Assembly (NCBI GenBank): GCA_903953055.1
Contig: CAJBIA010000008.1
Span: 19,791-83,790, forward strand
Length of the DNA: 64,000 nt
Source: an uncultured Methylophilaceae bacterium
GTDB taxonomy: Bacteria; Pseudomonadota; Gammaproteobacteria; Burkholderiales; Methylophilaceae
Direction: 5' to 3'
A program made the translations under genes and the position numbers. Under the pieces are notes generated by a model, which saw only the letters and a list, made by a program, of their open reading frames with translations, did not search any database and had not been told where the DNA came from. Shown piece after piece: positions 1-64,000 of this stretch (position 1 is the stretch's first letter; each line of letters starts with the position of its first letter).

Positions 1-526
1 CGAGTACAGCATGAACTAAAGCACGTGTTCTTTCGCATTTTATCCCATAAGGGGGCGTTTCTTCCCAAGACATAAAGTACTGAAGTGGCGTGTATAAGAC
101 GAAAGGAAGTAATAAATTACGTTTTAAGCGCGGCATGTTCCAGCCATCGTAAAAAAAAGTTGTAGATAGTAAACCAAGACCATCTACACGTTCGCCTTTT
201 TCTTCAGCTAATTTGATGGCGATTAAAGCCCCCATTGATAAGCCTGAAACAAAAACACGTTTATGTTCTTTTTTGAGGGCTTCGAACGTGACTTCAATCG
301 ACTTATACCAGTCTCGCCATTTTGAACGCTTAAGATCGCTTACGGAGCCGCAATGACCAGCAAGTTGTGGGCAAGCAACGCTAAATCCCTGTTTAAGTAA
401 ATTTTTGGCAATATAACGCATCTCAGCAGGCGTGCCTGTCAGTCCGTGAATCAGTAAAACAGCATCTTCCCCGCGCTTATCGTAAAAGCCGGTTGATCCG
501 AGACAGTTTAGAATTTCTTGGTTCAT
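1..526 (-). CDS. Alpha/beta hydrolase, 3' end cut by the window edge
   Basis: About 175 residues of the N-terminal part are visible; the reading frame stays open to base 1, so the gene continues to the left. The start is an ATG at 526. An HGLTGTP segment (residues 27-33) matches the oxyanion-hole loop of alpha/beta hydrolases, and GLSMG (95-99) is the nucleophile elbow with Ser97 as probable catalytic serine. The acid and histidine would lie beyond the edge. It resembles small carboxylesterases and monoacylglycerol lipases, but the substrate cannot be told. It follows the aminotransferase on the same strand after a hairpin at 569-595, so it may be read through or have its own promoter. The frame was translated by hand. 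Confidence 0.85.
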   Translation of the reverse strand, partial: MNQEILNCLGSTGFYDKRGEDAVLLIHGLTGTPAEMRYIAKNLLKQGFSVACPQLAGHCGSVSDLKRSKWRDWYKSIEVTFEALKKEHKRVFVSGLSMGALIAIKLAEEKGERVDGLGLLSTTFFYDGWNMPRLKRNLLLPFVLYTPLQYFMSWEETPPYGIKCERTRALVHAVL

Positions 527-568
527 GTAGTCTTTTTACTTTTGTTAAATCGAACAATCGCTATAAAT

Positions 569-595
569 AAAATCGGGGCATTAAGCCCCGATTTA
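569..595 (-). terminator. Hairpin terminator after the class III aminotransferase
   Basis: A perfect 10-bp stem (570-579 with 585-594, 5-nt loop) begins 8 bases after the aminotransferase stop on the minus strand and is followed by a short T-rich run. It would separate the phosphatase-aminotransferase pair from the hydrolase, at least partly. Confidence 0.7.
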
Positions 596-602
596 AAGTC
601 GA

Positions 603-1976
603 TTACTCAGCACCGCATCGTTTGAGAAGTGCTTCAAATAGTTTGATGCCTAAGTCAATTTCTTCTTCTGAAATCAAAAGTGATGGTGCAAGGGTAATGA
701 CGTTCTTTTCATAGCCGCCAATATCCAACACTAGCCCATATTGTTTGCCATCAATCATGATGTCACCTTTTAGGCCTTCATTGAACATGCGGTCTGCTAA
801 AGCACGACTTGCTTTAAAACCATCGCTTTCACATAGTTCGATACGAAGTGCTAAACCTAAACCACTTACGTCACCAATACATTTCCATCTTGATTTTAAT
901 TCTTGAATACGTTTCAAGAAGTAAGCGCCGCGGTTTCTGACGTGTGGCTCAAAGTCTTTTTCAAGCGTCATGTTCATTACTTCAAGTGCTACTGCGGTTC
1001 CAAGTGGGTTAGAAGCAAATGTTGAGTGTGTTGAGCCAGGAGGGAATTTTTCTGGAGAGATCAATTCCTCACGTGCCCAGATACCTGACAATGGGTTCAA
1101 TCCATTGGTGATGGCTTTACCGAATACAAAAATGTCAGGAATAATGTCAAAGTTTTCCCAAGACCAAAGCTTGCCAGTCCGGTAAACGCCCATTTGAATT
1201 TCGTCAGCAACTAGTAAGATGTTACGTTTCTTCAACGACTCTTGAAGCTTTTTCATGTAACCAGCCGGCGGAACGATGTAGCCACCAGTTCCTTGCATTG
1301 GCTCAATATAGAAAGCACCAAACTCACTTTGCTTTGCTTTCTCGTCCCAAACAGATTGATATTCAGTATCGAATAACTGTTCAAATTGTTTGTGGCAGTA
1401 TGTGTCACAGGTTTCTACTTTCATGCCATATGGGCAACGGAAGCAATATGGATAAGGCACAAAGTGCGCACGGTCTGCAAAGTTGCCAAAGCGACGACGA
1501 TAGCGGTAGCTAGAAGTGATGGCTGATGCACCTAATGTTCGACCATGGTAGCCGCCCATAAATGCAAATTGGTGTGTTTTGCCAGTGTGGTTACGCACTA
1601 CCTTAAGTGAATCTTCAACTGCTTGTGCGCCACCTACGTTGAAATGAACGCGACCCTTTACGCCATATTTTTCTTCCATGTATTTGCAAATTATTTCAGC
1701 AAGGTCCACTTTTTCTTTATGTAGGTATTGGCTTGCTAATTGTGGAAGGGTATCTACTTGTTTATGTAAGACGTCAGCAATACGTTTGTTTTTGTAACCG
1801 AAGTTAACTGCGGAATACCACATTTGCCAATCTAGATAAGGGGTCTTGTTTTCATCAAACAAGAAGCTACCTTCGCAATTTTCAAATACTTTTGGAGGAT
1901 CCGCATAATTAACGGTATCTCCATGTGAACAATATTTGTCATTCTTTGCGAGGATTTCAATGATTTTTTTATCCAT
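603..1976 (-). CDS. Class III PLP-dependent aminotransferase, substrate unknown
   Basis: The product has 457 residues, the usual size of the acetylornithine/GABA/beta-alanine aminotransferase family. The family hallmarks are present: GG-A around residues 115-117, the Asp of VADE at 258 and the PLP lysine in FGKAITNG at Lys287. Residues 178-194 hold four cysteines in a CxxC...C...C arrangement, as in some 4-aminobutyrate aminotransferases, and could bind metal. The gene starts 19 bases after the stop of the HAD phosphatase, so the two are probably co-transcribed. An omega-amino or aldehyde substrate is the family expectation, but nothing here fixes it. It is not placed like argD, and no gab genes are adjacent. 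Confidence 0.85.
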   Translation of the reverse strand: MDKKIIEILAKNDKYCSHGDTVNYADPPKVFENCEGSFLFDENKTPYLDWQMWYSAVNFGYKNKRIADVLHKQVDTLPQLASQYLHKEKVDLAEIICKYMEEKYGVKGRVHFNVGGAQAVEDSLKVVRNHTGKTHQFAFMGGYHGRTLGASAITSSYRYRRRFGNFADRAHFVPYPYCFRCPYGMKVETCDTYCHKQFEQLFDTEYQSVWDEKAKQSEFGAFYIEPMQGTGGYIVPPAGYMKKLQESLKKRNILLVADEIQMGVYRTGKLWSWENFDIIPDIFVFGKAITNGLNPLSGIWAREELISPEKFPPGSTHSTFASNPLGTAVALEVMNMTLEKDFEPHVRNRGAYFLKRIQELKSRWKCIGDVSGLGLALRIELCESDGFKASRALADRMFNEGLKGDIMIDGKQYGLVLDIGGYEKNVITLAPSLLISEEEIDLGIKLFEALLKRCGAE

Positions 1977-1995
1977 GATTTTGGCTTTCGAAAAA

Positions 1996-2664
1996 TTAAG
2001 CAGATAAACTAGTAATGTTGCGGCGAGCTTCTTGCGGCCAGGCTTTTACTTTGGTTAAAACATCCGCAAAGGTTTGGAATTTGAAGTGTGGAATATTGTT
2101 TGTCTCGCAGTACTTAATTAGTGAGCCTTTTGCGAACACGATATCTGCTGACTTAGCTAAGCATGCATCTGATTTGCCGTCGCCAATTAGCACCACCGGT
2201 TTTTCACCACCAGATAGATCTTGTGCCACTTTACATTTGCATACGCCATTACCTGCATTGCAACTTGGATTTTTGTGTGGCCAGGACATATCAATACCAT
2301 CAGGAACGAAATGTAATTTATTGGCGTAGATAGGGAGATCAGGGAAGGCTGCATTTTTCATAGCAACTTTAATTGCGTGGTCTAGGCCATCGCTAACGAC
2401 AGCTACCTTAGCAAATTGGCTGACATGCTTATAAAAGGGAAGAAAGCTTGCATCGAGCTGAATGCTTCGGAAGAAATTCTCGAGAGCAACGTGATCAGCT
2501 TTAACCATACGCACTTGCTTTTGCATGCATTGAACTGCTGTAATATGGCCATCAAGCCATTCTTTTTCAATTTCTTCCCATGATGGGTCTGCGAAACGTT
2601 CAAGCATTGCATCTACAGTATCGCGAACAGATAAAGTACCGTCAAAGTCAACTACAAAAAGCAT
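1996..2664 (-). CDS. HAD-superfamily (MtnX/SerB-like) phosphatase
   Basis: The product has 222 residues when started at the internal ATG at 2664, which has a GGGGG-type ribosome site just upstream; an upstream ATG would add 14 unlikely residues. DFDGT at residues 6-10 is HAD motif I with the nucleophile Asp6. VVSDG near 90 is motif II and GDGKSD near 161-166 is motif III. A short insert near 135-144 carries three cysteines (CNAGNGVCKC) that may bind metal. It resembles the HAD-IB phosphatases of the phosphoserine phosphatase/MtnX group, but a classical serB lies elsewhere (50672-51520). It heads a minus-strand unit with the aminotransferase, suggesting a phosphorylated intermediate in the same pathway. 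Confidence 0.8.
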   Translation of the reverse strand: MLFVVDFDGTLSVRDTVDAMLERFADPSWEEIEKEWLDGHITAVQCMQKQVRMVKADHVALENFFRSIQLDASFLPFYKHVSQFAKVAVVSDGLDHAIKVAMKNAAFPDLPIYANKLHFVPDGIDMSWPHKNPSCNAGNGVCKCKVAQDLSGGEKPVVLIGDGKSDACLAKSADIVFAKGSLIKYCETNNIPHFKFQTFADVLTKVKAWPQEARRNITSLSA

Positions 2665-2839
2665 GGAATCGCCCCCTTTAAAAATGACTGTAGGGATAGT
2701 AAACATGCTTCCTTACAAAATACTTACAACAAATAAATTTTTGTATTGATGTTGGTGTTGCTTATGGGGTAAACCACATTATGTTGTGGTTATTTGGTTT
2801 TATAATCTTTTAAATAATATATTATTGGTAAATAAACAC

Positions 2840-2868
2840 TTGACTTCATGGAATTAACCCAGTACAAA
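2840..2868 (+). promoter_or_regulatory. Probable sigma-70 promoter of the cold-shock gene
   Basis: TTGACT (2840-2845) and TACAAA (2863-2868) are separated by exactly 17 bases. Transcription from here would give a leader of about 100 nt before the cold-shock ATG, typical of cspA-type mRNAs. The leader contains a short GGGG/CCCC hairpin near 2942-2954. The 2665-2839 stretch is AT-rich and must also hold the divergent phosphatase promoter; I see no gene in it. Confidence 0.55.
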
Positions 2869-2977
2869 GCACATTGGGCGTTTTTACTTTGATCTTTTTT
2901 TGTTGGCGTAGCTGGCTTTAGTTCGTGAAGTACAAACTTTTGGGGCGCCTCCCCTTGTTTTAGTAAGGAAGTATGCA

Positions 2978-3181
2978 ATGGCAACTGGTACCGTAAAATG
3001 GTTTAATGATTCTAAAGGCTTCGGCTTTATCACTCCTGATGAAGGTGGCGATGATCTTTTCGCTCACTTCTCTGCGATCGTAGATAGCGGCTATAAAAGC
3101 TTAAAAGAAAACGAACGTGTTAGCTTCGATGTAACTGACGGCCCTAAGGGTAAACAAGCATCAAACATTCAAAAGGCTTAA
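2978..3181 (+). CDS. Cold-shock protein, CspA family
   Basis: A 67-residue protein covering one full cold-shock domain. The RNP1-like KGFGFI and RNP2-like DLFAHF segments and the GTVKWFN start are characteristic. These proteins bind single-stranded RNA and DNA and act as RNA chaperones. A good ribosome site (AAGGAAG) lies about 8 bases before the ATG. It is monocistronic, with a long leader upstream and a strong terminator downstream. Which csp paralogue it is cannot be decided, and constitutive rather than cold-induced expression is possible. Confidence 0.95.
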
Positions 3182-3216
3182 TTGCTTTTCGTAGTGTTTA
3201 GCTACATGCTTTAATT

Positions 3217-3247
3217 AAAACGGCTCGTTAATCGAGCCGTTTTTTTT
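3217..3247 (+). terminator. Rho-independent terminator of the cold-shock gene
   Basis: An AAAACGGCTCG/CGAGCCGTTTT stem with a small loop is followed by a run of Ts, 35 bases after the cold-shock stop codon. Confidence 0.9.
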
Positions 3248-3282
3248 GGTCGATTGATATTGATTAGGTTTAGATCAAAATA

Positions 3283-3522
3283 ATGCCTTGGATTTTATAT
3301 CTTTTGGAATGTAAGGGCGGTAGTTTCTACGCTGGCATTACCAATAATCTGGAGGCAAGATTTCTTGCTCATTCTGAAGGTAGGGGCGCCAAATATACGC
3401 GCGCTAATCCCCCCATTAAAATCCTAGCTCATAAGTATTATCCTGATAGGTCCGAAGCGAGCAAAGCGGAATCTCAGCTAAAGGCTTTAACAAAAGCTCA
3501 AAAAATAGCTTTTTTTGAATAA
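3283..3522 (+). CDS. GIY-YIG domain protein, UPF0213/YhbQ-like
   Basis: A 79-residue single-domain protein. The GIY-YIG signature appears as LYLLE and YAGITNN, followed by the conserved arginine of LEARF and the glutamate of SKAESQLKALTK. Members are predicted small nucleases; E. coli YhbQ is linked to DNA damage responses, but the family role is poorly defined. It stands alone between the cold-shock terminator and a second terminator at 3675-3705. No clear ribosome site precedes the ATG, so expression may be low. Confidence 0.85.
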   Translation: MPWILYLLECKGGSFYAGITNNLEARFLAHSEGRGAKYTRANPPIKILAHKYYPDRSEASKAESQLKALTKAQKIAFFE

Positions 3523-3574
3523 TTTCCTAATAAAAATAACTATTGATACAAAGTAATAACAAAGTGACATATTC

Positions 3575-3705
3575 CTGTTACAAGCCAGTGATTAAATACA
3601 ATCCATTAGCTTGTTTACATGAATAAGTTATCTCCTTGTATGACCTCCAATGGTATTTAAATATACCAATTTCGTGGCGAGATTTTATATCTCGCCATTT
3701 TTTTT
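3575..3705 (+). ncRNA. Candidate small RNA or long 3' UTR ending in an intrinsic terminator
   Basis: The 320 bases between the GIY-YIG gene and pyrG contain no convincing ORF. A strong terminator (arms around 3675-3682 and 3690-3697, then eight Ts) lies 150 bases after the GIY-YIG stop, too far to be its usual terminator. A weak promoter-like TTGATA at 3543-3548 with an AT-rich -10 region near 3566-3571 would give a transcript of about 130 nt. The alternative is a long 3' UTR of the GIY-YIG mRNA. The 5' end is a guess. Confidence 0.3.
3675..3705 (+). terminator. Rho-independent terminator upstream of pyrG
   Basis: TGGCGAGA/TCTCGCCA forms a stable stem with a 7-nt AT loop followed directly by a T run. 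The T run is only on the plus strand, so it stops rightward transcription. Confidence 0.8.
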
Positions 3706-3766
3706 GTTTAGATTTGGATTTGTTATTTAGATAACGGATGCTTTCTAGAAAATGAAAAAACATGGT

Positions 3767-3795
3767 TTGTTACAACCACTGCTTTCCAGTAAAAT
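3767..3795 (+). promoter_or_regulatory. Probable sigma-70 promoter for pyrG
   Basis: TTGTTA (3767-3772) and TAAAAT (3790-3795) are separated by 17 bases, giving a leader of about 40 nt before the pyrG ATG at 3843. Confidence 0.55.
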
Positions 3796-3830
3796 ATATA
3801 ACAAATAAAGCTCTTGTCCGTAATATCTAG

Positions 3831-5473
<1,643 letters not shown>

Positions 5474-5474
<1 letters not shown>

Positions 5475-6313
5475 TGAAACTATGTGGTTTTGACGTTGGG
5501 ATAGAACATCCAATTTTTCTTATTGCAGGTCCATGTGTGATTGAGTCAGAACAAATGGCCATTGACACAGCAGGTCAACTTAAAGAAATTTGTGCCAGTA
5601 TTGGTATTTCATTTATCTATAAATCTTCATTTGATAAGGCAAACCGAAGCTCTAATAAAACTTTTCGTGGTTTTGGTATCACAGAAGGCTTGCGTATTCT
5701 AAGCGAAGTGCGAAGCCAAATTGGTGTGCCTATCCTCACTGATGTTCATACGGAAGAACAAGTCACTGAAGTGGCTTCAGTGGTTGATGTACTCCAAACC
5801 CCAGCATTTTTATGTCGTCAGACAGATTTTATTACTGCTGTAGCAACTTGCGGTAAACCAGTAAATATTAAAAAAGGTCAGTTCCTGGCTCCTGGTGATA
5901 TGAAGCAAGTGGTGCAAAAGGCGAAAGAAGCCAACGGGGGAACGGACACTATTATGGTCTGCGAACGCGGGACTTCGTTTGGTTACAATACTCTAGTATC
6001 AGATATGCGTGGGTTGGCCATTATGCGTGAGACTAATTGTCCAGTGGTATTTGATGCGACCCATTCCGTTCAACAGCCAGGTGGCCAAGGTGATAAAAGT
6101 GGTGGTCAACGCGAACATGTGCCCGTATTAGCTCGTGCAGCGGTTGCAAGCGGGATCGCAGGCTTGTTTATGGAAACCCATCCAGACCCTTCGAAAGCTT
6201 TGTCAGACGGCCCTAATGCATGGCCGTTAGCTAAAATGAAAGACTTGTTAGAAGTTCTTGTTGATTTAGATAAAGTGGTAAAAAAAGCAGGCTTTATTGA
6301 GCAAACGCTTTAA
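5474..6313 (+). CDS. kdsA: 3-deoxy-D-manno-octulosonate 8-phosphate synthase
   Basis: At 279 residues it is full length for KdsA. It condenses phosphoenolpyruvate with arabinose 5-phosphate to give Kdo-8-phosphate for lipopolysaccharide. Visible family segments include [28 protein letters not shown] and [11 protein letters not shown]. Its substrate PEP is the product of enolase, encoded next. The ATG overlaps the pyrG stop by one base. Confidence 0.97.
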
Positions 6314-6326
6314 AGAACAATTTTAA

Positions 6327-7628
<1,302 letters not shown>

Positions 7629-7634
7629 TCATCC

Positions 7635-7979
7635 TTGAAAGCATTAACCCTTATCTTTGTTATTTTAATTGCCGTGCTACAGTATCCATTGTGGCTCGGC
7701 AAAGGAAGTTGGCTGAGAGTGTGGAATTTAAATCAGCAGATTTCACAGCAAAAAGAAAAAAATGATGGCTTAAGAGCACGTAATGCAAGCTTGGATGAAG
7801 AGGTTAGGGATTTGAAACAAGGGTACGGTGCCATTGAGGAGCGCGCGAGAAGTGAGCTTGGAATGGTGAAGCAAGATGAAGTATTTATTCAGATTCTAGA
7901 TCCAAGCAGCCTTTCACCAAGTAAGCCTGCAGTTGCATCATTACCTCAGTCAGAATCAAAAACAACTCCCAGCCACTAA
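7635..7979 (+). CDS. ftsB: Cell division protein FtsB
   Basis: A 114-residue bitopic protein with a TTG start 6 bases after the eno stop. A single transmembrane segment (about residues 3-22) precedes a coiled coil rich in Gln, Glu and Lys, including the [20 protein letters not shown] motif typical of FtsB/DivIC. In the family it joins FtsL and FtsQ at the septum. The Ser/Pro-rich tail of about 25 residues is of a kind that varies in this family. Position after eno supports the call. Confidence 0.92.
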
Positions 7980-7980
7980 A

Positions 7981-9009
7981 TTAATTAAGCGTGTATGGGA
8001 GTGGCTTAAACTGTAGCTGACTGTTTTTCCACATTGGAATTTCAGATGATGCTTCTGAGTGTTCGAGACGAATTTCAACTAAGACATCAACACCACCAGA
8101 GATGGCTGGGGCTACGCGCACAATCTGTCCAATCTGTTCCTCAAGATTTTTTAAGTGAATAGAATCCCCCGCATTGGGTATAGCATCTGTCGCTATATGA
8201 GCCAGTAGTGTCCGACGTTTTATTTTGCCTAGGTAATGCGTGCGAGCAACAATCTCTTGGCCTGTATAACAGCCTTTTTTGAAATTGATCCCATCGAGCG
8301 CATCTAAATTAATCATCTGCGGAACAAAAGCTTCCTGAGTGCCGGGAATTATTTCAGGAATTCCTGCTTGAATCTCTAAATAATCCCAAACTGGCTTACC
8401 TACTTTAGTGCAGCTTAATGACAGAGTTTCCCAAATGCGCTCTGCATGTTTCATGTTGGTATAAACATAGAATTTAGGGAGATCACCAATGAGTTTAATG
8501 ATCGTTGCATCTTCAACAGTCACAACTTGTTTTGCGGCTGTAGGAATTTCCTTAAAAAGATTAATAAGGACAATTTCTACATTTTGACCTGCAACACCAA
8601 AGCATAAAATGTCATTAGATTTGTCTGTGATGACTACTTTTGATCTTAATACGTACATTTTTAATCGCTTGATGATAGCCTCTAAAATATTTTTGGGCAT
8701 TTGTAGATGTAAGTGATCATGATGTGCAAAGGCTAAAAATAAAGCCAATAAACGTCCTTTTGGATTGCAGTAACCTGCATATTGGCTAATGCTTCCATCA
8801 AGTTGTTTGACGTCGTTGGTTAATTGCCCCTGCAGAAACGGTATAGCATCTTCACCGCTGACTTCTAAAATCCCAAAGTGGCTTAGCGTTGTTAGGACAT
8901 TGGTATTACCCACTGCAGCAAGTTCCTTTTTTGCATATCCAAACGATTGCAAAAGATCTTCTTGAAAAATTGCGCCTTGGGTAGTTAAAAAGTCATGCCA
9001 TTGATTCAT
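7981..9009 (-). CDS. ygfZ: Folate-binding protein YgfZ (iron-sulfur cluster maintenance)
   Basis: The 342-residue product belongs to the GcvT-like YgfZ family. The diagnostic K-G-C-Y-T-G-Q-E motif is present with Cys247, the residue known to matter in E. coli YgfZ, and the conserved FLQGQLTNDV segment is near residues 58-67. The family helps repair or assemble Fe-S enzymes such as MiaB in a folate-dependent way. It lies 53 bases downstream of mxaL on the same strand, so readthrough from the mxa operon is possible. It converges with ftsB with only one base between the stops. Confidence 0.93.
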   Translation of the reverse strand: MNQWHDFLTTQGAIFQEDLLQSFGYAKKELAAVGNTNVLTTLSHFGILEVSGEDAIPFLQGQLTNDVKQLDGSISQYAGYCNPKGRLLALFLAFAHHDHLHLQMPKNILEAIIKRLKMYVLRSKVVITDKSNDILCFGVAGQNVEIVLINLFKEIPTAAKQVVTVEDATIIKLIGDLPKFYVYTNMKHAERIWETLSLSCTKVGKPVWDYLEIQAGIPEIIPGTQEAFVPQMINLDALDGINFKKGCYTGQEIVARTHYLGKIKRRTLLAHIATDAIPNAGDSIHLKNLEEQIGQIVRVAPAISGGVDVLVEIRLEHSEASSEIPMWKNSQLQFKPLPYTLN

Positions 9010-9062
9010 AAGTTGCTTTGTATAAAGGAAGCTGTTTGACTATTATAAATCAAGCCATGGCA

Positions 9063-10049
9063 TTAAGCTTTGCGTCTACGTCGCACCCAAATACTCAGCC
9101 ATTTAGAAAAACTGCCGATGGGTCTTTTGGGCAGATATGCAGTCAGTAAAAGCAGGCCTGCAATCGATGCAAGTATCCATTGAATATCATATGGAGCAAT
9201 ATCACGGCGAGCAGGTTTTTGTTTTTTCATTGCAGCAAGGATAGTTTGTAAGCTATCACCACGTACATAATCACCGCTGACCTGTTTAGAGATGTCTTTT
9301 AGATATTCTTCTTGCAGCTTGGATAAGAATCGGTCACCAGTTGCCCCAGCAACGTTGTTGTCACGAACACCAATATTGGCCTCTGAAATTTGTGCAATAC
9401 CTGGTTGCATCGCGAAACTATCGGCAGACCAGTAGCCGATCAGTTGATTCTTATCATCTAGTTTAGGAATAGCGGTCCCTTTTTCACTACCAATTCCTAC
9501 AAAAAGCCAGCCATTACCACCTTGAAAGTTAGTCAGATCTTTGGTGTTGAAGGCATGTAGTTTTGGGGCCTCTTCGCCGTCTGTAAAGTAAACGACTTGA
9601 GCTGGCTCTGGAAAAGCACGAATTACTCTAGCAAGCGTGAACATACTGTCGCGCAGTCGACTATTGCCTGACCAAGCGGTTCGCCAATCTAGATGATCTA
9701 TGGTGTCTTGAATTGCTGCATAATTACTACATACCTCAATTGGTGTGTAGAGTGCAGCAATACTCACCCCCGCAAATAAACCGATACTGACTCTTGTGCC
9801 ACAAGGCATGTTGGCAACAATGTGATGTAGCATATATTGCGTATAAGCAATGCGGCTTGTCGGCTTTCCTTCTAACGTCGTGTCTACCACGTTCATGCTT
9901 TGCGAAATATCAGCAACAAGTAAGTAACTATAAATGTTGCGTGGTAGGGGAATCGCTGGCTTAAATGCTGCGGCAATGAGCAATACAAAAGCGCTTGCTA
10001 ATAGAGCAGCGTCGCGACGATTGCGCAAGTAATTAAATACTTTGTTCAT
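9063..10049 (-). CDS. mxaL: Methanol dehydrogenase accessory protein MxaL (von Willebrand A)
   Basis: A 328-residue membrane-anchored VWA-domain protein. Hydrophobic segments flank the domain at about residues 15-34 and 285-305. The MIDAS motif DISQS at 47-51 and FTDGEE near 155 are visible. MxaA, MxaK and MxaL are needed for calcium insertion into methanol dehydrogenase in methylotrophs. It is the last gene of the mxaRSACKL series and starts one base after mxaK ends. Assignment rests on domain and gene order; the VWA domain alone would also fit BatA/BatB proteins. Confidence 0.82.
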   Translation of the reverse strand: MNKVFNYLRNRRDAALLASAFVLLIAAAFKPAIPLPRNIYSYLLVADISQSMNVVDTTLEGKPTSRIAYTQYMLHHIVANMPCGTRVSIGLFAGVSIAALYTPIEVCSNYAAIQDTIDHLDWRTAWSGNSRLRDSMFTLARVIRAFPEPAQVVYFTDGEEAPKLHAFNTKDLTNFQGGNGWLFVGIGSEKGTAIPKLDDKNQLIGYWSADSFAMQPGIAQISEANIGVRDNNVAGATGDRFLSKLQEEYLKDISKQVSGDYVRGDSLQTILAAMKKQKPARRDIAPYDIQWILASIAGLLLLTAYLPKRPIGSFSKWLSIWVRRRRKA

Positions 10050-10050
10050 A

Positions 10051-10605
10051 TTATGGAAGACCTACGGGAATGTTTCCCATAATCAGACCCGGTGAATCAG
10101 ACTCTCCAACACCTGGTGTTGGTGTGCCAGGCAATAATAGAATTAATCGGTCTAAATTATGACGAGTATCCCAATGGGTATTATCAAGGCGCACAGCTTG
10201 TTGATATAGATTTTTAGCTTGTCTTAATAGATATTCTGTTTCTTTTCCAACTTTCATGTTGGTCCCATTTAACGCTAAGCCGCGACGAAAAAATATGGTC
10301 GCCAAGTTATGCTGAATGGCTTCTTTTTGTTTTTTGTTAGCATGCTCTAATAGATGAGTAAAAAGCAAAGTGGACTCTTTGTAACGCTCATTTTTGGCAA
10401 GCCAATAAGCGGTTGCAAACTTAGCCTCAAAACTTTGCATATCTGTTTTAGGTGATTTAGCGTTCAAAATAGCCTCGTTAAACGCTTGTATTTGATGAAT
10501 GCGATTTATTTCGACGGCTGCGAAAGTTGCACTCACCATGGCTGAAATAATCAATATCCATGTGAGTTTTTTAGCATTAAGGATTTTAAATATATTGAGT
10601 GTCAT
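10051..10605 (-). CDS. mxaK: Methanol dehydrogenase accessory protein MxaK
   Basis: A 184-residue protein with an N-terminal membrane anchor (about residues 14-32) and a soluble part resembling TPR helices (YWLAKNERYKESTLLFTHLLEHA and AKNLYQQAVRLDNTHWDTRHNLD). It ends in a Pro/Gly-rich tail. It sits between mxaC and mxaL with gaps of 4 and 1 bases. The order and topology match MxaK, a partner of MxaL in calcium loading of methanol dehydrogenase. The sequence alone is not strongly diagnostic. Confidence 0.75.
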   Translation of the reverse strand: MTLNIFKILNAKKLTWILIISAMVSATFAAVEINRIHQIQAFNEAILNAKSPKTDMQSFEAKFATAYWLAKNERYKESTLLFTHLLEHANKKQKEAIQHNLATIFFRRGLALNGTNMKVGKETEYLLRQAKNLYQQAVRLDNTHWDTRHNLDRLILLLPGTPTPGVGESDSPGLIMGNIPVGLP

Positions 10606-10609
10606 TTGC

Positions 10610-11602
10610 TTAATCCCATGTTCTAACTTCTAAATATTTCACAACGAGTAATAGGCCTATCATCAATGCCGCGAGTAAAAAACATATTTGAGAAAAATCG
10701 TAGCCAGGAATTTGCTCGTGGTAGCGAATAGGTTTCTTTTCTTTTTGATTAATGTCTGCAATCGCAGCAGCTAATGATTTTGGATCATCTGCCTCATAGG
10801 CATGAAATGGTGAGTTTAATGTCTTGAAAAACTCATTCAGTTCAATTTGAGGGGGCAAAACGGCATCTTCAGGCGGGACATAGCTTGCATCAAAAATACT
10901 TAAACCACCAGGTTGTCTTAATACAATCCAATACAAGCCTATGTGTAAGCGATCTAACCAATCGCGAATCTTTTGTTGTGTGTCCGCATCAATACGGCCG
11001 CCACCATCCGATAGTAAAATCATTGCACGTGAGCCAGAATCTGGGACTTTATCGAAAAGACCGGCACCGCTTGTCATGCCACTCCCAATGTTGGTTTGGA
11101 ATAGGGCGTTACCAGCTGTCGCTTGGACGGCAGCTAAAATTGCTTCACGATTTTCGGTTAAGGGTAAAACATACATTGCCGAGTTGCTGAAGGTAATCAT
11201 GCCAAACATGTCATTTTGGCGAGACTTAACAAATTGAGTAATCAGCCGACTGGCTGCAACAGACTTAGTTTCAGCAACCTTGCCATTCGTATCGCCCCCA
11301 GAAAAAGGGTCATCCATACTGGCGCTGCGGTCTAAAACTAAAGCGATTTGAGCGCCCACGCCGATTCTCTCAATGCTTTGTTGTTGGCTATGTGGACTTC
11401 CTAGACCCAGGATAATAAAAAGTAAGGCTAATACCGCCAATACTTTAAGTAATAAGCCAATCAAGTCTGACAATCTGTCCTTGGGCAGCATCGCAACCCA
11501 TGAATACCGCTGTGTAAATGCCCGGTCTAGCACAAATGGCATCGCTGCTAAAGGAAGTAGCCAGAGCGCCCAAGGGGAGTTAAAGAAAACGTGAAAGTTC
11601 AT
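10610..11602 (-). CDS. mxaC: Methanol dehydrogenase accessory protein MxaC (von Willebrand A)
   Basis: The 330-residue product has two N-terminal hydrophobic stretches (about 11-25 and 47-68), a VWA domain with the MIDAS motif DRSAS at 91-95 and the LSDGGGRID segment near 200, and a C-terminal transmembrane helix. This BatA/B-like layout and its position between mxaA and mxaK identify MxaC. The family is thought to help form active methanol dehydrogenase, but its exact step is not known. It starts 3 bases after mxaA ends, so the two are in one operon. Confidence 0.8.
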   Translation of the reverse strand: MNFHVFFNSPWALWLLPLAAMPFVLDRAFTQRYSWVAMLPKDRLSDLIGLLLKVLAVLALLFIILGLGSPHSQQQSIERIGVGAQIALVLDRSASMDDPFSGGDTNGKVAETKSVAASRLITQFVKSRQNDMFGMITFSNSAMYVLPLTENREAILAAVQATAGNALFQTNIGSGMTSGAGLFDKVPDSGSRAMILLSDGGGRIDADTQQKIRDWLDRLHIGLYWIVLRQPGGLSIFDASYVPPEDAVLPPQIELNEFFKTLNSPFHAYEADDPKSLAAAIADINQKEKKPIRYHEQIPGYDFSQICFLLAALMIGLLLVVKYLEVRTWD

Positions 11603-11605
11603 GCC

Positions 11606-12634
11606 CTAAATCTTCTTCAAATTAGCTGGTTTTAGGCCGCGTTCACAATCGCGACATTGTTTGCAAAAACGCTTTAGCCAAACCAGGGAATTTTTATCAT
11701 GGGCACTCGTGTCTTGAGTATCAAAGAAAACTTTATGTGATAGCTCAAAGAATTGACCAAGCTCATTTTCAATAACTTTAAAGCTTGGCGAATGTGTTAG
11801 AAAATCACTGACGTTATCGCTGAACACACTGTATTTTGCTGTACTGTTAATTGCTTTGTGTAAGCATGTTAAGGCAGTCTTAAGGTCATCTGTATTTGTT
11901 GCTGAGAGTCCACGTAAATGCCGTCCGGCTTGTGCAAATGGCCTGCCCATAAATGGTAACCAAGCACGTGAGCCCAGAATATACAGTAAGCCTACTAGAC
12001 TTAGACCTAGCAAAATTAAGCTGGCGACAAGCTTTTCCTTTTCAGGGTAAGCTTGAAGCAAAATGGGCTGTCTTAATGGGCTCATGTCGTCTTCAATTTT
12101 AACTGCGCCAAAAACTGCCATTGGTGAAATTCTAAAATAGAACTCAGGTATCTTGTATTGCACTAAACCGTCCTTCGCTTCAGCTGAGGCGGGACCTTGA
12201 AATTTGATCACTTCTGCTGGCAATATTGCTGGCTTTACTACAGGAGCAGTTGTAAATATCTGATATGAAAGATGAATGACGTAACTAGTCTTGTCGTCAT
12301 TCTCTTTTTTTGTATGACTGATTTTACAAAGCTCAATGCCTGAAACTTGTCCTTGATAGCGATGTTCATAACCAACAATGGGCAAACTTGTTTCAATGAG
12401 TTTGTATGGTTTTTTGACGTCTAAGGCAATGGTGCGCTTTAGAATGTCGCCCATCAGGTAACCTACATTACGATCTGGGTTAATTTTACTTATCTTGACA
12501 ATACCTTCCGGGATATCAGGTGACGGCTCGTCGTTAGCAAACACTACAAAACTTTTGCTTAAAATAAAAGCGAAGACAAAAGTGAAGAGGTAAATGTTTG
12601 AAGATTTAATCAATTTATTCATTACGCATTTCAT
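11606..12634 (-). CDS. mxaA: Methanol dehydrogenase accessory protein MxaA
   Basis: A 342-residue protein with an N-terminal hydrophobic signal or anchor (about residues 13-33) and a second membrane helix near 200-218, leaving a periplasmic N-terminal part and a C-terminal cytoplasmic helical region with several Cys near the end (CKQCRDCE). MxaA is required for calcium incorporation into methanol dehydrogenase. The call depends mostly on its place between mxaS and mxaC with 2- and 3-base gaps and on the size and topology. Confidence 0.75.
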   Translation of the reverse strand: MKCVMNKLIKSSNIYLFTFVFAFILSKSFVVFANDEPSPDIPEGIVKISKINPDRNVGYLMGDILKRTIALDVKKPYKLIETSLPIVGYEHRYQGQVSGIELCKISHTKKENDDKTSYVIHLSYQIFTTAPVVKPAILPAEVIKFQGPASAEAKDGLVQYKIPEFYFRISPMAVFGAVKIEDDMSPLRQPILLQAYPEKEKLVASLILLGLSLVGLLYILGSRAWLPFMGRPFAQAGRHLRGLSATNTDDLKTALTCLHKAINSTAKYSVFSDNVSDFLTHSPSFKVIENELGQFFELSHKVFFDTQDTSAHDKNSLVWLKRFCKQCRDCERGLKPANLKKI

Positions 12635-12636
12635 TA

Positions 12637-13497
12637 TTAGGCCGCCACAAATTGGTGAAAGTATTCGGTTAAAGCATCGGAGTCAAAATCGCCTTCAACA
12701 AAGAAAGGCGGCATATCGAACTTCATCAATAAAGCTTCAAGTTCAATACGTCTTTCTTCAAAACTAGCAATGATATTGGCGCGCATTTCTTTGCGTAAAA
12801 ACAGTGTGCGTTTTTGCCCCGTTTCACAATCTGTAACGTTAGTGATACCAAATTCAGGCAAGTTTTTATATTCTGATGAATCCCAAAGCACAATGGGAAC
12901 AATGTAATGCTGCATCAGTAATGAAAGTGCTTCTTCAAGCTCATTAAGGGGCATGTGGAAGTCTGAAATTAAAAAGATTAACGAGCGTTCACGGGGTAAA
13001 TAGCGGTTAACATCTTTTAATCCCATGCTTCCAACTTGCTCAGGTTCAAAACTTTTTAATGCCGCGGTTAATTCTAAAGCTTGATGCGCCCTGAATGATT
13101 GAGTGCATACCCAATCCTCACGGACTACGTCATCAAAACCAATGAAGCCGAATGGGTCGCTATTATGGTATGCCGACATAGCAATCGCGCTAGCAATTTG
13201 ACTCGTTAATGCAACTTTACTTTGTTTGCTACCAAAGTTCATTGAGCCTGATAAATCTGCAAGAGCGAATACAGGGGTAGCGCTTTTTTGATTAAAAATA
13301 CGCACATAGACTTGCTCTAGTGGATCGCGCATGGTTTGCCGAATGTCAATGCGGCGGGGGTCTGGGTATGAAAGCAGTGTCGTGTGACCACGAAACTCCA
13401 TGCCCATCCCACGTTGTGTACTTGCGTGGCTTCCTGAGCGACGCCCACGTGAGCGCCACCCAATATGGTAGCTAAACTCTTTGATCTCAGTATGCAT
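12637..13497 (-). CDS. mxaS: DUF58-type protein MxaS
   Basis: The 286-residue product is a soluble DUF58/VWA-like protein. The family segment FRGHTTLLSYPDPRRIDIRQT is followed by FALADLSGSM, which resembles a MIDAS motif. DUF58 proteins pair with MoxR-type AAA ATPases, here encoded just upstream with a 21-base gap. In methylotrophs this pair opens the mxaRSACKL string. The presumed role is chaperone-like maturation of methanol dehydrogenase, inferred from the family. Confidence 0.82.
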   Translation of the reverse strand: MHTEIKEFSYHIGWRSRGRRSGSHASTQRGMGMEFRGHTTLLSYPDPRRIDIRQTMRDPLEQVYVRIFNQKSATPVFALADLSGSMNFGSKQSKVALTSQIASAIAMSAYHNSDPFGFIGFDDVVREDWVCTQSFRAHQALELTAALKSFEPEQVGSMGLKDVNRYLPRERSLIFLISDFHMPLNELEEALSLLMQHYIVPIVLWDSSEYKNLPEFGITNVTDCETGQKRTLFLRKEMRANIIASFEERRIELEALLMKFDMPPFFVEGDFDSDALTEYFHQFVAA

Positions 13498-13518
13498 ATT
13501 CAGCCTTGCCTAGGATTT

Positions 13519-14535
13519 TTAAGGCGCAGCTATCGCATTCACAATGCCTGTGAGCAATTCGCGCGCAATTTCTGTGCGGCGCATTTCATACACAGGGCTA
13601 AATACTATGCGGTGGGCAACGGTAGAATGAAAGACTGCATGTATGTCTTCAGGCAAAACTGAATCACGGTTGTTGAGCCAAGCATTTACGCGCGCGGCAC
13701 GAAGCATCATACTCATGCCACGAGGGCTTGCGCCTGCCAATACGAGACGATTCATATCAACGCCACTCACCTTCACGCCGTAAGCACTAGGTGTTTTTGT
13801 TGCACGCCATAAATTTAGCGCATATTGACGAAGTGTGGAACTTGCTTCAATTTTGTTTTGAACTAAAGCAGAGAATTCATTTAATTGATCAAACTGCAAA
13901 ATGTCTGCAGGAATGGTATTCACCAGAGCATCTACGTTATGAAATTTAGTATCAAACACTAATGATTCCATGATGGCATTGTCGTCAGGAACTACGATTG
14001 GTATTTCCATCATAAAACGATCACGTGCTGCAGACGGAATTTCGAAAGTCTCTTCTTTTTCAACCTGGTTACGATCGGCAAATACGAGCATGTGAGGGAA
14101 GTGATATTCTTTATTGAAAGCTGATAATGTGCGTTCAGCCATAACGCGAAGTAATAATGAGTGAACTTGTGGGCGTGCACGGTTAATTTCGTTGAAGAAG
14201 AATACTGATAAGTTCTCTCCAGACATTAATAATGGACCTGGACTTACGTGCGGTTTACCGTCTTCGCCAAGGTAAGTGTGATACACCAAATCGTTTGGCA
14301 TTAAATCAATCGTGCCTTCAATACGTTGATAACCCCCACCGATACAGCGCGTAAAAGCTCTTAATAATGTTGTTTTACCTACACCGACGTCACCTTCAAG
14401 CAGAACGTGGCCGCGAGAGAATATCGCTGTTGTAATTAAGCGAATAGGTGTTTGCTGGCCTACCACGACTTTATTGATTTCTGATTCTAAATTTTGCGCG
14501 TGTTGTCGCCAGTCGGTAAGTTGCTTGTCGCTCAT
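13519..14535 (-). CDS. mxaR: MoxR-family AAA+ ATPase MxaR
   Basis: A 338-residue AAA+ ATPase started at the internal ATG at 14535, preceded by a GGGAC ribosome site; the longer frame would add 19 unlikely hydrophobic residues. Walker A is GDVGVGKTT at 48-56 and Walker B is VFFFNEIN at about 111-118. Sensor and arginine-finger segments such as IPSAARDRFMMEI follow. MoxR ATPases act as chaperones for metalloenzymes and work with VWA/DUF58 proteins, encoded downstream. It is the first gene of the operon, behind a good promoter at 14593-14621. Confidence 0.85.
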   Translation of the reverse strand: MSDKQLTDWRQHAQNLESEINKVVVGQQTPIRLITTAIFSRGHVLLEGDVGVGKTTLLRAFTRCIGGGYQRIEGTIDLMPNDLVYHTYLGEDGKPHVSPGPLLMSGENLSVFFFNEINRARPQVHSLLLRVMAERTLSAFNKEYHFPHMLVFADRNQVEKEETFEIPSAARDRFMMEIPIVVPDDNAIMESLVFDTKFHNVDALVNTIPADILQFDQLNEFSALVQNKIEASSTLRQYALNLWRATKTPSAYGVKVSGVDMNRLVLAGASPRGMSMMLRAARVNAWLNNRDSVLPEDIHAVFHSTVAHRIVFSPVYEMRRTEIARELLTGIVNAIAAP

Positions 14536-14592
14536 GGACTTGTCCCGTAAGAAAGATAATGAAATTAAATAAGTGCAAAAAAACTGTAACAA

Positions 14593-14621
14593 ATATTAGC
14601 TGAGATTTTGTATGGTGTAAA
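14593..14621 (-). promoter_or_regulatory. Sigma-70-like promoter of the mxaRSACKL operon
   Basis: Reading the minus strand, TTTACA (14621-14616) and TAATAT (14598-14593) are separated by exactly 17 bases. The predicted start is about 50 bases before the mxaR ATG. No better candidate is visible in the mxaR-fabA gap. Confidence 0.6.
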
Positions 14622-14634
14622 CAGATCTGTATAC
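14617..14634. promoter_or_regulatory. Palindrome overlapping the mxaR -35 box, candidate operator
   Basis: GTAAACAGATCTGTATAC is an 18-bp inverted repeat matching at 16 positions, with a perfect ACAGATCTGT core. It overlaps five bases of the predicted -35 hexamer, where a repressor or activator could act. Which regulator binds is unknown; it also lies about 95 bases upstream of fabA. Confidence 0.35.
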
Positions 14635-14726
14635 CCCTAAATTTTGCCCGTAAATGACATTAGGGCTTTCACTTAAATGATTTTCCAGCGAAAATAGTAA
14701 AACTTTAAAAAAGGCTAGGTATAAGA

Positions 14727-15242
14727 ATGCAAAAAAAGAATAGCTTTAGCTACGAAGAGCTTTTGTCTTGCGGCCGTGGGGAGATGTTTGGTCCAGGAAA
14801 CGCGCAATTGCCGTTGCCCCCAATGTTGATGGTTGATCGTATAGTTGCTATTAACGAAGATGGCGGTGCTTATGGTCAAGGGCAGATTATTGCAGAGCTC
14901 GATATTAAACCTGATTTATGGTTCTTTGGATGTCATTTTGAAGGCGATCCAGTGATGCCAGGTTGTTTGGGTTTAGATGCGATGTGGCAATTGGTTGGAT
15001 TCTATTTGGGTTGGAAGGGCGGCCTCGGCCGTGGCCGCGCATTAGGTGCCGGTGAGGTTAAATTTAGTGGTCAAGTGTTACCAACAGGGAAAAAAATAAC
15101 CTATTACATCGATTTGAAGCGCGTTATTATGCGTAAATTGGTTATGGGTATTGCAGATGCTCGCATGGAATTAGATGGCCGTGAAATTTATGTTGCCAAT
15201 GACCTGCGTGTTGGCTTATTTACAAGTACAGAACATTTTTAA
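14727..15242 (+). CDS. fabA: 3-hydroxydecanoyl-ACP dehydratase/isomerase
   Basis: A 171-residue hot-dog-fold protein, the standard size for FabA. It dehydrates 3-hydroxydecanoyl-ACP and isomerises the product to cis-3-decenoyl-ACP, the branch point for unsaturated fatty acids. The catalytic segment [20 protein letters not shown] contains the active-site His and, further on, the Asp. It is followed by fabB after 33 bases, the usual pairing. It is divergent from the mxa operon. Confidence 0.97.
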
Positions 15243-15275
15243 AATTAACAAAGACTAGTTCGGGAGAGCGCTATT

Positions 15276-16493
15276 ATGCGTCGTGTCGTCGTTACTGGCA
15301 TGGGGATTGTGTCTAGCTTAGGCAATAATAAAGCTGAAGTAAAAGACAGTCTTTATGAAGGCCGCTCAGGCATTACATTTCAACCAGAATATGTTGAGAT
15401 GGGTTTACGGTCTCATGTGGCTGGGTCTATTAAAAATCTCAATGTAGAAGAGTTAATCGATCGTAAGTTGATGCGCTTCATGGCAAAGGGTCACGCTTAT
15501 GCATGGCTTGCTATGCAAGAAGCGATTGCGGATTCAGCTTTGCCTGAAGAGATGGTTTCAAATGTCCGAACGGGCTTAATTGTGGGGGCAGGTGGCGCAT
15601 CTCATGAAAGTATTTTGGAAGGTATTGATACCTTACGTGAAAAAGGTGTGCGTCGTGTTGGGCCTTATATGGTCACGAAAGCAATGGCAAGTGGGGTTTC
15701 CGCTTGTTTGGCTACTGGTGCAAAAATCAAAGGTGTGAATTACGGCATTAGTTCAGCATGTTCAACCAGTGCTCACTGTATTGGTGCAGGGGTAGAGCAA
15801 ATTCAACTAGGTAAACAAGATATCGTATTTGCTGGCGGGGCTGAAGAAGAACATTGGACTTTATCTTTTATGTTTGATGCGATGGGCGCACTCTCAAGTA
15901 AATATAATGAAACGCCAGAAAAAGCTTCACGTACTTATGACGCAGACCGAGATGGTTTCGTTATTTCAGGCGGTGGTGGTATTTTAGTCTTGGAAGAATA
16001 TGAACATGCCAAAGCGCGCGGTGCAAAAATCTATGCTGAAGTGGTAGGTTACGGCGCAACTTCTGATGGTTACGATATGGTTGCTCCAAGTGGAGAAGGT
16101 GCAGAGCGTTGCATGAAATTGGCGATTGAAGGTGTTGATCAAATCGACTACATCAACACGCATGGCACAAGTACTCCAGTTGGCGATACGAAAGAGCTTG
16201 AAGCTATTCGTGCGGTGTTTGGCAATAGCGAGATTGCTATTGCGTCAACCAAATCACTTTCCGGTCACGCGCTTGGTGCTGCTGGCGTGAATGAAGCGAT
16301 TTATACATTGATCATGATGGAAAGTAATTTCATTGCTGCATCTGCAAATATTGAAACATTGGATCCTGCAGCTGAAGGGATGAATATCGTCCGTAAGCGT
16401 ATTGATAATGCCAAAATTAAAACAGCCTTATCAAATAGCTTTGGTTTCGGTGGGACAAACGCTTCATTGACCTTTTCAACTAAAAATCTTTAA
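15276..16493 (+). CDS. fabB: 3-oxoacyl-ACP synthase I
   Basis: At 405 residues the product is a full-length beta-ketoacyl-ACP synthase. The nucleophile Cys is in [10 protein letters not shown], and the two catalytic histidines lie in [11 protein letters not shown] and [10 protein letters not shown]. The thiolase-like C-terminus ends [12 protein letters not shown]. Pairing with fabA points to FabB, the enzyme that elongates the cis-unsaturated intermediate, rather than FabF. A GGGAG ribosome site is close to the ATG. Confidence 0.96.
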
Positions 16494-16508
16494 GCTACAT
16501 AATCTCTT

Positions 16509-16537
16509 AAAAAGCCCCCAAAAATGGGGGCTTTTTT
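16509..16537. terminator. Bidirectional terminator between fabB and rlmF
   Basis: AAAAGCCCCC and GGGGGCTTTTTT form a stem with a 6-nt loop, with A and T runs on either side. It serves the convergent fabB and rlmF genes. Confidence 0.9.
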
Positions 16538-16541
16538 GCTT

Positions 16542-17420
16542 TTACAAGAAGGACCAAGCAATAAATCGACTTTGTTTTTGGCCTTGTTTCATTTCAACAA
16601 CTTTCATCATGGTTACTTTTGATTGCATGAGCGTTTGTTTGATTTTTACAAGGTTGCTAGCTTTTGAAACTAAAGTGGTAAACCATTTGCATTGATTTTT
16701 GTAATCAACGCTTTCTTTAATCATCTGATTAATAAAATTAACCTCACCCCCTTCACAGAAGAGTTCCGAAGCTTGACCGCCAAAGTTAAGTTTAATGTTT
16801 TGTTTTTTTATTAATGGCTTTCCAGCGCTCTTGGCCAAGTTGTTTAACTTACGCTGAGTTCCTTTTAGTGCATTTTCTAGTGAATTGTGGAATGGGGGGT
16901 TGCACATGCTGAAATCAAAAAAATCATCTTTTTGTATAACCCCTTTAAATATATCGCTTGATTTGGTTTGTAAGCGAAGTTGAATGGCTTCACCTAATTT
17001 GTTTGTGTCTAAAATATGTTGTGCGTTATTCATGGCAGTAAGATCAATATCTACGCCTACAAAATCCCATCCATACTCTCGATTTCCAATTAGTGGGTAG
17101 ATTGCATTGGCACCCACGCCAATATCCAGCCCCCTCATTTTTTTATGAAGATCAACCTCAAGCAGATCTGCCAAATAATGAATATAGTCGGCTCTTCCTG
17201 GAATGGGTGGGCAAAGAAATTGGTCGGGAATGTCCCATTCGACTATGTTGTAATGTAAAGCAAGGAGCGCTTTATTGAGGGCTTTAACAGCCTTTGGGTT
17301 AGAAAAATCAATAGAAATATTGTTGTGAGCATTGACTTTTAAGAACGGCTTTAAGCCCACATTGGCATGCTTGAGTGCATCAAAGTTGTAACCATTATTA
17401 TGTTTATTTCGTGGATGCAT
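16542..17420 (-). CDS. rlmF: 23S rRNA (adenine1618-N6)-methyltransferase
   Basis: A 292-residue SAM-dependent methyltransferase. MHPRNKHNNGYNF at the start, the LDIGVGANAIYPL SAM-binding loop near 95-108 and the NPPFH catalytic motif of N6-adenine methylases identify RlmF (YbiN). It methylates A1618 of 23S rRNA. It is the second gene of a two-gene minus-strand unit, starting 3 bases after the DUF498 gene. Confidence 0.95.
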   Translation of the reverse strand: MHPRNKHNNGYNFDALKHANVGLKPFLKVNAHNNISIDFSNPKAVKALNKALLALHYNIVEWDIPDQFLCPPIPGRADYIHYLADLLEVDLHKKMRGLDIGVGANAIYPLIGNREYGWDFVGVDIDLTAMNNAQHILDTNKLGEAIQLRLQTKSSDIFKGVIQKDDFFDFSMCNPPFHNSLENALKGTQRKLNNLAKSAGKPLIKKQNIKLNFGGQASELFCEGGEVNFINQMIKESVDYKNQCKWFTTLVSKASNLVKIKQTLMQSKVTMMKVVEMKQGQKQSRFIAWSFL

Positions 17421-17423
17421 TTT

Positions 17424-17792
17424 TTACAAAATTAATGCGGCAGCAACTTTGCGACCTTCAGCCATTAGGATATTGTAAGTTCTGCAAGCAGCGTCTGTCG
17501 TCATGCATTCAACAGGGATGTTGTTTGCTGTTAACTCACTGATTAGTCTGGGATGAATAAAATGGTGTATTGCGCCTGTACCCAGTAAAACTACTTCAGG
17601 CTGACATGACAACAAACATTCAAAATGCGCTTCATTTAATAGATTAAAACTGCTTACTTGCCAATCTAAAATTAGCTCTTCTGGCATTACAACAAGGCTT
17701 TGCATATACTTTTTATTATTAATTGAAATCCAGTCTTGGCTGTAAGCGGTGATGAGCTGTTTGCCGGGGGCTTGAGTTAAATGTAACTTCAT
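17424..17792 (-). CDS. Mth938-like (DUF498/DUF598) domain protein
   Basis: A 122-residue protein with the family pattern: a strand-rich N-terminus, then PEVVLLGTGAIHHFIHP and a C-terminal MTTDAACRTYNILMAEGRKVAAAL helix. The human relative NDUFAF3 is a respiratory complex I assembly factor. Bacterial members are uncharacterised, although often near secDF or membrane genes. Here it is upstream of rlmF with a 3-base gap. No function can be assigned from the sequence. Confidence 0.85.
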   Translation of the reverse strand: MKLHLTQAPGKQLITAYSQDWISINNKKYMQSLVVMPEELILDWQVSSFNLLNEAHFECLLSCQPEVVLLGTGAIHHFIHPRLISELTANNIPVECMTTDAACRTYNILMAEGRKVAAALIL

Positions 17793-17905
17793 CTTTATTT
17801 CTCATGTCTGATAGGCTGATTAGCCAATCTAAAAGTAGCTTGTTTCATTGCCTGATATAGGCTTGACAGGGTAAGATACCATATTTTTCTGCTTAGGTTT
17901 TTACC

Positions 17906-19135
17906 GTGCAACCATTACTTAAATCTTCGAAGCTTAACAACGTCTGCTACGACATTCGCGGCCCTGTATTGGCGCGTGCCAAAAAGATGGAGGAAGATGG
18001 TCATCGCATCATTAAATTGAACATCGGCAACCCAGCACCATTTGGTTTTGAAGCTCCTGAAGAAATTTTGCAGGACGTTATTCGGAATATGGATCAAGCG
18101 TCCGGATACACGGACTCTAAAGGCCTATTTGCGGCGCGTAAAGCCATTATGCATTACTCCCAGCAGAAAAATATTGCTGGCGTAACGATTGATGACATCA
18201 TTATTGGAAACGGAGTCTCTGAGCTTATCGTGATGGCCATGCAAGGTTTACTGAACAATGGGGATCAAGTTTTAGTTCCTGCCCCAGATTATCCTTTGTG
18301 GACTGCTGCTGTTACCTTAGCAGGTGGAACAGCGCGTCATTATCAATGTGATGAAGTTTCAGGATGGTTGCCTGACCTTAAAGATATTGAATCAAAAATC
18401 AATGCTAATACCCGCGGTATTGTAATTATCAATCCTAATAATCCTACAGGCGCTTTGTATCCCGATGAAATTTTGCATGGCATTATCGAAATTGCAAGGC
18501 ATCATAATTTGGTGATTTTTGCAGATGAGATTTACGATAAAGTTTTGTATGACGGTAACACGCATACTTCAATCGCATCCCTCGCGGATGATGTGCTTTT
18601 TATTACTTTTAATGGGCTGTCAAAAAACTATCGTACTTGCGGTTACCGGGCTGGTTGGTTGATTGTTTCTGGTGAGAAAAAACATGCTAAGGATTATATT
18701 GAGGGCCTTAATATGTTGGCTTCGATGCGCCTTTGTGCCAACGTACCGGGTCAGCTAGGCATCCAAACCGCATTGGGCGGCTATCAAAGTATTGAGGACT
18801 TAGTTGCGCCAGATGGCCGCTTGTGTAAACAGCGTGATTTAGCTTATGAAATGCTCACTTCCATTCCTGGCGTTACTTGTTATAAGCCAGCTGCGGCAAT
18901 GTATTTATTCCCTAAGCTTGACCCTAAGATGTATCCAATTGATGATGACCAACAGTTTATTCTTGATTTACTTTTGGAAGAAAAAGTTTTGTTGGTACAG
19001 GGGTCTGGTTTTAATTGGAAGACGCCTGACCATTTTCGCTTAGTATTTTTGCCTAATGTGGATGATTTAAAAGAAGCGATTACAAGAATCGCGCGCTTTT
19101 TAGATCAGTATAGAAAACGTCATAGCACAATATAA
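17906..19135 (+). CDS. alaA: Glutamate-pyruvate aminotransferase, AlaA type
   Basis: A 409-residue fold-type I aminotransferase with a GTG start. KSSKLNNVCYDIRGPVLARAKKME at the N-terminus is typical of AlaA (YfbQ). The PLP lysine is in FNGLSKNYRTCGYRAGW and the NPNNPTGA motif is present. It makes alanine from pyruvate using glutamate. It lies 27 bases upstream of hom, so alanine and threonine genes are probably co-transcribed, an order I recall in other betaproteobacteria. Confidence 0.93.
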   Translation: MQPLLKSSKLNNVCYDIRGPVLARAKKMEEDGHRIIKLNIGNPAPFGFEAPEEILQDVIRNMDQASGYTDSKGLFAARKAIMHYSQQKNIAGVTIDDIIIGNGVSELIVMAMQGLLNNGDQVLVPAPDYPLWTAAVTLAGGTARHYQCDEVSGWLPDLKDIESKINANTRGIVIINPNNPTGALYPDEILHGIIEIARHHNLVIFADEIYDKVLYDGNTHTSIASLADDVLFITFNGLSKNYRTCGYRAGWLIVSGEKKHAKDYIEGLNMLASMRLCANVPGQLGIQTALGGYQSIEDLVAPDGRLCKQRDLAYEMLTSIPGVTCYKPAAAMYLFPKLDPKMYPIDDDQQFILDLLLEEKVLLVQGSGFNWKTPDHFRLVFLPNVDDLKEAITRIARFLDQYRKRHSTI

Positions 19136-19162
19136 AAATCGTTAACGAAAGTATTTGAAAGT

Positions 19163-20479
19163 ATGAATTCATTAAAAGTTGGTTTGCTTGGCATTGGTAC
19201 GGTTGGGGGTGGTACCTATACCGTTTTGAAACGCAATCATGAAGAAATTTCACTCCGTGCAGGACGTAAAATCGAAATTGTTAAAATAGCAGAACGTAAT
19301 GTTCAGCGCGCAAAAGAGCTGACTGATGGTCAAATTGAAGTCACAAATGATTTATTTTCTGTAGTGACGGACCCGAATATTGACGTTGTTGTTGAATTAA
19401 TTGGCGGCTATACACTGGCGAAAGATGTAGTACTTAAAGCTATTGAACAGGGTAAACATGTCGTTACCGCCAACAAAGCGCTTATCGCGTTACATGGTAA
19501 TGAAATTTTTGAAGCAGCCAAATCTAAGGGCGTGATTGTGGCTTATGAAGCTGCTGTAGCTGGTGGAATCCCAATCATTAAGGCACTACGCGAAGGTTTG
19601 GTGGCTAATAAAATTGAATGGATTGCCGGGATCATCAACGGAACAACAAACTTTATTTTGACTGAGATGCGTGAAAAAGGCTTGGCATTCGCTGATGTGC
19701 TCGGTGAGGCTCAACGCTTAGGTTATGCTGAAGCTGATCCAACATTTGACGTAGAAGGTATTGACGCTGCTCATAAGCTCATGATTATGTCAGCAATTGG
19801 GTTTGGTATTCCAATGCAATTTGATAAGGTTTATACCGAAGGCATTACTAAGCTTGAAAGCAAAGATATTCGTTATGCTGAGGAACTTGGTTACCGTGTA
19901 AAGTTGCTAGGTATTACTAAACGCAGTCTTAATGGGATTGAACTTCGTGTTCACCCAACCTTGATTCCAGAAAAGCGTTTAATTGCGAACGTCAATGGCG
20001 CAATGAATGCTGTGGTTGTGAAAGGTGATGCTGTCGGTCCAACCCTATATTATGGTGCTGGTGCTGGTGCAGAGCCAACAGGAAGTGCAGTGATTGCAGA
20101 TTTAGTGGATGTCGCCCGTATGCAAAATGCAAGTGTTGAACAACGTGTACCTTATTTGGCTTATCACGATAGTACCTCAACAGCTACTACGCCCATCTTG
20201 CCAATCGACGAAATTAGTAGTGCTTATTATTTACGTATGCGCGCTTTAGATAAACCAGGGGTCCTGGCTGAAGTGACTAAGATTCTAGGCGATAGACAAA
20301 TTTCTATTGATGCGATGATGCAAAAAGAACCGCAGGATGGCGAAACTGAAGCGGATATTGTGATCTTGACCCATATTACGGTTGAAAAGAATATGAACTC
20401 AGCAATTCAAGCGATTGAAGCGTTGCAGGCTATCGATGGTAAGTTAGTCAGACTGCGTATGGAAGAATTGAATAAATGA
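19163..20479 (+). CDS. hom: Homoserine dehydrogenase
   Basis: The 438-residue protein has an N-terminal NAD(P)-binding fold with GLLGIGTVGGGTY, the catalytic domain with TANKALIALHG, AYEAAVAGGIPII and GIINGTTNFIL, and a C-terminal ACT domain (from about residue 350, YYLRMRALDKPGVLAEV) for feedback by threonine. It is the monofunctional form, reducing aspartate semialdehyde to homoserine. Its stop overlaps the thrC start by 4 bases (ATGA), so the two are coupled. Confidence 0.97.
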   Translation: MNSLKVGLLGIGTVGGGTYTVLKRNHEEISLRAGRKIEIVKIAERNVQRAKELTDGQIEVTNDLFSVVTDPNIDVVVELIGGYTLAKDVVLKAIEQGKHVVTANKALIALHGNEIFEAAKSKGVIVAYEAAVAGGIPIIKALREGLVANKIEWIAGIINGTTNFILTEMREKGLAFADVLGEAQRLGYAEADPTFDVEGIDAAHKLMIMSAIGFGIPMQFDKVYTEGITKLESKDIRYAEELGYRVKLLGITKRSLNGIELRVHPTLIPEKRLIANVNGAMNAVVVKGDAVGPTLYYGAGAGAEPTGSAVIADLVDVARMQNASVEQRVPYLAYHDSTSTATTPILPIDEISSAYYLRMRALDKPGVLAEVTKILGDRQISIDAMMQKEPQDGETEADIVILTHITVEKNMNSAIQAIEALQAIDGKLVRLRMEELNK

Positions 20480-21912
20480 AATACATCAGTACCCGCGGGC
20501 AATCGCCGGCCTTAAGTTTTAGTGAAATCTTACTTGGGGGTTTAGCCCCTGATGGCGGATTGTATTTGCCAGAAAGCTACCCGCATTTTTCTGATGCAGA
20601 TTTAAGTGCTATGCGTGGGATGACTTATCGTGACTTAGCATTCACAATTCTCAGTCGTTTAATTGATGAGCAAGATATTCCCGCCAAGGACTTACGCGCA
20701 ATCGTTGATCAAACTTATCGTGCTGATGTTTATTGCTTTACTCGCAAAGGCCAAAATGCAGATGACATTACGCCAACACTTAAGCTAGAAAATAATCTGC
20801 ATTTATTGTCTTTGTCTAATGGCCCTACCTTAGCTTTTAAAGATATGGCGATGCAGTTGCTAGGAAATCTATTTGAGTATGTGCTCGCTAAAAAAGGTGA
20901 AACGACTAATATTTTAGGCGCAACTTCGGGTGACACAGGCTCAGCTGCTGAATATGCGATGCGAGGGAAGAAGGGCGTAAGTGTTTTTATGCTATCACCA
21001 TATCAAAAAATGAGTCGCTTCCAAGAAGCGCAGATGTTTAGTCTGCAAGATAAAAATATCTTCAATATTGCAGTGAAGGGCGTTTTTGATGATGCTCAAG
21101 ACATTGTAAAAGCAGTTTCTAATGACCATGCCTTTAAAGCAGCCAATAAAATTGGCGCAGTTAATTCTATTAATTGGGCTCGTGTTGCAGCGCAAATTGT
21201 TTACTACTTCAAAGGGTACTTTGCTGTGACGGAAAATAATCGTCAGAAAGTAAGTTTTGCAGTGCCATCAGGTAATTTTGGTAATGTTTGTGCAGGACAT
21301 ATTGCTCGAATGATGGGCTTGCCCATAGATAAGTTAGTTGTCGCTACCAATGAAAATGATGTGCTCGATGAGTTCTTTAAGACAGGTGTTTATCGCCCAC
21401 GTGGCTCAGCGAACACCTATCATACATCTAGCCCTTCTATGGATATCAGTAAGGCATCCAATTTTGAGCGTTTTGTATTTGATTTAGTAGGTCGTGACGC
21501 ATCAAAAGTGCGCGAACTTTGGTCATCAGTTGATGCTGGCGGAGCTTTTGATATCAAAAAAATGGATTTGTTCGAGAAGATTGCGGATTATGGCTTTGTA
21601 TCCGGAAGTAGTAATCATCTTCATCGTATGAATACTATTCGTGAGTGTGAGGCTAAATATGGCGTCGTGATTGACACGCACACAGCTGATGGCTTGAAAG
21701 TAGCCTTAGAGCTTCGTGATGCGAATACGCCCATGTTGGTATTAGAAACTGCATTGCCAGCCAAATTTGAGGATGCTATTTTTGAAGCTTTAGGACACCT
21801 ACCAGATCGTCCAGGCGTATTAGACGGTATCGAAAATCTTCCACAACGATTTGAAGTTATAAATGCAGATGTTGAGACAGTAAAAGCATATATTCTCGCT
21901 AATACTCATTAG
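20476..21912 (+). CDS. thrC: Threonine synthase
   Basis: At 478 residues this is the long (class II) threonine synthase, converting O-phosphohomoserine to threonine with PLP. The N-terminus MKYISTRGQSP and the lysine motif SNGPTLAFKDMAMQLLG are diagnostic, and the PLP phosphate loop appears as VPSGNFGNV. It is translationally coupled to hom. No separate thrB is present in the window. Confidence 0.97.
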   Translation: MKYISTRGQSPALSFSEILLGGLAPDGGLYLPESYPHFSDADLSAMRGMTYRDLAFTILSRLIDEQDIPAKDLRAIVDQTYRADVYCFTRKGQNADDITPTLKLENNLHLLSLSNGPTLAFKDMAMQLLGNLFEYVLAKKGETTNILGATSGDTGSAAEYAMRGKKGVSVFMLSPYQKMSRFQEAQMFSLQDKNIFNIAVKGVFDDAQDIVKAVSNDHAFKAANKIGAVNSINWARVAAQIVYYFKGYFAVTENNRQKVSFAVPSGNFGNVCAGHIARMMGLPIDKLVVATNENDVLDEFFKTGVYRPRGSANTYHTSSPSMDISKASNFERFVFDLVGRDASKVRELWSSVDAGGAFDIKKMDLFEKIADYGFVSGSSNHLHRMNTIRECEAKYGVVIDTHTADGLKVALELRDANTPMLVLETALPAKFEDAIFEALGHLPDRPGVLDGIENLPQRFEVINADVETVKAYILANTH

Positions 21913-21927
21913 TAAGATGGAGCAAGC

Positions 21928-22722
21928 ATGAAGCAATATCAAGACCTAGTTCGCCATGTGCTTACAAACGGCAATAAGAAAGAAGACAGGACAGGTACAG
22001 GGACAGTTTCTGTTTTTGGTTATCAAATGCGCTTTGATTTGAATGCAGGCTTCCCGCTTGTGACGACTAAGAAAGTGCATCTAAAATCTATTATTCATGA
22101 GCTGCTTTGGTTTCTAAAAGGCAGTACTAACATTGCTTATCTTAAAGAAAACGGTGTGCGAATTTGGGATGAATGGGCAGACGAAAATGGCAATTTAGGC
22201 CCTGTGTATGGCTACCAATGGCGCAACTGGCCCAATCCAGATGGCACGCATATTGACCAAATTACGCAAGTCGTTAATATGATTAAGAACAATCCGGACT
22301 CACGTCGGTTGATTGTTTCTGCTTGGAATGTGGCAGATGTTGACCAAATGAAATTACCCCCTTGCCATGCTTTTTTCCAGTTTTATGTGGCTGATGGCAA
22401 ATTGAGTTGTCAACTTTATCAGCGAAGCGCAGATATTTTCTTGGGCGTTCCATTCAATATTGCATCTTATGCATTACTCACCATGATGGTTGCGCAAGTG
22501 TGTGGATTAAAACTTGGTGATTTTGTACACACGCTAGGCGATGCACATATTTACAGCAACCATTTCGACCAAGTGAATGAGCAACTCACGCGTGATTTGC
22601 GTGCTTTGCCAACCATGCACATTAATCCGAATGTACAAGATATTTTTGATTTTAAATTTGAAGACTTTACGCTAGAAGGCTACGATCCACATCCCCCAAT
22701 TAAAGGCGTGGTCGCTGTTTAG
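21928..22722 (+). CDS. thyA: Thymidylate synthase
   Basis: The 264-residue protein is a standard ThyA, making dTMP from dUMP with methylene-tetrahydrofolate. Visible landmarks are [15 protein letters not shown], the catalytic Cys in [12 protein letters not shown], and [20 protein letters not shown]. It produces dihydrofolate, which the next gene, folA, reduces. The two are separated by a single base. Confidence 0.98.
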
Positions 22723-22723
22723 T

Positions 22724-23209
22724 ATGGCATGTTTGTCTTTAATCGTTGCAATTGCTAAAAATCGTGTTATCGGCGTTAACAATACCTTACCTTGGCATTT
22801 GCCCGAAGATCTTAAACGCTTTCGTGCTTTAACCACAGGTCATCACATTATCATGGGTCGTAAAACCTACGACTCTCTTGGTCGTTTATTGCCTGGTAGA
22901 ACGACTGTCATCGTCACGAGAAATAAAGATTACAAGGTCGAGGGAGCGATTGTTGTGCATAGCCTAAAGGCTGCAATTGATGCTTGTGGCGATGATAATG
23001 AAGCATTCTTGATTGGTGGGGCAGAGCTTTATAAAGACGGCTTAACGCTTGCTAATAAGCTCTATATCACTGAGATTAATGCAGAGTATGAGGGGGATGC
23101 ATTTTTCCCTGAATTTGATGCGTCTAAATGGCAAGCAGGGGCGCGTGAACACCATCAGACTGATGATGGCTTAGGGTTTAGCTATATGACCTATCTGCGA
23201 ACTCAATAG
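22724..23209 (+). CDS. folA: Dihydrofolate reductase
   Basis: A 161-residue type I DHFR. SLIVAIAKNRVIGVNNTLPWHLPEDLKRF at the start includes the substrate-binding acidic residue, followed by MGRKTYDSLGRLLPGR and IGGAELY for NADPH binding. It regenerates tetrahydrofolate after ThyA, which matters in a methylotroph that also uses folate for C1 transfer. It is the last gene before a terminator. Confidence 0.97.
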   Translation: MACLSLIVAIAKNRVIGVNNTLPWHLPEDLKRFRALTTGHHIIMGRKTYDSLGRLLPGRTTVIVTRNKDYKVEGAIVVHSLKAAIDACGDDNEAFLIGGAELYKDGLTLANKLYITEINAEYEGDAFFPEFDASKWQAGAREHHQTDDGLGFSYMTYLRTQ

Positions 23210-23221
23210 TGTTTAAAAAAT

Positions 23222-23252
23222 AAAAAAGGCGCTTGATTAAGCGCCTTTTTTA
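23222..23252. terminator. Bidirectional terminator between folA and the PLP decarboxylase
   Basis: AAAAAAGGCGCTT/AAGCGCCTTTTTT forms a strong stem with flanking A and T tracts, located between two convergent stop codons. Confidence 0.9.
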
Positions 23253-23266
23253 TTTGATTCGTTAAA

Positions 23267-25507
23267 TTATTCTGCTACACAATCAACGAAGTACATAGCT
23301 TTACCATCTACCACTTGTTTCACTAAGCCATGTACATCAGTCTCAAATCCTGGGAAGCGCTCGTTAAACTCACGTGCAAACTTCAAGTAGTTAACGATAA
23401 TAGCATTGAACTGTTCGCCAGGAATTAACAGTGGAATGCCTGGTGGGTAAGGGGTTAGCAACACGGCAGTGATTCGGCCTTCTAACTCGTCAATCAATAC
23501 ACGGTCAATTTCGCGGTGCGCCATTTTTGCAAATGCATCAGTCGGCTTCATGGCTGGTACCATGTTTGATAGATACATTTCGGTGGTTAAGCGCGCCACA
23601 TCATTCTTTTTGTAGATTTCGTGAATTTGCGTACACAAATCTCTTAAGCCAGTTCGTTCGTAGCGTGGAAATTTGGCTGCGAACTCAGGTAATACCTTCC
23701 ATAATGGTTGGTTCTTGTCGTAATCATCTTTGAACTGCTGTAAAGCGGCTACCATTGTGTTCCAGCGGCCTTTTGTAATGCCAATGGTAAACATGATGAA
23801 GAATGAATAAAGGCCAGTCTTCTCAACAATCACGCCATGTTCAGCAAGGTATTTGGTGACGATGGCAGCTGGAATGCCAAACTCATCAGAGAAATCCCCA
23901 TCCACGTCCAATCCTGGGGTGATTATAGTGGCTTTAATTGGATCGAGCATGTTGAAGCCTTCGGCAAGATTGCCGAAGCCATGCCAGCGTTCATTGGCTT
24001 TAAGCATCCAAGCTTCGCGTTCCTCGATGCCTTCTTCTGATAGATCGTTTGGGCCCCAAACTTTAAACCACCAGTCAGCACCCCATTCCTCATCCACTTT
24101 GCGCATCGCACGGCGGAAGTCTAATGCCTCCATAATGGATTCTTCGACTAATACTGTGCCGCCAGGTGCCTCCATCATTGCGGCAGCTACATCACAACTG
24201 GCAATGATTGAATATTGAGGGCTAGTTGAGGTGTGCATCAAATATGCTTCGTTGAATACATCACGGTCAAGCTGAATGCCTTCAGCATCTTGCACTAGAA
24301 TTTGCGAGGCTTGACTAAGACCAGCAAGCAATTTATGCGTAGATTGTGTAGAGAAAATCATCGACTCTTTACAGCGAGGGCGATCAGCACCAATGGCATG
24401 GTAATCACCATAAAAATCATGGAATGTTGCGTGAGGTAACCATGCTTCATCAAAATGGAGGGTGTCAATTTTTCCGTCTAGCATTTCTTTAATTTCTTCA
24501 ACGTTATAAAGAACGCCATCATAGGTGGATTGTGTAATGGTTAAGACGCGTGGTTTTGCATTTTTATCTTTTGCAAAAGGATTCGCTTCTATTTTTTTCT
24601 TAATATTTTCCCATTCAAACTCGGCTTTTGGTATCGGGCCGATAATGCCAAAATGGTTGCGGGTTGGCATTAAGAATACGGGTATTGCACCAGTCATAAT
24701 AATCGAGTGCAATACGGATTTGTGACAGTTACGATCAACGACAACAATATCGCCCGGTGCGACGGTTGAGTTCCATACGATTTTATTCGAAGTTGATGTG
24801 CCATTGGTCACAAAGTACAAGTGATCGCAGTTGTAAATCCGTGCAGCATTTCGCTCTGATGCAGCCACAGGACCTGTGTGGTCTAATAATTGACCCAGCT
24901 CATCCACAGCATTACAAACATCGGCACGTAGCATATTCTCACCAAAAAATTGGTGGAACATTTGGCCAACAGGGGACTTTAAGAACGCTACCCCACCTGA
25001 GTGCCCAGGGCAGTGCCATGAATACGAACCATCAGCTGCGTAATGAGTTAAAGCTTTAAAGAAGGGAGGTGGCAGGCTATCTAAATAAGCCTTAGCTTCA
25101 CGGATAATCAACCGTGCGACAAATTCAGGCGTATCTTCATTCATATGAATGAATCCGTGCAATTCACGTAATACGTCGTTTGGGATGTGCCGGGAAGTGC
25201 GTGTTTCGCCATGAAGAAAAATAGGGATCTCTTCATTACGATAACGAATTTCTGTCACGAAGGTACGTAATTGCTCAATCGCTTCTGGTTTTGCTTCTAC
25301 AATTTCTTCATCATCAATCGATAAAATAAAAGCTGACGCACGACTTTGTTGCTGGGCAAATGAGGTTAGATCCCCATAGCTTGTTACACCTAAAACTTCA
25401 AAACCTTCTTCTTCAATCGCTTTTGCAAGCACACGGATGCCTAAGCCTGAGGAGTTTTCAGAGCGAAAGTCTTCGTCAATAATAACAATTGGAAATCTAA
25501 ATTTCAT
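23267..25507 (-). CDS. Arginine/lysine/ornithine decarboxylase, fold type I with wing domain
   Basis: The 746-residue protein matches the large bacterial amino-acid decarboxylases. A response-regulator-like wing domain (about 1-130) is followed by the PLP domain with the lysine in STQSTHKLLAGLSQAS and a C-terminal domain ending YFVDCVAE. It decarboxylates a basic amino acid to a polyamine or related amine (agmatine, cadaverine or putrescine). The substrate cannot be fixed by eye. It ends up downstream of dcd, 21 bases apart on the same strand. Polyamine supply rather than acid resistance is the likelier role, but this is inference. Confidence 0.9.
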   Translation of the reverse strand: MKFRFPIVIIDEDFRSENSSGLGIRVLAKAIEEEGFEVLGVTSYGDLTSFAQQQSRASAFILSIDDEEIVEAKPEAIEQLRTFVTEIRYRNEEIPIFLHGETRTSRHIPNDVLRELHGFIHMNEDTPEFVARLIIREAKAYLDSLPPPFFKALTHYAADGSYSWHCPGHSGGVAFLKSPVGQMFHQFFGENMLRADVCNAVDELGQLLDHTGPVAASERNAARIYNCDHLYFVTNGTSTSNKIVWNSTVAPGDIVVVDRNCHKSVLHSIIMTGAIPVFLMPTRNHFGIIGPIPKAEFEWENIKKKIEANPFAKDKNAKPRVLTITQSTYDGVLYNVEEIKEMLDGKIDTLHFDEAWLPHATFHDFYGDYHAIGADRPRCKESMIFSTQSTHKLLAGLSQASQILVQDAEGIQLDRDVFNEAYLMHTSTSPQYSIIASCDVAAAMMEAPGGTVLVEESIMEALDFRRAMRKVDEEWGADWWFKVWGPNDLSEEGIEEREAWMLKANERWHGFGNLAEGFNMLDPIKATIITPGLDVDGDFSDEFGIPAAIVTKYLAEHGVIVEKTGLYSFFIMFTIGITKGRWNTMVAALQQFKDDYDKNQPLWKVLPEFAAKFPRYERTGLRDLCTQIHEIYKKNDVARLTTEMYLSNMVPAMKPTDAFAKMAHREIDRVLIDELEGRITAVLLTPYPPGIPLLIPGEQFNAIIVNYLKFAREFNERFPGFETDVHGLVKQVVDGKAMYFVDCVAE

Positions 25508-25528
25508 TGAGTAACCTTATTCTGAGGC

Positions 25529-26104
25529 CTAGATTTTAGGAAGAGTTACACCGACTTGGCCTTGATATTTTCCGCCACGGTCTTTATAACTGGTTTCGCA
25601 AATGTCGTCTTCATCTGCTTCAAAAAATAGTACTTGGGCACAACCCTCGTTAGCATAAATTTTTGCTGGAAGTGGGGTTGTGTTGCTAAATTCAAGGGTA
25701 ACGTAACCTTCCCATTCTGGTTCAAATGGCGTCACATTTACAATAATTCCGCAACGTGCATAAGTGGATTTCCCTAAACAAACAGTTAGTACATTTCTTG
25801 GAATGCGGAAATATTCAACAGTGCGGGCTAGTGCGAATGAATTTGGTGGAATGATGCAGTAATCCGCATTCACTTCTACAAATGAATTGGGGTCAAAGTT
25901 TTTTGGGTCGACAATTGTGCTATTAAGGTTGGTGAATAACTTAAATTCTTTTGAACAGCGAATATCGTATCCATAGCTTGATGTACCATACGAGACAACG
26001 CGTTGACCTTCGGCATTAACTTTAACTTGATTTGGCTCAAACGGCTCTATCATGCCATGTTGTTCGGCCATGCGGCGTATCCAATTATCCGATTTAATGC
26101 TCAT
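25529..26104 (-). CDS. dcd: dCTP deaminase
   Basis: A 191-residue trimeric deaminase of the dUTPase fold, converting dCTP to dUTP for thymidylate synthesis. [13 protein letters not shown] at the start, [16 protein letters not shown], and [10 protein letters not shown]-like ([17 protein letters not shown]) are family segments, with the catalytic Glu in [16 protein letters not shown]. It complements thyA upstream in the window. Confidence 0.97.
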
Positions 26105-26208
26105 TATTCACTCAACCATCCATTAAAAAACAAAAATAACTAAATTAAAATGCCCACGCATTATGCCATTTTACTGGCAATCCGCGCAGGCGATTTGTAA
26201 TCACAACA

Positions 26209-27717
26209 TTAGTGTTGGTCGCCACCCAGCTCAATGCTGTAACGCCAGAACTGGTCTTCTGCTTCGAAAATTACGCTAGACTCTTCTGGGTCGCGGTTGC
26301 CAGCACGGTATTGATGCAATGGCGTTTTATCTTTTGCCCATGCGTTTACAATCTGGTCAACCAAACGCCATTGCGCTTCGACTTCACTAATGTGCAGATA
26401 TTGTGAAGGGTCACCTTCCATTAAATTCAACATCAATGTTTCGTATGAATCGATTGTTTCGTCATCTTGTTTGCGCTGTGGTCCATCAATGCTCATCGTG
26501 CGTGTCGCAATATCCAAACCAGGAATCTTTGATTCCATCTCAATTTTCACACATTCACGCGGTTGAATATTGATGATCAGCCAGTTGTGATGTTGACCTT
26601 CTTTTAATTCGATTGGTGATTGTTTGAAACGAATGGCAATAGCAGTGTTACCTTCATGCATACGTTTGCCTGTGCGGACATAGAACGGCACGCCATTCCA
26701 GCGAGGGTTATCAATAAATAATTTAACGGCAGCGTAGGTTTCTGTGAAGCTTATATCGCCAAGTCCATCACGTTTTACTTCTTCCAAGTAGCCAGGGACG
26801 TTTTCACCGTGCCCGTCACTTGCACAAACACGACCAGCAGCATACTGAGCACGGAATACTTGTTTATTGAAGTTTGCTAAGTCAATGGGGCGAATGGATT
26901 CTAAAACTTTGATTTTTTCTGCGCGTATGCTATCAGGTGTTAGGTCTTTTGGCTTTTCCATTGCCACAAGTGCCATTGTTTGCAGTAAATGGCTTTGAAA
27001 CATGTCTCTAAGAGCGCCAGTTGCATCGTAGAAGGTTGTGCGTTCGCCAACGCCTAATGTTTCATTGTTGGTGATTTGTACGTGGTCGATATACTCTCTG
27101 TTCCAAAGGGGTTCAAAAATCGCGTTGGTAAAGCGAGTCAACATGATGTTTTGAATCGCTGATTTACCGAGGTAATGGTCAATGCGGTAAATTTGACTCT
27201 CTTTTAAGTGCTTCGTGATTTTTAATTGAAGATCTTGTGCACTTGCGAGATCAGTGCCAAATGGCTTTTCAATCAACACACGTCGCCAATATTTGCTTTC
27301 ATCAAGTAACCCTACGCCTGAAAGTTGTTCCACTACTGGCGCAAAGTCAGTAGGGCGCACAGACAAGAAATAAGCTAGGTTTTGTGGAAACACTTTTTGA
27401 TCACTCAACTTATCCCGCATTTTTTCGAAAGCATTCGGATCGGTTGGTGGGTTGGCGTGGTAATGGTTGCGTGCGATAAAACGTTCAAATACTTTTGCGT
27501 CAAAGCCGCCTTTAAATTTAGCGTCCAACATGCCTTTGATTTCTTTATGCCAATCGTCTTGAGAAATGTCACCGCGACCCACAGATAAAATAACCATATG
27601 ATCTGGTAAGCGCCCAGCAGCATCTAAACGGAACAGGCCGGGAATTAACTTGATACGAGATAAATTACCGCTAGCGCCAAATAAGACAAGGGTACAAGGA
27701 TCGATTTGTTTGCTCAT
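26209..27717 (-). CDS. zwf: Glucose-6-phosphate dehydrogenase
   Basis: The 502-residue protein begins MSKQIDPCTLVLFGASGNLSRIKLIP at the ATG at 27717; a longer frame adding 14 residues lacks family support. The active-site motif RIDHYLGK and the nucleotide-binding GASGNL loop are present. It oxidises glucose-6-phosphate to 6-phosphogluconolactone. In ribulose-monophosphate methylotrophs it starts the cyclic oxidation of formaldehyde and makes NAD(P)H. It is followed by dcd, and gnd lies directly upstream on the same strand with pgl divergent. Confidence 0.96.
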   Translation of the reverse strand: MSKQIDPCTLVLFGASGNLSRIKLIPGLFRLDAAGRLPDHMVILSVGRGDISQDDWHKEIKGMLDAKFKGGFDAKVFERFIARNHYHANPPTDPNAFEKMRDKLSDQKVFPQNLAYFLSVRPTDFAPVVEQLSGVGLLDESKYWRRVLIEKPFGTDLASAQDLQLKITKHLKESQIYRIDHYLGKSAIQNIMLTRFTNAIFEPLWNREYIDHVQITNNETLGVGERTTFYDATGALRDMFQSHLLQTMALVAMEKPKDLTPDSIRAEKIKVLESIRPIDLANFNKQVFRAQYAAGRVCASDGHGENVPGYLEEVKRDGLGDISFTETYAAVKLFIDNPRWNGVPFYVRTGKRMHEGNTAIAIRFKQSPIELKEGQHHNWLIINIQPRECVKIEMESKIPGLDIATRTMSIDGPQRKQDDETIDSYETLMLNLMEGDPSQYLHISEVEAQWRLVDQIVNAWAKDKTPLHQYRAGNRDPEESSVIFEAEDQFWRYSIELGGDQH

Positions 27718-27788
27718 TACTTCAATTTTCCTAAAGTTTCGGGTTTGATAAGCGACCATTGTTCAATGGCCGCCATGAGTTTTTGTGC

Positions 27789-28712
27789 TTAGTCGTTAAC
27801 GGACTTGACGAAATGACCACCAAAGCCATTGCGCATCATTGATAATAACTTGTAGCTGTAGCCAGTTGCGTCTTGGCTTCTAAAGCGAGCTTGTAATGCA
27901 AGTGTTAATACGGGTGCAGCAACCCCTTGCTCAACAGACTCCATTACTGTCCAACGCCCTTCGCCAGAATCAGCAACGTATGGAGCAACCGCAGTTAATT
28001 CTTGGTCTTCCTTAAGCGCATCAGCTGTTAAATCTAATAGCCAGCTTCGAACCACTGAACCATGACGCCACAACTCTGTGACTTGCGCTAAATCTAAATG
28101 GAAATCTGTTTTGCCTTTTAATAGATCCAGACCTTCAGCCATGGCTTGCATCATGCCGTATTCGATACCGTTATGAATCATTTTGGTGAAGTGACCAGAA
28201 CCAACTGGACCAACATGAGCCCAACCGTGCTCTTTAGATGGGGCAAGGGCTATTAGGATAGGTTCTACTACTTTTGCGATTTCAGGGGTGCTACCAACCA
28301 TTAGGCAGTACCCATTTTCTAAGCCCCAAATCCCGCCTGATGTCCCGGCATCCATAAAACCAATACCACGTTCTGCTAACCAAGCGCCTCGGCGTTGACT
28401 ATCTTTGTAGTTTGAATTGCCCCCATCAATAATGATGTCGCCTTTAGAAAGCATATGAGCAAGATTTTGAATTTCAATTTCAGTGGGTTCGCCGCTTGGC
28501 AGCATTAACCAAACAATCCGTTTTTCGCCGTTATCGCCCAATTTTGAAACTGCATCGGGTACCGAGCACGCCGCAATCATGCCTTCATTTTCGGTTAGCT
28601 TTGTCACAACTTCTATACTTCTATCATATCCAACAACATCTATACCACTGCGAAGCAAGCGTGAGGTCATGTTTCCACCCATCTTGCCCAAACCGATCAT
28701 TGCAAGTTTCAT
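27789..28712 (-). CDS. gnd: 6-phosphogluconate dehydrogenase, decarboxylating (short form)
   Basis: The product has 307 residues, the short type without the long C-terminal duplication of E. coli Gnd (about 470). MIGLGKMGGNM is the dinucleotide loop, followed by IIDGGNSNYKDS, GFMDAGTSGGIWG and the catalytic Lys/Asn in HFTKMIHNGIEYG. Short forms in methylotrophs often prefer NAD. It makes ribulose 5-phosphate, CO2 and reducing power. It is upstream of zwf on the same strand and divergent from pgl with about 108 bases between. Confidence 0.94.
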   Translation of the reverse strand: MKLAMIGLGKMGGNMTSRLLRSGIDVVGYDRSIEVVTKLTENEGMIAACSVPDAVSKLGDNGEKRIVWLMLPSGEPTEIEIQNLAHMLSKGDIIIDGGNSNYKDSQRRGAWLAERGIGFMDAGTSGGIWGLENGYCLMVGSTPEIAKVVEPILIALAPSKEHGWAHVGPVGSGHFTKMIHNGIEYGMMQAMAEGLDLLKGKTDFHLDLAQVTELWRHGSVVRSWLLDLTADALKEDQELTAVAPYVADSGEGRWTVMESVEQGVAAPVLTLALQARFRSQDATGYSYKLLSMMRNGFGGHFVKSVND

Positions 28713-28820
28713 TGTTTTTCCTTGATTAGGATATAGTCTGCCGTCGTCCTTTTGGGTAAGATGGCGAGCTAAATTGATTCATTAAAATAGTAAGCAATTA
28801 TAACGTGAAGGCTTTGCATC

Positions 28821-29522
28821 ATGCAAAACACAAACCAAGAAAAATCAAAGCAAATCAGCCGCTGGCACGATTTTGAAACACAAGACGCAATTAATCATGC
28901 AACATTAAATAGAATTTTAGCTGCAGCGGATGAGGCAATCGCCACTCGTGGTCATTTTTCAATTGTTTTAGCAGGGGGTGCAACGCCTAAAAGCGTTTAT
29001 GCTTTACTTAAAGAAGCAAACGCAGATTGGGCGCATTGGCATATTTATCACAATGATGACCGTTGCTTGCCAAAAGATAATGCTGAACGCAATAGTTTAA
29101 TGGCTCGCACTACTTGGCTAAATCATGTAAGCATTCCTGCAAATCAAATTCATGATATCCCAGCTGAATTGGGTAATATTGATGGCGCCAAAGCCTATGC
29201 TAAAACGCTTCATGGGCTACTAGCGTTTGATTTGGTGCTTTTAGGATTGGGTGAAGACGGTCATACGGCTAGCTTATTTCCCAATCAAGCAGTCGACAAT
29301 TCTGCTGATGCAGTGCCTGTATTTGACGCACCTAAACCACCATCTGATCGAATCACAATGAGTCAGCAGCGTTTAAGCAACACCCGAGAGGTAATTTTCT
29401 TGGTGACGGGGGCAGGCAAGCAAGAGGCTGTGAATAATTGGCGTCAAGGGGTCGCCATTCCAGCTACTTTGATTACACCTGAAAATGGTGTTGATGTTTA
29501 TTGTTTTGGCGTGACGTATTAG
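28821..29522 (+). CDS. pgl: 6-phosphogluconolactonase, DevB type
   Basis: A 233-residue protein of the DevB/NagB-like lactonase family. It hydrolyses 6-phosphogluconolactone, the step between Zwf and Gnd, whose genes lie next to it. Family segments are VLAGGATPKSVYALL, the YHNDDRCLPKDNAERNS active-site loop and LLGLGEDGHTASLFPN. The start is taken at the ATG at 28821. It is divergent from gnd, so the intergenic 28713-28820 must serve both. Confidence 0.95.
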   Translation: MQNTNQEKSKQISRWHDFETQDAINHATLNRILAAADEAIATRGHFSIVLAGGATPKSVYALLKEANADWAHWHIYHNDDRCLPKDNAERNSLMARTTWLNHVSIPANQIHDIPAELGNIDGAKAYAKTLHGLLAFDLVLLGLGEDGHTASLFPNQAVDNSADAVPVFDAPKPPSDRITMSQQRLSNTREVIFLVTGAGKQEAVNNWRQGVAIPATLITPENGVDVYCFGVTY

Positions 29523-29547
29523 GAGAGAACCGTTAGTCTTGGAATGC

Positions 29548-29588
29548 ACCTAAACAAGAACCCCGAATGTCGGAGTTCTTGTTTAGGT
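29548..29588. terminator. Bidirectional terminator at the pgl/apbC convergent ends
   Basis: An uninterrupted stem ACCTAAACAAGAAC/GTTCTTGTTTAGGT with mismatched GC pairs near the loop. Its right arm contains the last codon region and the stop codon of apbC (stop at 29583-29585), so the hairpin is partly coding. Confidence 0.75.
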
Positions 29589-30671
29589 ATTTTGAATTAC
29601 AATATTTGGGAACTTACTGCTTTGATCTAGCGCTAGTTGAGAGAGCTTGGATGCTGTCTTTCTAGCAATTTGTTTGTAGATGTTGGCAATTTCACCATTA
29701 GGTTCGCTAATTACGATGGGTTTTCCACCGTCTGATTGCTCTCGAATTTTAATATCTAATGGTAAGCTGCCAAGTAAGTCTACGTTGTAGTCCTTACACA
29801 TTGCTTCGCCACCACCTGCGCCAAAAATATGCTCCTCATGTCCACAATTCGAGCATATATGCGTGCTCATGTTTTCCACAATCCCTAAAATTGGGATTCC
29901 CACTTTTTCGAACATTTTGAGGCCCTTGCGAGCATCCAAAAGCGCAATATCTTGTGGTGTGGTGACTATAATAGCTCCAGTTACTGGAACCTTTTGCGAA
30001 AGTGTCAGTTGGATGTCACCAGTGCCAGGTGGTAAGTCGACAATTAAATAATCTAAATTTTTCCATCGGGTATCTCGTAGCAATTGTTCTAGCGCCCCAG
30101 TTACCATTGGGCCTCGCCACACCATCGGAGTATCGATATCAATTAAAAATCCTATCGACATGGCTTGAATGCCATGAGCTTGCATAGCTTCTATACTTTT
30201 TCCGTCAGCACTGTCAGGCCTTCCTGAAATGCCTAGCATCTGTGGTTGACTTGGGCCATAGATGTCAGCATCTAAAATGCCAACATTAGCACCCTCTTCT
30301 GCTAGCGCTAGTGCTAGATTAACTGCAGTCGTTGATTTGCCTACGCCGCCTTTGCCAGAAGCGATTGCAATAATGTTCTTAACGTTCTGAATGAGGGGGA
30401 CCCCGCGCTGAACGCTATGCGGAACGATCCGACTGCCGATGTTGATTGTCACTTTTTCTATGCCAACAATCGAACTCAATTGAGTTTCAATCAGACTCTT
30501 CAGTTCAGAAAGTACGCTTTTTGCTGGATATCCTAAAACGATATCTATTGAAAGACTGTTGCCATCAATTTGAATGTTTTTTGCCGACTTGCTTGAGATG
30601 AAATCCACCCCAGTGTTTGGATCTATCAATTTTTTGAGAACATTTTGAATGTCTAATTCTGAAATTGCCAT
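29583..30671 (-). CDS. apbC: Mrp/ApbC iron-sulfur cluster carrier ATPase
   Basis: The 362-residue product has an N-terminal MIP18/DUF59-like domain (about 1-85) and a deviant Walker A P-loop IASGKGGVGKSTTAVNLA near 103-120. The C-terminal CSNCG motif near 267-271 is the CxxC that binds a [4Fe-4S] cluster. It transfers clusters to apoproteins in the cytoplasm. It is divergent from metG, an arrangement common in betaproteobacteria. The gene is also called mrp. Confidence 0.95.
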   Translation of the reverse strand: MAISELDIQNVLKKLIDPNTGVDFISSKSAKNIQIDGNSLSIDIVLGYPAKSVLSELKSLIETQLSSIVGIEKVTINIGSRIVPHSVQRGVPLIQNVKNIIAIASGKGGVGKSTTAVNLALALAEEGANVGILDADIYGPSQPQMLGISGRPDSADGKSIEAMQAHGIQAMSIGFLIDIDTPMVWRGPMVTGALEQLLRDTRWKNLDYLIVDLPPGTGDIQLTLSQKVPVTGAIIVTTPQDIALLDARKGLKMFEKVGIPILGIVENMSTHICSNCGHEEHIFGAGGGEAMCKDYNVDLLGSLPLDIKIREQSDGGKPIVISEPNGEIANIYKQIARKTASKLSQLALDQSSKFPNIVIQNT

Positions 30672-30789
30672 CTAAATTCCCTTGCAATAATTCTTGAGTA
30701 AAAGATTAAGGTAATTTTAACGCATGTGAAAGCGCTCGTCATTTGTTAAAATGGGCGTATTCGAACAATTTACAAATAGATTGAAATTC

Positions 30790-32841
30790 ATGAGTCGTAA
30801 AATTCTTATTACTTCAGCACTGCCTTATGCGAATGGCAGTATCCATTTAGGCCATTTGGTTGAGTATATCCAGACTGACATTTGGGTGCGTTTTCAAAAA
30901 ATGCAGGGGCATACGGTGCATTATGTCTGTGCAGATGATACTCATGGAACACCGATCATGTTGCGGGCTGAAAAAGAGGGGATTACACCAGAGGCTTTAA
31001 TCGCAAAAGTGCATAAAGAGCATTATGCGGATTTCTCAGATTTTTTAGTTGAGTTTGATAATTACTATTCAACCAACTCGTCTGAAAATAAAGCGCTAGC
31101 AAGTAGTATTTACAAGGCGCTTAAAGAGAATGGAAAAATTGCAATAAAAACCATAGAACAGTTTTATGATCCTGTTAAAAATATGTTTTTGCCTGATCGT
31201 TTCATCAAAGGCGAATGCCCTAAGTGTCATGCAAAGGATCAATATGGAGATTCATGTGAAGTCTGCGGTGCAACTTACAATCCAACGGAGTTAATTAATC
31301 CATTTTCTGCAGTTTCTGGCGCAGCGCCAGTGCGTAAGGAGACTGAGCATTACTTCTTCAAGCTTTCAGAATGCAGCAATTTCCTGCGTGGCTGGACACG
31401 TTCTGGGACGCTGCAACAAGAAGCTGCTAACAAGATGAAAGAATGGATCGGTGAGGAAGGCGAGAATAAATTGTCTGACTGGGATATCTCTCGTGATGCC
31501 CCTTATTTTGGTTTTGAGATTCCCGATGCGCCAGGCAAGTACTTTTATGTTTGGTTAGATGCACCAATCGGTTACATGGCAAGTTTTAAAAATCTATGTG
31601 ATAAAAAGGGTCTCGATTTTGATGAGTATTGGAAATCGGACTCTAAGACAGAGCTTTACCATTTTATTGGTAAAGACATTTTATATTTTCACGCCTTATT
31701 TTGGCCTGCAACATTGGAGTACGCTGGCTATCGCAAGCCAACTCAAGTTTTCTCGCATGGCTTTTTAACGGTGAATGGTGAAAAGATGTCTAAGTCTCGC
31801 GGTACTTTTATTACTGCGCGGAGCTATTTGGATCATATTGGAAATCCTGAGTATTTGCGTTATTACTATGCGGCAAAACTAAATGGCAGTATGGAAGACA
31901 TTGACTTAAACTTAGAAGACTTTGTTGCTCGTGTTAACAGTGATTTGGTTGGAAAATACATTAATATCGCTAGCCGCACGGCGGGGTTTATCAATAAGCG
32001 CTTTGCTGGGAAATTGGTTTCAGCTAATAAACATGCTGTTGTAGAAATAATTAAAGCGGCTGCACCTGAAATTGCTAAAGCTTATGAAGCGCGGGATTAT
32101 AGCCGTGCGCAACGTGAAATTATGCGTTTAGCTGATTTGGCTAATGCTGATGTTGCAGAGGCGGCACCTTGGGTTGTGGCGAAGCAAGCGGGTGATGTGG
32201 CGCAAGCTAAATTACATGCAGATTGTTCAAGTGCGCTTGAGATGTTCCGCTTACTTACACTTTACTTAAAGCCAGCATTGCCGGATTTGGCAGATAATAT
32301 TGAACGTTTCTTAAATATTGCACCGCTTACATGGGCTAGCGTGAATGATTCCTTTGATGACGGTCATGTGATTAACGAATATACCCATTTAATTACCAGA
32401 ATAGACTCGAAAAACATTGAAGCTATGACAAATGCGAATAAAGAAACTTTGCAACAAACCCCTGTGCTGGCGGCATCTAAACCTGCCCCAATAGTGTCTG
32501 AAAATGACGGTGATTACATCTCTATTGATGATTTTACTAAGGTAGATTTACGAATTGCAAAAATTGTTAATGCTGAGCATGTTGATGGTGCAGAAAAGTT
32601 GCTGAGATTGAGCTTAGATATCGGTGAGGCTACTCCACGGCAAGTATTTGCAGGCATCAAGTCTGCTTACGATCCTGAGACTTTGATCGGTCGATTAACT
32701 GTTATGGTGGCAAATCTTGCGCCACGCAAGATGAAGTTCGGTATGTCTGATGGAATGGTGTTAGCTGCAAGCGATGAGCATGGCGGCCCATTTATTTTAT
32801 CGCCGGACATAGGCGCTCAAGCTGGGATGCGGGTTAAATAA
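30790..32841 (+). CDS. metG: Methionyl-tRNA synthetase
   Basis: The 683-residue enzyme starts at ATG 30790 ([16 protein letters not shown]); a longer frame from 30751 adds 13 residues without family support. Class I motifs HLGH (19-22) and KMSKS near 333 are present. A zinc-binding CPKC...CEVC knuckle lies near 144-160, and a C-terminal tRNA-binding (EMAP-like) domain covers about the last 105 residues. It is full length with the dimerising C-terminal domain retained. It is divergent from apbC with about 118 bases between. Confidence 0.97.
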
Positions 32842-32844
32842 ATT

Positions 32845-32894
32845 ATTAATGCTATAAAAAAGCCCGCTGATGCGGGCTTTTTTATAGCATTAAT
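32845..32894. terminator. Bidirectional terminator: perfect 23-bp inverted repeat between metG and pyrF
   Basis: The arms at 32845-32867 and 32872-32894 are exact reverse complements, with a 4-nt loop TGAT. The GC-rich core next to the loop is flanked by A6/T6, giving good intrinsic terminators in both directions. The right arm contains the last three codons and the stop of pyrF. Confidence 0.92.
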
Positions 32895-33580
32895 TCCCTA
32901 TTGATCTTTATAAGCGTTTCTAGCGGTGTTGGTGACTGTGTAATTGGTCGACCAATAACTAAATAGCTCGATCCTAGAGCTAAGCCTTGGCTTGGGGTTA
33001 CCACCCGAGATTGATCATCAATGTTTGTATCTGAAGGACGAATGCCTGGCGTCACTAAACAGAAATCGTCTCCTAAGGCTTTACGTAAAACAGGGGCTTC
33101 CTGCGCAGAACAAACAACGCCATCAAGACCGGATTTTTTTGTGAGTAGAGAAAGTTTCAATACTTGGGCTGCAACTGACCCAGTCACCCCAACTTCATTG
33201 AGCATGCTTTGATTCATGCTGGTAAGGACGGTTACAGCAATGAGTAGGGGTTTTTGGCCTGATCGGTCAACACCCTCACGTGCCGCTTCCATCATGCCGC
33301 TTCCACCAGATGCATGTACGTTCAGCATCCATACTCCTAATCGACTTGCTGCTTCGCAGGCTTTGCCGACAGTGGTTGGAATATCATGAAATTTTAAATC
33401 TAAAAATATTCCAAAGCCCTTTGAGATAAGTGTTTCAATAAGCTGAGGGCCAGCAGCAGTAAATAGCTCTTTCCCTATTTTTAATCTGCAAAGCTTTGGA
33501 TCCAGTTGTTGCACAAAATTAAGTGCAACTTGAGGGCTCGGATAATCTAAAGCAATAACAATTTTAGGGTCATCTATCAT
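32882..33580 (-). CDS. pyrF: Orotidine 5'-phosphate decarboxylase
   Basis: The 232-residue protein starts at ATG 33580 (MIDDPKIVIALDYP), 5 bases after the lapB stop; the longer overlapping frame lies inside lapB. The type 1 active site is visible as FLDLKFHDIPTTVGKA (Asp-Lys-Asp array). It makes UMP, the pyrimidine precursor used by PyrG. It ends inside the inverted repeat at 32845-32894. It is the last gene of the tyrA-to-pyrF run. Confidence 0.97.
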   Translation of the reverse strand: MIDDPKIVIALDYPSPQVALNFVQQLDPKLCRLKIGKELFTAAGPQLIETLISKGFGIFLDLKFHDIPTTVGKACEAASRLGVWMLNVHASGGSGMMEAAREGVDRSGQKPLLIAVTVLTSMNQSMLNEVGVTGSVAAQVLKLSLLTKKSGLDGVVCSAQEAPVLRKALGDDFCLVTPGIRPSDTNIDDQSRVVTPSQGLALGSSYLVIGRPITQSPTPLETLIKINRELML

Positions 33581-33585
33581 GTGGT

Positions 33586-34749
33586 TCAAATTGCAGTTTC
33601 TTTTGGTTCCGAAGGAAGAGATTCCCATGCATTGCATGCGGGACATTGCCAATGGAAGTTACGGGCTTTAAAGCCGCATTGATCACAATAATACGCGTTG
33701 CGGTTACCTATGGCATAACGGATAGTTTGGTGCATTAAGTTAATGTCGCTGTTGGTATTCGCATTTTGCAGTCCCCGCGCTTTTAGGAGTTGATCTAACG
33801 TTTGTAAGCTAGGTTTTCTTTCTAAATCCTTGAGCGCTAGATTCGCTGCCGCATCCGCTCCTTGCTCAGTGAGAGTAATTTCAAATACCACAGAGAGTAG
33901 GGTTGGTAGTTTGTAGTTTTGAAAATATTCTTTTATTAGTTGAATGCCTTCATTAAGTTCACCCAGCTCTCTATAGCTGTTCAATAACTTATGAGCAACC
34001 AGTCCGAGATATTCTGGCTTTTGAAACTCAACACGTTTCCAGAAGGCGATTGCGAGCTTATATGCTTTGCTACTTGCTTCCATATCTCCAAGCATGATAT
34101 TAGCTCTTACGCAATTTTTATTAGCATCTAAGGCCATCTCAAGTTCATGTCGTGCTGTGTGACCATCTTGGTCAAGCATGGATTTAATTGCCATTTCACA
34201 ATAAAACTGCGCCACTTCTTTACGGAAAGAAACCCCAGAAACACGTTCTAGTTCAGTGGCGGTCTTAATAGCACGTTGCCATTCACGCTCGCGGATATAA
34301 ATTTCTAATAAGGCGCGAAGCGCTGGTTGTTTGTACCTACTATCATCTAACCCGCTAAATAATTCTTCTGCACGGTCATATAAGCCTGCTTTTAGATAAT
34401 CTTGTGCAAGCTCTGCTTTAATAGCTTTTCTTTGTTCAGATGGTAATTCCTTACGTTCCAGAAGGCTTAAGTGCATATTAATTGCACGATCTACTTCGCC
34501 GCTTCGGCGGAATAAGCTGCCTAACGCAAAGTGAAGTTCTAATGATTCCGAATTGGCCTGAGCAGCCTCAATAAAAGCTTCAATAGCTTTATCCTGTTGG
34601 TCGGTAATAAGGAAATTTAAGCCTTTAAAATAAGCAGCAGGTAAGCTGGTTGATTCAGACAGTAATTGTTTGATATCAATTCGTGCTGCAACCCATCCAA
34701 GCGCAAAAAAGAGGGGGATGGCAATAAGCCACCAATATTCAAAATCCAT
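33586..34749 (-). CDS. lapB: LapB (YciM), lipopolysaccharide assembly regulator
   Basis: A 387-residue protein with one N-terminal membrane helix (about 5-20), a series of TPR repeats through the middle, and a C-terminal rubredoxin-like zinc knuckle YYCDQCGFKARNFHWQCPAC with four cysteines. In E. coli LapB controls LpxC turnover by FtsH and so the amount of LPS. Its start overlaps the lapA stop by one base (TAATG), as expected for the lapA-lapB pair. Full length for the family. Confidence 0.95.
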   Translation of the reverse strand: MDFEYWWLIAIPLFFALGWVAARIDIKQLLSESTSLPAAYFKGLNFLITDQQDKAIEAFIEAAQANSESLELHFALGSLFRRSGEVDRAINMHLSLLERKELPSEQRKAIKAELAQDYLKAGLYDRAEELFSGLDDSRYKQPALRALLEIYIREREWQRAIKTATELERVSGVSFRKEVAQFYCEMAIKSMLDQDGHTARHELEMALDANKNCVRANIMLGDMEASSKAYKLAIAFWKRVEFQKPEYLGLVAHKLLNSYRELGELNEGIQLIKEYFQNYKLPTLLSVVFEITLTEQGADAAANLALKDLERKPSLQTLDQLLKARGLQNANTNSDINLMHQTIRYAIGNRNAYYCDQCGFKARNFHWQCPACNAWESLPSEPKETAI

Positions 34750-35015
34750 TATTTCTCGCCTTGAATCTTGTTTGAATAAACATTTTCATTTCTTAATCGA
34801 TTTAACTCGCGGCGAAGTTTAATAAATGTCGGCATGATGGCAATTAGGCTGGCAACTATACCCGACAAAAATACTATGAATAATATGAGTGAAAATGGGG
34901 CTTGCCATGATGCGCCTAGATAATAAAAAAGGGTGACTGGGTAAGCATTCTTCAGGGCAAAACCTGTCAGAAGAATGAATAGTGTTGTGCCCAAAATTGT
35001 GTAAATAATTCGCAT
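34749..35015 (-). CDS. lapA: LapA-type DUF1049 membrane protein
   Basis: An 88-residue protein with two transmembrane helices (about 4-22 and 40-62) and a charged C-terminus, the layout of LapA (YciS). It partners LapB in LPS assembly control in the inner membrane. It lies between ihfB and lapB on the same strand, the usual order. The start ATG at 35015 has no obvious strong ribosome site. Confidence 0.9.
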   Translation of the reverse strand: MRIIYTILGTTLFILLTGFALKNAYPVTLFYYLGASWQAPFSLILFIVFLSGIVASLIAIMPTFIKLRRELNRLRNENVYSNKIQGEK

Positions 35016-35067
35016 GTTTTCGATTTTACTGGCGCTAGCTAAAAAGGGCTAGGTAAAAATGATATAA

Positions 35068-35114
35068 AAAAACGGCAGATCCTCGATCTTTCGATTTTGG
35101 AAACTACCGTTTTT
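35068..35114 (-). terminator. Probable terminator after ihfB
   Basis: Facing arms AAAACGG near 35068-35078 and CCGTTTTT near 35106-35114 can form a stem with one mismatch and an internal structured loop. On the minus strand it ends in a T run. It would separate ihfB from lapAB, or give partial termination. Confidence 0.5.
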
Positions 35115-35159
35115 GAGAATCAACCAAAATAAAACTGATTGATGGATGACGCTTAGAAG

Positions 35160-35441
35160 CTAGACTAAATCTACGCGTTCACGTAACTCTTTTCCAGCTT
35201 TAAAATGAGGTACATGCTTAGCAGGCACTTCAACTTTACTGCCAGTTTTTGGATTGCGACCTAGGCGAGGCGGTCTGTAATTTAGACTGAAACTACCAAA
35301 GCCTCTAATTTCAATTCGCTCACCAGCTGCTAAGTTTTCCGTCATTGAGTCAACAATTGCTTTGACTGAAAGTTCAGCATCTTTGACTACAAGCTGAGGA
35401 AAACGTGCTGCTAAGTTAAGAATAAGCTCAGATTTTGTCAT
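35160..35441 (-). CDS. ihfB: Integration host factor beta subunit
   Basis: A 93-residue HU/IHF-family DNA-bending protein. The family loop [28 protein letters not shown] includes the DNA-intercalating proline region. [17 protein letters not shown] at the start and position right after rpsA identify IhfB rather than HU. It forms a heterodimer with IhfA. It starts 11 bases after rpsA ends. Confidence 0.96.
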
Positions 35442-35452
35442 TGCTTTCCACC

Positions 35453-36967
35453 TTATTCGTTATTTTTGCTATCAAGCTTAGCTTTAAGCAATGCGCCTAA
35501 ATTTGTAGTGCCTGCGGTTGCAGCGCCATCATCTGGCACTTGAGTTGCTTCTTTAGCTGCTTTTGTTGCTTTAGCTTTAGGTTTAGCTTCAGGTTTTTCT
35601 TCTGAAGTTGCACCAGATGGATCAGGCGTAAGTTGCTTAACCCCTAGTGAAATTCGTTCTTTTTCAACATCAATGCTCAATACTAGCGCTTCAAGCTCGT
35701 CACCTTTTTTGAAGTTTCGAATTGCTTCTTCGCCAGTTTGTGTCCATGAAAGATCTGATAAGTGAACTAAACCATCAATCCCGCCTGGTAACCCAATGAA
35801 TACACCGAAGTCGGTGATAGATTTAATTTGCCCGCTTACCTTGTCTGATTTCTTATGGGTTGCAGCGAAGTCATCCCATGGATTTGTTTGACATTGCTTC
35901 ATGCCCAAAGATAAACGACGACGATCTTCGTCGATCTCTAGAATCATAACTTCAACTTCATCACCTAATTGAGCTATCTTGGCTGGATGGACATTTTTGT
36001 TAGTCCAATCCATTTCTGAAACGTGAACAAGGCCTTCAATGCCTGGTTCAATTTCAACGAATGCACCGTAGTCAGTTAAGTTAGTTACTTTGCCGAATAA
36101 ACGAGTATTGGCTGGGTATCGACGGCTTAATGCAACCCATGGATCATCGCCAAGTTGTTTAATTCCAAGAGATACACGGTTTTTATCTTGATCAAACTTA
36201 AGGATTTTGGCTTCAACTTCTTCACCAACAGTCAAAACTTCTGATGGGTGTTTTACACGGCGCCATGCCAAGTCGGTAATGTGGAGCAAACCATCGATGC
36301 CACCCAAGTCAACGAATGCACCATAATCAGTAATGTTTTTCACAATACCTTTAACAACAGCACCTTCTTTTAGTGAACCCATTAATGCTTCACGATCAGC
36401 ACCCATGCTGTCTTCTAGAACAGCGCGACGTGAAACAACAACGTTATTGCGTTTGCGATCTAGCTTTATTACTTTGAAATCCCACTCTTTGTTTTCGAAT
36501 GGTGTCGTATCTTTTACTGGACGTAAATCAACCAATGAGCCAGGAAGGAAGGCGCGTATACCATTCACCATGACAGTTAATCCGCCCTTGACGCGACCAT
36601 TTACCATGCCCTTGATGATGCGAGCTTCATTCATCGCTTCTTCAAGATCTAGCCATGCTGCTAGACGTTTCGCTTTTTCACGTGATAATTTTGTTGAGCC
36701 GTAACCATCTTCTAATGACTCGATGCAAACTTTAACGAAGTCGCCAACTTGGACTTCAATTTCGCCACGGTCATTTAAAAACTCGGTTGCGTCAATTACG
36801 CTTTCAGATTTGAGACCGGCATTAACTACAACGAAATCAGAATCAATTGAAACAACTTCCGCGGTGATTACTTCACCTGAGCGCATTTCTTGGCGAGCAA
36901 GACTTTCTTCAAATAACGCTGCGAAACTTTCGCCTATAGGGGCGGTTGAGGTTGAAACATTAGCCAT
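35453..36967 (-). CDS. rpsA: 30S ribosomal protein S1, five-repeat form
   Basis: The 504-residue protein starts at ATG 36967 with a good AGGTA ribosome site. A longer frame to 37045 adds an unlikely basic leader. Five S1 OB-fold repeats can be followed: about 30-95, 112-180, 198-262, 284-350 and 371-437. The first two are the divergent ribosome-binding pair. The usual sixth repeat of proteobacterial S1 (about 557 residues) is missing and replaced by an Ala/Lys/Glu-rich tail ending [19 protein letters not shown]1 brings mRNA to the 30S subunit. It lies between cmk and ihfB, the standard order. Confidence 0.95.
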
Positions 36968-37163
36968 TAAAAGGTACCTAAGTAATCCCACCGTGCAGTG
37001 GGGTAAATTAAAAAAATTGCGAGTTTTAGGGACACGCAAAACCAAATTATTTAGAACAAAGAAAGATTTTACAATAAAACAATAATTTAATTAAGTATTT
37101 TTTAATATTTTGTTTGTTTTATAGCCTTTTTCTAAATCATATAAAACGTTCTTATGTTTGAGG

Positions 37164-37829
37164 CTAAACATTTTTTAAAAGTGTTGCTTGCACTATGTTT
37201 ACAGCCTCTTCAACAGTGAGCTCACTCGTTTCTAATAAACTTGCTTCAGGGTCTGGTATCAATGGGGAGGTGGCACGATTAGTATCGCGAGCATCACGGT
37301 CTTGTAAATCCATTAAAATTTTTTGGTAATCTGCTTTTTGGCCCTTACTAACAAGTTGTTTGTATCTTCTTTCTGCCCGTACTTCGGCAGTTGCAGTTAA
37401 GAAAATTTTGACTGTGGCATCCGGAAAAATGACGCTTGCCATATCTCGACCATCTGCAACTAAGCCTGGAGTTTGTCTAAAACTATGTTGTAAGTTTACC
37501 AATGCCAATCTGACCATGGGGTGTGCCGCAACTTGCGATGCACCTTGCCCAATTTTTTCAGTACGAATTCTTTCAGACACATTGGAGTTATTAAGATAAA
37601 TTTCACCTTGCGCAAAAGCAATATTTAATTGAGGAACTAATTTCGCGATAGCTTCTTCTGCTTGCCAATCAACCCCTTTTTCTAGAGCGGCTAATGCAAC
37701 AATTCTATAAAGCGCCCCAGAGTCCAAGTAGTGATATCCTAAATTGTTAGCAACAATTTGGGCAACTGTCCCTTTGCCAGAAGCTGAAGGACCATCGATT
37801 GCAATGACAGGGATGTAGCTTTTAGACAT
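37164..37829 (-). CDS. cmk: Cytidylate kinase
   Basis: The 221-residue protein phosphorylates CMP and dCMP. The P-loop is DGPSASGKGTVAQ near 10-22, with YLDSGALYR and DGRDMASVIFPDA further on and the RYKQL lid region. It starts 2 bases after aroA ends. The cmk-rpsA gap (36968-37163) is about 196 bases and must hold the rpsA promoter; the T-rich sequence shows no clear hexamers to me. Confidence 0.96.
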   Translation of the reverse strand: MSKSYIPVIAIDGPSASGKGTVAQIVANNLGYHYLDSGALYRIVALAALEKGVDWQAEEAIAKLVPQLNIAFAQGEIYLNNSNVSERIRTEKIGQGASQVAAHPMVRLALVNLQHSFRQTPGLVADGRDMASVIFPDATVKIFLTATAEVRAERRYKQLVSKGQKADYQKILMDLQDRDARDTNRATSPLIPDPEASLLETSELTVEEAVNIVQATLLKNV

Positions 37830-37831
37830 TT

Positions 37832-39124
37832 TTATTTAACGATATTTGCAAACGTCTCAAAATAGTCAGGGAAGGTTTTGCCCACGCATTTGGGATCGTT
37901 AATTACGATAGAAACTCCACCCAAACTTACCAAAGAAAAACACATTGCCATGCGGTGATCATCGTAAGTGTCAATTACAGCATTCTTAATTAGCTCTTTG
38001 GGTGGGGTGATATAGATATAATCAATTCCCTCCTCAACGATTGCGCCCACCTTGCGAAGTTCATTAGCCATCGCACTAATACGGTCAGTCTCTTTTACCC
38101 GCCAACTGCCAATATTGCGTAATTTAGTTGTCCCCTCGGCGAATAATGCCAAAATTGCTAGGGTCATTGCTGCATCAGGAATGTGATTGCAGTCTAGATC
38201 GATCGCTTTTAATTTCCCCAAGGCGCGTTTTACAATAATAAAATTTTTGCCATATTCAATTTTGGCACCCATTTTGCCGATTTCATCGGCAAACTTGATA
38301 TCCCCTTGAATGCTATCGGAGGAAACCCCCTCAATTTTAAGCCCATTAGAATCTGCTGCAATTGCCCCGGCAGCAAGAAAATATGAGGCAGAAGAGGCAT
38401 CTCCCTCTACAAAAATTTCTTTCGGGCTTTGGTATTGGCTATTTTTTTCGATGAAGAATTGCTGCCAGTCATTACGCCGAACATTTACGCCAAAACGGCG
38501 CATTAAATTCAATGTGATTTCTATATAAGGCTTTGAAATTAGCTCGCCCAAAACTTCAATAGTGAAAGCTTGCCCGGTAAGTGGTAATGCCATCAGTAAA
38601 GCAGTTAAAAACTGGCTAGAAACATCACCACGAATTTTTATGGCTTCAGATGATTGAATGTTTGCAGGTTTGATCTTGAGTGGCGGATAGCCAGCGTTCT
38701 CAAGGTATGCAATATCAGCGCCTGCTTGACGTAAGGCATCTACCAAGTCCCCGATTGGCCGCTCATGCATCCGGGCGATACCAGACAATCTGAAATTGCC
38801 ATGAGACAAAGCTAGGGCGGCTGTAAGGGGTCTAAAAGCAGTGCCAGCGTTACCTAAAAATAAGTCGGCTTCTTTTACACAGAGCTTGCCGCTATTGCCT
38901 GTTACTCGCCAATCATTTTCTCCGACTTTTTCAAGCGGGATGCCAAGCTTTTCTAAAGACTCTAGCATTCTTGCAGTATCGTCTGAAACCAATAGGTCAC
39001 GAATTTCTGTGATGCCATTTGAAAAAGCGGCAAGTAACAAGATCCGATTCGAAATGCTTTTTGATCCTGGCAATTTAATTATTCCAGCAACTAGGCTGGA
39101 AGGCTTTAAGGTAATCGATTCCAT
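37832..39124 (-). CDS. aroA: 3-phosphoshikimate 1-carboxyvinyltransferase (EPSP synthase)
   Basis: A 430-residue enzyme started at ATG 39124 (MESITLKPS), which matches the family start and avoids overlapping tyrA; an ATG at 39157 would overlap it by 28 bases. [16 protein letters not shown] and [14 protein letters not shown] are the PEP- and shikimate-phosphate-binding signatures, and [17 protein letters not shown] is a C-terminal signature. It performs the sixth shikimate step. It is 5 bases after tyrA and precedes cmk. Confidence 0.96.
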
Positions 39125-39129
39125 CGTAA

Positions 39130-40017
39130 TTATGAGTTTTCTCGTCCTTTTTGCCATGTTTGGCGTGCTTGACTTGCATGCTCAAACATCGAAAGCAAGC
39201 CTCGAGTATCTTCGTTTTTTAATAATTGCTGCAAAGCAGAAATTTCAGCTTGGTATGTTTCTAATTCGTCTAACAAAGCATTTTTGTTGGCTAAGCTAAT
39301 ATCACGCCACATTTCCGGTGAACTACCAGCAATACGGGTGAAGTCCCTAAAGCCGCTAGCAGCAAAATCAAATAATTGTTTTGCGTTTGGACGCTTTGCT
39401 AGATCGTTGACCAAAGCAAATGCTAATAAGTGTGGCAAATGACTGACGGCAGCAAAGATTTGGTCATGGGCTAGCGCTGACATTTCACTTACATTTGCAC
39501 CTGTAGTTAGCCATAAATTACGTACGACGTTGATGGCGTTTTCAGAGGTATGTTGGTCGGGGGTTAATACGATATTTTTGCCAATAAACAAATCCGCATT
39601 AGCAGCACTTACACCACTTTTTTCTGCACCAGCAACTGGATGTCCACCCACAAACTGACTTAGAAACTTTTCTGGGTTTTTGGCAAATTTGGATGCGCTT
39701 TGGACGTATTTTGCTATATCTGATTTTGTACTGCCAGCATCCGTAATTATTGTTTTTTCTGAAAGGTGAGGAATGATGGTTTCCAAAATCATTGGAGTTT
39801 GGGCTACGGGCGTCGCAATCATGACCAAATCGGCATCAGCGAGAGCCTTGGGAATGTTTGATCCTACTTCATCAATGACGCCTAATGCGAGCGCCATTTG
39901 AAGATTTTCAGCATTACGACCAACGCCCACGATTTTAAGCGCGATATTCTTTTTTTTAAGTGCGAGCGCAACAGAGCCACCAATTAGCCCAACACCAAAA
40001 ATGACGATTTTATTCAA
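39130..40017 (-). CDS. tyrA: Prephenate dehydrogenase
   Basis: The 295-residue NAD(P)-dependent enzyme has the Rossmann loop [18 protein letters not shown] at the start, DAGSTKSDI near 107-115, the [12 protein letters not shown] signature and [15 protein letters not shown]. It oxidises prephenate (or arogenate) to the tyrosine precursor. There is no ACT domain, so feedback control would be different. It begins the tyrA-aroA-cmk-rpsA series. Confidence 0.92.
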
Positions 40018-40080
40018 GTATATTGCTTTGCAGAAGATTGAATGAAGAATTGTAGCATCGACATGCTGGGATTGTCTGAT

Positions 40081-40812
40081 TTATGGATTGGGTCTAAGCA
40101 TCTTTTGCCATTCACCATCAATCAGAGCTTCTTGTGGCGTGAATTTCTCTTTGTAAACCATTTTTGGACTGTTTTTTATCCAATAGCCTAAGTAGAGATA
40201 AGGTAATTTGAGTTCAGTACACCAATTGATTAGCCACATAATGCTGTAATTGCCGTAGCTTGCTTGGGTGTCATTGGTGTCATAAAAGGTATAAACAGCA
40301 GAAACGCCATCTTCAATGATATCGACCACGCTTACAATTTTAAGCATGCCATTTAATGTAAAAGAAATTAAGAGCGTATTGACATTGCTCTGCACCAAAA
40401 AATTTCGATATTGTTCCGCCGTTTCATCTTTGTCATTACCATCATGCCGGGCAACTTGGTATGCCTTATATAGCTCAAAATGTGCTTTTTCAAAAAAAAC
40501 AGGAGAAATCTTGGCATCAAGCGTTTGGTGTTGTTTGTAAGCGCGTTTTTGACTGCGTGAGGCTTTAAAATCAGCCACAGGAAGTCGAACTGGAATGCAG
40601 GCGTTACATTTTTCGCAATGCGGACGATAGACAAATTTACCGCTACGTCTAAAGCCTTGCTTAATAAGCTTACTGTATTGCTGAGAGTCTACTAGATGCT
40701 GTGGTGTGGCGATTAGTGATTGTGATAATTGATTGGGCAGATAACCACAAGAATATGGCGCAGTGACATAAAACTGAATTTTTTGCAGTGCTGATTCGAC
40801 AGGATTAGTCAT
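40081..40812 (-). CDS. bpt: Aspartate/glutamate leucyltransferase (Bpt)
   Basis: A 243-residue arginyltransferase-like protein. The N-terminal cysteine-containing CGYLPNQ and the [15 protein letters not shown] segment, and the C-terminal [22 protein letters not shown], are typical of Bpt (ATE family). It adds leucine to N-terminal Asp or Glu, marking proteins for ClpAP through ClpS. The start overlaps the end of aat by 8 bases, so the two N-end-rule transferases are coupled. Confidence 0.94.
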
Positions 40813-41500
40813 CTGATTCTATTAACTTATTCATCTTATTCATAAATTCAGTTCGACTAATTTCATGTGCTCCTAAAGACGCAAGATGTTTTGTGTTCAT
40901 TTGACAATCTATCATTTCGACGCCTTCGTTCTTTAAGAATTGTACTAACAGCGTGAATGCAATTTTTGAAGCGTCTGTAACATGGTGAAACATCGATTCG
41001 CCATAAAACATCTTATTAATCTTAATGCCGTATAAGCCGCCAACTAATGTGTTATCAATCCATGTTTCTGCTGAATGTGCATAGCCTAAAGAATGCAGCT
41101 CACAATAAGCATCTATGATCCCTGAGGTAATCCAAGTGCCTTTTTGGTCGGCACGATGAGTATTCGCGCAAGCTTCAATCACTTGGCGAAAATTCGTATT
41201 GAATCTCACTTCGTAATCATTTTTGTTTAATCGTTTATTGAGTGACTTTGAGATTTTAAGATCTTGTGGAAAAAGCACCATGCGCGGATTGGGGCTCCAC
41301 CATAGAACTGGATCTCCTTCGCTAAACCAAGGAAAGATGCCTGAGCGATAGGCATTTAATAAGCGCTCTTTTGATAAATCCCCACCTATAGCTAACAAAC
41401 CATTCGGTTCTTTAAGGGCGTTAGAGGCAGGGGGGAAGGGGGTGTTGATTTCTAGTGCAGCAACTTTGCCTGTTGATAGTTGGTAGTAATTACCTTGCAT
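40805..41500 (-). CDS. aat: Leucyl/phenylalanyl-tRNA-protein transferase
   Basis: A 231-residue protein with the family segments [38 protein letters not shown], and SVETWI-like ([17 protein letters not shown]) followed by GESMFH. It transfers Leu or Phe to N-terminal Arg and Lys. It is directly upstream of bpt with an 8-base overlap, and 12 bases downstream of the HMA-MauE gene. Confidence 0.96.
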
Positions 41501-41512
41501 TTCTATGCCCTT

Positions 41513-42247
41513 TTAAATCAGCATCCAAGCGGCCATCCCAGCCATAAGTAAGTCTTCGATGATAGTAATTGTCGACATCGGCAATTCGAATACTGTTCCA
41601 AGGCAAGCACATCTAATTTTTTGTTTTTTTATTACTGCACGAATTACACCTAAACTTGAAAATCCCATTATAACGACTGTTGCTGTATTGGTAATTCTAG
41701 GTTCAAACGCTAATAAATAAGCTAGCCCAAGAGTAAGTTCAATAAATGGGTAAATGAACCCATAAATTTTACTTCGCATGGCCAGCAAGTCATACATCGC
41801 ATAGCTGTTTGCAAATGCATGGATGCTTAGCATTTTAAAAAATGAAAACACTAAAAAGAAACCTGCCATGAAATGCATCATCCAGCGCTCAATGTTAAAA
41901 GGCTCTTGCGAAAAGTTAATGGTTAAAGTGGTCAAAAGGATATAACCAACTATCAAAAATAGTGGTTGATATGTGCGAACCCAATTTGCGATTGGTTGAT
42001 CCTTAAGCGGGGCTTGGCTTGTTTTAGTGAGGTTTAATTCAGATACATTGTATTCACCAACTTTAGCAAGTGCTTTATTGAGCTGGGCGATTGAAGCTAT
42101 TGGATTTTTTAGACTTGCGACTGGAGGACTTAGCGTGACTTTTACTTCTTCAGTAAAAGGCTGGAGGACGGCCGTTACTTTTTTGACACAACTTCCACAG
42201 TGCATGCCATTAATTGCTAATTGTATTGTTTTTTCTGAATGCGTCAT
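41513..42247 (-). CDS. Heavy-metal-associated domain fused to a MauE/DoxX-like membrane domain
   Basis: The 244-residue protein starts with an HMA domain (about 8-72) carrying the metal-binding GMHCGSC motif. From about residue 92 it has four predicted transmembrane helices (about 92-108, 123-142, 159-180 and 187-205, then a last one near 225-242) that resemble MauE-like redox membrane proteins. A C-A-C-L motif near 211-214 (RCACLGTVF) may be the redox pair. It could move copper or mercury ions, or electrons, across the inner membrane. MauE itself belongs to methylamine dehydrogenase maturation, but no other mau genes are nearby. Function unknown. Confidence 0.8.
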   Translation of the reverse strand: MTHSEKTIQLAINGMHCGSCVKKVTAVLQPFTEEVKVTLSPPVASLKNPIASIAQLNKALAKVGEYNVSELNLTKTSQAPLKDQPIANWVRTYQPLFLIVGYILLTTLTINFSQEPFNIERWMMHFMAGFFLVFSFFKMLSIHAFANSYAMYDLLAMRSKIYGFIYPFIELTLGLAYLLAFEPRITNTATVVIMGFSSLGVIRAVIKKQKIRCACLGTVFELPMSTITIIEDLLMAGMAAWMLI

Positions 42248-42417
42248 GCTCTTTAACCCAATAAAAAAGCTTAAGTATCAGTTTATACCATTTTCTTAAG
42301 AGATTATTCCCTGTGTAATGGCTTGGTTAGTTCCTTTACAAAACAACAATTTCATTGGGCTATATTAATCTCGATTTCGGGTAAAATAATGCTTTTATCA
42401 TTTCAGCTTCCTAGGCC

Positions 42418-45400
42418 ATGTCCCATTCTATGCTCAGTTTGCGCGGTAGCGCGGCGCTATCCTCTTTTAGACTTCAAAAAATCCTTGCGAGTTTAAGTCA
42501 AACAGCACCTCAAATTATGGCAGTGCATGCAGATTTTTGGCACTTTGCTTGGAATGAGGGGCAACTGAATGCAACTGAATTGGATACCTTAACTAAAATC
42601 TTAACTTACGGCCCTCGGATGGATGAAGAGGCCGCTATTGGTGAACTGTTTTTGGTGATTCCACGTCCTGGGACAATTTCACCTTGGGCATCCCGTGCAA
42701 CAGACATTGCAAAGCATTGTGGTTTGTCGAATATGCAACGTATTGAACGTGGCATTGCTTACTACGTCAGTAAGCTTGATGGGTCAGCGTTGAACGATGC
42801 TGAAAAACAGGCTGTTAAAGCTGTAATTCATGACCGCATGACCGAAGTAGTATTTGGAAGTTTGTCTGAGGCAGATAAGCTTTATCATGAAGCAACGCCA
42901 GCGCCATTATCTAGTATAGATATTTTGGTGGGTGGTCGGGCGGCCCTTAATCAAGCTAATGCAGACTTGGGCTTAGCGCTCTCGCCAGATGAAGTTGATT
43001 ACCTATTAGAAAATTTTATACGAATTGGTCGTAACCCTACTGATGTCGAGTTGATGATGTTCGCACAAGCGAATTCAGAACACTGCCGGCATAAGATTTT
43101 TAATGCGGATTGGATTGTCGATGATGTGCCTCAAGCGCAGTCGCTGTTCGGTATGATCCGTAATACACATAAATTAAATCCAGGCGCTACGGTCGTCGCT
43201 TATTCAGATAATGCATCTATAGTTGCTGGATCAGCAGGCCAAAAAACTAAGCGATTTTACCCGCAAGCGGATGGTGCTTACGGTTTTATCGACGAAGAAA
43301 TGCATTACTTGATGAAAGTTGAAACGCATAACCATCCAACTGCAATTTCCCCTTTTGCTGGAGCAGCAACTGGTGCAGGTGGAGAGATTCGAGATGAGGG
43401 CGCTACAGGGAGTGGGTCGAAGCCCAAAGCAGGCTTGACAGGCTTTTCTGTCTCCAACTTGAATATCCCAGGGTTTGGACAGCCATGGGAAGGTGATTAC
43501 GGCAAACCTTCACGTACAGCTTCTCCTCTACAAATTATGATTGATGGCCCCCTTGGTGGTGCTGCTTATAACAATGAATTTGGTCGCCCCAACATTGCGG
43601 GGTATTTCCGCACTTTTGAATTAGAGACTGCAGGAGAAATGCGCGGCTACCATAAGCCAATTATGTTGGCGGGTGGCGTGGGTAATATTTCTGCAAAACA
43701 TTCAAAAAAGAATCCGATCCCAGCGGGAGCCTGTCTCATTCAATTAGGCGGTCCGGCGATGTTGATTGGTCTAGGTGGAGGTGCTGCTTCGAGTATGGAT
43801 ACTGGGGCTAACGCCGAAAATTTAGACTTTGATTCAGTCCAACGTGGCAATCCAGAATTAGAACGTCGTGCACAAGAGGTGATTGACCGTTGCTGGCAGT
43901 TGGGTGACAAAAACCCGATTTTGAGTATCCATGACGTAGGTGCTGGCGGCATCTCCAACGCTTTTCCTGAATTAGTTAACGATGCTGGCGTAGGCGCAAT
44001 ATTTCAGTTGCGAGATGTGCATAACGAAGAGCCTGGCATGTCTCCGCGCGAGCTTTGGAGCAATGAAGCGCAAGAGCGTTATGTCATGGCCGTCAAAAAG
44101 GAAGACTTACCACGTTTTTCTGAAATCTGCGAGCGGGAACGATGTCCTTTTGCAGTCGTGGGAGAGGCCGTTAAAAGTCGCCATTTAACCGTAGCAGATC
44201 GACATTTTGGAAACCAGCCCGTTGACATAGATTTATCAGTGTTGCTAGGTAAGCCTCCTAAAATGTTGCGCGATGTTAAACATGTAAGACGTACTTTGCC
44301 AACATTTGATACATCAAGTATTGATTTAAAAGATGCTGCAAATCGTGTTCTTCGTCTTCCGGGTGTCGCAGATAAAACCTTTCTTATAACCATTGGTGAT
44401 CGCTCTGTGACCGGACTAATTGCACGTGATCAAATGGTTGGTCCTTGGCAAATTCCTGTTGCTGATGTGGCTGTGACTCTAGCCGGTTATGAAACCTATC
44501 AAGGCGAAGCTTTTGCGATTGGCGAAAAAGCACCTCTAGCGCTAATTAATGCGCCTGCATCAGGCCGTATGGCGATCGGTGAGTCGATTACCAATATTGC
44601 GGCAAGTTTGATTAATGATATTAGCGATCTGAAGCTATCTGCTAACTGGATGGCTCCTGCTGGCCACGAAGGGGAAGATGCTGCGCTTTTTGACACAGTT
44701 AAAGCCGTGGGAATGGATCTATGTCCTGCCCTTGGCATAAGCATTCCTGTCGGAAAAGATTCCATGTCGATGAAGACGGTTTGGGATGAGAATGGGGAGA
44801 AAAAGGCAGTTACGTCCCCAATTTCACTAGTGGTTACTGCATTCGCAGCGACAGCAGATGCTCGTAAAACACTTACACCACAATTAAAAAATGATTTGGA
44901 AAAGACAAAACTCATTTTGATCGATTTGGGGGCAGGTAAAAACCGCATGGGTGGATCAGCTTTGGCGCAAGTATATGGTGCAGTTGGCAATGATGCGCCA
45001 GATGTAGATGACGCTGCCCGTTTGAAAAATTTCTTTGGTGTGATTCAACAGCTCAATTTGGATGGGAAACTACTTGCTTACCATGACCGTTCGGATGGGG
45101 GCTTATTTACCACATTGACTGAAATGGCGTTTGCTGGACATTGTGGTTTAAATGTCAATATTGATAGTTTGGCGGGTGATCCCGCAAGTATTCTTTACAA
45201 TGAAGAATTAGGAGCGGTGATTCAAGTTCGCGCTGCTGATGAGGATTCGGTTAAAGCAAGTTTGATAAAATCATTACCAAATTGTGTGCATATGATTGGC
45301 GATGCATCCTCTGGCAATATGATTACTATCTGGCAATCTGGGAACGCCATTTTTGAAGCATCATGTGTTGATTTGCATCGAGCTTGGTCTGAAACCACTT

Positions 45401-46320
45401 ACCAAATACAAAAAATGCGAGATAACCCAGTCTGTGCTCAACAAGAGTATGACCGCATCTTGAACACAGAGGATGTTGGTTTGCATGCTAAATTAACATT
45501 TGATCCTGCGGACGATGTTGCAGCGCCTTATATCAATTCCGGTGTACGTCCAAAAATGGCGATTTTGCGAGAACAGGGTGTAAATGGCCAGACTGAAATG
45601 GCGGCTGCATTTGATCGTGCAGGGTTCGCTACTTATGACATTCACATGAGCGATATCATTACTGGTCGTGTAAGTTTAAGGAATTTTGCTGGACTTGTAG
45701 CTTGCGGTGGCTTCTCTTATGGTGACGTCCTGGGGGCTGGCGAGGGTTGGGCAAAGTCTATATTGTTTAATGCTCGGGCTAGCGACGAATTTTCAGCATT
45801 CTTTCAGCGGCAAGAATCTTTCTCATTGGGCGTTTGTAATGGCTGTCAAATGATGAGTAACTTGCACAGCATTATTCCAGGGGCTGAGCAATGGCCTCAT
45901 TTTGTGCGCAATAAATCAGAACAGTTTGAGGCACGCTTCGCCATGGTGGAAGTGCAAGAGTCGCCATCACTTTTCTTTGCAGGCATGGCTGGAAGCCGCA
46001 TGCCAATTGCTGTTGCTCACGGCGAAGGTTTTGCGGAATTTTCTTCAGAATCTGCTGTCAATGCAGTTGTTGCTGATAAGTTAGTGAGTATGAAGTTTGT
46101 AGATAATGCTGGACATTCAACTGAGGTGTATCCATTTAACCCAAATGGCTCCCCACAGGGAATTACTGGTTTAACTACTAAAGATGGGCGTTTTAGTATT
46201 ATGATGCCCCATCCGGAACGAGTTTTCCGTACGGTGCAAAATTCTTGGCATCCAGATGCTTGGGGTGAAGATGGCGCTTGGATACGTATGTTTAGAAATG
46301 CAAGAAAGTTTATTAATTAA
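42418..46320 (+). CDS. purL: Phosphoribosylformylglycinamidine synthase
   Basis: The 1300-residue product is the long, fused PurL of gammaproteobacterial and betaproteobacterial type: an N-terminal PurS-like part and linker, the FGAM synthetase core ([36 protein letters not shown]), and a C-terminal glutaminase whose nucleophile Cys is in [13 protein letters not shown]. The His/Glu pair is in PHPERVFR. It makes FGAM from FGAR with ATP and glutamine. It is upstream of the ankyrin gene by only 21 bases. Confidence 0.98.
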
Positions 46321-46341
46321 AAATAATTTGGAGAGTAATAA

Positions 46342-46824
46342 ATGAAATTTATTAAAACATTGATGATGGTCATCGCATTAAGCATTCCATTTGCATCTTT
46401 TGCAATGGAAAGTGACCAGCAAGTTGAATACACAGAGGCTTTGCGTGATGGTAATGTCAAAGTTGTTAAAAAATACTTGGATTCTGGTGTCGATGTAAAT
46501 GAGAAATTTTTTGCATGGTCGGCATTGCAAATTGCTGCAAACAAGAATCAATTGGGTGTTGTTAAGTTTTTAGTAGAGCACGGAGCTGAGGTTAACTATA
46601 CCCATCCTCTCACTAAAATGTCAGCAGGTGAAATGGCTGCATTTGATGGTTATACCGAAGTTGTGAAATATCTTGCATCAAAAGGCGCGGATTGGAATTT
46701 AAAATTACGTGGCGATGTATCGATTGTCCGTGCAGTTCGTGATACCGGTAATACAAAAATGGTTGATCTGTTAATTTCTTTTGGCGCTAAAGATGATGGT
46801 TGTAAAGAAGAAAAATGCTTCTAG
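46342..46824 (+). CDS. Exported ankyrin-repeat protein (160 aa)
   Basis: A Sec-type signal peptide (about 1-22, ending SFAM) leads a mature part with roughly three to four ankyrin repeats, for example LVEHGAEVNYTHPL and YLASKGADWNLKL. A ribosome site GGAGAG precedes the ATG. Two Cys near the end (CKEEKC) may form a disulfide. It follows purL by 21 bases and precedes the cytochrome c. In other bacteria exported ankyrin proteins sit next to redox enzymes (e.g. AnkB with KatB), so it may be an adaptor for the cassette to its right. Partner unproven. Confidence 0.85.
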   Translation: MKFIKTLMMVIALSIPFASFAMESDQQVEYTEALRDGNVKVVKKYLDSGVDVNEKFFAWSALQIAANKNQLGVVKFLVEHGAEVNYTHPLTKMSAGEMAAFDGYTEVVKYLASKGADWNLKLRGDVSIVRAVRDTGNTKMVDLLISFGAKDDGCKEEKCF

Positions 46825-46842
46825 TTTGAGTTTATCAAACTA
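46822..46842 (+). repeat. Small inverted repeat between the ankyrin and cytochrome genes
   Basis: TAGTTTGA/TCAAACTA is an 8-bp perfect stem with a 5-nt loop, covering the ankyrin stop and ending 3 bases before the cytochrome ATG. There is no T run, so it is not a clear terminator. It might affect translation start or mRNA processing. Confidence 0.4.
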
Positions 46843-46844
46843 AA

Positions 46845-47252
46845 ATGGATCAATTTAAACAGATGATCAATTGCAAGAATGTTCATAAGTTTTATCGATT
46901 AACCCACAGATATCTACTGGTGTTTGTGGGTTTTTTTGTTTTTAGCCTAAATGTATATGCGGATGAAGTTCAAATTTCTAGTTCGCATATTCAAACTTTA
47001 GCGGCCTCTTGCGCGGCTTGCCATGGTAGTCAAGGCAATAGCGTAGGTGGTACTTCTGTACTGGCTGGTTTGGACGCTTCACATTTGGTTTTGCAAATGA
47101 TGTCCTTTAGAAATGGTAGTCGAAGTTCTACCGTTATGCATCGGCATGCCAAAGGACTGACAGTTGAAGAAATTAATGCTTTAGCAGTGTACTTTTCTGA
47201 ACAAAAACGAGTAAGCGCATTAATTCCACCCAGCCAACTGTTGGAGCAATAA
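46845..47252 (+). CDS. Monohaem cytochrome c, FccA-like
   Basis: The 135-residue protein has a basic n-region, a hydrophobic signal core (about 22-38) and one haem site CAACH at 56-60. Met98 in STVMHRH is a candidate distal ligand. It is followed one base later by the FccB-like flavoprotein gene, so it is likely its electron acceptor, as in flavocytochrome c sulfide dehydrogenase. The start at 46845 gives a long n-region; an ATG at 46863 would shorten it. A terminator-like hairpin lies within the signal-peptide codons (46901-46937). Confidence 0.85.
   Translation: MDQFKQMINCKNVHKFYRLTHRYLLVFVGFFVFSLNVYADEVQISSSHIQTLAASCAACHGSQGNSVGGTSVLAGLDASHLVLQMMSFRNGSRSSTVMHRHAKGLTVEEINALAVYFSEQKRVSALIPPSQLLEQ
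46901..46937 (+). terminator. Terminator-like hairpin inside the cytochrome signal-peptide codons
   Basis: AACCCACA (46901-46908) pairs with TGTGGGTT (46925-46932), followed by a run of Ts that encodes Phe-rich signal sequence. It looks like an intrinsic terminator but lies inside the reading frame. It may be chance, or may attenuate transcription into the flavoprotein genes. Confidence 0.35.
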
Positions 47253-47253
47253 T

Positions 47254-48516
47254 ATGGCGATAGATAGACGTGATTTTCTAAAAATTGCTGCTACAACAGC
47301 CCTAATTTCTTTTCCAATGATTTCAAAGGCGATCACTCAGTCGAAAGGGCGCATTGTAGTTATTGGGGGTGGTTATGCAGGGGCCACGGCAGCTAAATAT
47401 TTACGTTCCTGGAGCAATGGAAGTTTAGATGTCATCATGGTTGAGCCACGAACTCAGTTTGTTTCATGCCCACTGAGTAATTTGGTTTTGGGGGGCACCA
47501 AGAACATCAATGAACTGACTTTTGGCTACGACATGCTAAAAAGTAATCATGGTATTCAATGGGTTTCAGATGAGGTTGTGGCGATCGATACGTCAGATCG
47601 TGTAGTCAAAATGAAGCGGGGTGAATTAGCTTACGATAGATTAATTATCGCCCCAGGCATTGATTTTATGTATGAACAATTACCAGTTTTGCAAAGTGAA
47701 GAAGCTCAGTTGGCGGTTCCTCATGCCTGGAAAGCTGGTGTACAAACAGTTAATCTTCGTAAACAGCTTGAGAGCATGAAGGATGGAGGGGTGTTCGTTA
47801 TTAGCATTCCCAAAGCACCCTATCGATGCCCGCCTGGGCCTTATGAGCGAGTTTCCCAAGTGGCTTTTTACTTAAAAAATCACAAGCCGAATTCTAAAAT
47901 TATTGTGCTCGATGCCAATGCAGAGATTATTTCCAAAAAAGGATTATTCACTAAAGTCTGGGCTGAAATGTATGCAGGCATGATTGATTACCGCCCAAAT
48001 AGTAGTGTGGTGGATGTTGATGTTGTAGCAAAAACAGTTAAAACGGAGTTTGAGTCTGTGCGAGCTGATGTGCTGAATGTCATTCCGCCGCAACGCGCAG
48101 GAAAAATTGCTCAAATTGCAGGTGTTGCTAATGTCGATAAACGTTGGTGCGAAGTAGACTTTTTAACCTACGAATCAAAAATAATTCCAAACGTGCATCT
48201 TATTGGAGATTCTGTATCCGCTGCATTACCCAAATCTGCCCATATGGCAACTTCACAAGCACGTGTATGTGCTAATGCTATTGTGGCGCTTATGAGCAAT
48301 CAATTGCCAGATTCAGCGCCAGTATTTGCTAATACATGCTATAGCTATGTTTCGGATAAGATGGCGATGCATGTTGCGAATGTTTATCGCTATGACCCTA
48401 ATAAGAAAATTATGGTTTCTGCTGAAGGGGGTGGGGTTTCTGAAAAGCCTTCAGAATTAGAGGGTAATTATGCGCAAGCCTGGGCCAAAAATATTTGGTC
48501 GGATGTTCTGACCTAA
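47254..48516 (+). CDS. FccB-like FAD flavoprotein (sulfide dehydrogenase type)
   Basis: The 420-residue protein carries a Tat-type N-terminus (DRRDFLKIAATTAL) and an FAD-binding fold beginning VVIGGGYAGATAAKYL at about 35-50. Cys192 in YRCPPGPYER and Cys299 in RWCEVDFLTYES correspond in context to the redox-active cysteine pair of flavocytochrome c sulfide dehydrogenase, and HLIGDSV is the second FAD motif. Sulfide oxidation in the periplasm, passing electrons to the adjacent cytochrome, is the expected role. A related substrate is possible, since the other sox genes are absent here. Confidence 0.85.
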   Translation: MAIDRRDFLKIAATTALISFPMISKAITQSKGRIVVIGGGYAGATAAKYLRSWSNGSLDVIMVEPRTQFVSCPLSNLVLGGTKNINELTFGYDMLKSNHGIQWVSDEVVAIDTSDRVVKMKRGELAYDRLIIAPGIDFMYEQLPVLQSEEAQLAVPHAWKAGVQTVNLRKQLESMKDGGVFVISIPKAPYRCPPGPYERVSQVAFYLKNHKPNSKIIVLDANAEIISKKGLFTKVWAEMYAGMIDYRPNSSVVDVDVVAKTVKTEFESVRADVLNVIPPQRAGKIAQIAGVANVDKRWCEVDFLTYESKIIPNVHLIGDSVSAALPKSAHMATSQARVCANAIVALMSNQLPDSAPVFANTCYSYVSDKMAMHVANVYRYDPNKKIMVSAEGGGVSEKPSELEGNYAQAWAKNIWSDVLT

Positions 48517-48551
48517 GTTCTATTTTTCAGAAAGCGGTGTTGGTAATCATT

Positions 48552-49130
48552 ATGTTGAATTTCAAATTATTTATATCAGCTATTGTTCTGATAAGCATTA
48601 GAAATATAGCAATAGCACACGAAATCACTCCAACAAATATTGCCGTTTACATTCAAGCCCAAGAATATAACCATCAGATTCGATTAAGTCATTATTCTCA
48701 AGATTATTGGTATAGCCAAGGTCCAATGTTAGAGATGGCAGCAGCAGAAGTTTTGGGAGCCAATTATGCTGGCGTTGATATGTGTGATGCGCAACCAAAA
48801 GAGGCAAAGGTTATTGTCTGGCTTCGACCAAGAATGTTTTATAACCCACAAATGCAAACGTTCTACGGCAAAGTGATTGCGGTAGCATATACCGCTGATG
48901 GTAAACCTCTAGCTAATTATGTGGGAGAAACCTCAAAGCGTGCCTTTTTTGATGTTAAAACTGAGCTAAGCTTGAATGAGGTATATCATGGCGCAATGAA
49001 AGTGGTTTCAGCACAGATGAAAGCAGATGCAAAGTTTCAAGATGCGCTTAAAGCCTTATCCTTTTCATCGCCATGTGCAATGGTCAGCTTGTTGCCTGAG
49101 CCAAAAATTCAATTCATGTCATTTCAATAG
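48552..49130 (+). CDS. Unrecognised exported protein (192 aa)
   Basis: The chosen ATG at 48552 gives a clean signal peptide (about 1-22, ending AIAH) and a mature protein of about 170 residues. A GTG or ATG further upstream would extend it by up to 19 residues into the flavoprotein end. Two cysteines (MCDAQ near 77 and SPCAM near 176) could form a disulfide. There are no haem, metal or known enzyme motifs. The neighbours on either side are a flavoprotein and an exported beta-propeller, so a periplasmic redox or binding role is the best inference. I do not recognise the family. Confidence 0.75.
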   Translation: MLNFKLFISAIVLISIRNIAIAHEITPTNIAVYIQAQEYNHQIRLSHYSQDYWYSQGPMLEMAAAEVLGANYAGVDMCDAQPKEAKVIVWLRPRMFYNPQMQTFYGKVIAVAYTADGKPLANYVGETSKRAFFDVKTELSLNEVYHGAMKVVSAQMKADAKFQDALKALSFSSPCAMVSLLPEPKIQFMSFQ

Positions 49131-49138
49131 GGAGTTTT

Positions 49139-50002
49139 ATGCGAATTTCTAAGCTATTAATAGTTTTAATTGGTTTTGTAGTTTTATCATTCAATGTTCA
49201 GGCACACGAAACGAAAAAAATTACAGGATTAAAAATGCCTGAATCAGCCATCGCTGCAAAAGATGGTCGTATCTTTGTTTCAGAGATTGGTGAATTTGGT
49301 AAAGATGGTGATGGTCAAATTACTGTGATTGATAAAAATGGCGAATTGAAAGTATTTGCACAGGGTTTAGATGACCCTAAAGGCTTAGCAATTGTCGGTA
49401 ATGACTTGTTTGTGGCTGATAATCACCGCGTCATGAAAATTACTTTAGATGGCAAAGTTTCAGTGTTTGCGGCGCCAGAAGCTTTTCCTGAACCGGCTCA
49501 ATTTTTAAATGATTTGGAGTCTGATGCGGCTGGCAATATTTATGTGAGTGATAGTGGAGATTTAAAGGGAGTAGGTGGTGCAATTTATAAAATTAACTCA
49601 AAAGGTAAAGTTACAACCATTATCAATGGCAAACAAGATGCACGTATATTAGCGCCCAATGGTTTGTTGATGGGTAAAACTCAAAACTGCATTATGGTTG
49701 TTGATTTTGTTTCTGGTGTTTTATATCGCTTAGATATGAAGAAAAACGAGCTGATTGAAGTTGCAAATGGCTTCGGTGGTGGTGACGGTATTGTAAAAGG
49801 CAAAAAGGACCAGTTCTATGTCAGCGATTGGAAAAACGGGAAAGTATTTAGCGTTAAATTAGAAAAAGGCGCGGTTGTTAATGCAGAACTTATTAAAGAA
49901 GGCTTTGCGGCCGCGGCAGATATTGCGCCTAGCCTAGATGGTAAATTTCTATTGGTACCTGATATGAAGGCCGGCGAGTTAGTGTATTTGCCACTTCATT
50001 AA
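49139..50002 (+). CDS. Exported SMP-30/NHL-like beta-propeller
   Basis: A 287-residue protein with a signal peptide (about 1-22, ending VQA) followed by repeated beta-propeller blades such as KDGRIFVSEIGEFG, LFVADNHRVMKI, GNIYVSDSGDL and DQFYVSDWKNGKVF. The layout matches SMP-30/gluconolactonase and NHL proteins, which bind metal and sugars or lactones or serve as scaffolds. A GGGAG ribosome site precedes the ATG, 8 bases after the previous gene. It ends the cassette before a strong terminator. Substrate not identifiable. Confidence 0.85.
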   Translation: MRISKLLIVLIGFVVLSFNVQAHETKKITGLKMPESAIAAKDGRIFVSEIGEFGKDGDGQITVIDKNGELKVFAQGLDDPKGLAIVGNDLFVADNHRVMKITLDGKVSVFAAPEAFPEPAQFLNDLESDAAGNIYVSDSGDLKGVGGAIYKINSKGKVTTIINGKQDARILAPNGLLMGKTQNCIMVVDFVSGVLYRLDMKKNELIEVANGFGGGDGIVKGKKDQFYVSDWKNGKVFSVKLEKGAVVNAELIKEGFAAAADIAPSLDGKFLLVPDMKAGELVYLPLH

Positions 50003-50017
50003 GTAATCTTATTTTGT

Positions 50018-50050
50018 TAAAAAAGGCCTTCTGTTGAAGGCCTTTTTTTT
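50018..50050. terminator. Terminator after the redox cassette
   Basis: AAAAAGGCCTTC/GAAGGCCTTTTTTTT makes a strong stem, 16 bases after the propeller stop. The A and T flanks make it bidirectional, also serving the convergent cyclophilin gene. Confidence 0.9.
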
Positions 50051-50068
50051 GCTAATAATACTAATAAT

Positions 50069-50638
50069 TTATTTTGCCTGGGTAACAAGGGTAACTGATT
50101 CGATTGCCACTGTTTGTATTGGAACGTCGCCGCCATCTGTAGGGAGATGTGAGATTTTCTCAACTACATCCATGCCTTTGACTACCTTACCAAACACAGT
50201 ATAGCCCCAGCCGCGTTCAGATTTTTCAGTGTAGTTTAAAAAAGCATTGTTGGCGACGTTTATAAAGAATTGTGAAGATGCAGAATGGGGATCATTGGTC
50301 CGCGCCATGGCGATAGTACCTATTGTGTTGGCTAGACCGTTGTCTGCTTCATTTTTGATTGGTGCGCGTGTTGTTTTTTCATTTAAGCTTTTATCCATAC
50401 CGCCACCTTGAATCATAAATCCAGAAATTACGCGGTGGAAAATCGTACCAGAATAAAAGCCATCTTTTGTGTACTGTAGAAAGTTAGCTACAGTGGTTGG
50501 AGCTTTCTCTTGATTGAGTTCAACTACAATTATGCCTTTGTTCGTTTTGATTTCAACGGTAGGCTGAGCAAACGCGTTGACGCTTGAAGCGAGTGTTGAA
50601 AGCAAGGTGCATGAAATAAATAGTTTTTTAAACGTCAT
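50069..50638 (-). CDS. Periplasmic cyclophilin-type peptidyl-prolyl isomerase
   Basis: The 189-residue protein has a signal peptide (about 1-24, ending AFA) and a single cyclophilin domain: [33 protein letters not shown] and [14 protein letters not shown]. It catalyses prolyl cis-trans isomerisation in the periplasm. It is probably the PpiA equivalent. It lies 33 bases downstream of serB on the same strand. Confidence 0.93.
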
Positions 50639-50671
50639 TTTTAATCCTTTGGGTTAAATAAAAGTGCTTAA

Positions 50672-51520
50672 TTAAATCGTCGAGAATAAATTCACAATGC
50701 CATCTAGCCCAACATAATTAAGTGCGTAGCTGGCTTGGGCTTGAACGATGGGCTTTGCATGGTAGGCTATCCCTGCCACTGCTTCACGCATCATGGTTAA
50801 GTCGTTGGCGCCGTCACCTATGGCAATTACCTGATCTTTATTCAAACCGAGTTTCTCTCGTCTTTGTATCAGGAAATTAGCTTTTGCTTGAGCGTCTACT
50901 ATTTCACCATGTACTTTTCCAGTTAGTTTCCCGTTACAAATTTCTAGAGTGTTTGACTCGGCATAATCTAAATCTAGCTTTGATTTCACATGGTTTGCAA
51001 AAAACTCGAAACCACCCGACACTAATAACGTTGAAATACCATTAGCTTTACAAGCATCTATCCAAATTTTCGCGCCAGGGTTTAGTTTAAGTCTTTCGTC
51101 AACAACTCGCTGAAGGGCCGATTCATCTAGGCCCTTCAGGAGGGCAACGCGGCGAGTTAGACTTTCTTTAAATTCAATTTCACCCCGCATTGCACTTTCG
51201 GTAATTTCTGCCACCTGTGGTTTGATGTTCATCATATCGGCAATTTCGTCAATACATTCGATATTGATGAGGGTTGAATCCATATCCATAACTGCAAGTT
51301 TTATATTCTTTAGGGTTTGTTTCTCTGGTACATAAGAGCAATCAATTTGTTGACTATGACAGAATTTTTTGACCTCATCAGAAACCGAATCTTGGTGAGG
51401 TAAATAATAAGCGTGTTCCGCGATTTGAATAAATTGCAAGCCTGGTTTGGTCCTGCTCAATTGATGAATCTGCATCAGATGAGCTAATTGAATTGATGAA
51501 CTTTGAACGACTAAGCGCAT
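50672..51520 (-). CDS. serB: Phosphoserine phosphatase
   Basis: The 282-residue product has an N-terminal regulatory part and a HAD domain with MDMDSTLINIECIDEIAD (motif I, about 72-89), the SGGFEFFA motif II and IGDGANDLTMM motif III. It makes serine from phosphoserine, the last step of the phosphorylated pathway. Its upstream region (51521-51666) is shared with the divergent sucC gene. Confidence 0.96.
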   Translation of the reverse strand: MRLVVQSSSIQLAHLMQIHQLSRTKPGLQFIQIAEHAYYLPHQDSVSDEVKKFCHSQQIDCSYVPEKQTLKNIKLAVMDMDSTLINIECIDEIADMMNIKPQVAEITESAMRGEIEFKESLTRRVALLKGLDESALQRVVDERLKLNPGAKIWIDACKANGISTLLVSGGFEFFANHVKSKLDLDYAESNTLEICNGKLTGKVHGEIVDAQAKANFLIQRREKLGLNKDQVIAIGDGANDLTMMREAVAGIAYHAKPIVQAQASYALNYVGLDGIVNLFSTI

Positions 51521-51666
51521 ATAGACTTAATGTGGAAAAATTAAAAAGTGACATATTATACATCGGTAAAGCCGTGTATTTATCATGGTATTAATCGCAA
51601 CTGGGCTGGTGTCTAGAGACGATTTGCGCGAGAATGTCACTTTAGGGTAAACCATAAAACATCAAC

Positions 51667-52830
51667 ATGAATTTGCATGAATTTCAGGCTAAACAATTAC
51701 TTCAACGCTATGGCCTAGCAGTACCAATCGGACAAGTTGTTCAATCAGCAGAAGCAGCTGCATCCGCGACTAAAGAAATTGCCGGCGAGGCTTGGGTAGT
51801 TAAAGCCCAGGTTCATGCGGGAGGTCGCGGAAAGGCCGGTGGTGTCAAGATTGTAAAGTCATCTAGTGAGGCTCAATCTGTGGCTTATGGGTTGCTAGGT
51901 AAGCATTTAGTAACTTATCAGAATGCCCCGGAAGGCCAGCCTGTGCATCAACTTTTGATTGAGCAAACGCTACCAATTGCGCGTGAGCTTTATTTGTCAA
52001 TTTTAGTGGATCGGACTTTGGAACGCGTTGTGATGGTCGCATCAAGTGCTGGTGGTATGGATATTGAAGAAATTGCTGAGACCACGCCAGAAAAAATACT
52101 TCAAGAAGTTTGTGATCCATTGAACGGCTTGGTAGATTATCAGGCTCGTAATTTGGCATTTGCCTTGGGTTTGGTGGGAGAACAAATTGCAGCCTTTACC
52201 AAATTGGCAAAAGGATTGTACAAGTTATTTAAAGAAAATGATTTGGCATTACTTGAGATCAACCCACTTGTAGTGACAACGGAAGGAAAGATTTTTGCCT
52301 TAGATTGCAAAATGAGCGTGGATGACAATGCTTTATATCGTCAAAAATCATTGGCTGAACAACGTGATTGGAGTCAAGACGATGAGAAAGAAGCTGAGGC
52401 ACATCATGCAGGACTCAATTATATTGCCCTGAATGGCAGTATTGGATGCATGGTCAATGGTGCAGGTTTGGCGATGGCCACAATGGATTTAATTAAGCTT
52501 CATGGGGGCGCGCCAGCTAACTTTTTGGATGTAGGCGGAGGCGCAACAGCTGAAACAGTGGCTAAGGCTTTCAAGATCATTTTGGCAGATAAAAATGTTA
52601 AAGCGATTTTAGTTAATATTTTTGGCGGAATTATGCGCTGTGACATTATTGCAGAAGGAATTATTGCAGCTGTGAAAGATGTAGGTATTACCATTCCAGT
52701 AGTCGTGCGTTTAGAAGGTACAAACGTCGAACTTGGCCGCAAAATGCTAAGTGAAAGTGGTCTTTCAATTATTTCTGCTGCAGGCTTAACTGATGCAGCC
52801 AAACAAGCGGTTGCTGCGGTCAGCGCATAA
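51667..52830 (+). CDS. sucC: Succinyl-CoA ligase beta subunit
   Basis: The 387-residue protein has an ATP-grasp domain ([13 protein letters not shown], about 46-58) and the C-terminal CoA-ligase fold with [19 protein letters not shown] and [10 protein letters not shown]. With SucD it interconverts succinate and succinyl-CoA. Malate-CoA ligase (MtkA) is closely related and cannot be excluded by eye. It is separated by 8 bases from sucD. In RuMP methylotrophs with an incomplete citric acid cycle the enzyme would mainly supply succinyl-CoA for biosynthesis. Confidence 0.9.
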
Positions 52831-52838
52831 GGTTCCAC

Positions 52839-53723
52839 ATGAGCATCTTAGTCAATAAAAATACAAAAGTCTTATGCCAGGGATTTACAGGCAAACAAGG
52901 TACATTTCATTCAGAACAAGCATTAGCTTACGGAACAAAAATGGTCGGCGGTGTGACCCCAGGCAAAGGGGGGCAAAGTCATTTAGGCTTACCTGTTTTC
53001 AATACCATGCGAGATGCTGTAGATCAAACAGGAGCGGATGCTTCAGTAATCTATGTGCCACCTCCATTTGCTGCGGACTCTATTTTGGAAGCATGTGATG
53101 CAGGCATTAGTTTAATTGTATGTATTACTGAAGGCATTCCAGTATTGGACATGCTTAATGTAAAGGCTGCGCTTAAAGCAAACAACGTGAAGCTGGTTGG
53201 TCCAAACTGCCCTGGGGTGATTACCCCGGACGAATGCAAAATAGGCATTATGCCAGGCAGTATTCATTTGCGCGGTAAAGTCGGTATTGTTTCTCGCTCA
53301 GGCACGCTAACTTATGAAGCAGTTAATCAAACAACGACTTTAGGTCTTGGTCAATCAACTTGTGTTGGTATTGGTGGCGATCCAATTCGCGGCCTTAGTT
53401 TTATTGACTGCTTGGAGATGTTCCAAGCAGATCCTGAAACAGAAGCTATTATTATGGTAGGTGAAATTGGTGGGGCGGATGAAGAAGCAGCGGCTGATTA
53501 TATTAAGCAGTTTGTCACCAAGCCTGTAGCTGGGTACATTGCAGGCCAGACTGCTCCTAAAGGAAAGCGTATGGGACATGCAGGGGCTATTATTTCTGGG
53601 GGAAGTGGTAAGGCGGAAGATAAGATTTTGGCTTTAGAGAAAGCTGGCGTGATTGTCGCAAGCTCTCCTGCAGGACTTGGTGATGCGGTTATAGCTGCAA
53701 TGAATGCAAAAAAAGACAATTAA
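52839..53723 (+). CDS. sucD: Succinyl-CoA ligase alpha subunit
   Basis: A 294-residue subunit with the CoA-binding Rossmann part ([16 protein letters not shown]), [20 protein letters not shown] and the phosphohistidine loop [17 protein letters not shown]. It partners SucC. The stop overlaps the start of the ankyrin gene by one base (TAATG), tying that gene to the same mRNA. Confidence 0.92.
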
Positions 53724-54703
53724 TGAACTTTAACTTTTTAAAATACTTAGGCCATCTTGTTGTTGTTCAGATATTAATGGCATTGATAGGTGGTTTCGTT
53801 TTAACTTCCACTGTGTTGGCGGAAGAGAACATATCTTATCTCTTAACAGTTTCTGCTAAGGGCGATCTTGCAACGGTAAGAGCGATGCTAGATGGAGGCA
53901 CAAACCCTAATGTGCGAGATGTTGATGGGGTAACCGCTTTGATGTATGCGGCACGCAAAGACAAATCGGAAGTTGTCAAAGCATTGCTCGAAAAAGGCGC
54001 GGACGCAAATGCCAAGGATAATAGTGGTTGGACAGCTTTGATGTTAGCTTCACGCAAGAATTACCTAAAAACAGCTGAGATTCTTCTCAATAACGGGGCA
54101 GATCCAACACTTCGAGATGTTTCTGGTTGGAGTGCTTTGGGAATGGCGGCAACATCTGGTTATGCGGAAATGGTGAGCATCTTAATTGAGCACGGTATGG
54201 ATGCTAATACTAAGAGCGATGATGGTAAAAGTATTTTGATGTATGCGGCTAAGAATGGAGATGTTGCAACCATAAAGGTTTTGTTGGCACATGGTGCCTT
54301 GGTTGCTGATGCCGATCGATTGAAAGTAAATGCTTTAATGTATGCGGCGCGTGAGGGCAACGTCACTGCAATTGAAACGCTCATTAATTCAGGGGCTAAG
54401 GTCGATGATCAAGACAAGTCTAAATGGACTGCACTTAGTTGGGCAGTTAGAAAAAAACATCTAGAAGCAGTGAGCGTTTTAATATCAAAAGGGGCTGATG
54501 TAAATCATAAAGATGATCAAGGCACCCCACCTTTGCAAAATGCTGTACTTAATGGGGATGCTGCAATGGTTGATTTGTTGATAAAAAACGGCGCTGACGT
54601 TAAAACAAAAGATCAATATGGGCTTACTGCTTTGGTATATGCGTTAAAAGGTAAAAGTTCTGAGATTGTAAAAATGATCAGAGATGCAGGTGGAAATTAT
54701 TAG
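53723..54703 (+). CDS. Exported ankyrin-repeat protein (326 aa)
   Basis: A signal peptide (about 1-34, ending VLA) precedes roughly eight ankyrin repeats covering nearly all of the mature protein. Typical units are DGVTALMYAARKDKSEVVKAL and SGWTALMLASRKNYLKTAEIL, repeating every 33 residues. Ankyrin arrays bind partner proteins; no enzyme domain is present. The start overlaps the sucD stop by one base, and the end overlaps nadE by 20 bases. It is a second exported ankyrin protein, longer than the one at 46342, and the two may be paralogues. Confidence 0.9.
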   Translation: MNFNFLKYLGHLVVVQILMALIGGFVLTSTVLAEENISYLLTVSAKGDLATVRAMLDGGTNPNVRDVDGVTALMYAARKDKSEVVKALLEKGADANAKDNSGWTALMLASRKNYLKTAEILLNNGADPTLRDVSGWSALGMAATSGYAEMVSILIEHGMDANTKSDDGKSILMYAAKNGDVATIKVLLAHGALVADADRLKVNALMYAAREGNVTAIETLINSGAKVDDQDKSKWTALSWAVRKKHLEAVSVLISKGADVNHKDDQGTPPLQNAVLNGDAAMVDLLIKNGADVKTKDQYGLTALVYALKGKSSEIVKMIRDAGGNY

Positions 54704-56327
54704 CCAGCCCATTTGCTTAGCAATTGCCCAAATCAATTGTACTGTAGGAGATATTGCGGGTAATAGTAATAAAATATTAGCCGCAGCTTCAAAAGCGAAG
54801 GATGCGGGGGCCTCACTTCTCATCACTCCTGAACTTGCTTTAACTGGCTACCCGCCAGAAGATTTATTATTGCGTGATGATTTCAATCACGCGAGTCAAA
54901 CTGCCCTAGTTGATTTGGCTAAAAAAACGCAAGGAATAACGCTTTTAGTAGGCCACCCTAGAATGCACGAAGGGGCTTGTTATAACGCTGCTTCAGTTAT
55001 TCAGGATGGCAAGGTCCTTTTTACTTATCACAAGCATGCATTGCCAAATCATACGGTCTTTGATGAATTGCGTTATTTTAAACCGGGTATAGCGCCCTTA
55101 GTTTTTGAACACCATGGGGTGAAGTGCGGAGTCCTAATTTGCGCTGATGTTTGGGAACCAAATCCTGCTCGATTAGCAAAGAATGCCGGCGCTGAGATTT
55201 TATTGGTGCTTAATGCATCACCATTTCATATTGATAAACAAGATAGTCGTCATGAAATCGTTCGCCAACGAGTTTTAGAAACTGGTTTAGCTGTTGTTTA
55301 TGCTAATTTAGTTGGGGGGCAAGATGAGCTCGTTTTTGATGGCGCTTCTTTTGTATTAGATCGTTCTGGAGCAGTTGTTCAACAATTACCTGCGTTCGAA
55401 GAAGCGTTAGTGTTTATTGAGATTGATTGCGCTAAAAATAATAAGGCCAACCCTAATCTGGCGATAGTTTCCCCATCGCTATCCTTAGAGGCTTCTATAT
55501 ATGAGGCTTTAAAACTTGGTTTGAAAGACTATGTTAATAAAAACAACTTCAAGGGAGTGGTGATTGGGCTTTCTGGGGGTGTTGATTCGGCGCTAACCTT
55601 GGCGATAGCTGTTGATGCTCTTGGTTCAGATCAGGTACGTGTAGTCATGATGCCTTCTGAATTCACCGCAGAGATGAGTGTCATTGATGCGCATTTAATG
55701 GCAAAGGCATTAGGGGTCCAATACAGTGAGTTGCCAATTAATGCGCTATTTAATTTATTTAGAGAGACGCTTTCTGATGAGTTTTTTGGCTTGCCATTTG
55801 ATACAACTGAAGAGAATTTACAAGCGCGTATTCGTGGCATGCTGCTCATGGCATTGTCGAATAAATTTGGAAGTATTGTGCTAACAACAGGCAATAAAAG
55901 CGAAATGGCGGTTGGTTACTCAACGCTTTATGGAGATATGGCTGGTGGATTTGCACTGCTTAAAGATGTGCCAAAAACAATGGTTTATCAACTTTCAAAT
56001 TATCGAAATTTGATATCACCAGTCATTCCTGAACGAATTCTTCTTCGTCCACCATCTGCAGAATTAAGGCACGATCAAAAAGATCAGGATAGTTTGCCTG
56101 CTTATTCGATTCTTGATGGAATAATGGAAGCTTATGTTGAACATGATGCAAGTCGTGCGGACATTATAGAAATGGGATATAGAGAGCAAGATGTGAATCG
56201 TGTAACATCACTGATTGATAGAAATGAATATAAACGACGCCAGTCACCGATTGGCGTTCGTATTACTCAAAGAGGATTTGGTAAGGATAGGCGCTATCCC
56301 ATTACTACAAGATTTTTGAATGTCTGA
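54684..56327 (+). CDS. nadE: Glutamine-dependent NAD+ synthetase
   Basis: The 547-residue protein has an N-terminal carbon-nitrogen hydrolase (glutaminase) domain with the Glu of LITPELALTG, the Lys of KHALPNHTVFDE and the Cys of LICADVWE. The C-terminal synthetase domain has the ATP-pyrophosphatase loop GLSGGVDSALTLA near 292-304 and TGNKSEMAVGYSTLYGD. It amidates deamido-NAD. The ATG at 54684 lies within the end of the ankyrin gene; its exact position is the least certain part. Confidence 0.95.
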   Translation: MQVEIISQPICLAIAQINCTVGDIAGNSNKILAAASKAKDAGASLLITPELALTGYPPEDLLLRDDFNHASQTALVDLAKKTQGITLLVGHPRMHEGACYNAASVIQDGKVLFTYHKHALPNHTVFDELRYFKPGIAPLVFEHHGVKCGVLICADVWEPNPARLAKNAGAEILLVLNASPFHIDKQDSRHEIVRQRVLETGLAVVYANLVGGQDELVFDGASFVLDRSGAVVQQLPAFEEALVFIEIDCAKNNKANPNLAIVSPSLSLEASIYEALKLGLKDYVNKNNFKGVVIGLSGGVDSALTLAIAVDALGSDQVRVVMMPSEFTAEMSVIDAHLMAKALGVQYSELPINALFNLFRETLSDEFFGLPFDTTEENLQARIRGMLLMALSNKFGSIVLTTGNKSEMAVGYSTLYGDMAGGFALLKDVPKTMVYQLSNYRNLISPVIPERILLRPPSAELRHDQKDQDSLPAYSILDGIMEAYVEHDASRADIIEMGYREQDVNRVTSLIDRNEYKRRQSPIGVRITQRGFGKDRRYPITTRFLNV

Positions 56328-56361
56328 GACGTTAGTTGAGTTATCACCTGAAGGAACGTAA

Positions 56362-56700
<339 letters not shown>

Positions 56701-56758
56701 GCTCTTTATGAATGGCCTTGCTTTTGCATAAGGGGGCAGTTTTTTTACTTTACTACGC

Positions 56759-58549
56759 TTAAAATCCTAGTAAGCGAGCTGATTGGTAGAATATAAAACT
56801 GACACCCCATGCGAGTGATAATGACCATAAAATAGATACCCATGCAAAGAACCAACTCTTTGCCTCATTTTTTAATGTAATGATCGTTGATAAACAAGGC
56901 GTGTAAATAAGCGTAAATAGCATGAAGCTCATGCCTTGCACCCAGTCAAGCTTATGTGCCATTAGATGCATCAATGCGTCTCCCTGAAGACCGTATATAA
57001 CGGCTAGGGCACCGATAACAATTTCTTTGGCAACAAAACCAAAAATCAAGGCAATTGCTAGTTGGCTGTCAATCCCAATTGGGTTAAGTACAATTGAGAA
57101 CCAATCTCCGATTTGCCCTGCAAAAGTGGCGTTACTGGCTGGTGCTAAACCCATTGGAAAATGGGTTAATGCCCACACAAGTATCACCCCTATCGTGATG
57201 AATTTAGTCGCGCGACTTAAAAAGTACTTTACTTCATGCCATCCTCTTAGCCAAATTTGGCGAGTTGTTGGGAAACGATAAGGGGGTAACTCAAGGATAA
57301 ACGGTTCGTTATTTTTATATTGGTTTTTAAACAACATTGCGGTAATGAATATCGTTGAAAAACTGACCAAATAGAGCGCGAATAGGACTATCGGTGCTTA
57401 GCTCACAGTGAACAATGTTGCTGTCATGAATAAAAATACTTGAAGGCGCGCTGAACAAAGGGATAATGGGATGACCAGCATGGTAAGTAAGCGCATGTTT
57501 TTTGAGCGCATAACACGTGTTCCCATTAATGCTGGTACGTTACAACCGAATCCCATTAGCACCATCACAAACCCACGGCCATCTAGACCCATCTTAGCCA
57601 TTAAAGCGTCTACTAAGAAAGCAGCACGAGACAAGTATCCACTGTCTTCTACCATCGTCATAATGAGAAAGAATAGAACAATGATGGGGATAAAGGCCGC
57701 AACAGTTCCTAGACCATTATATATGCCGTCCAGCAAAAGACCGCTTAACCATGTTGGGGTGTGAAATAAAAGCGGTTCTAGGGCGTTGGTACGTAATAAA
57801 GTAAGAAGCCATGCAATTCCATCTTGCAATGGTTTCCCAACGTTAAAAATGAATTGAAATAATAAGTACATCGCTACAAAGAAAATTGGCAAGCCAAGCC
57901 ATGGATGCAGTAACAGTTTGTCGATGCGGCTTGTAAGATCATTGCCAAGCTGCATAGGCATTTGTACTGTTTCTTGAACAATAGATTCCATTTCGGCTTC
58001 AATATTTAAATTCTGCTGAAGCTGTTTATTGATATGTTCAGCGTCAATGTGCGTTTTACTATTTGATAGTAATGCTGCTGCAGTTTTGAGCGCCTCAGGG
58101 CAATTATCGCCGTATTTCGCGCTAATTTTTATGACAGGCATTCCCAGCTTGGCCGACATTACTTCTGCGTCGATTGAAATACCAGCTCGCTTCGCTTCAT
58201 CTGTCATGTTAAGTAATAACATGGATGGCAAGCCTAAGGCGCGAATTTGGATTGCCAATGAAAGCTGGCGATCAATTTGGGCGCTATTTGCCACGATGAT
58301 TACTAAGTTTAAAGTGTTATTGCTTAAGAAGTGCCGAACAACCTGTTCATCATCAGAATAACCATGGAGATCATACAACCCTGGTAAATCGATTATTTCA
58401 CCAATATGCCCCCCTACTAGCATTTTGGCGCTCATCAGATCAACTGTAATGCCAGGCCAATTACCAACGCGTGCCGAGGACCCGCTCAGTCTATTGAATA
58501 GTGTAGATTTGCCTGTATTTGGCATACCTAATAATGCAATACGCTTCAT
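56759..58549 (-). pseudogene. feoB: FeoB ferrous iron transporter interrupted by one in-frame TAA
   Basis: The reading frame from ATG 58549 to the stop at 56759 would encode about 595 residues, the size of a short FeoB. A single TAA at 57400-57398 (codon 384) interrupts it; the sequence resumes in the same frame as APIVLFALYLVSF, so this is a nonsense codon, not a frameshift. N-terminal G-protein motifs are intact: GMPNTGKST at 8-16, DLPG at 54-57 and NMTD near 113. Membrane helices are on both sides of the stop. It could be a true mutation, readthrough, an error, or two separately translated pieces (a TTG at 57370 can start the second). It is coupled to feoA by a 4-base overlap. Confidence 0.8.
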
Positions 58550-58788
58550 AAAGCCTTTACTTGAATGCGGTTGGCTTCCGAACGTCTTAGGATGATGTCA
58601 GTACTTCCTATACGAACCTGAAGTGGGCCGTTAAAACTAGCACAACGAATCAACTCAATTTCTTTGCCTGCGCGAAATCCAAGCGCGGCTAAGCGATGGA
58701 AAAGTGAGTTGTCAGCATTAACCTTGCTAATAACGGCAGTTTCACCTGGTTTTAAGTTGTTAAGACTTTGTGATGCCAGTGGATTCAT
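58546..58788 (-). CDS. feoA: Ferrous iron transport protein FeoA
   Basis: An 80-residue SH3-like protein with LKPGETAVISKVNADNSLFHRLAALGFRAG and the later VRIGSTDIILRRSEANRIQV. It supports FeoB in Fe2+ uptake. It has an upstream Fur box and overlaps feoB by 4 bases (ATGA). It appears intact, which makes the damaged feoB more striking. Confidence 0.93.
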   Translation of the reverse strand: MNPLASQSLNNLKPGETAVISKVNADNSLFHRLAALGFRAGKEIELIRCASFNGPLQVRIGSTDIILRRSEANRIQVKAL

Positions 58789-58810
58789 TTATTGAATGAA
58801 TATTCTAAAT

Positions 58811-58829
58811 GATAATGATTCTTATTATC
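58811..58829. promoter_or_regulatory. Fur box upstream of feoAB
   Basis: GATAATGATTCTTATTATC matches 16 of 19 bases of the classical Fur consensus. It lies 23 bases before the feoA ATG, and a TAGAAT -10-like element sits between. Iron repression by Fur is the expected control. Confidence 0.85.
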
Positions 58830-58833
58830 TCAT

Positions 58834-58866
58834 AAAAAAAGGCCTGTGAGCAGGCCTTTTTTTATC
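58834..58866 (-). terminator. Terminator of the parvulin gene
   Basis: AAAAAAAGGCCTG/CAGGCCTTTTTTT with a short loop lies 17 bases beyond the parvulin stop on the minus strand. It isolates feoAB from the upstream genes. Confidence 0.9.
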
Positions 58867-58882
58867 GATACGCTAAATAGGT

Positions 58883-59692
58883 CTACTTTTTGGCGGCTGT
58901 TTTTGTGTTATCAACAATTGTCGCTTTAGCACGTAAATCAGTTAGCATTTTTTCTAATTGACGTTGGCTCAATTGCTTTTGAAGACTCTCTTTGACTTTA
59001 TCATAAGGAGGAGCTTTCATTTCTCGCACATCATCAAGTTTAATAACATGCCAACCGAATTGTGTTTGCACTGGATCGCTGGTAATGTTGCCTTTTTGAA
59101 GTTTTGCAACCGCATCACCAAATGGTTTTACCATCCCACTTAACGAGAACCAACCTAAGTCTCCAGCCTTGTCTTTAGAACCAGGGTCTTTTGATTTTTC
59201 TTTGGCAATTTTTGAAAAATCCCCACCTTTATTTAATTGAGCAATTACATCCTTTGCTTCAGCCTCTGAGCCCAGTAAAATATGACGCGCGTTATATTCT
59301 TTATCCCCCAATTCCGTCTTGAATTTTTCGTAGGCAGCTTTAGTGTCAGCTTCGCTTACTGGATGATTCTTTAAGTAGTCTTGAATATAAACATTCACTA
59401 GCAACTCACGACGAGTAAGCTCTTCTTTTGCTATGTAATCTGGTTTTTTATCGATTCCAGATTTTTGAGCTTCTTGTATCACTAGTTCACTACTAATTAA
59501 TTTAGAAATAATCACATCATGAACATTGTCATCTACTTTCTGGCCATGGTCAGTTGCATCTTTAACAATGAAATCGAATAAAGATTGCTTGATTGGTTTG
59601 CCATTTACGGTGGCAACTGCATCACCTGCCATTGCTGGAGCGTTTAGAGTAAAGGCGGCAATTAATAAAAGGGTGATTCTAGAGATTCTCAT
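58883..59692 (-). CDS. Exported parvulin-type peptidyl-prolyl isomerase (PrsA/SurA-like)
   Basis: The 269-residue protein starts at ATG 59692 behind a clear AGGACC ribosome site; a longer frame would add 32 residues before the signal peptide. Residues 1-22 form a Sec signal (ending AMA). An N-terminal SurA-like helical region is followed by one parvulin domain (about 130-225, YNARHILLGSEAEAKDVIAQL and GDLGWFSLSGMVKPFGDAV) and a Lys-rich tail. It assists folding of exported proteins in the periplasm. It is the last of the yciB-yciI-bolA-parvulin run. Confidence 0.92.
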   Translation of the reverse strand: MRISRITLLLIAAFTLNAPAMAGDAVATVNGKPIKQSLFDFIVKDATDHGQKVDDNVHDVIISKLISSELVIQEAQKSGIDKKPDYIAKEELTRRELLVNVYIQDYLKNHPVSEADTKAAYEKFKTELGDKEYNARHILLGSEAEAKDVIAQLNKGGDFSKIAKEKSKDPGSKDKAGDLGWFSLSGMVKPFGDAVAKLQKGNITSDPVQTQFGWHVIKLDDVREMKAPPYDKVKESLQKQLSQRQLEKMLTDLRAKATIVDNTKTAAKK

Positions 59693-59750
59693 AAGGTCCT
59701 TAAGTGTTTTATTTGAGTTTGAAGTGATTGATTTGATAACATTATAGGGC

Positions 59751-60008
59751 TTATTCGTTACCCGCGATAGCGTGTATGCTAAGAGCATGGATGTGATTTT
59801 GCATTAAGTCATTCATTAATTGGTATATCAATCGATGGCGCATTATCTGAGATTTTCCATTAAATTCAGCACTGATAATTTTGACGGTGAAATGTCCACC
59901 GCCGCCATTGCCTGTATGGTTTGCATGTAAATTGCTGTCGTCTTGAATAGAGAGATGCGTGGGGGACAGTACTTGCAGTCTAATTTTAATTTGTTCAACT
60001 AAATCCAT
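59751..60008 (-). CDS. BolA family protein
   Basis: An 85-residue BolA-fold protein. The invariant-like GHFTVKIISAEFNGKSQIMRHRLIYQLM helix-strand region with the conserved His is visible. BolA proteins work with monothiol glutaredoxins in Fe-S trafficking and as regulators. It starts 6 bases after yciI ends. Whether it is BolA or IbaG type cannot be told. Confidence 0.92.
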   Translation of the reverse strand: MDLVEQIKIRLQVLSPTHLSIQDDSNLHANHTGNGGGGHFTVKIISAEFNGKSQIMRHRLIYQLMNDLMQNHIHALSIHAIAGNE

Positions 60009-60014
60009 ATTTTT

Positions 60015-60317
60015 TTAAACTGGTAATGTTTTACGGAACGGTTTTACGTTAACGCTAGCATAAACGCCTGCACTGAAAAATGGATCGGCATTGGCCCAGT
60101 TCTTAGCTTCTTTAAGGCTTTCAAAGTTCGCGACGATTAAACTCCCTGTATATCCTGCGGGTCCGGGGTCTGCACTATCAATTGCTGGGAATGGCCCGGC
60201 CAATAATAAGCGACCTGCCTCCTGTAATGCAGTGAGTCTTTCTAAATGAGCCGGGCGATAGGCTAAACGCTTTTCCAGGCTATTAGGGGTATCTTCGGTT
60301 ACGATGCTGTACCACAT
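60015..60317 (-). CDS. yciI: YciI-like protein
   Basis: The 100-residue protein has the YCII fold: a strand [17 protein letters not shown], the HLERL helix and the [25 protein letters not shown] segment with the conserved Asp-His-like pocket. Function is unclear for the family; a hydrolase or dehydrochlorinase-like activity has been suggested. The start overlaps the yciB stop by one base. Confidence 0.93.
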
Positions 60318-60940
60318 TATGCTTTGTCCTCATGGATAATATATTTATTAATAGCAAAGCTTTGCCCAATGATGAAAATGAACATGAGGCCCATGGTGCC
60401 AAAAAGCTTAAAATTTGCCCAAGTGTCAATTGAATAATTGAAGGCAACAAATATATTAAGTGCGCCGAGGGCGCTAAAGAAAATAGCCCAAGCAACGTTA
60501 AGCTTTTCCCAAATGGCTTCTGGCAAGGAAATTTCTTTACCCATCATGTCTTTGATCAAATTCTTTTTTGTAAATATATTTGCGCCAATCAAGACTGTGG
60601 CAAATGTCCAATAAAGAAGTGTTGGCTTCCATTTGATAAAAGCATCATTTTGGAAGTAAAGCGTCATACCTCCCAACACAATTACTAATAAAGCACTTAG
60701 CCACAAACTCTTGTCTACTTTTTTATAATGAAGTTTTGCCCAGATTATTTGTATGATACTGCCGATGATCACAGCAATAGTGGCTAGCATGATGGGGACA
60801 AGGCTAGCTTTTACTGTTGTTAAAATGCCAATGCTTGTGAGTATTTTTCCTAGAATTAAACTGGCCCCAGCTGCTTTTTCCGCTACTTTAAGGGTGATAA
60901 AAAATAAGATAATGGGGAATAGGTCGAATAAAAACTTCAT
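60317..60940 (-). CDS. yciB: YciB inner-membrane protein (septation-associated)
   Basis: A 207-residue integral membrane protein of the YciB/IspZ family with five or six transmembrane helices. [14 protein letters not shown] at the start, KPTLLYW and [20 protein letters not shown] are characteristic. It is linked to septation and envelope integrity. It heads the yciB-yciI-bolA-parvulin set. A GC-rich hairpin lies in its leader (60962-60979). Confidence 0.94.
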
Positions 60941-60961
60941 TAACTGCTTTCAATAAATTTC

Positions 60962-60979
60962 AGCGGGCTTGAGCCCGCT
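60962..60979. repeat. GC-rich hairpin between yciB and yciV
   Basis: AGCGGGCT and AGCCCGCT form a tight 8-bp inverted repeat with a 2-nt gap, 22 bases upstream of the yciB ATG and about 108 bases before yciV. It has no long T run on either side. It may be a leader structure or a protein-binding site. Confidence 0.4.
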
Positions 60980-61087
60980 TTAAGTGTCAGATAGACCCGT
61001 ATTTTGCTATGATGTGAGATTCCTGACAAGTCAACTTTTTTAGTTGTCTTTTATGGTTTCTATCACCTTACCTGAATTAATTAAATA

Positions 61088-61951
61088 ATGCGTTCGCTTA
61101 TTGATCTTCATTGTCATTCTACGGTTTCAGATGGCGTGCTCACGCCAACTGAAATAGTGAATCTTGCTGCCGAGAAAGGCATACGTGTATTGGCGTTGAC
61201 TGATCATGATGACGTGGATGGTTTGGCAACAGCAAGAGCAGTTGCAGAAAAACAAGGCATGCAATTTATAGATGGCGTTGAGATCTCGGTGACTTGGCGA
61301 CGCCGAACCCTCCATATTATTGGCTTAAAAATTGATCCTGAGCACCCCCCTTTAGTGAATGGACTTGCGAATATTAGATCTGGTCGACATACCCGTGCTG
61401 TTGGTATGGCAAAAGCTTTAGAAAAAATAGGCATTCATGGTGCTCTTGAGGGGGCTTATGAATATAGCAAAGGGAGTATTATTAGTCGAACACATTTCGC
61501 CCGTTATTTGATTGAAAAAGGCTATGCGAAAGATACCAAAGCTGTTTTTAAACATTATTTAGTAAAAGGAAAGCCTGGCTACTTTGAGCATCAATGGGCT
61601 AGTCTAGAAGATGCCATGGCTTGGATTATTGGTAGTGGGGGGGTCGCTGTCATTGCGCATCCTGGGCGCTATGAACTAGGAAGAGTGACAATGCTAGAGC
61701 TCATGCATGAATTTCGTTCCTTAGGAGGCTTAGCGATAGAAGTTGTGACTGGTAGTCATAGCGTTGATCAATATCAAGAATTTGCAAAAATGGCAAAACA
61801 GTTTGATTTGGCAGCTTCAATGGGTTCTGATTTCCATGGAAAAGGCCAAACTTATATTGAGATGGGACGCTTGCCTAGCTTACCTGAGAATTGTTTGCCT
61901 GTTTGGCATGACTGGCCTGAAGTAAAGAACATCGAATTAGAGGCTCATTAA
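61088..61951 (+). CDS. PHP-domain phosphoesterase, RNase AM / YciV
   Basis: A 287-residue PHP-fold enzyme: DLHCHSTVSDGVLTP with the metal-binding histidines, LTDHDDVDGL and GVEISV for metal site residues, VIAHPGRYELG, and GSDFHGKG at the end. E. coli YciV (TrpH, RNase AM) removes nucleotides from 5' ends and hydrolyses 3',5'-bisphosphates (pAp). It is immediately followed, with no gap, by yciO. Confidence 0.93.
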   Translation: MRSLIDLHCHSTVSDGVLTPTEIVNLAAEKGIRVLALTDHDDVDGLATARAVAEKQGMQFIDGVEISVTWRRRTLHIIGLKIDPEHPPLVNGLANIRSGRHTRAVGMAKALEKIGIHGALEGAYEYSKGSIISRTHFARYLIEKGYAKDTKAVFKHYLVKGKPGYFEHQWASLEDAMAWIIGSGGVAVIAHPGRYELGRVTMLELMHEFRSLGGLAIEVVTGSHSVDQYQEFAKMAKQFDLAASMGSDFHGKGQTYIEMGRLPSLPENCLPVWHDWPEVKNIELEAH

Positions 61952-62581
61952 TTGTCTCAATACTTTTTAATTCATTCAGAGAACCCGCAGGCAAGATTAA
62001 TAAATCAGGCAGTGGATATTTTAAATAAAGGGGGCGTCATTGCTTACCCTACAGATTCTAGTTATGCGCTTGGCTGTGTGATCGGCAATAAGGAGGCGCA
62101 AACTCGTATTCGTTCTATTCGTGGTGTTGACGAGCATCATCATTTCACTTTGGTTTGTCGTAATTTAGCCGAATTGGCAACTTACGCACAGGTCGATAAT
62201 GTTCAGTTTCGGTTGTTAAAAGCTAATACGCCAGGACAATATACATTTGTTCTTAAAGCGACTCGTGAGGTGCCACGCAGATTGCAGCATCCTAAGCGAA
62301 GCACTCTAGGGTTGCGAGTGCCTGAGCATACAGTAACGCAAGCGTTATTGACTGAGCTCAATCAGCCTTTATTAAGTATGACCTTATCTTTGAAGGATGA
62401 CTCTGAGCCATTGCATGAAGCCTGGGAAATTCGTCAGCGCTTAGAGCATCAATTGGATTTGGTCATAGATGCTGGAACTTGCTCTGCTTTGCCAACAACA
62501 GTGATTGATTTGACGACGGACCAACCCCAATTAATTAGATATGGTTCCGGAGATTTGGCACCTTTTGGTTTGTCGGGGTAA
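61952..62581 (+). CDS. yciO: YciO family protein (Sua5/YrdC-like)
   Basis: A 209-residue protein with a TTG start directly after yciV. MSQYFLIHSENPQARLINQA and GGVIAYPTDSSYALGC closely resemble E. coli YciO. It carries the YrdC nucleotide-binding fold seen in threonylcarbamoyl-AMP synthases, but YciO's physiological role is not settled. The end overlaps nothing; the M50 gene starts 28 bases later. Confidence 0.9.
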   Translation: MSQYFLIHSENPQARLINQAVDILNKGGVIAYPTDSSYALGCVIGNKEAQTRIRSIRGVDEHHHFTLVCRNLAELATYAQVDNVQFRLLKANTPGQYTFVLKATREVPRRLQHPKRSTLGLRVPEHTVTQALLTELNQPLLSMTLSLKDDSEPLHEAWEIRQRLEHQLDLVIDAGTCSALPTTVIDLTTDQPQLIRYGSGDLAPFGLSG

Positions 62582-62609
62582 GAGTAACTCATTTATTTTA
62601 AGGATTAAA

Positions 62610-63245
62610 ATGGAATTAACCTATATACAAAAAATAGCCGTATACGCACTTCCAGTTATTTTTGCAATTACTGTTCATGAGGCTGCACATGGGTTTGCTG
62701 CACGTTTTTTTGGGGATATGACCGCCGACAGAGCTGGTCGTATTACTTTAAATCCAATAAAACACATTGACCCAGTAGGGACAATTTTATTGCCTGCGTT
62801 AACCCTACTTTTAGGGGGTATTTTATTTGGCTGGGCAAAACCAGTGCCCGTAGATTTTTCACGTTTGCGTAATCCAAAAAGAGACATGTTGTGGGTTGCA
62901 GCTGCCGGCCCAGCATCAAACTTTGTGATGGCTTTATTTTGGGCGTTTGTGATTAAGGTCTCAGTTGCTGCGCCTAGCGTTTATTCCGAACCTTTGGCTT
63001 TAATGGGGCAAGCTGGCGTGATGATTAATGTAGTTTTGATGGTGCTTAATTTACTGCCATTGCCGCCATTAGATGGCGGACGAATTGCGGTAAGCTTGCT
63101 TCCTAATCATTTGGCCTATAAGTACGCTCAAATTGAACGTTACGGCTTCATTATCTTAATTGGCTTGCTTGCGACAGGAATTCTTGGACGGATTATGGAT
63201 CCATTTATTAGCGCAGTGGTCCATTTTATCCGATTCATTTTTTAA
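62610..63245 (+). CDS. Site-2 protease family (M50) membrane metalloprotease
   Basis: A 211-residue membrane protein started at ATG 62610, behind an AGGATT ribosome site. The longer frame from 62541 overlaps yciO. HEAAHGF near 25-31 is the HExxH zinc site, and the third ligand is the Asp in PPLDGGRI near 151-158. Five or so transmembrane helices fit a minimal M50 protease. Such genes commonly precede trpS in betaproteobacteria. Substrate unknown. Confidence 0.9.
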   Translation: MELTYIQKIAVYALPVIFAITVHEAAHGFAARFFGDMTADRAGRITLNPIKHIDPVGTILLPALTLLLGGILFGWAKPVPVDFSRLRNPKRDMLWVAAAGPASNFVMALFWAFVIKVSVAAPSVYSEPLALMGQAGVMINVVLMVLNLLPLPPLDGGRIAVSLLPNHLAYKYAQIERYGFIILIGLLATGILGRIMDPFISAVVHFIRFIF

Positions 63246-63312
63246 TTTTTTAGGCGTGATTGCGTGCCTTTTCGTATAATAGATTCATCTTTATTCATGG
63301 CAATTGAACACT

Positions 63313-64000
63313 ATGGCAGTTGAGCGCGTTTTATCGGGTATGCGTCCTACGGGAAGCTTGCATCTTGGGCATTATCATGGGGTATTGAAGAATTGGGTTA
63401 AGCTCCAGCATGAACATGAGTGTTTATTTTTTGTAGCTGATTGGCACGCACTGACTACCCATTACGACACGCCTGAAATCATCGAAGAAAGCGTTTGGGA
63501 AATGGTGATTGATTGGATTGCAGCAGGAGTGGACCCGGCTAAAGCAACCATCTTTATTCAGTCTCGTGTTCCAGAACATGCGGAACTTCATACCTTGCTT
63601 TCAATGATTACCCCGCTAGGTTGGTTGGAGCGTGTTCCAACATATAAAGACCAACAAGAAAAACTTGCACAGAAAGATTTATCTACTTATGGATTTTTAG
63701 GGTATCCGTTGCTTCAAAGCGCCGATATTTTGATTTATAAAGCAACGCAAGTCCCTGTTGGCGAGGACCAGATACCGCATATTGAATTTACTCGAGAAAT
63801 TGCTCGACGATTCAACCATATATATGGCCGTGAAAAAGGCTTTGAAGAAAAGGCGGAAGCTGCCATTAAGAAACTAGGTAGTAAACGAGGTGGTTTGTAC
63901 GAAGAACTTCGCACCCGTTACCAAGAAAGCGGAGATGATGAAGCCCTTGAGTCAGCGCGTGCAATGATTGAAGAGCAGCAAGGGTTAAGTTTGGGCGACC
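63313..64000 (+). CDS. trpS: Tryptophanyl-tRNA synthetase, 3' end cut by the window edge
   Basis: The frame opens at ATG 63313 and stays open to the last base (229 residues visible). HLGH at 17-20 is the class I HIGH motif within SGMRPTGSLHLGHYHGVL, and GEDQIPHIEFTREIARRFN is a TrpS signature. After that, residues of the kind seen in the longer betaproteobacterial TrpS (KLGSKRGGLYEELRTRYQ) begin. The KMSKS part lies outside the window. Confidence 0.95.
   Translation, partial: MAVERVLSGMRPTGSLHLGHYHGVLKNWVKLQHEHECLFFVADWHALTTHYDTPEIIEESVWEMVIDWIAAGVDPAKATIFIQSRVPEHAELHTLLSMITPLGWLERVPTYKDQQEKLAQKDLSTYGFLGYPLLQSADILIYKATQVPVGEDQIPHIEFTREIARRFNHIYGREKGFEEKAEAAIKKLGSKRGGLYEELRTRYQESGDDEALESARAMIEEQQGLSLGD

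Follow-up and report, generated by a model that had tools for sequence, protein, structure and literature searches.

The six genes mxaRSACKL probably serve XoxF4 in organisms that lack MxaFI, their products presumably acting as an ATP-driven chaperone for folding or metal uptake. Co-occurrence makes XoxF4 the likely client, and we infer folding or metal insertion as the likely step. This proposal draws on the genes themselves, on how and where they are conserved, on their difference from the copies linked to mxaF, on the co-presence of xoxFJGG and pqqC, and on the lack of any sign of MxaI. In the model that we propose, the cytosolic MxaR ATPase would work with the DUF58 protein MxaS, and the two would couple to the membrane-anchored vWA proteins MxaC and MxaL, together with MxaA and MxaK. 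Together, at the inner membrane, they would use ATP as a chaperone does, aiding the exported PQQ enzyme XoxF4 in folding or metal uptake. The suggestion of a preliminary description of this DNA, that the retained genes mature another enzyme, is probable on the sequence data, XoxF4 being present and the search for MxaI empty.

The cluster and its products

The window, by which we mean the whole stretch of 64,000 nucleotides analysed, derives from an uncultured Methylophilaceae bacterium. Reading of its open reading frames (ORFs) revealed mxaR, S, A, C, K and L, each an uninterrupted ORF of the minus strand. The six run in this order from 14535 to 9063 with intergenic gaps of 1-21 bp, a cluster as complete and tightly spaced as had been stated. 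The genes on either side lie outside the system: fabA (14727-15242, plus strand; fabA, 2.6e-92) is the divergent upstream neighbour and ygfZ (7981-9009, minus strand; CAF17_like_YgfZ, 1.2e-30) the downstream one. No homologue of mxaF, mxaJ, mxaG or mxaI was seen among the window ORFs, by reading them rather than by a dedicated search; on this point, as on the flanking genes, our reading agrees with the preliminary description. A scan for promoters and terminators gave no signal above that of shuffled sequence.

Hydropathy predicts transmembrane (TM) helices in MxaA, MxaC, MxaK and MxaL and none in MxaR or MxaS. The mxaR gene (13519-14535, minus strand, with an alternative TTG start also open at 14592) encodes a MoxR-family AAA+ ATPase (AAA_3, 1.1e-25; AAA_lid_2; AAA_5) with the Walker A motif GDVGVGKT and the Walker B motif FFFNEINRA. 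MoxR proteins usually carry Asp at the Walker B position where MxaR has Asn; the Asn-containing motif was identical in 78 of the 78 MxaR copies compared, in every class. The product of mxaS (12637-13497, minus strand) is a DUF58, vWA-like protein (DUF58, 1.2e-20) with a DxSxS motif. Both mxaC (10610-11602, minus strand; VWA_2, 2e-11; VWA) and mxaL (9063-10049, minus strand; VWA_2, 4.9e-8) encode membrane-anchored vWA proteins, BatA-like and BatB-like respectively, with matches to the corresponding NCBIfam models (2.3e-13 for BatA and 3.6e-6 for BatB) that fall below the cut-off.

The Pfam search gave no family for MxaA or MxaK. The former (11606-12634, minus strand) was named by position and by homology to the A genes of relatives, a homology that reaches beyond the closest group. 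The latter, a small protein (10051-10605, minus strand), was named by position and conservation, its homology to relatives' K genes reaching beyond the closest group in one paralogue class. For MxaA, hydropathy predicts an N-terminal signal or TM helix and a TM helix at about 195-225. In the AlphaFold2 model (pLDDT 81, pTM 0.44) the N-terminal helix is followed by a beta domain, probably periplasmic, then by a TM helix and, at the C-terminus, a helical domain. A structure search with MxaA retrieved nothing convincing from the PDB, the best TM-scores being about 0.2-0.4. MxaK has a single N-terminal TM helix by hydropathy and is possibly TPR-like, its matches to TPR all being non-significant.

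A distinct paralogue and its place

Gene order in relatives, which the preliminary description had proposed to compare, was kept: 57 of the 58 loci sampled hold all six genes, collinear and on a single strand, and the 58th is cut by a contig end, so that the arrangement is no accident. Among loci of the window's kind, fabA lies divergently beside mxaR in 49 of 58, and in 48 of 58 ygfZ follows the cluster on its strand; this fabA-ygfZ place is kept across most genera. MxaS is 56-67% identical to copies in Methylophilus, Methylobacillus and Novimethylophilus. Against three same-genus genomes amino-acid divergence is low (dN 0.03-0.20); dS is saturated, so that the sizes of dN/dS are unreliable.

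In ten relatives with multiple copies, the mxaS adjoining mxaI is only 30-41% identical to the window MxaS, which makes it the least similar copy or close to it, as against 58-72% for an unlinked copy. An IQ-TREE analysis of joined MxaR, MxaS and MxaC sequences united ten of the ten mxaF-linked clusters in one clade (SH-aLRT 100), far from the window copy, and in no relative sampled was a copy of the window's type mxaF-linked. By sequence, then, the window cluster is a paralogue distinct from the mxaF-linked copy, and the tree and gene order together reject its reading as an mxa operon minus its head. The puzzle of the missing mxaFJGI was misread in this one respect: the cluster does stand without mxaFJGI, but as a separate paralogue and not as a headless mxa operon. 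FastTree support for a single fabA-locus clade is weak (0.546), and IQ-TREE places a third paralogue inside that group, whose monophyly is therefore not shown.

In two genomes (G018, locus L097; G021, locus L098) about 12 kb separate an xoxF from the fabA-locus mxa cluster, and the listed coordinates suggest a similar proximity in several other genomes of their genera.

Methanol oxidation genes in the source genome and the family

The search for xoxF elsewhere in the source assembly (1.67 Mb, 159 contigs), likewise proposed at the outset, was successful. A single XoxF4 gene on contig C5 is broken at the contig edge and overlaps contig C108, which carries on with xoxJ, two xoxG-like cytochrome genes and an NADH-dehydrogenase-like gene (ndh). 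The enzyme has the motif PHDEWDYDG, containing the lanthanide Asp motif (DYD), in contrast to PHDEWDFAG in mxaF-linked enzymes, and lanthanide XoxF enzymes head its matches in the PDB. As pqqC, the sole pqq gene searched, is also present, mxaRSACKL co-occurs in the source genome with both xoxFJG and a PQQ synthesis gene. The PQQ_2 and XoxF searches further recovered two proteins and gave no MxaF. One, encoded on contig C114 (L002:1267-3096), is a distant propeller protein, predicted to be a PQQ dehydrogenase, that shares 33% identity with XoxF and has the motif PHDVWGYD; the other is a PQQ_2-repeat protein, probably BamB. The search for MxaI (PF02315), positive in 38 relatives, returned 0 matches in this 89.6% complete genome. 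The idea that mxaF might lie elsewhere in the genome finds no support in these searches.

Beside xoxF (L011:2246-3012) lie an ORF for a small Cys-rich membrane protein and an ORF that is CusF-like by eye.

Across 120 Methylophilaceae genomes at least 80% complete, XoxF occurs in 119, mxaS in 118 and MxaI in 38. XoxF is the family's enzyme, in keeping with the earlier mention of XoxF-only Methylophilaceae. All 38 MxaI genomes possess mxaS, and a further 80 have mxaS without MxaI. Larger genomes often hold at least three mxaS copies, and mxaRSACKL is also kept in streamlined genomes of 1.1-1.4 Mb. Four single-contig genomes of 1.3-1.4 Mb (G014, G032, G043 and G060) each gave a single match for mxaS and a single XoxF-like one and were not MxaI-positive, making XoxF the sole such client seen there. 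In the XoxF-positive genome G020 (L125), only an mxaF-linked cluster was found, without a fabA-locus copy.

Two xoxF-positive genomes count against a strict need of XoxF for the cluster. G115 (98% complete; L107) and G082 (87%; L108), both fragmented assemblies, possess xoxFJGG-ndh and pqqC and gave no match to mxaS or mxaC; fabA has other neighbours there, and for mxaR, A, K and L the search covered the surroundings of fabA and xoxF. From these genomes, mxaRSACKL looks dispensable in some lineages, and the pair represent apparent natural knock-outs for comparison.

Probable client of the cluster and comparison with known systems

MxaACKL is held to insert calcium into MxaFI (PMC6028718), and methanol with La supports growth of strain JLW8, which has no mxaFI (PMC4109929). 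The latter source, published in 2014, already describes XoxFJG, PQQ genes and MxaRSACKL as core in Methylophilaceae even without mxaFI; mxaRSACKL without mxaFI is thus the normal, published state of the family and no anomaly. In the portions of published descriptions examined we found no mention of the position between fabA and ygfZ, of the split into paralogues or of the two apparent losses. Two reports count against the proposed role: in M. extorquens the entire mxa cluster is expressed less in the presence of La (PMC6414531), and a 2024 review states that XoxF does not require mxaACKLD or mxaRSEH (PMC11845868). Yet nearly every sampled XoxF-only Methylophilaceae genome retains the genes that this review considers XoxF not to need, very small genomes among them. 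Our search of the literature found no genetic test of mxaRSACKL for any XoxF-only Methylophilaceae. It is tempting to go further and regard the paralogue as a dedicated lanthanide-loading or folding machine for XoxF4 that a few lineages bypass; we offer this stronger form only tentatively, and, if true, it would contradict the view of XoxF as independent of such genes.

MxaC and MxaL resemble the BatA and BatB proteins that general MoxR operons encode, which invites a different reading: the cluster would specify an envelope chaperone of general, MoxR/Bat-like type, with a main client here other than methanol dehydrogenase. Such a role would fit the two xoxF-positive assemblies in which neither mxaS nor mxaC was matched, and also the other PQQ propeller protein in the source genome. 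We nevertheless consider it rather unlikely, given that within the family homologous clusters follow immediately after mxaFJGI and that XoxF is the sole PQQ dehydrogenase match in some compact genomes. More doubtful still is a relic of a lost MxaFI system for which the need has gone. Although the genes are known for MxaFI and the 2024 review deems them unnecessary for XoxF, all six are intact and conserved, streamlined genomes retain them, and the window copy is a different paralogue from the mxaF-linked one; conservation in particular disfavours this reading. That mxaFJGI was simply missed in the source genome, 89.6% complete and broken into 159 contigs with xoxF itself cut at a contig end, is highly improbable, because MxaI occurs in 0 of 8 same-genus genomes, including the single-contig G019 at 99% completeness.

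A chaperone role for XoxF4 remains our preferred reading, and the cluster can be set against three known systems. With the mxaFJGIRSACKLD operon of MxaFI it shares homologous R, S, A, C and L genes; however, that operon has mxaFJGI ahead of mxaR where the window has fabA, and its copies form the separate clade with divergent MxaS described above, such that neither gene order nor the tree places the window cluster within it. Bat and general MoxR-DUF58-vWA operons are built from the same types of part, namely an AAA+ ATPase, a DUF58 protein and a membrane vWA pair, but the window proteins match BatA and BatB weakly, and MxaA and MxaK belong to no family matched. By contrast, gene order, homology and co-occurrence with xoxFJG and pqqC all assign the cluster to the Methylophilaceae mxaRSACKL accessory clusters. 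These, as described in PMC4109929 and including those of the XoxF-only M. mobilis JLW8 and M. versatilis 301, comprise the same genes in the same order and family, likewise without mxaFJGI and alongside xoxFJG and pqq. The place of the extra clusters described there is not strictly conserved, whereas the window-type copy lies between fabA and ygfZ in most genera.
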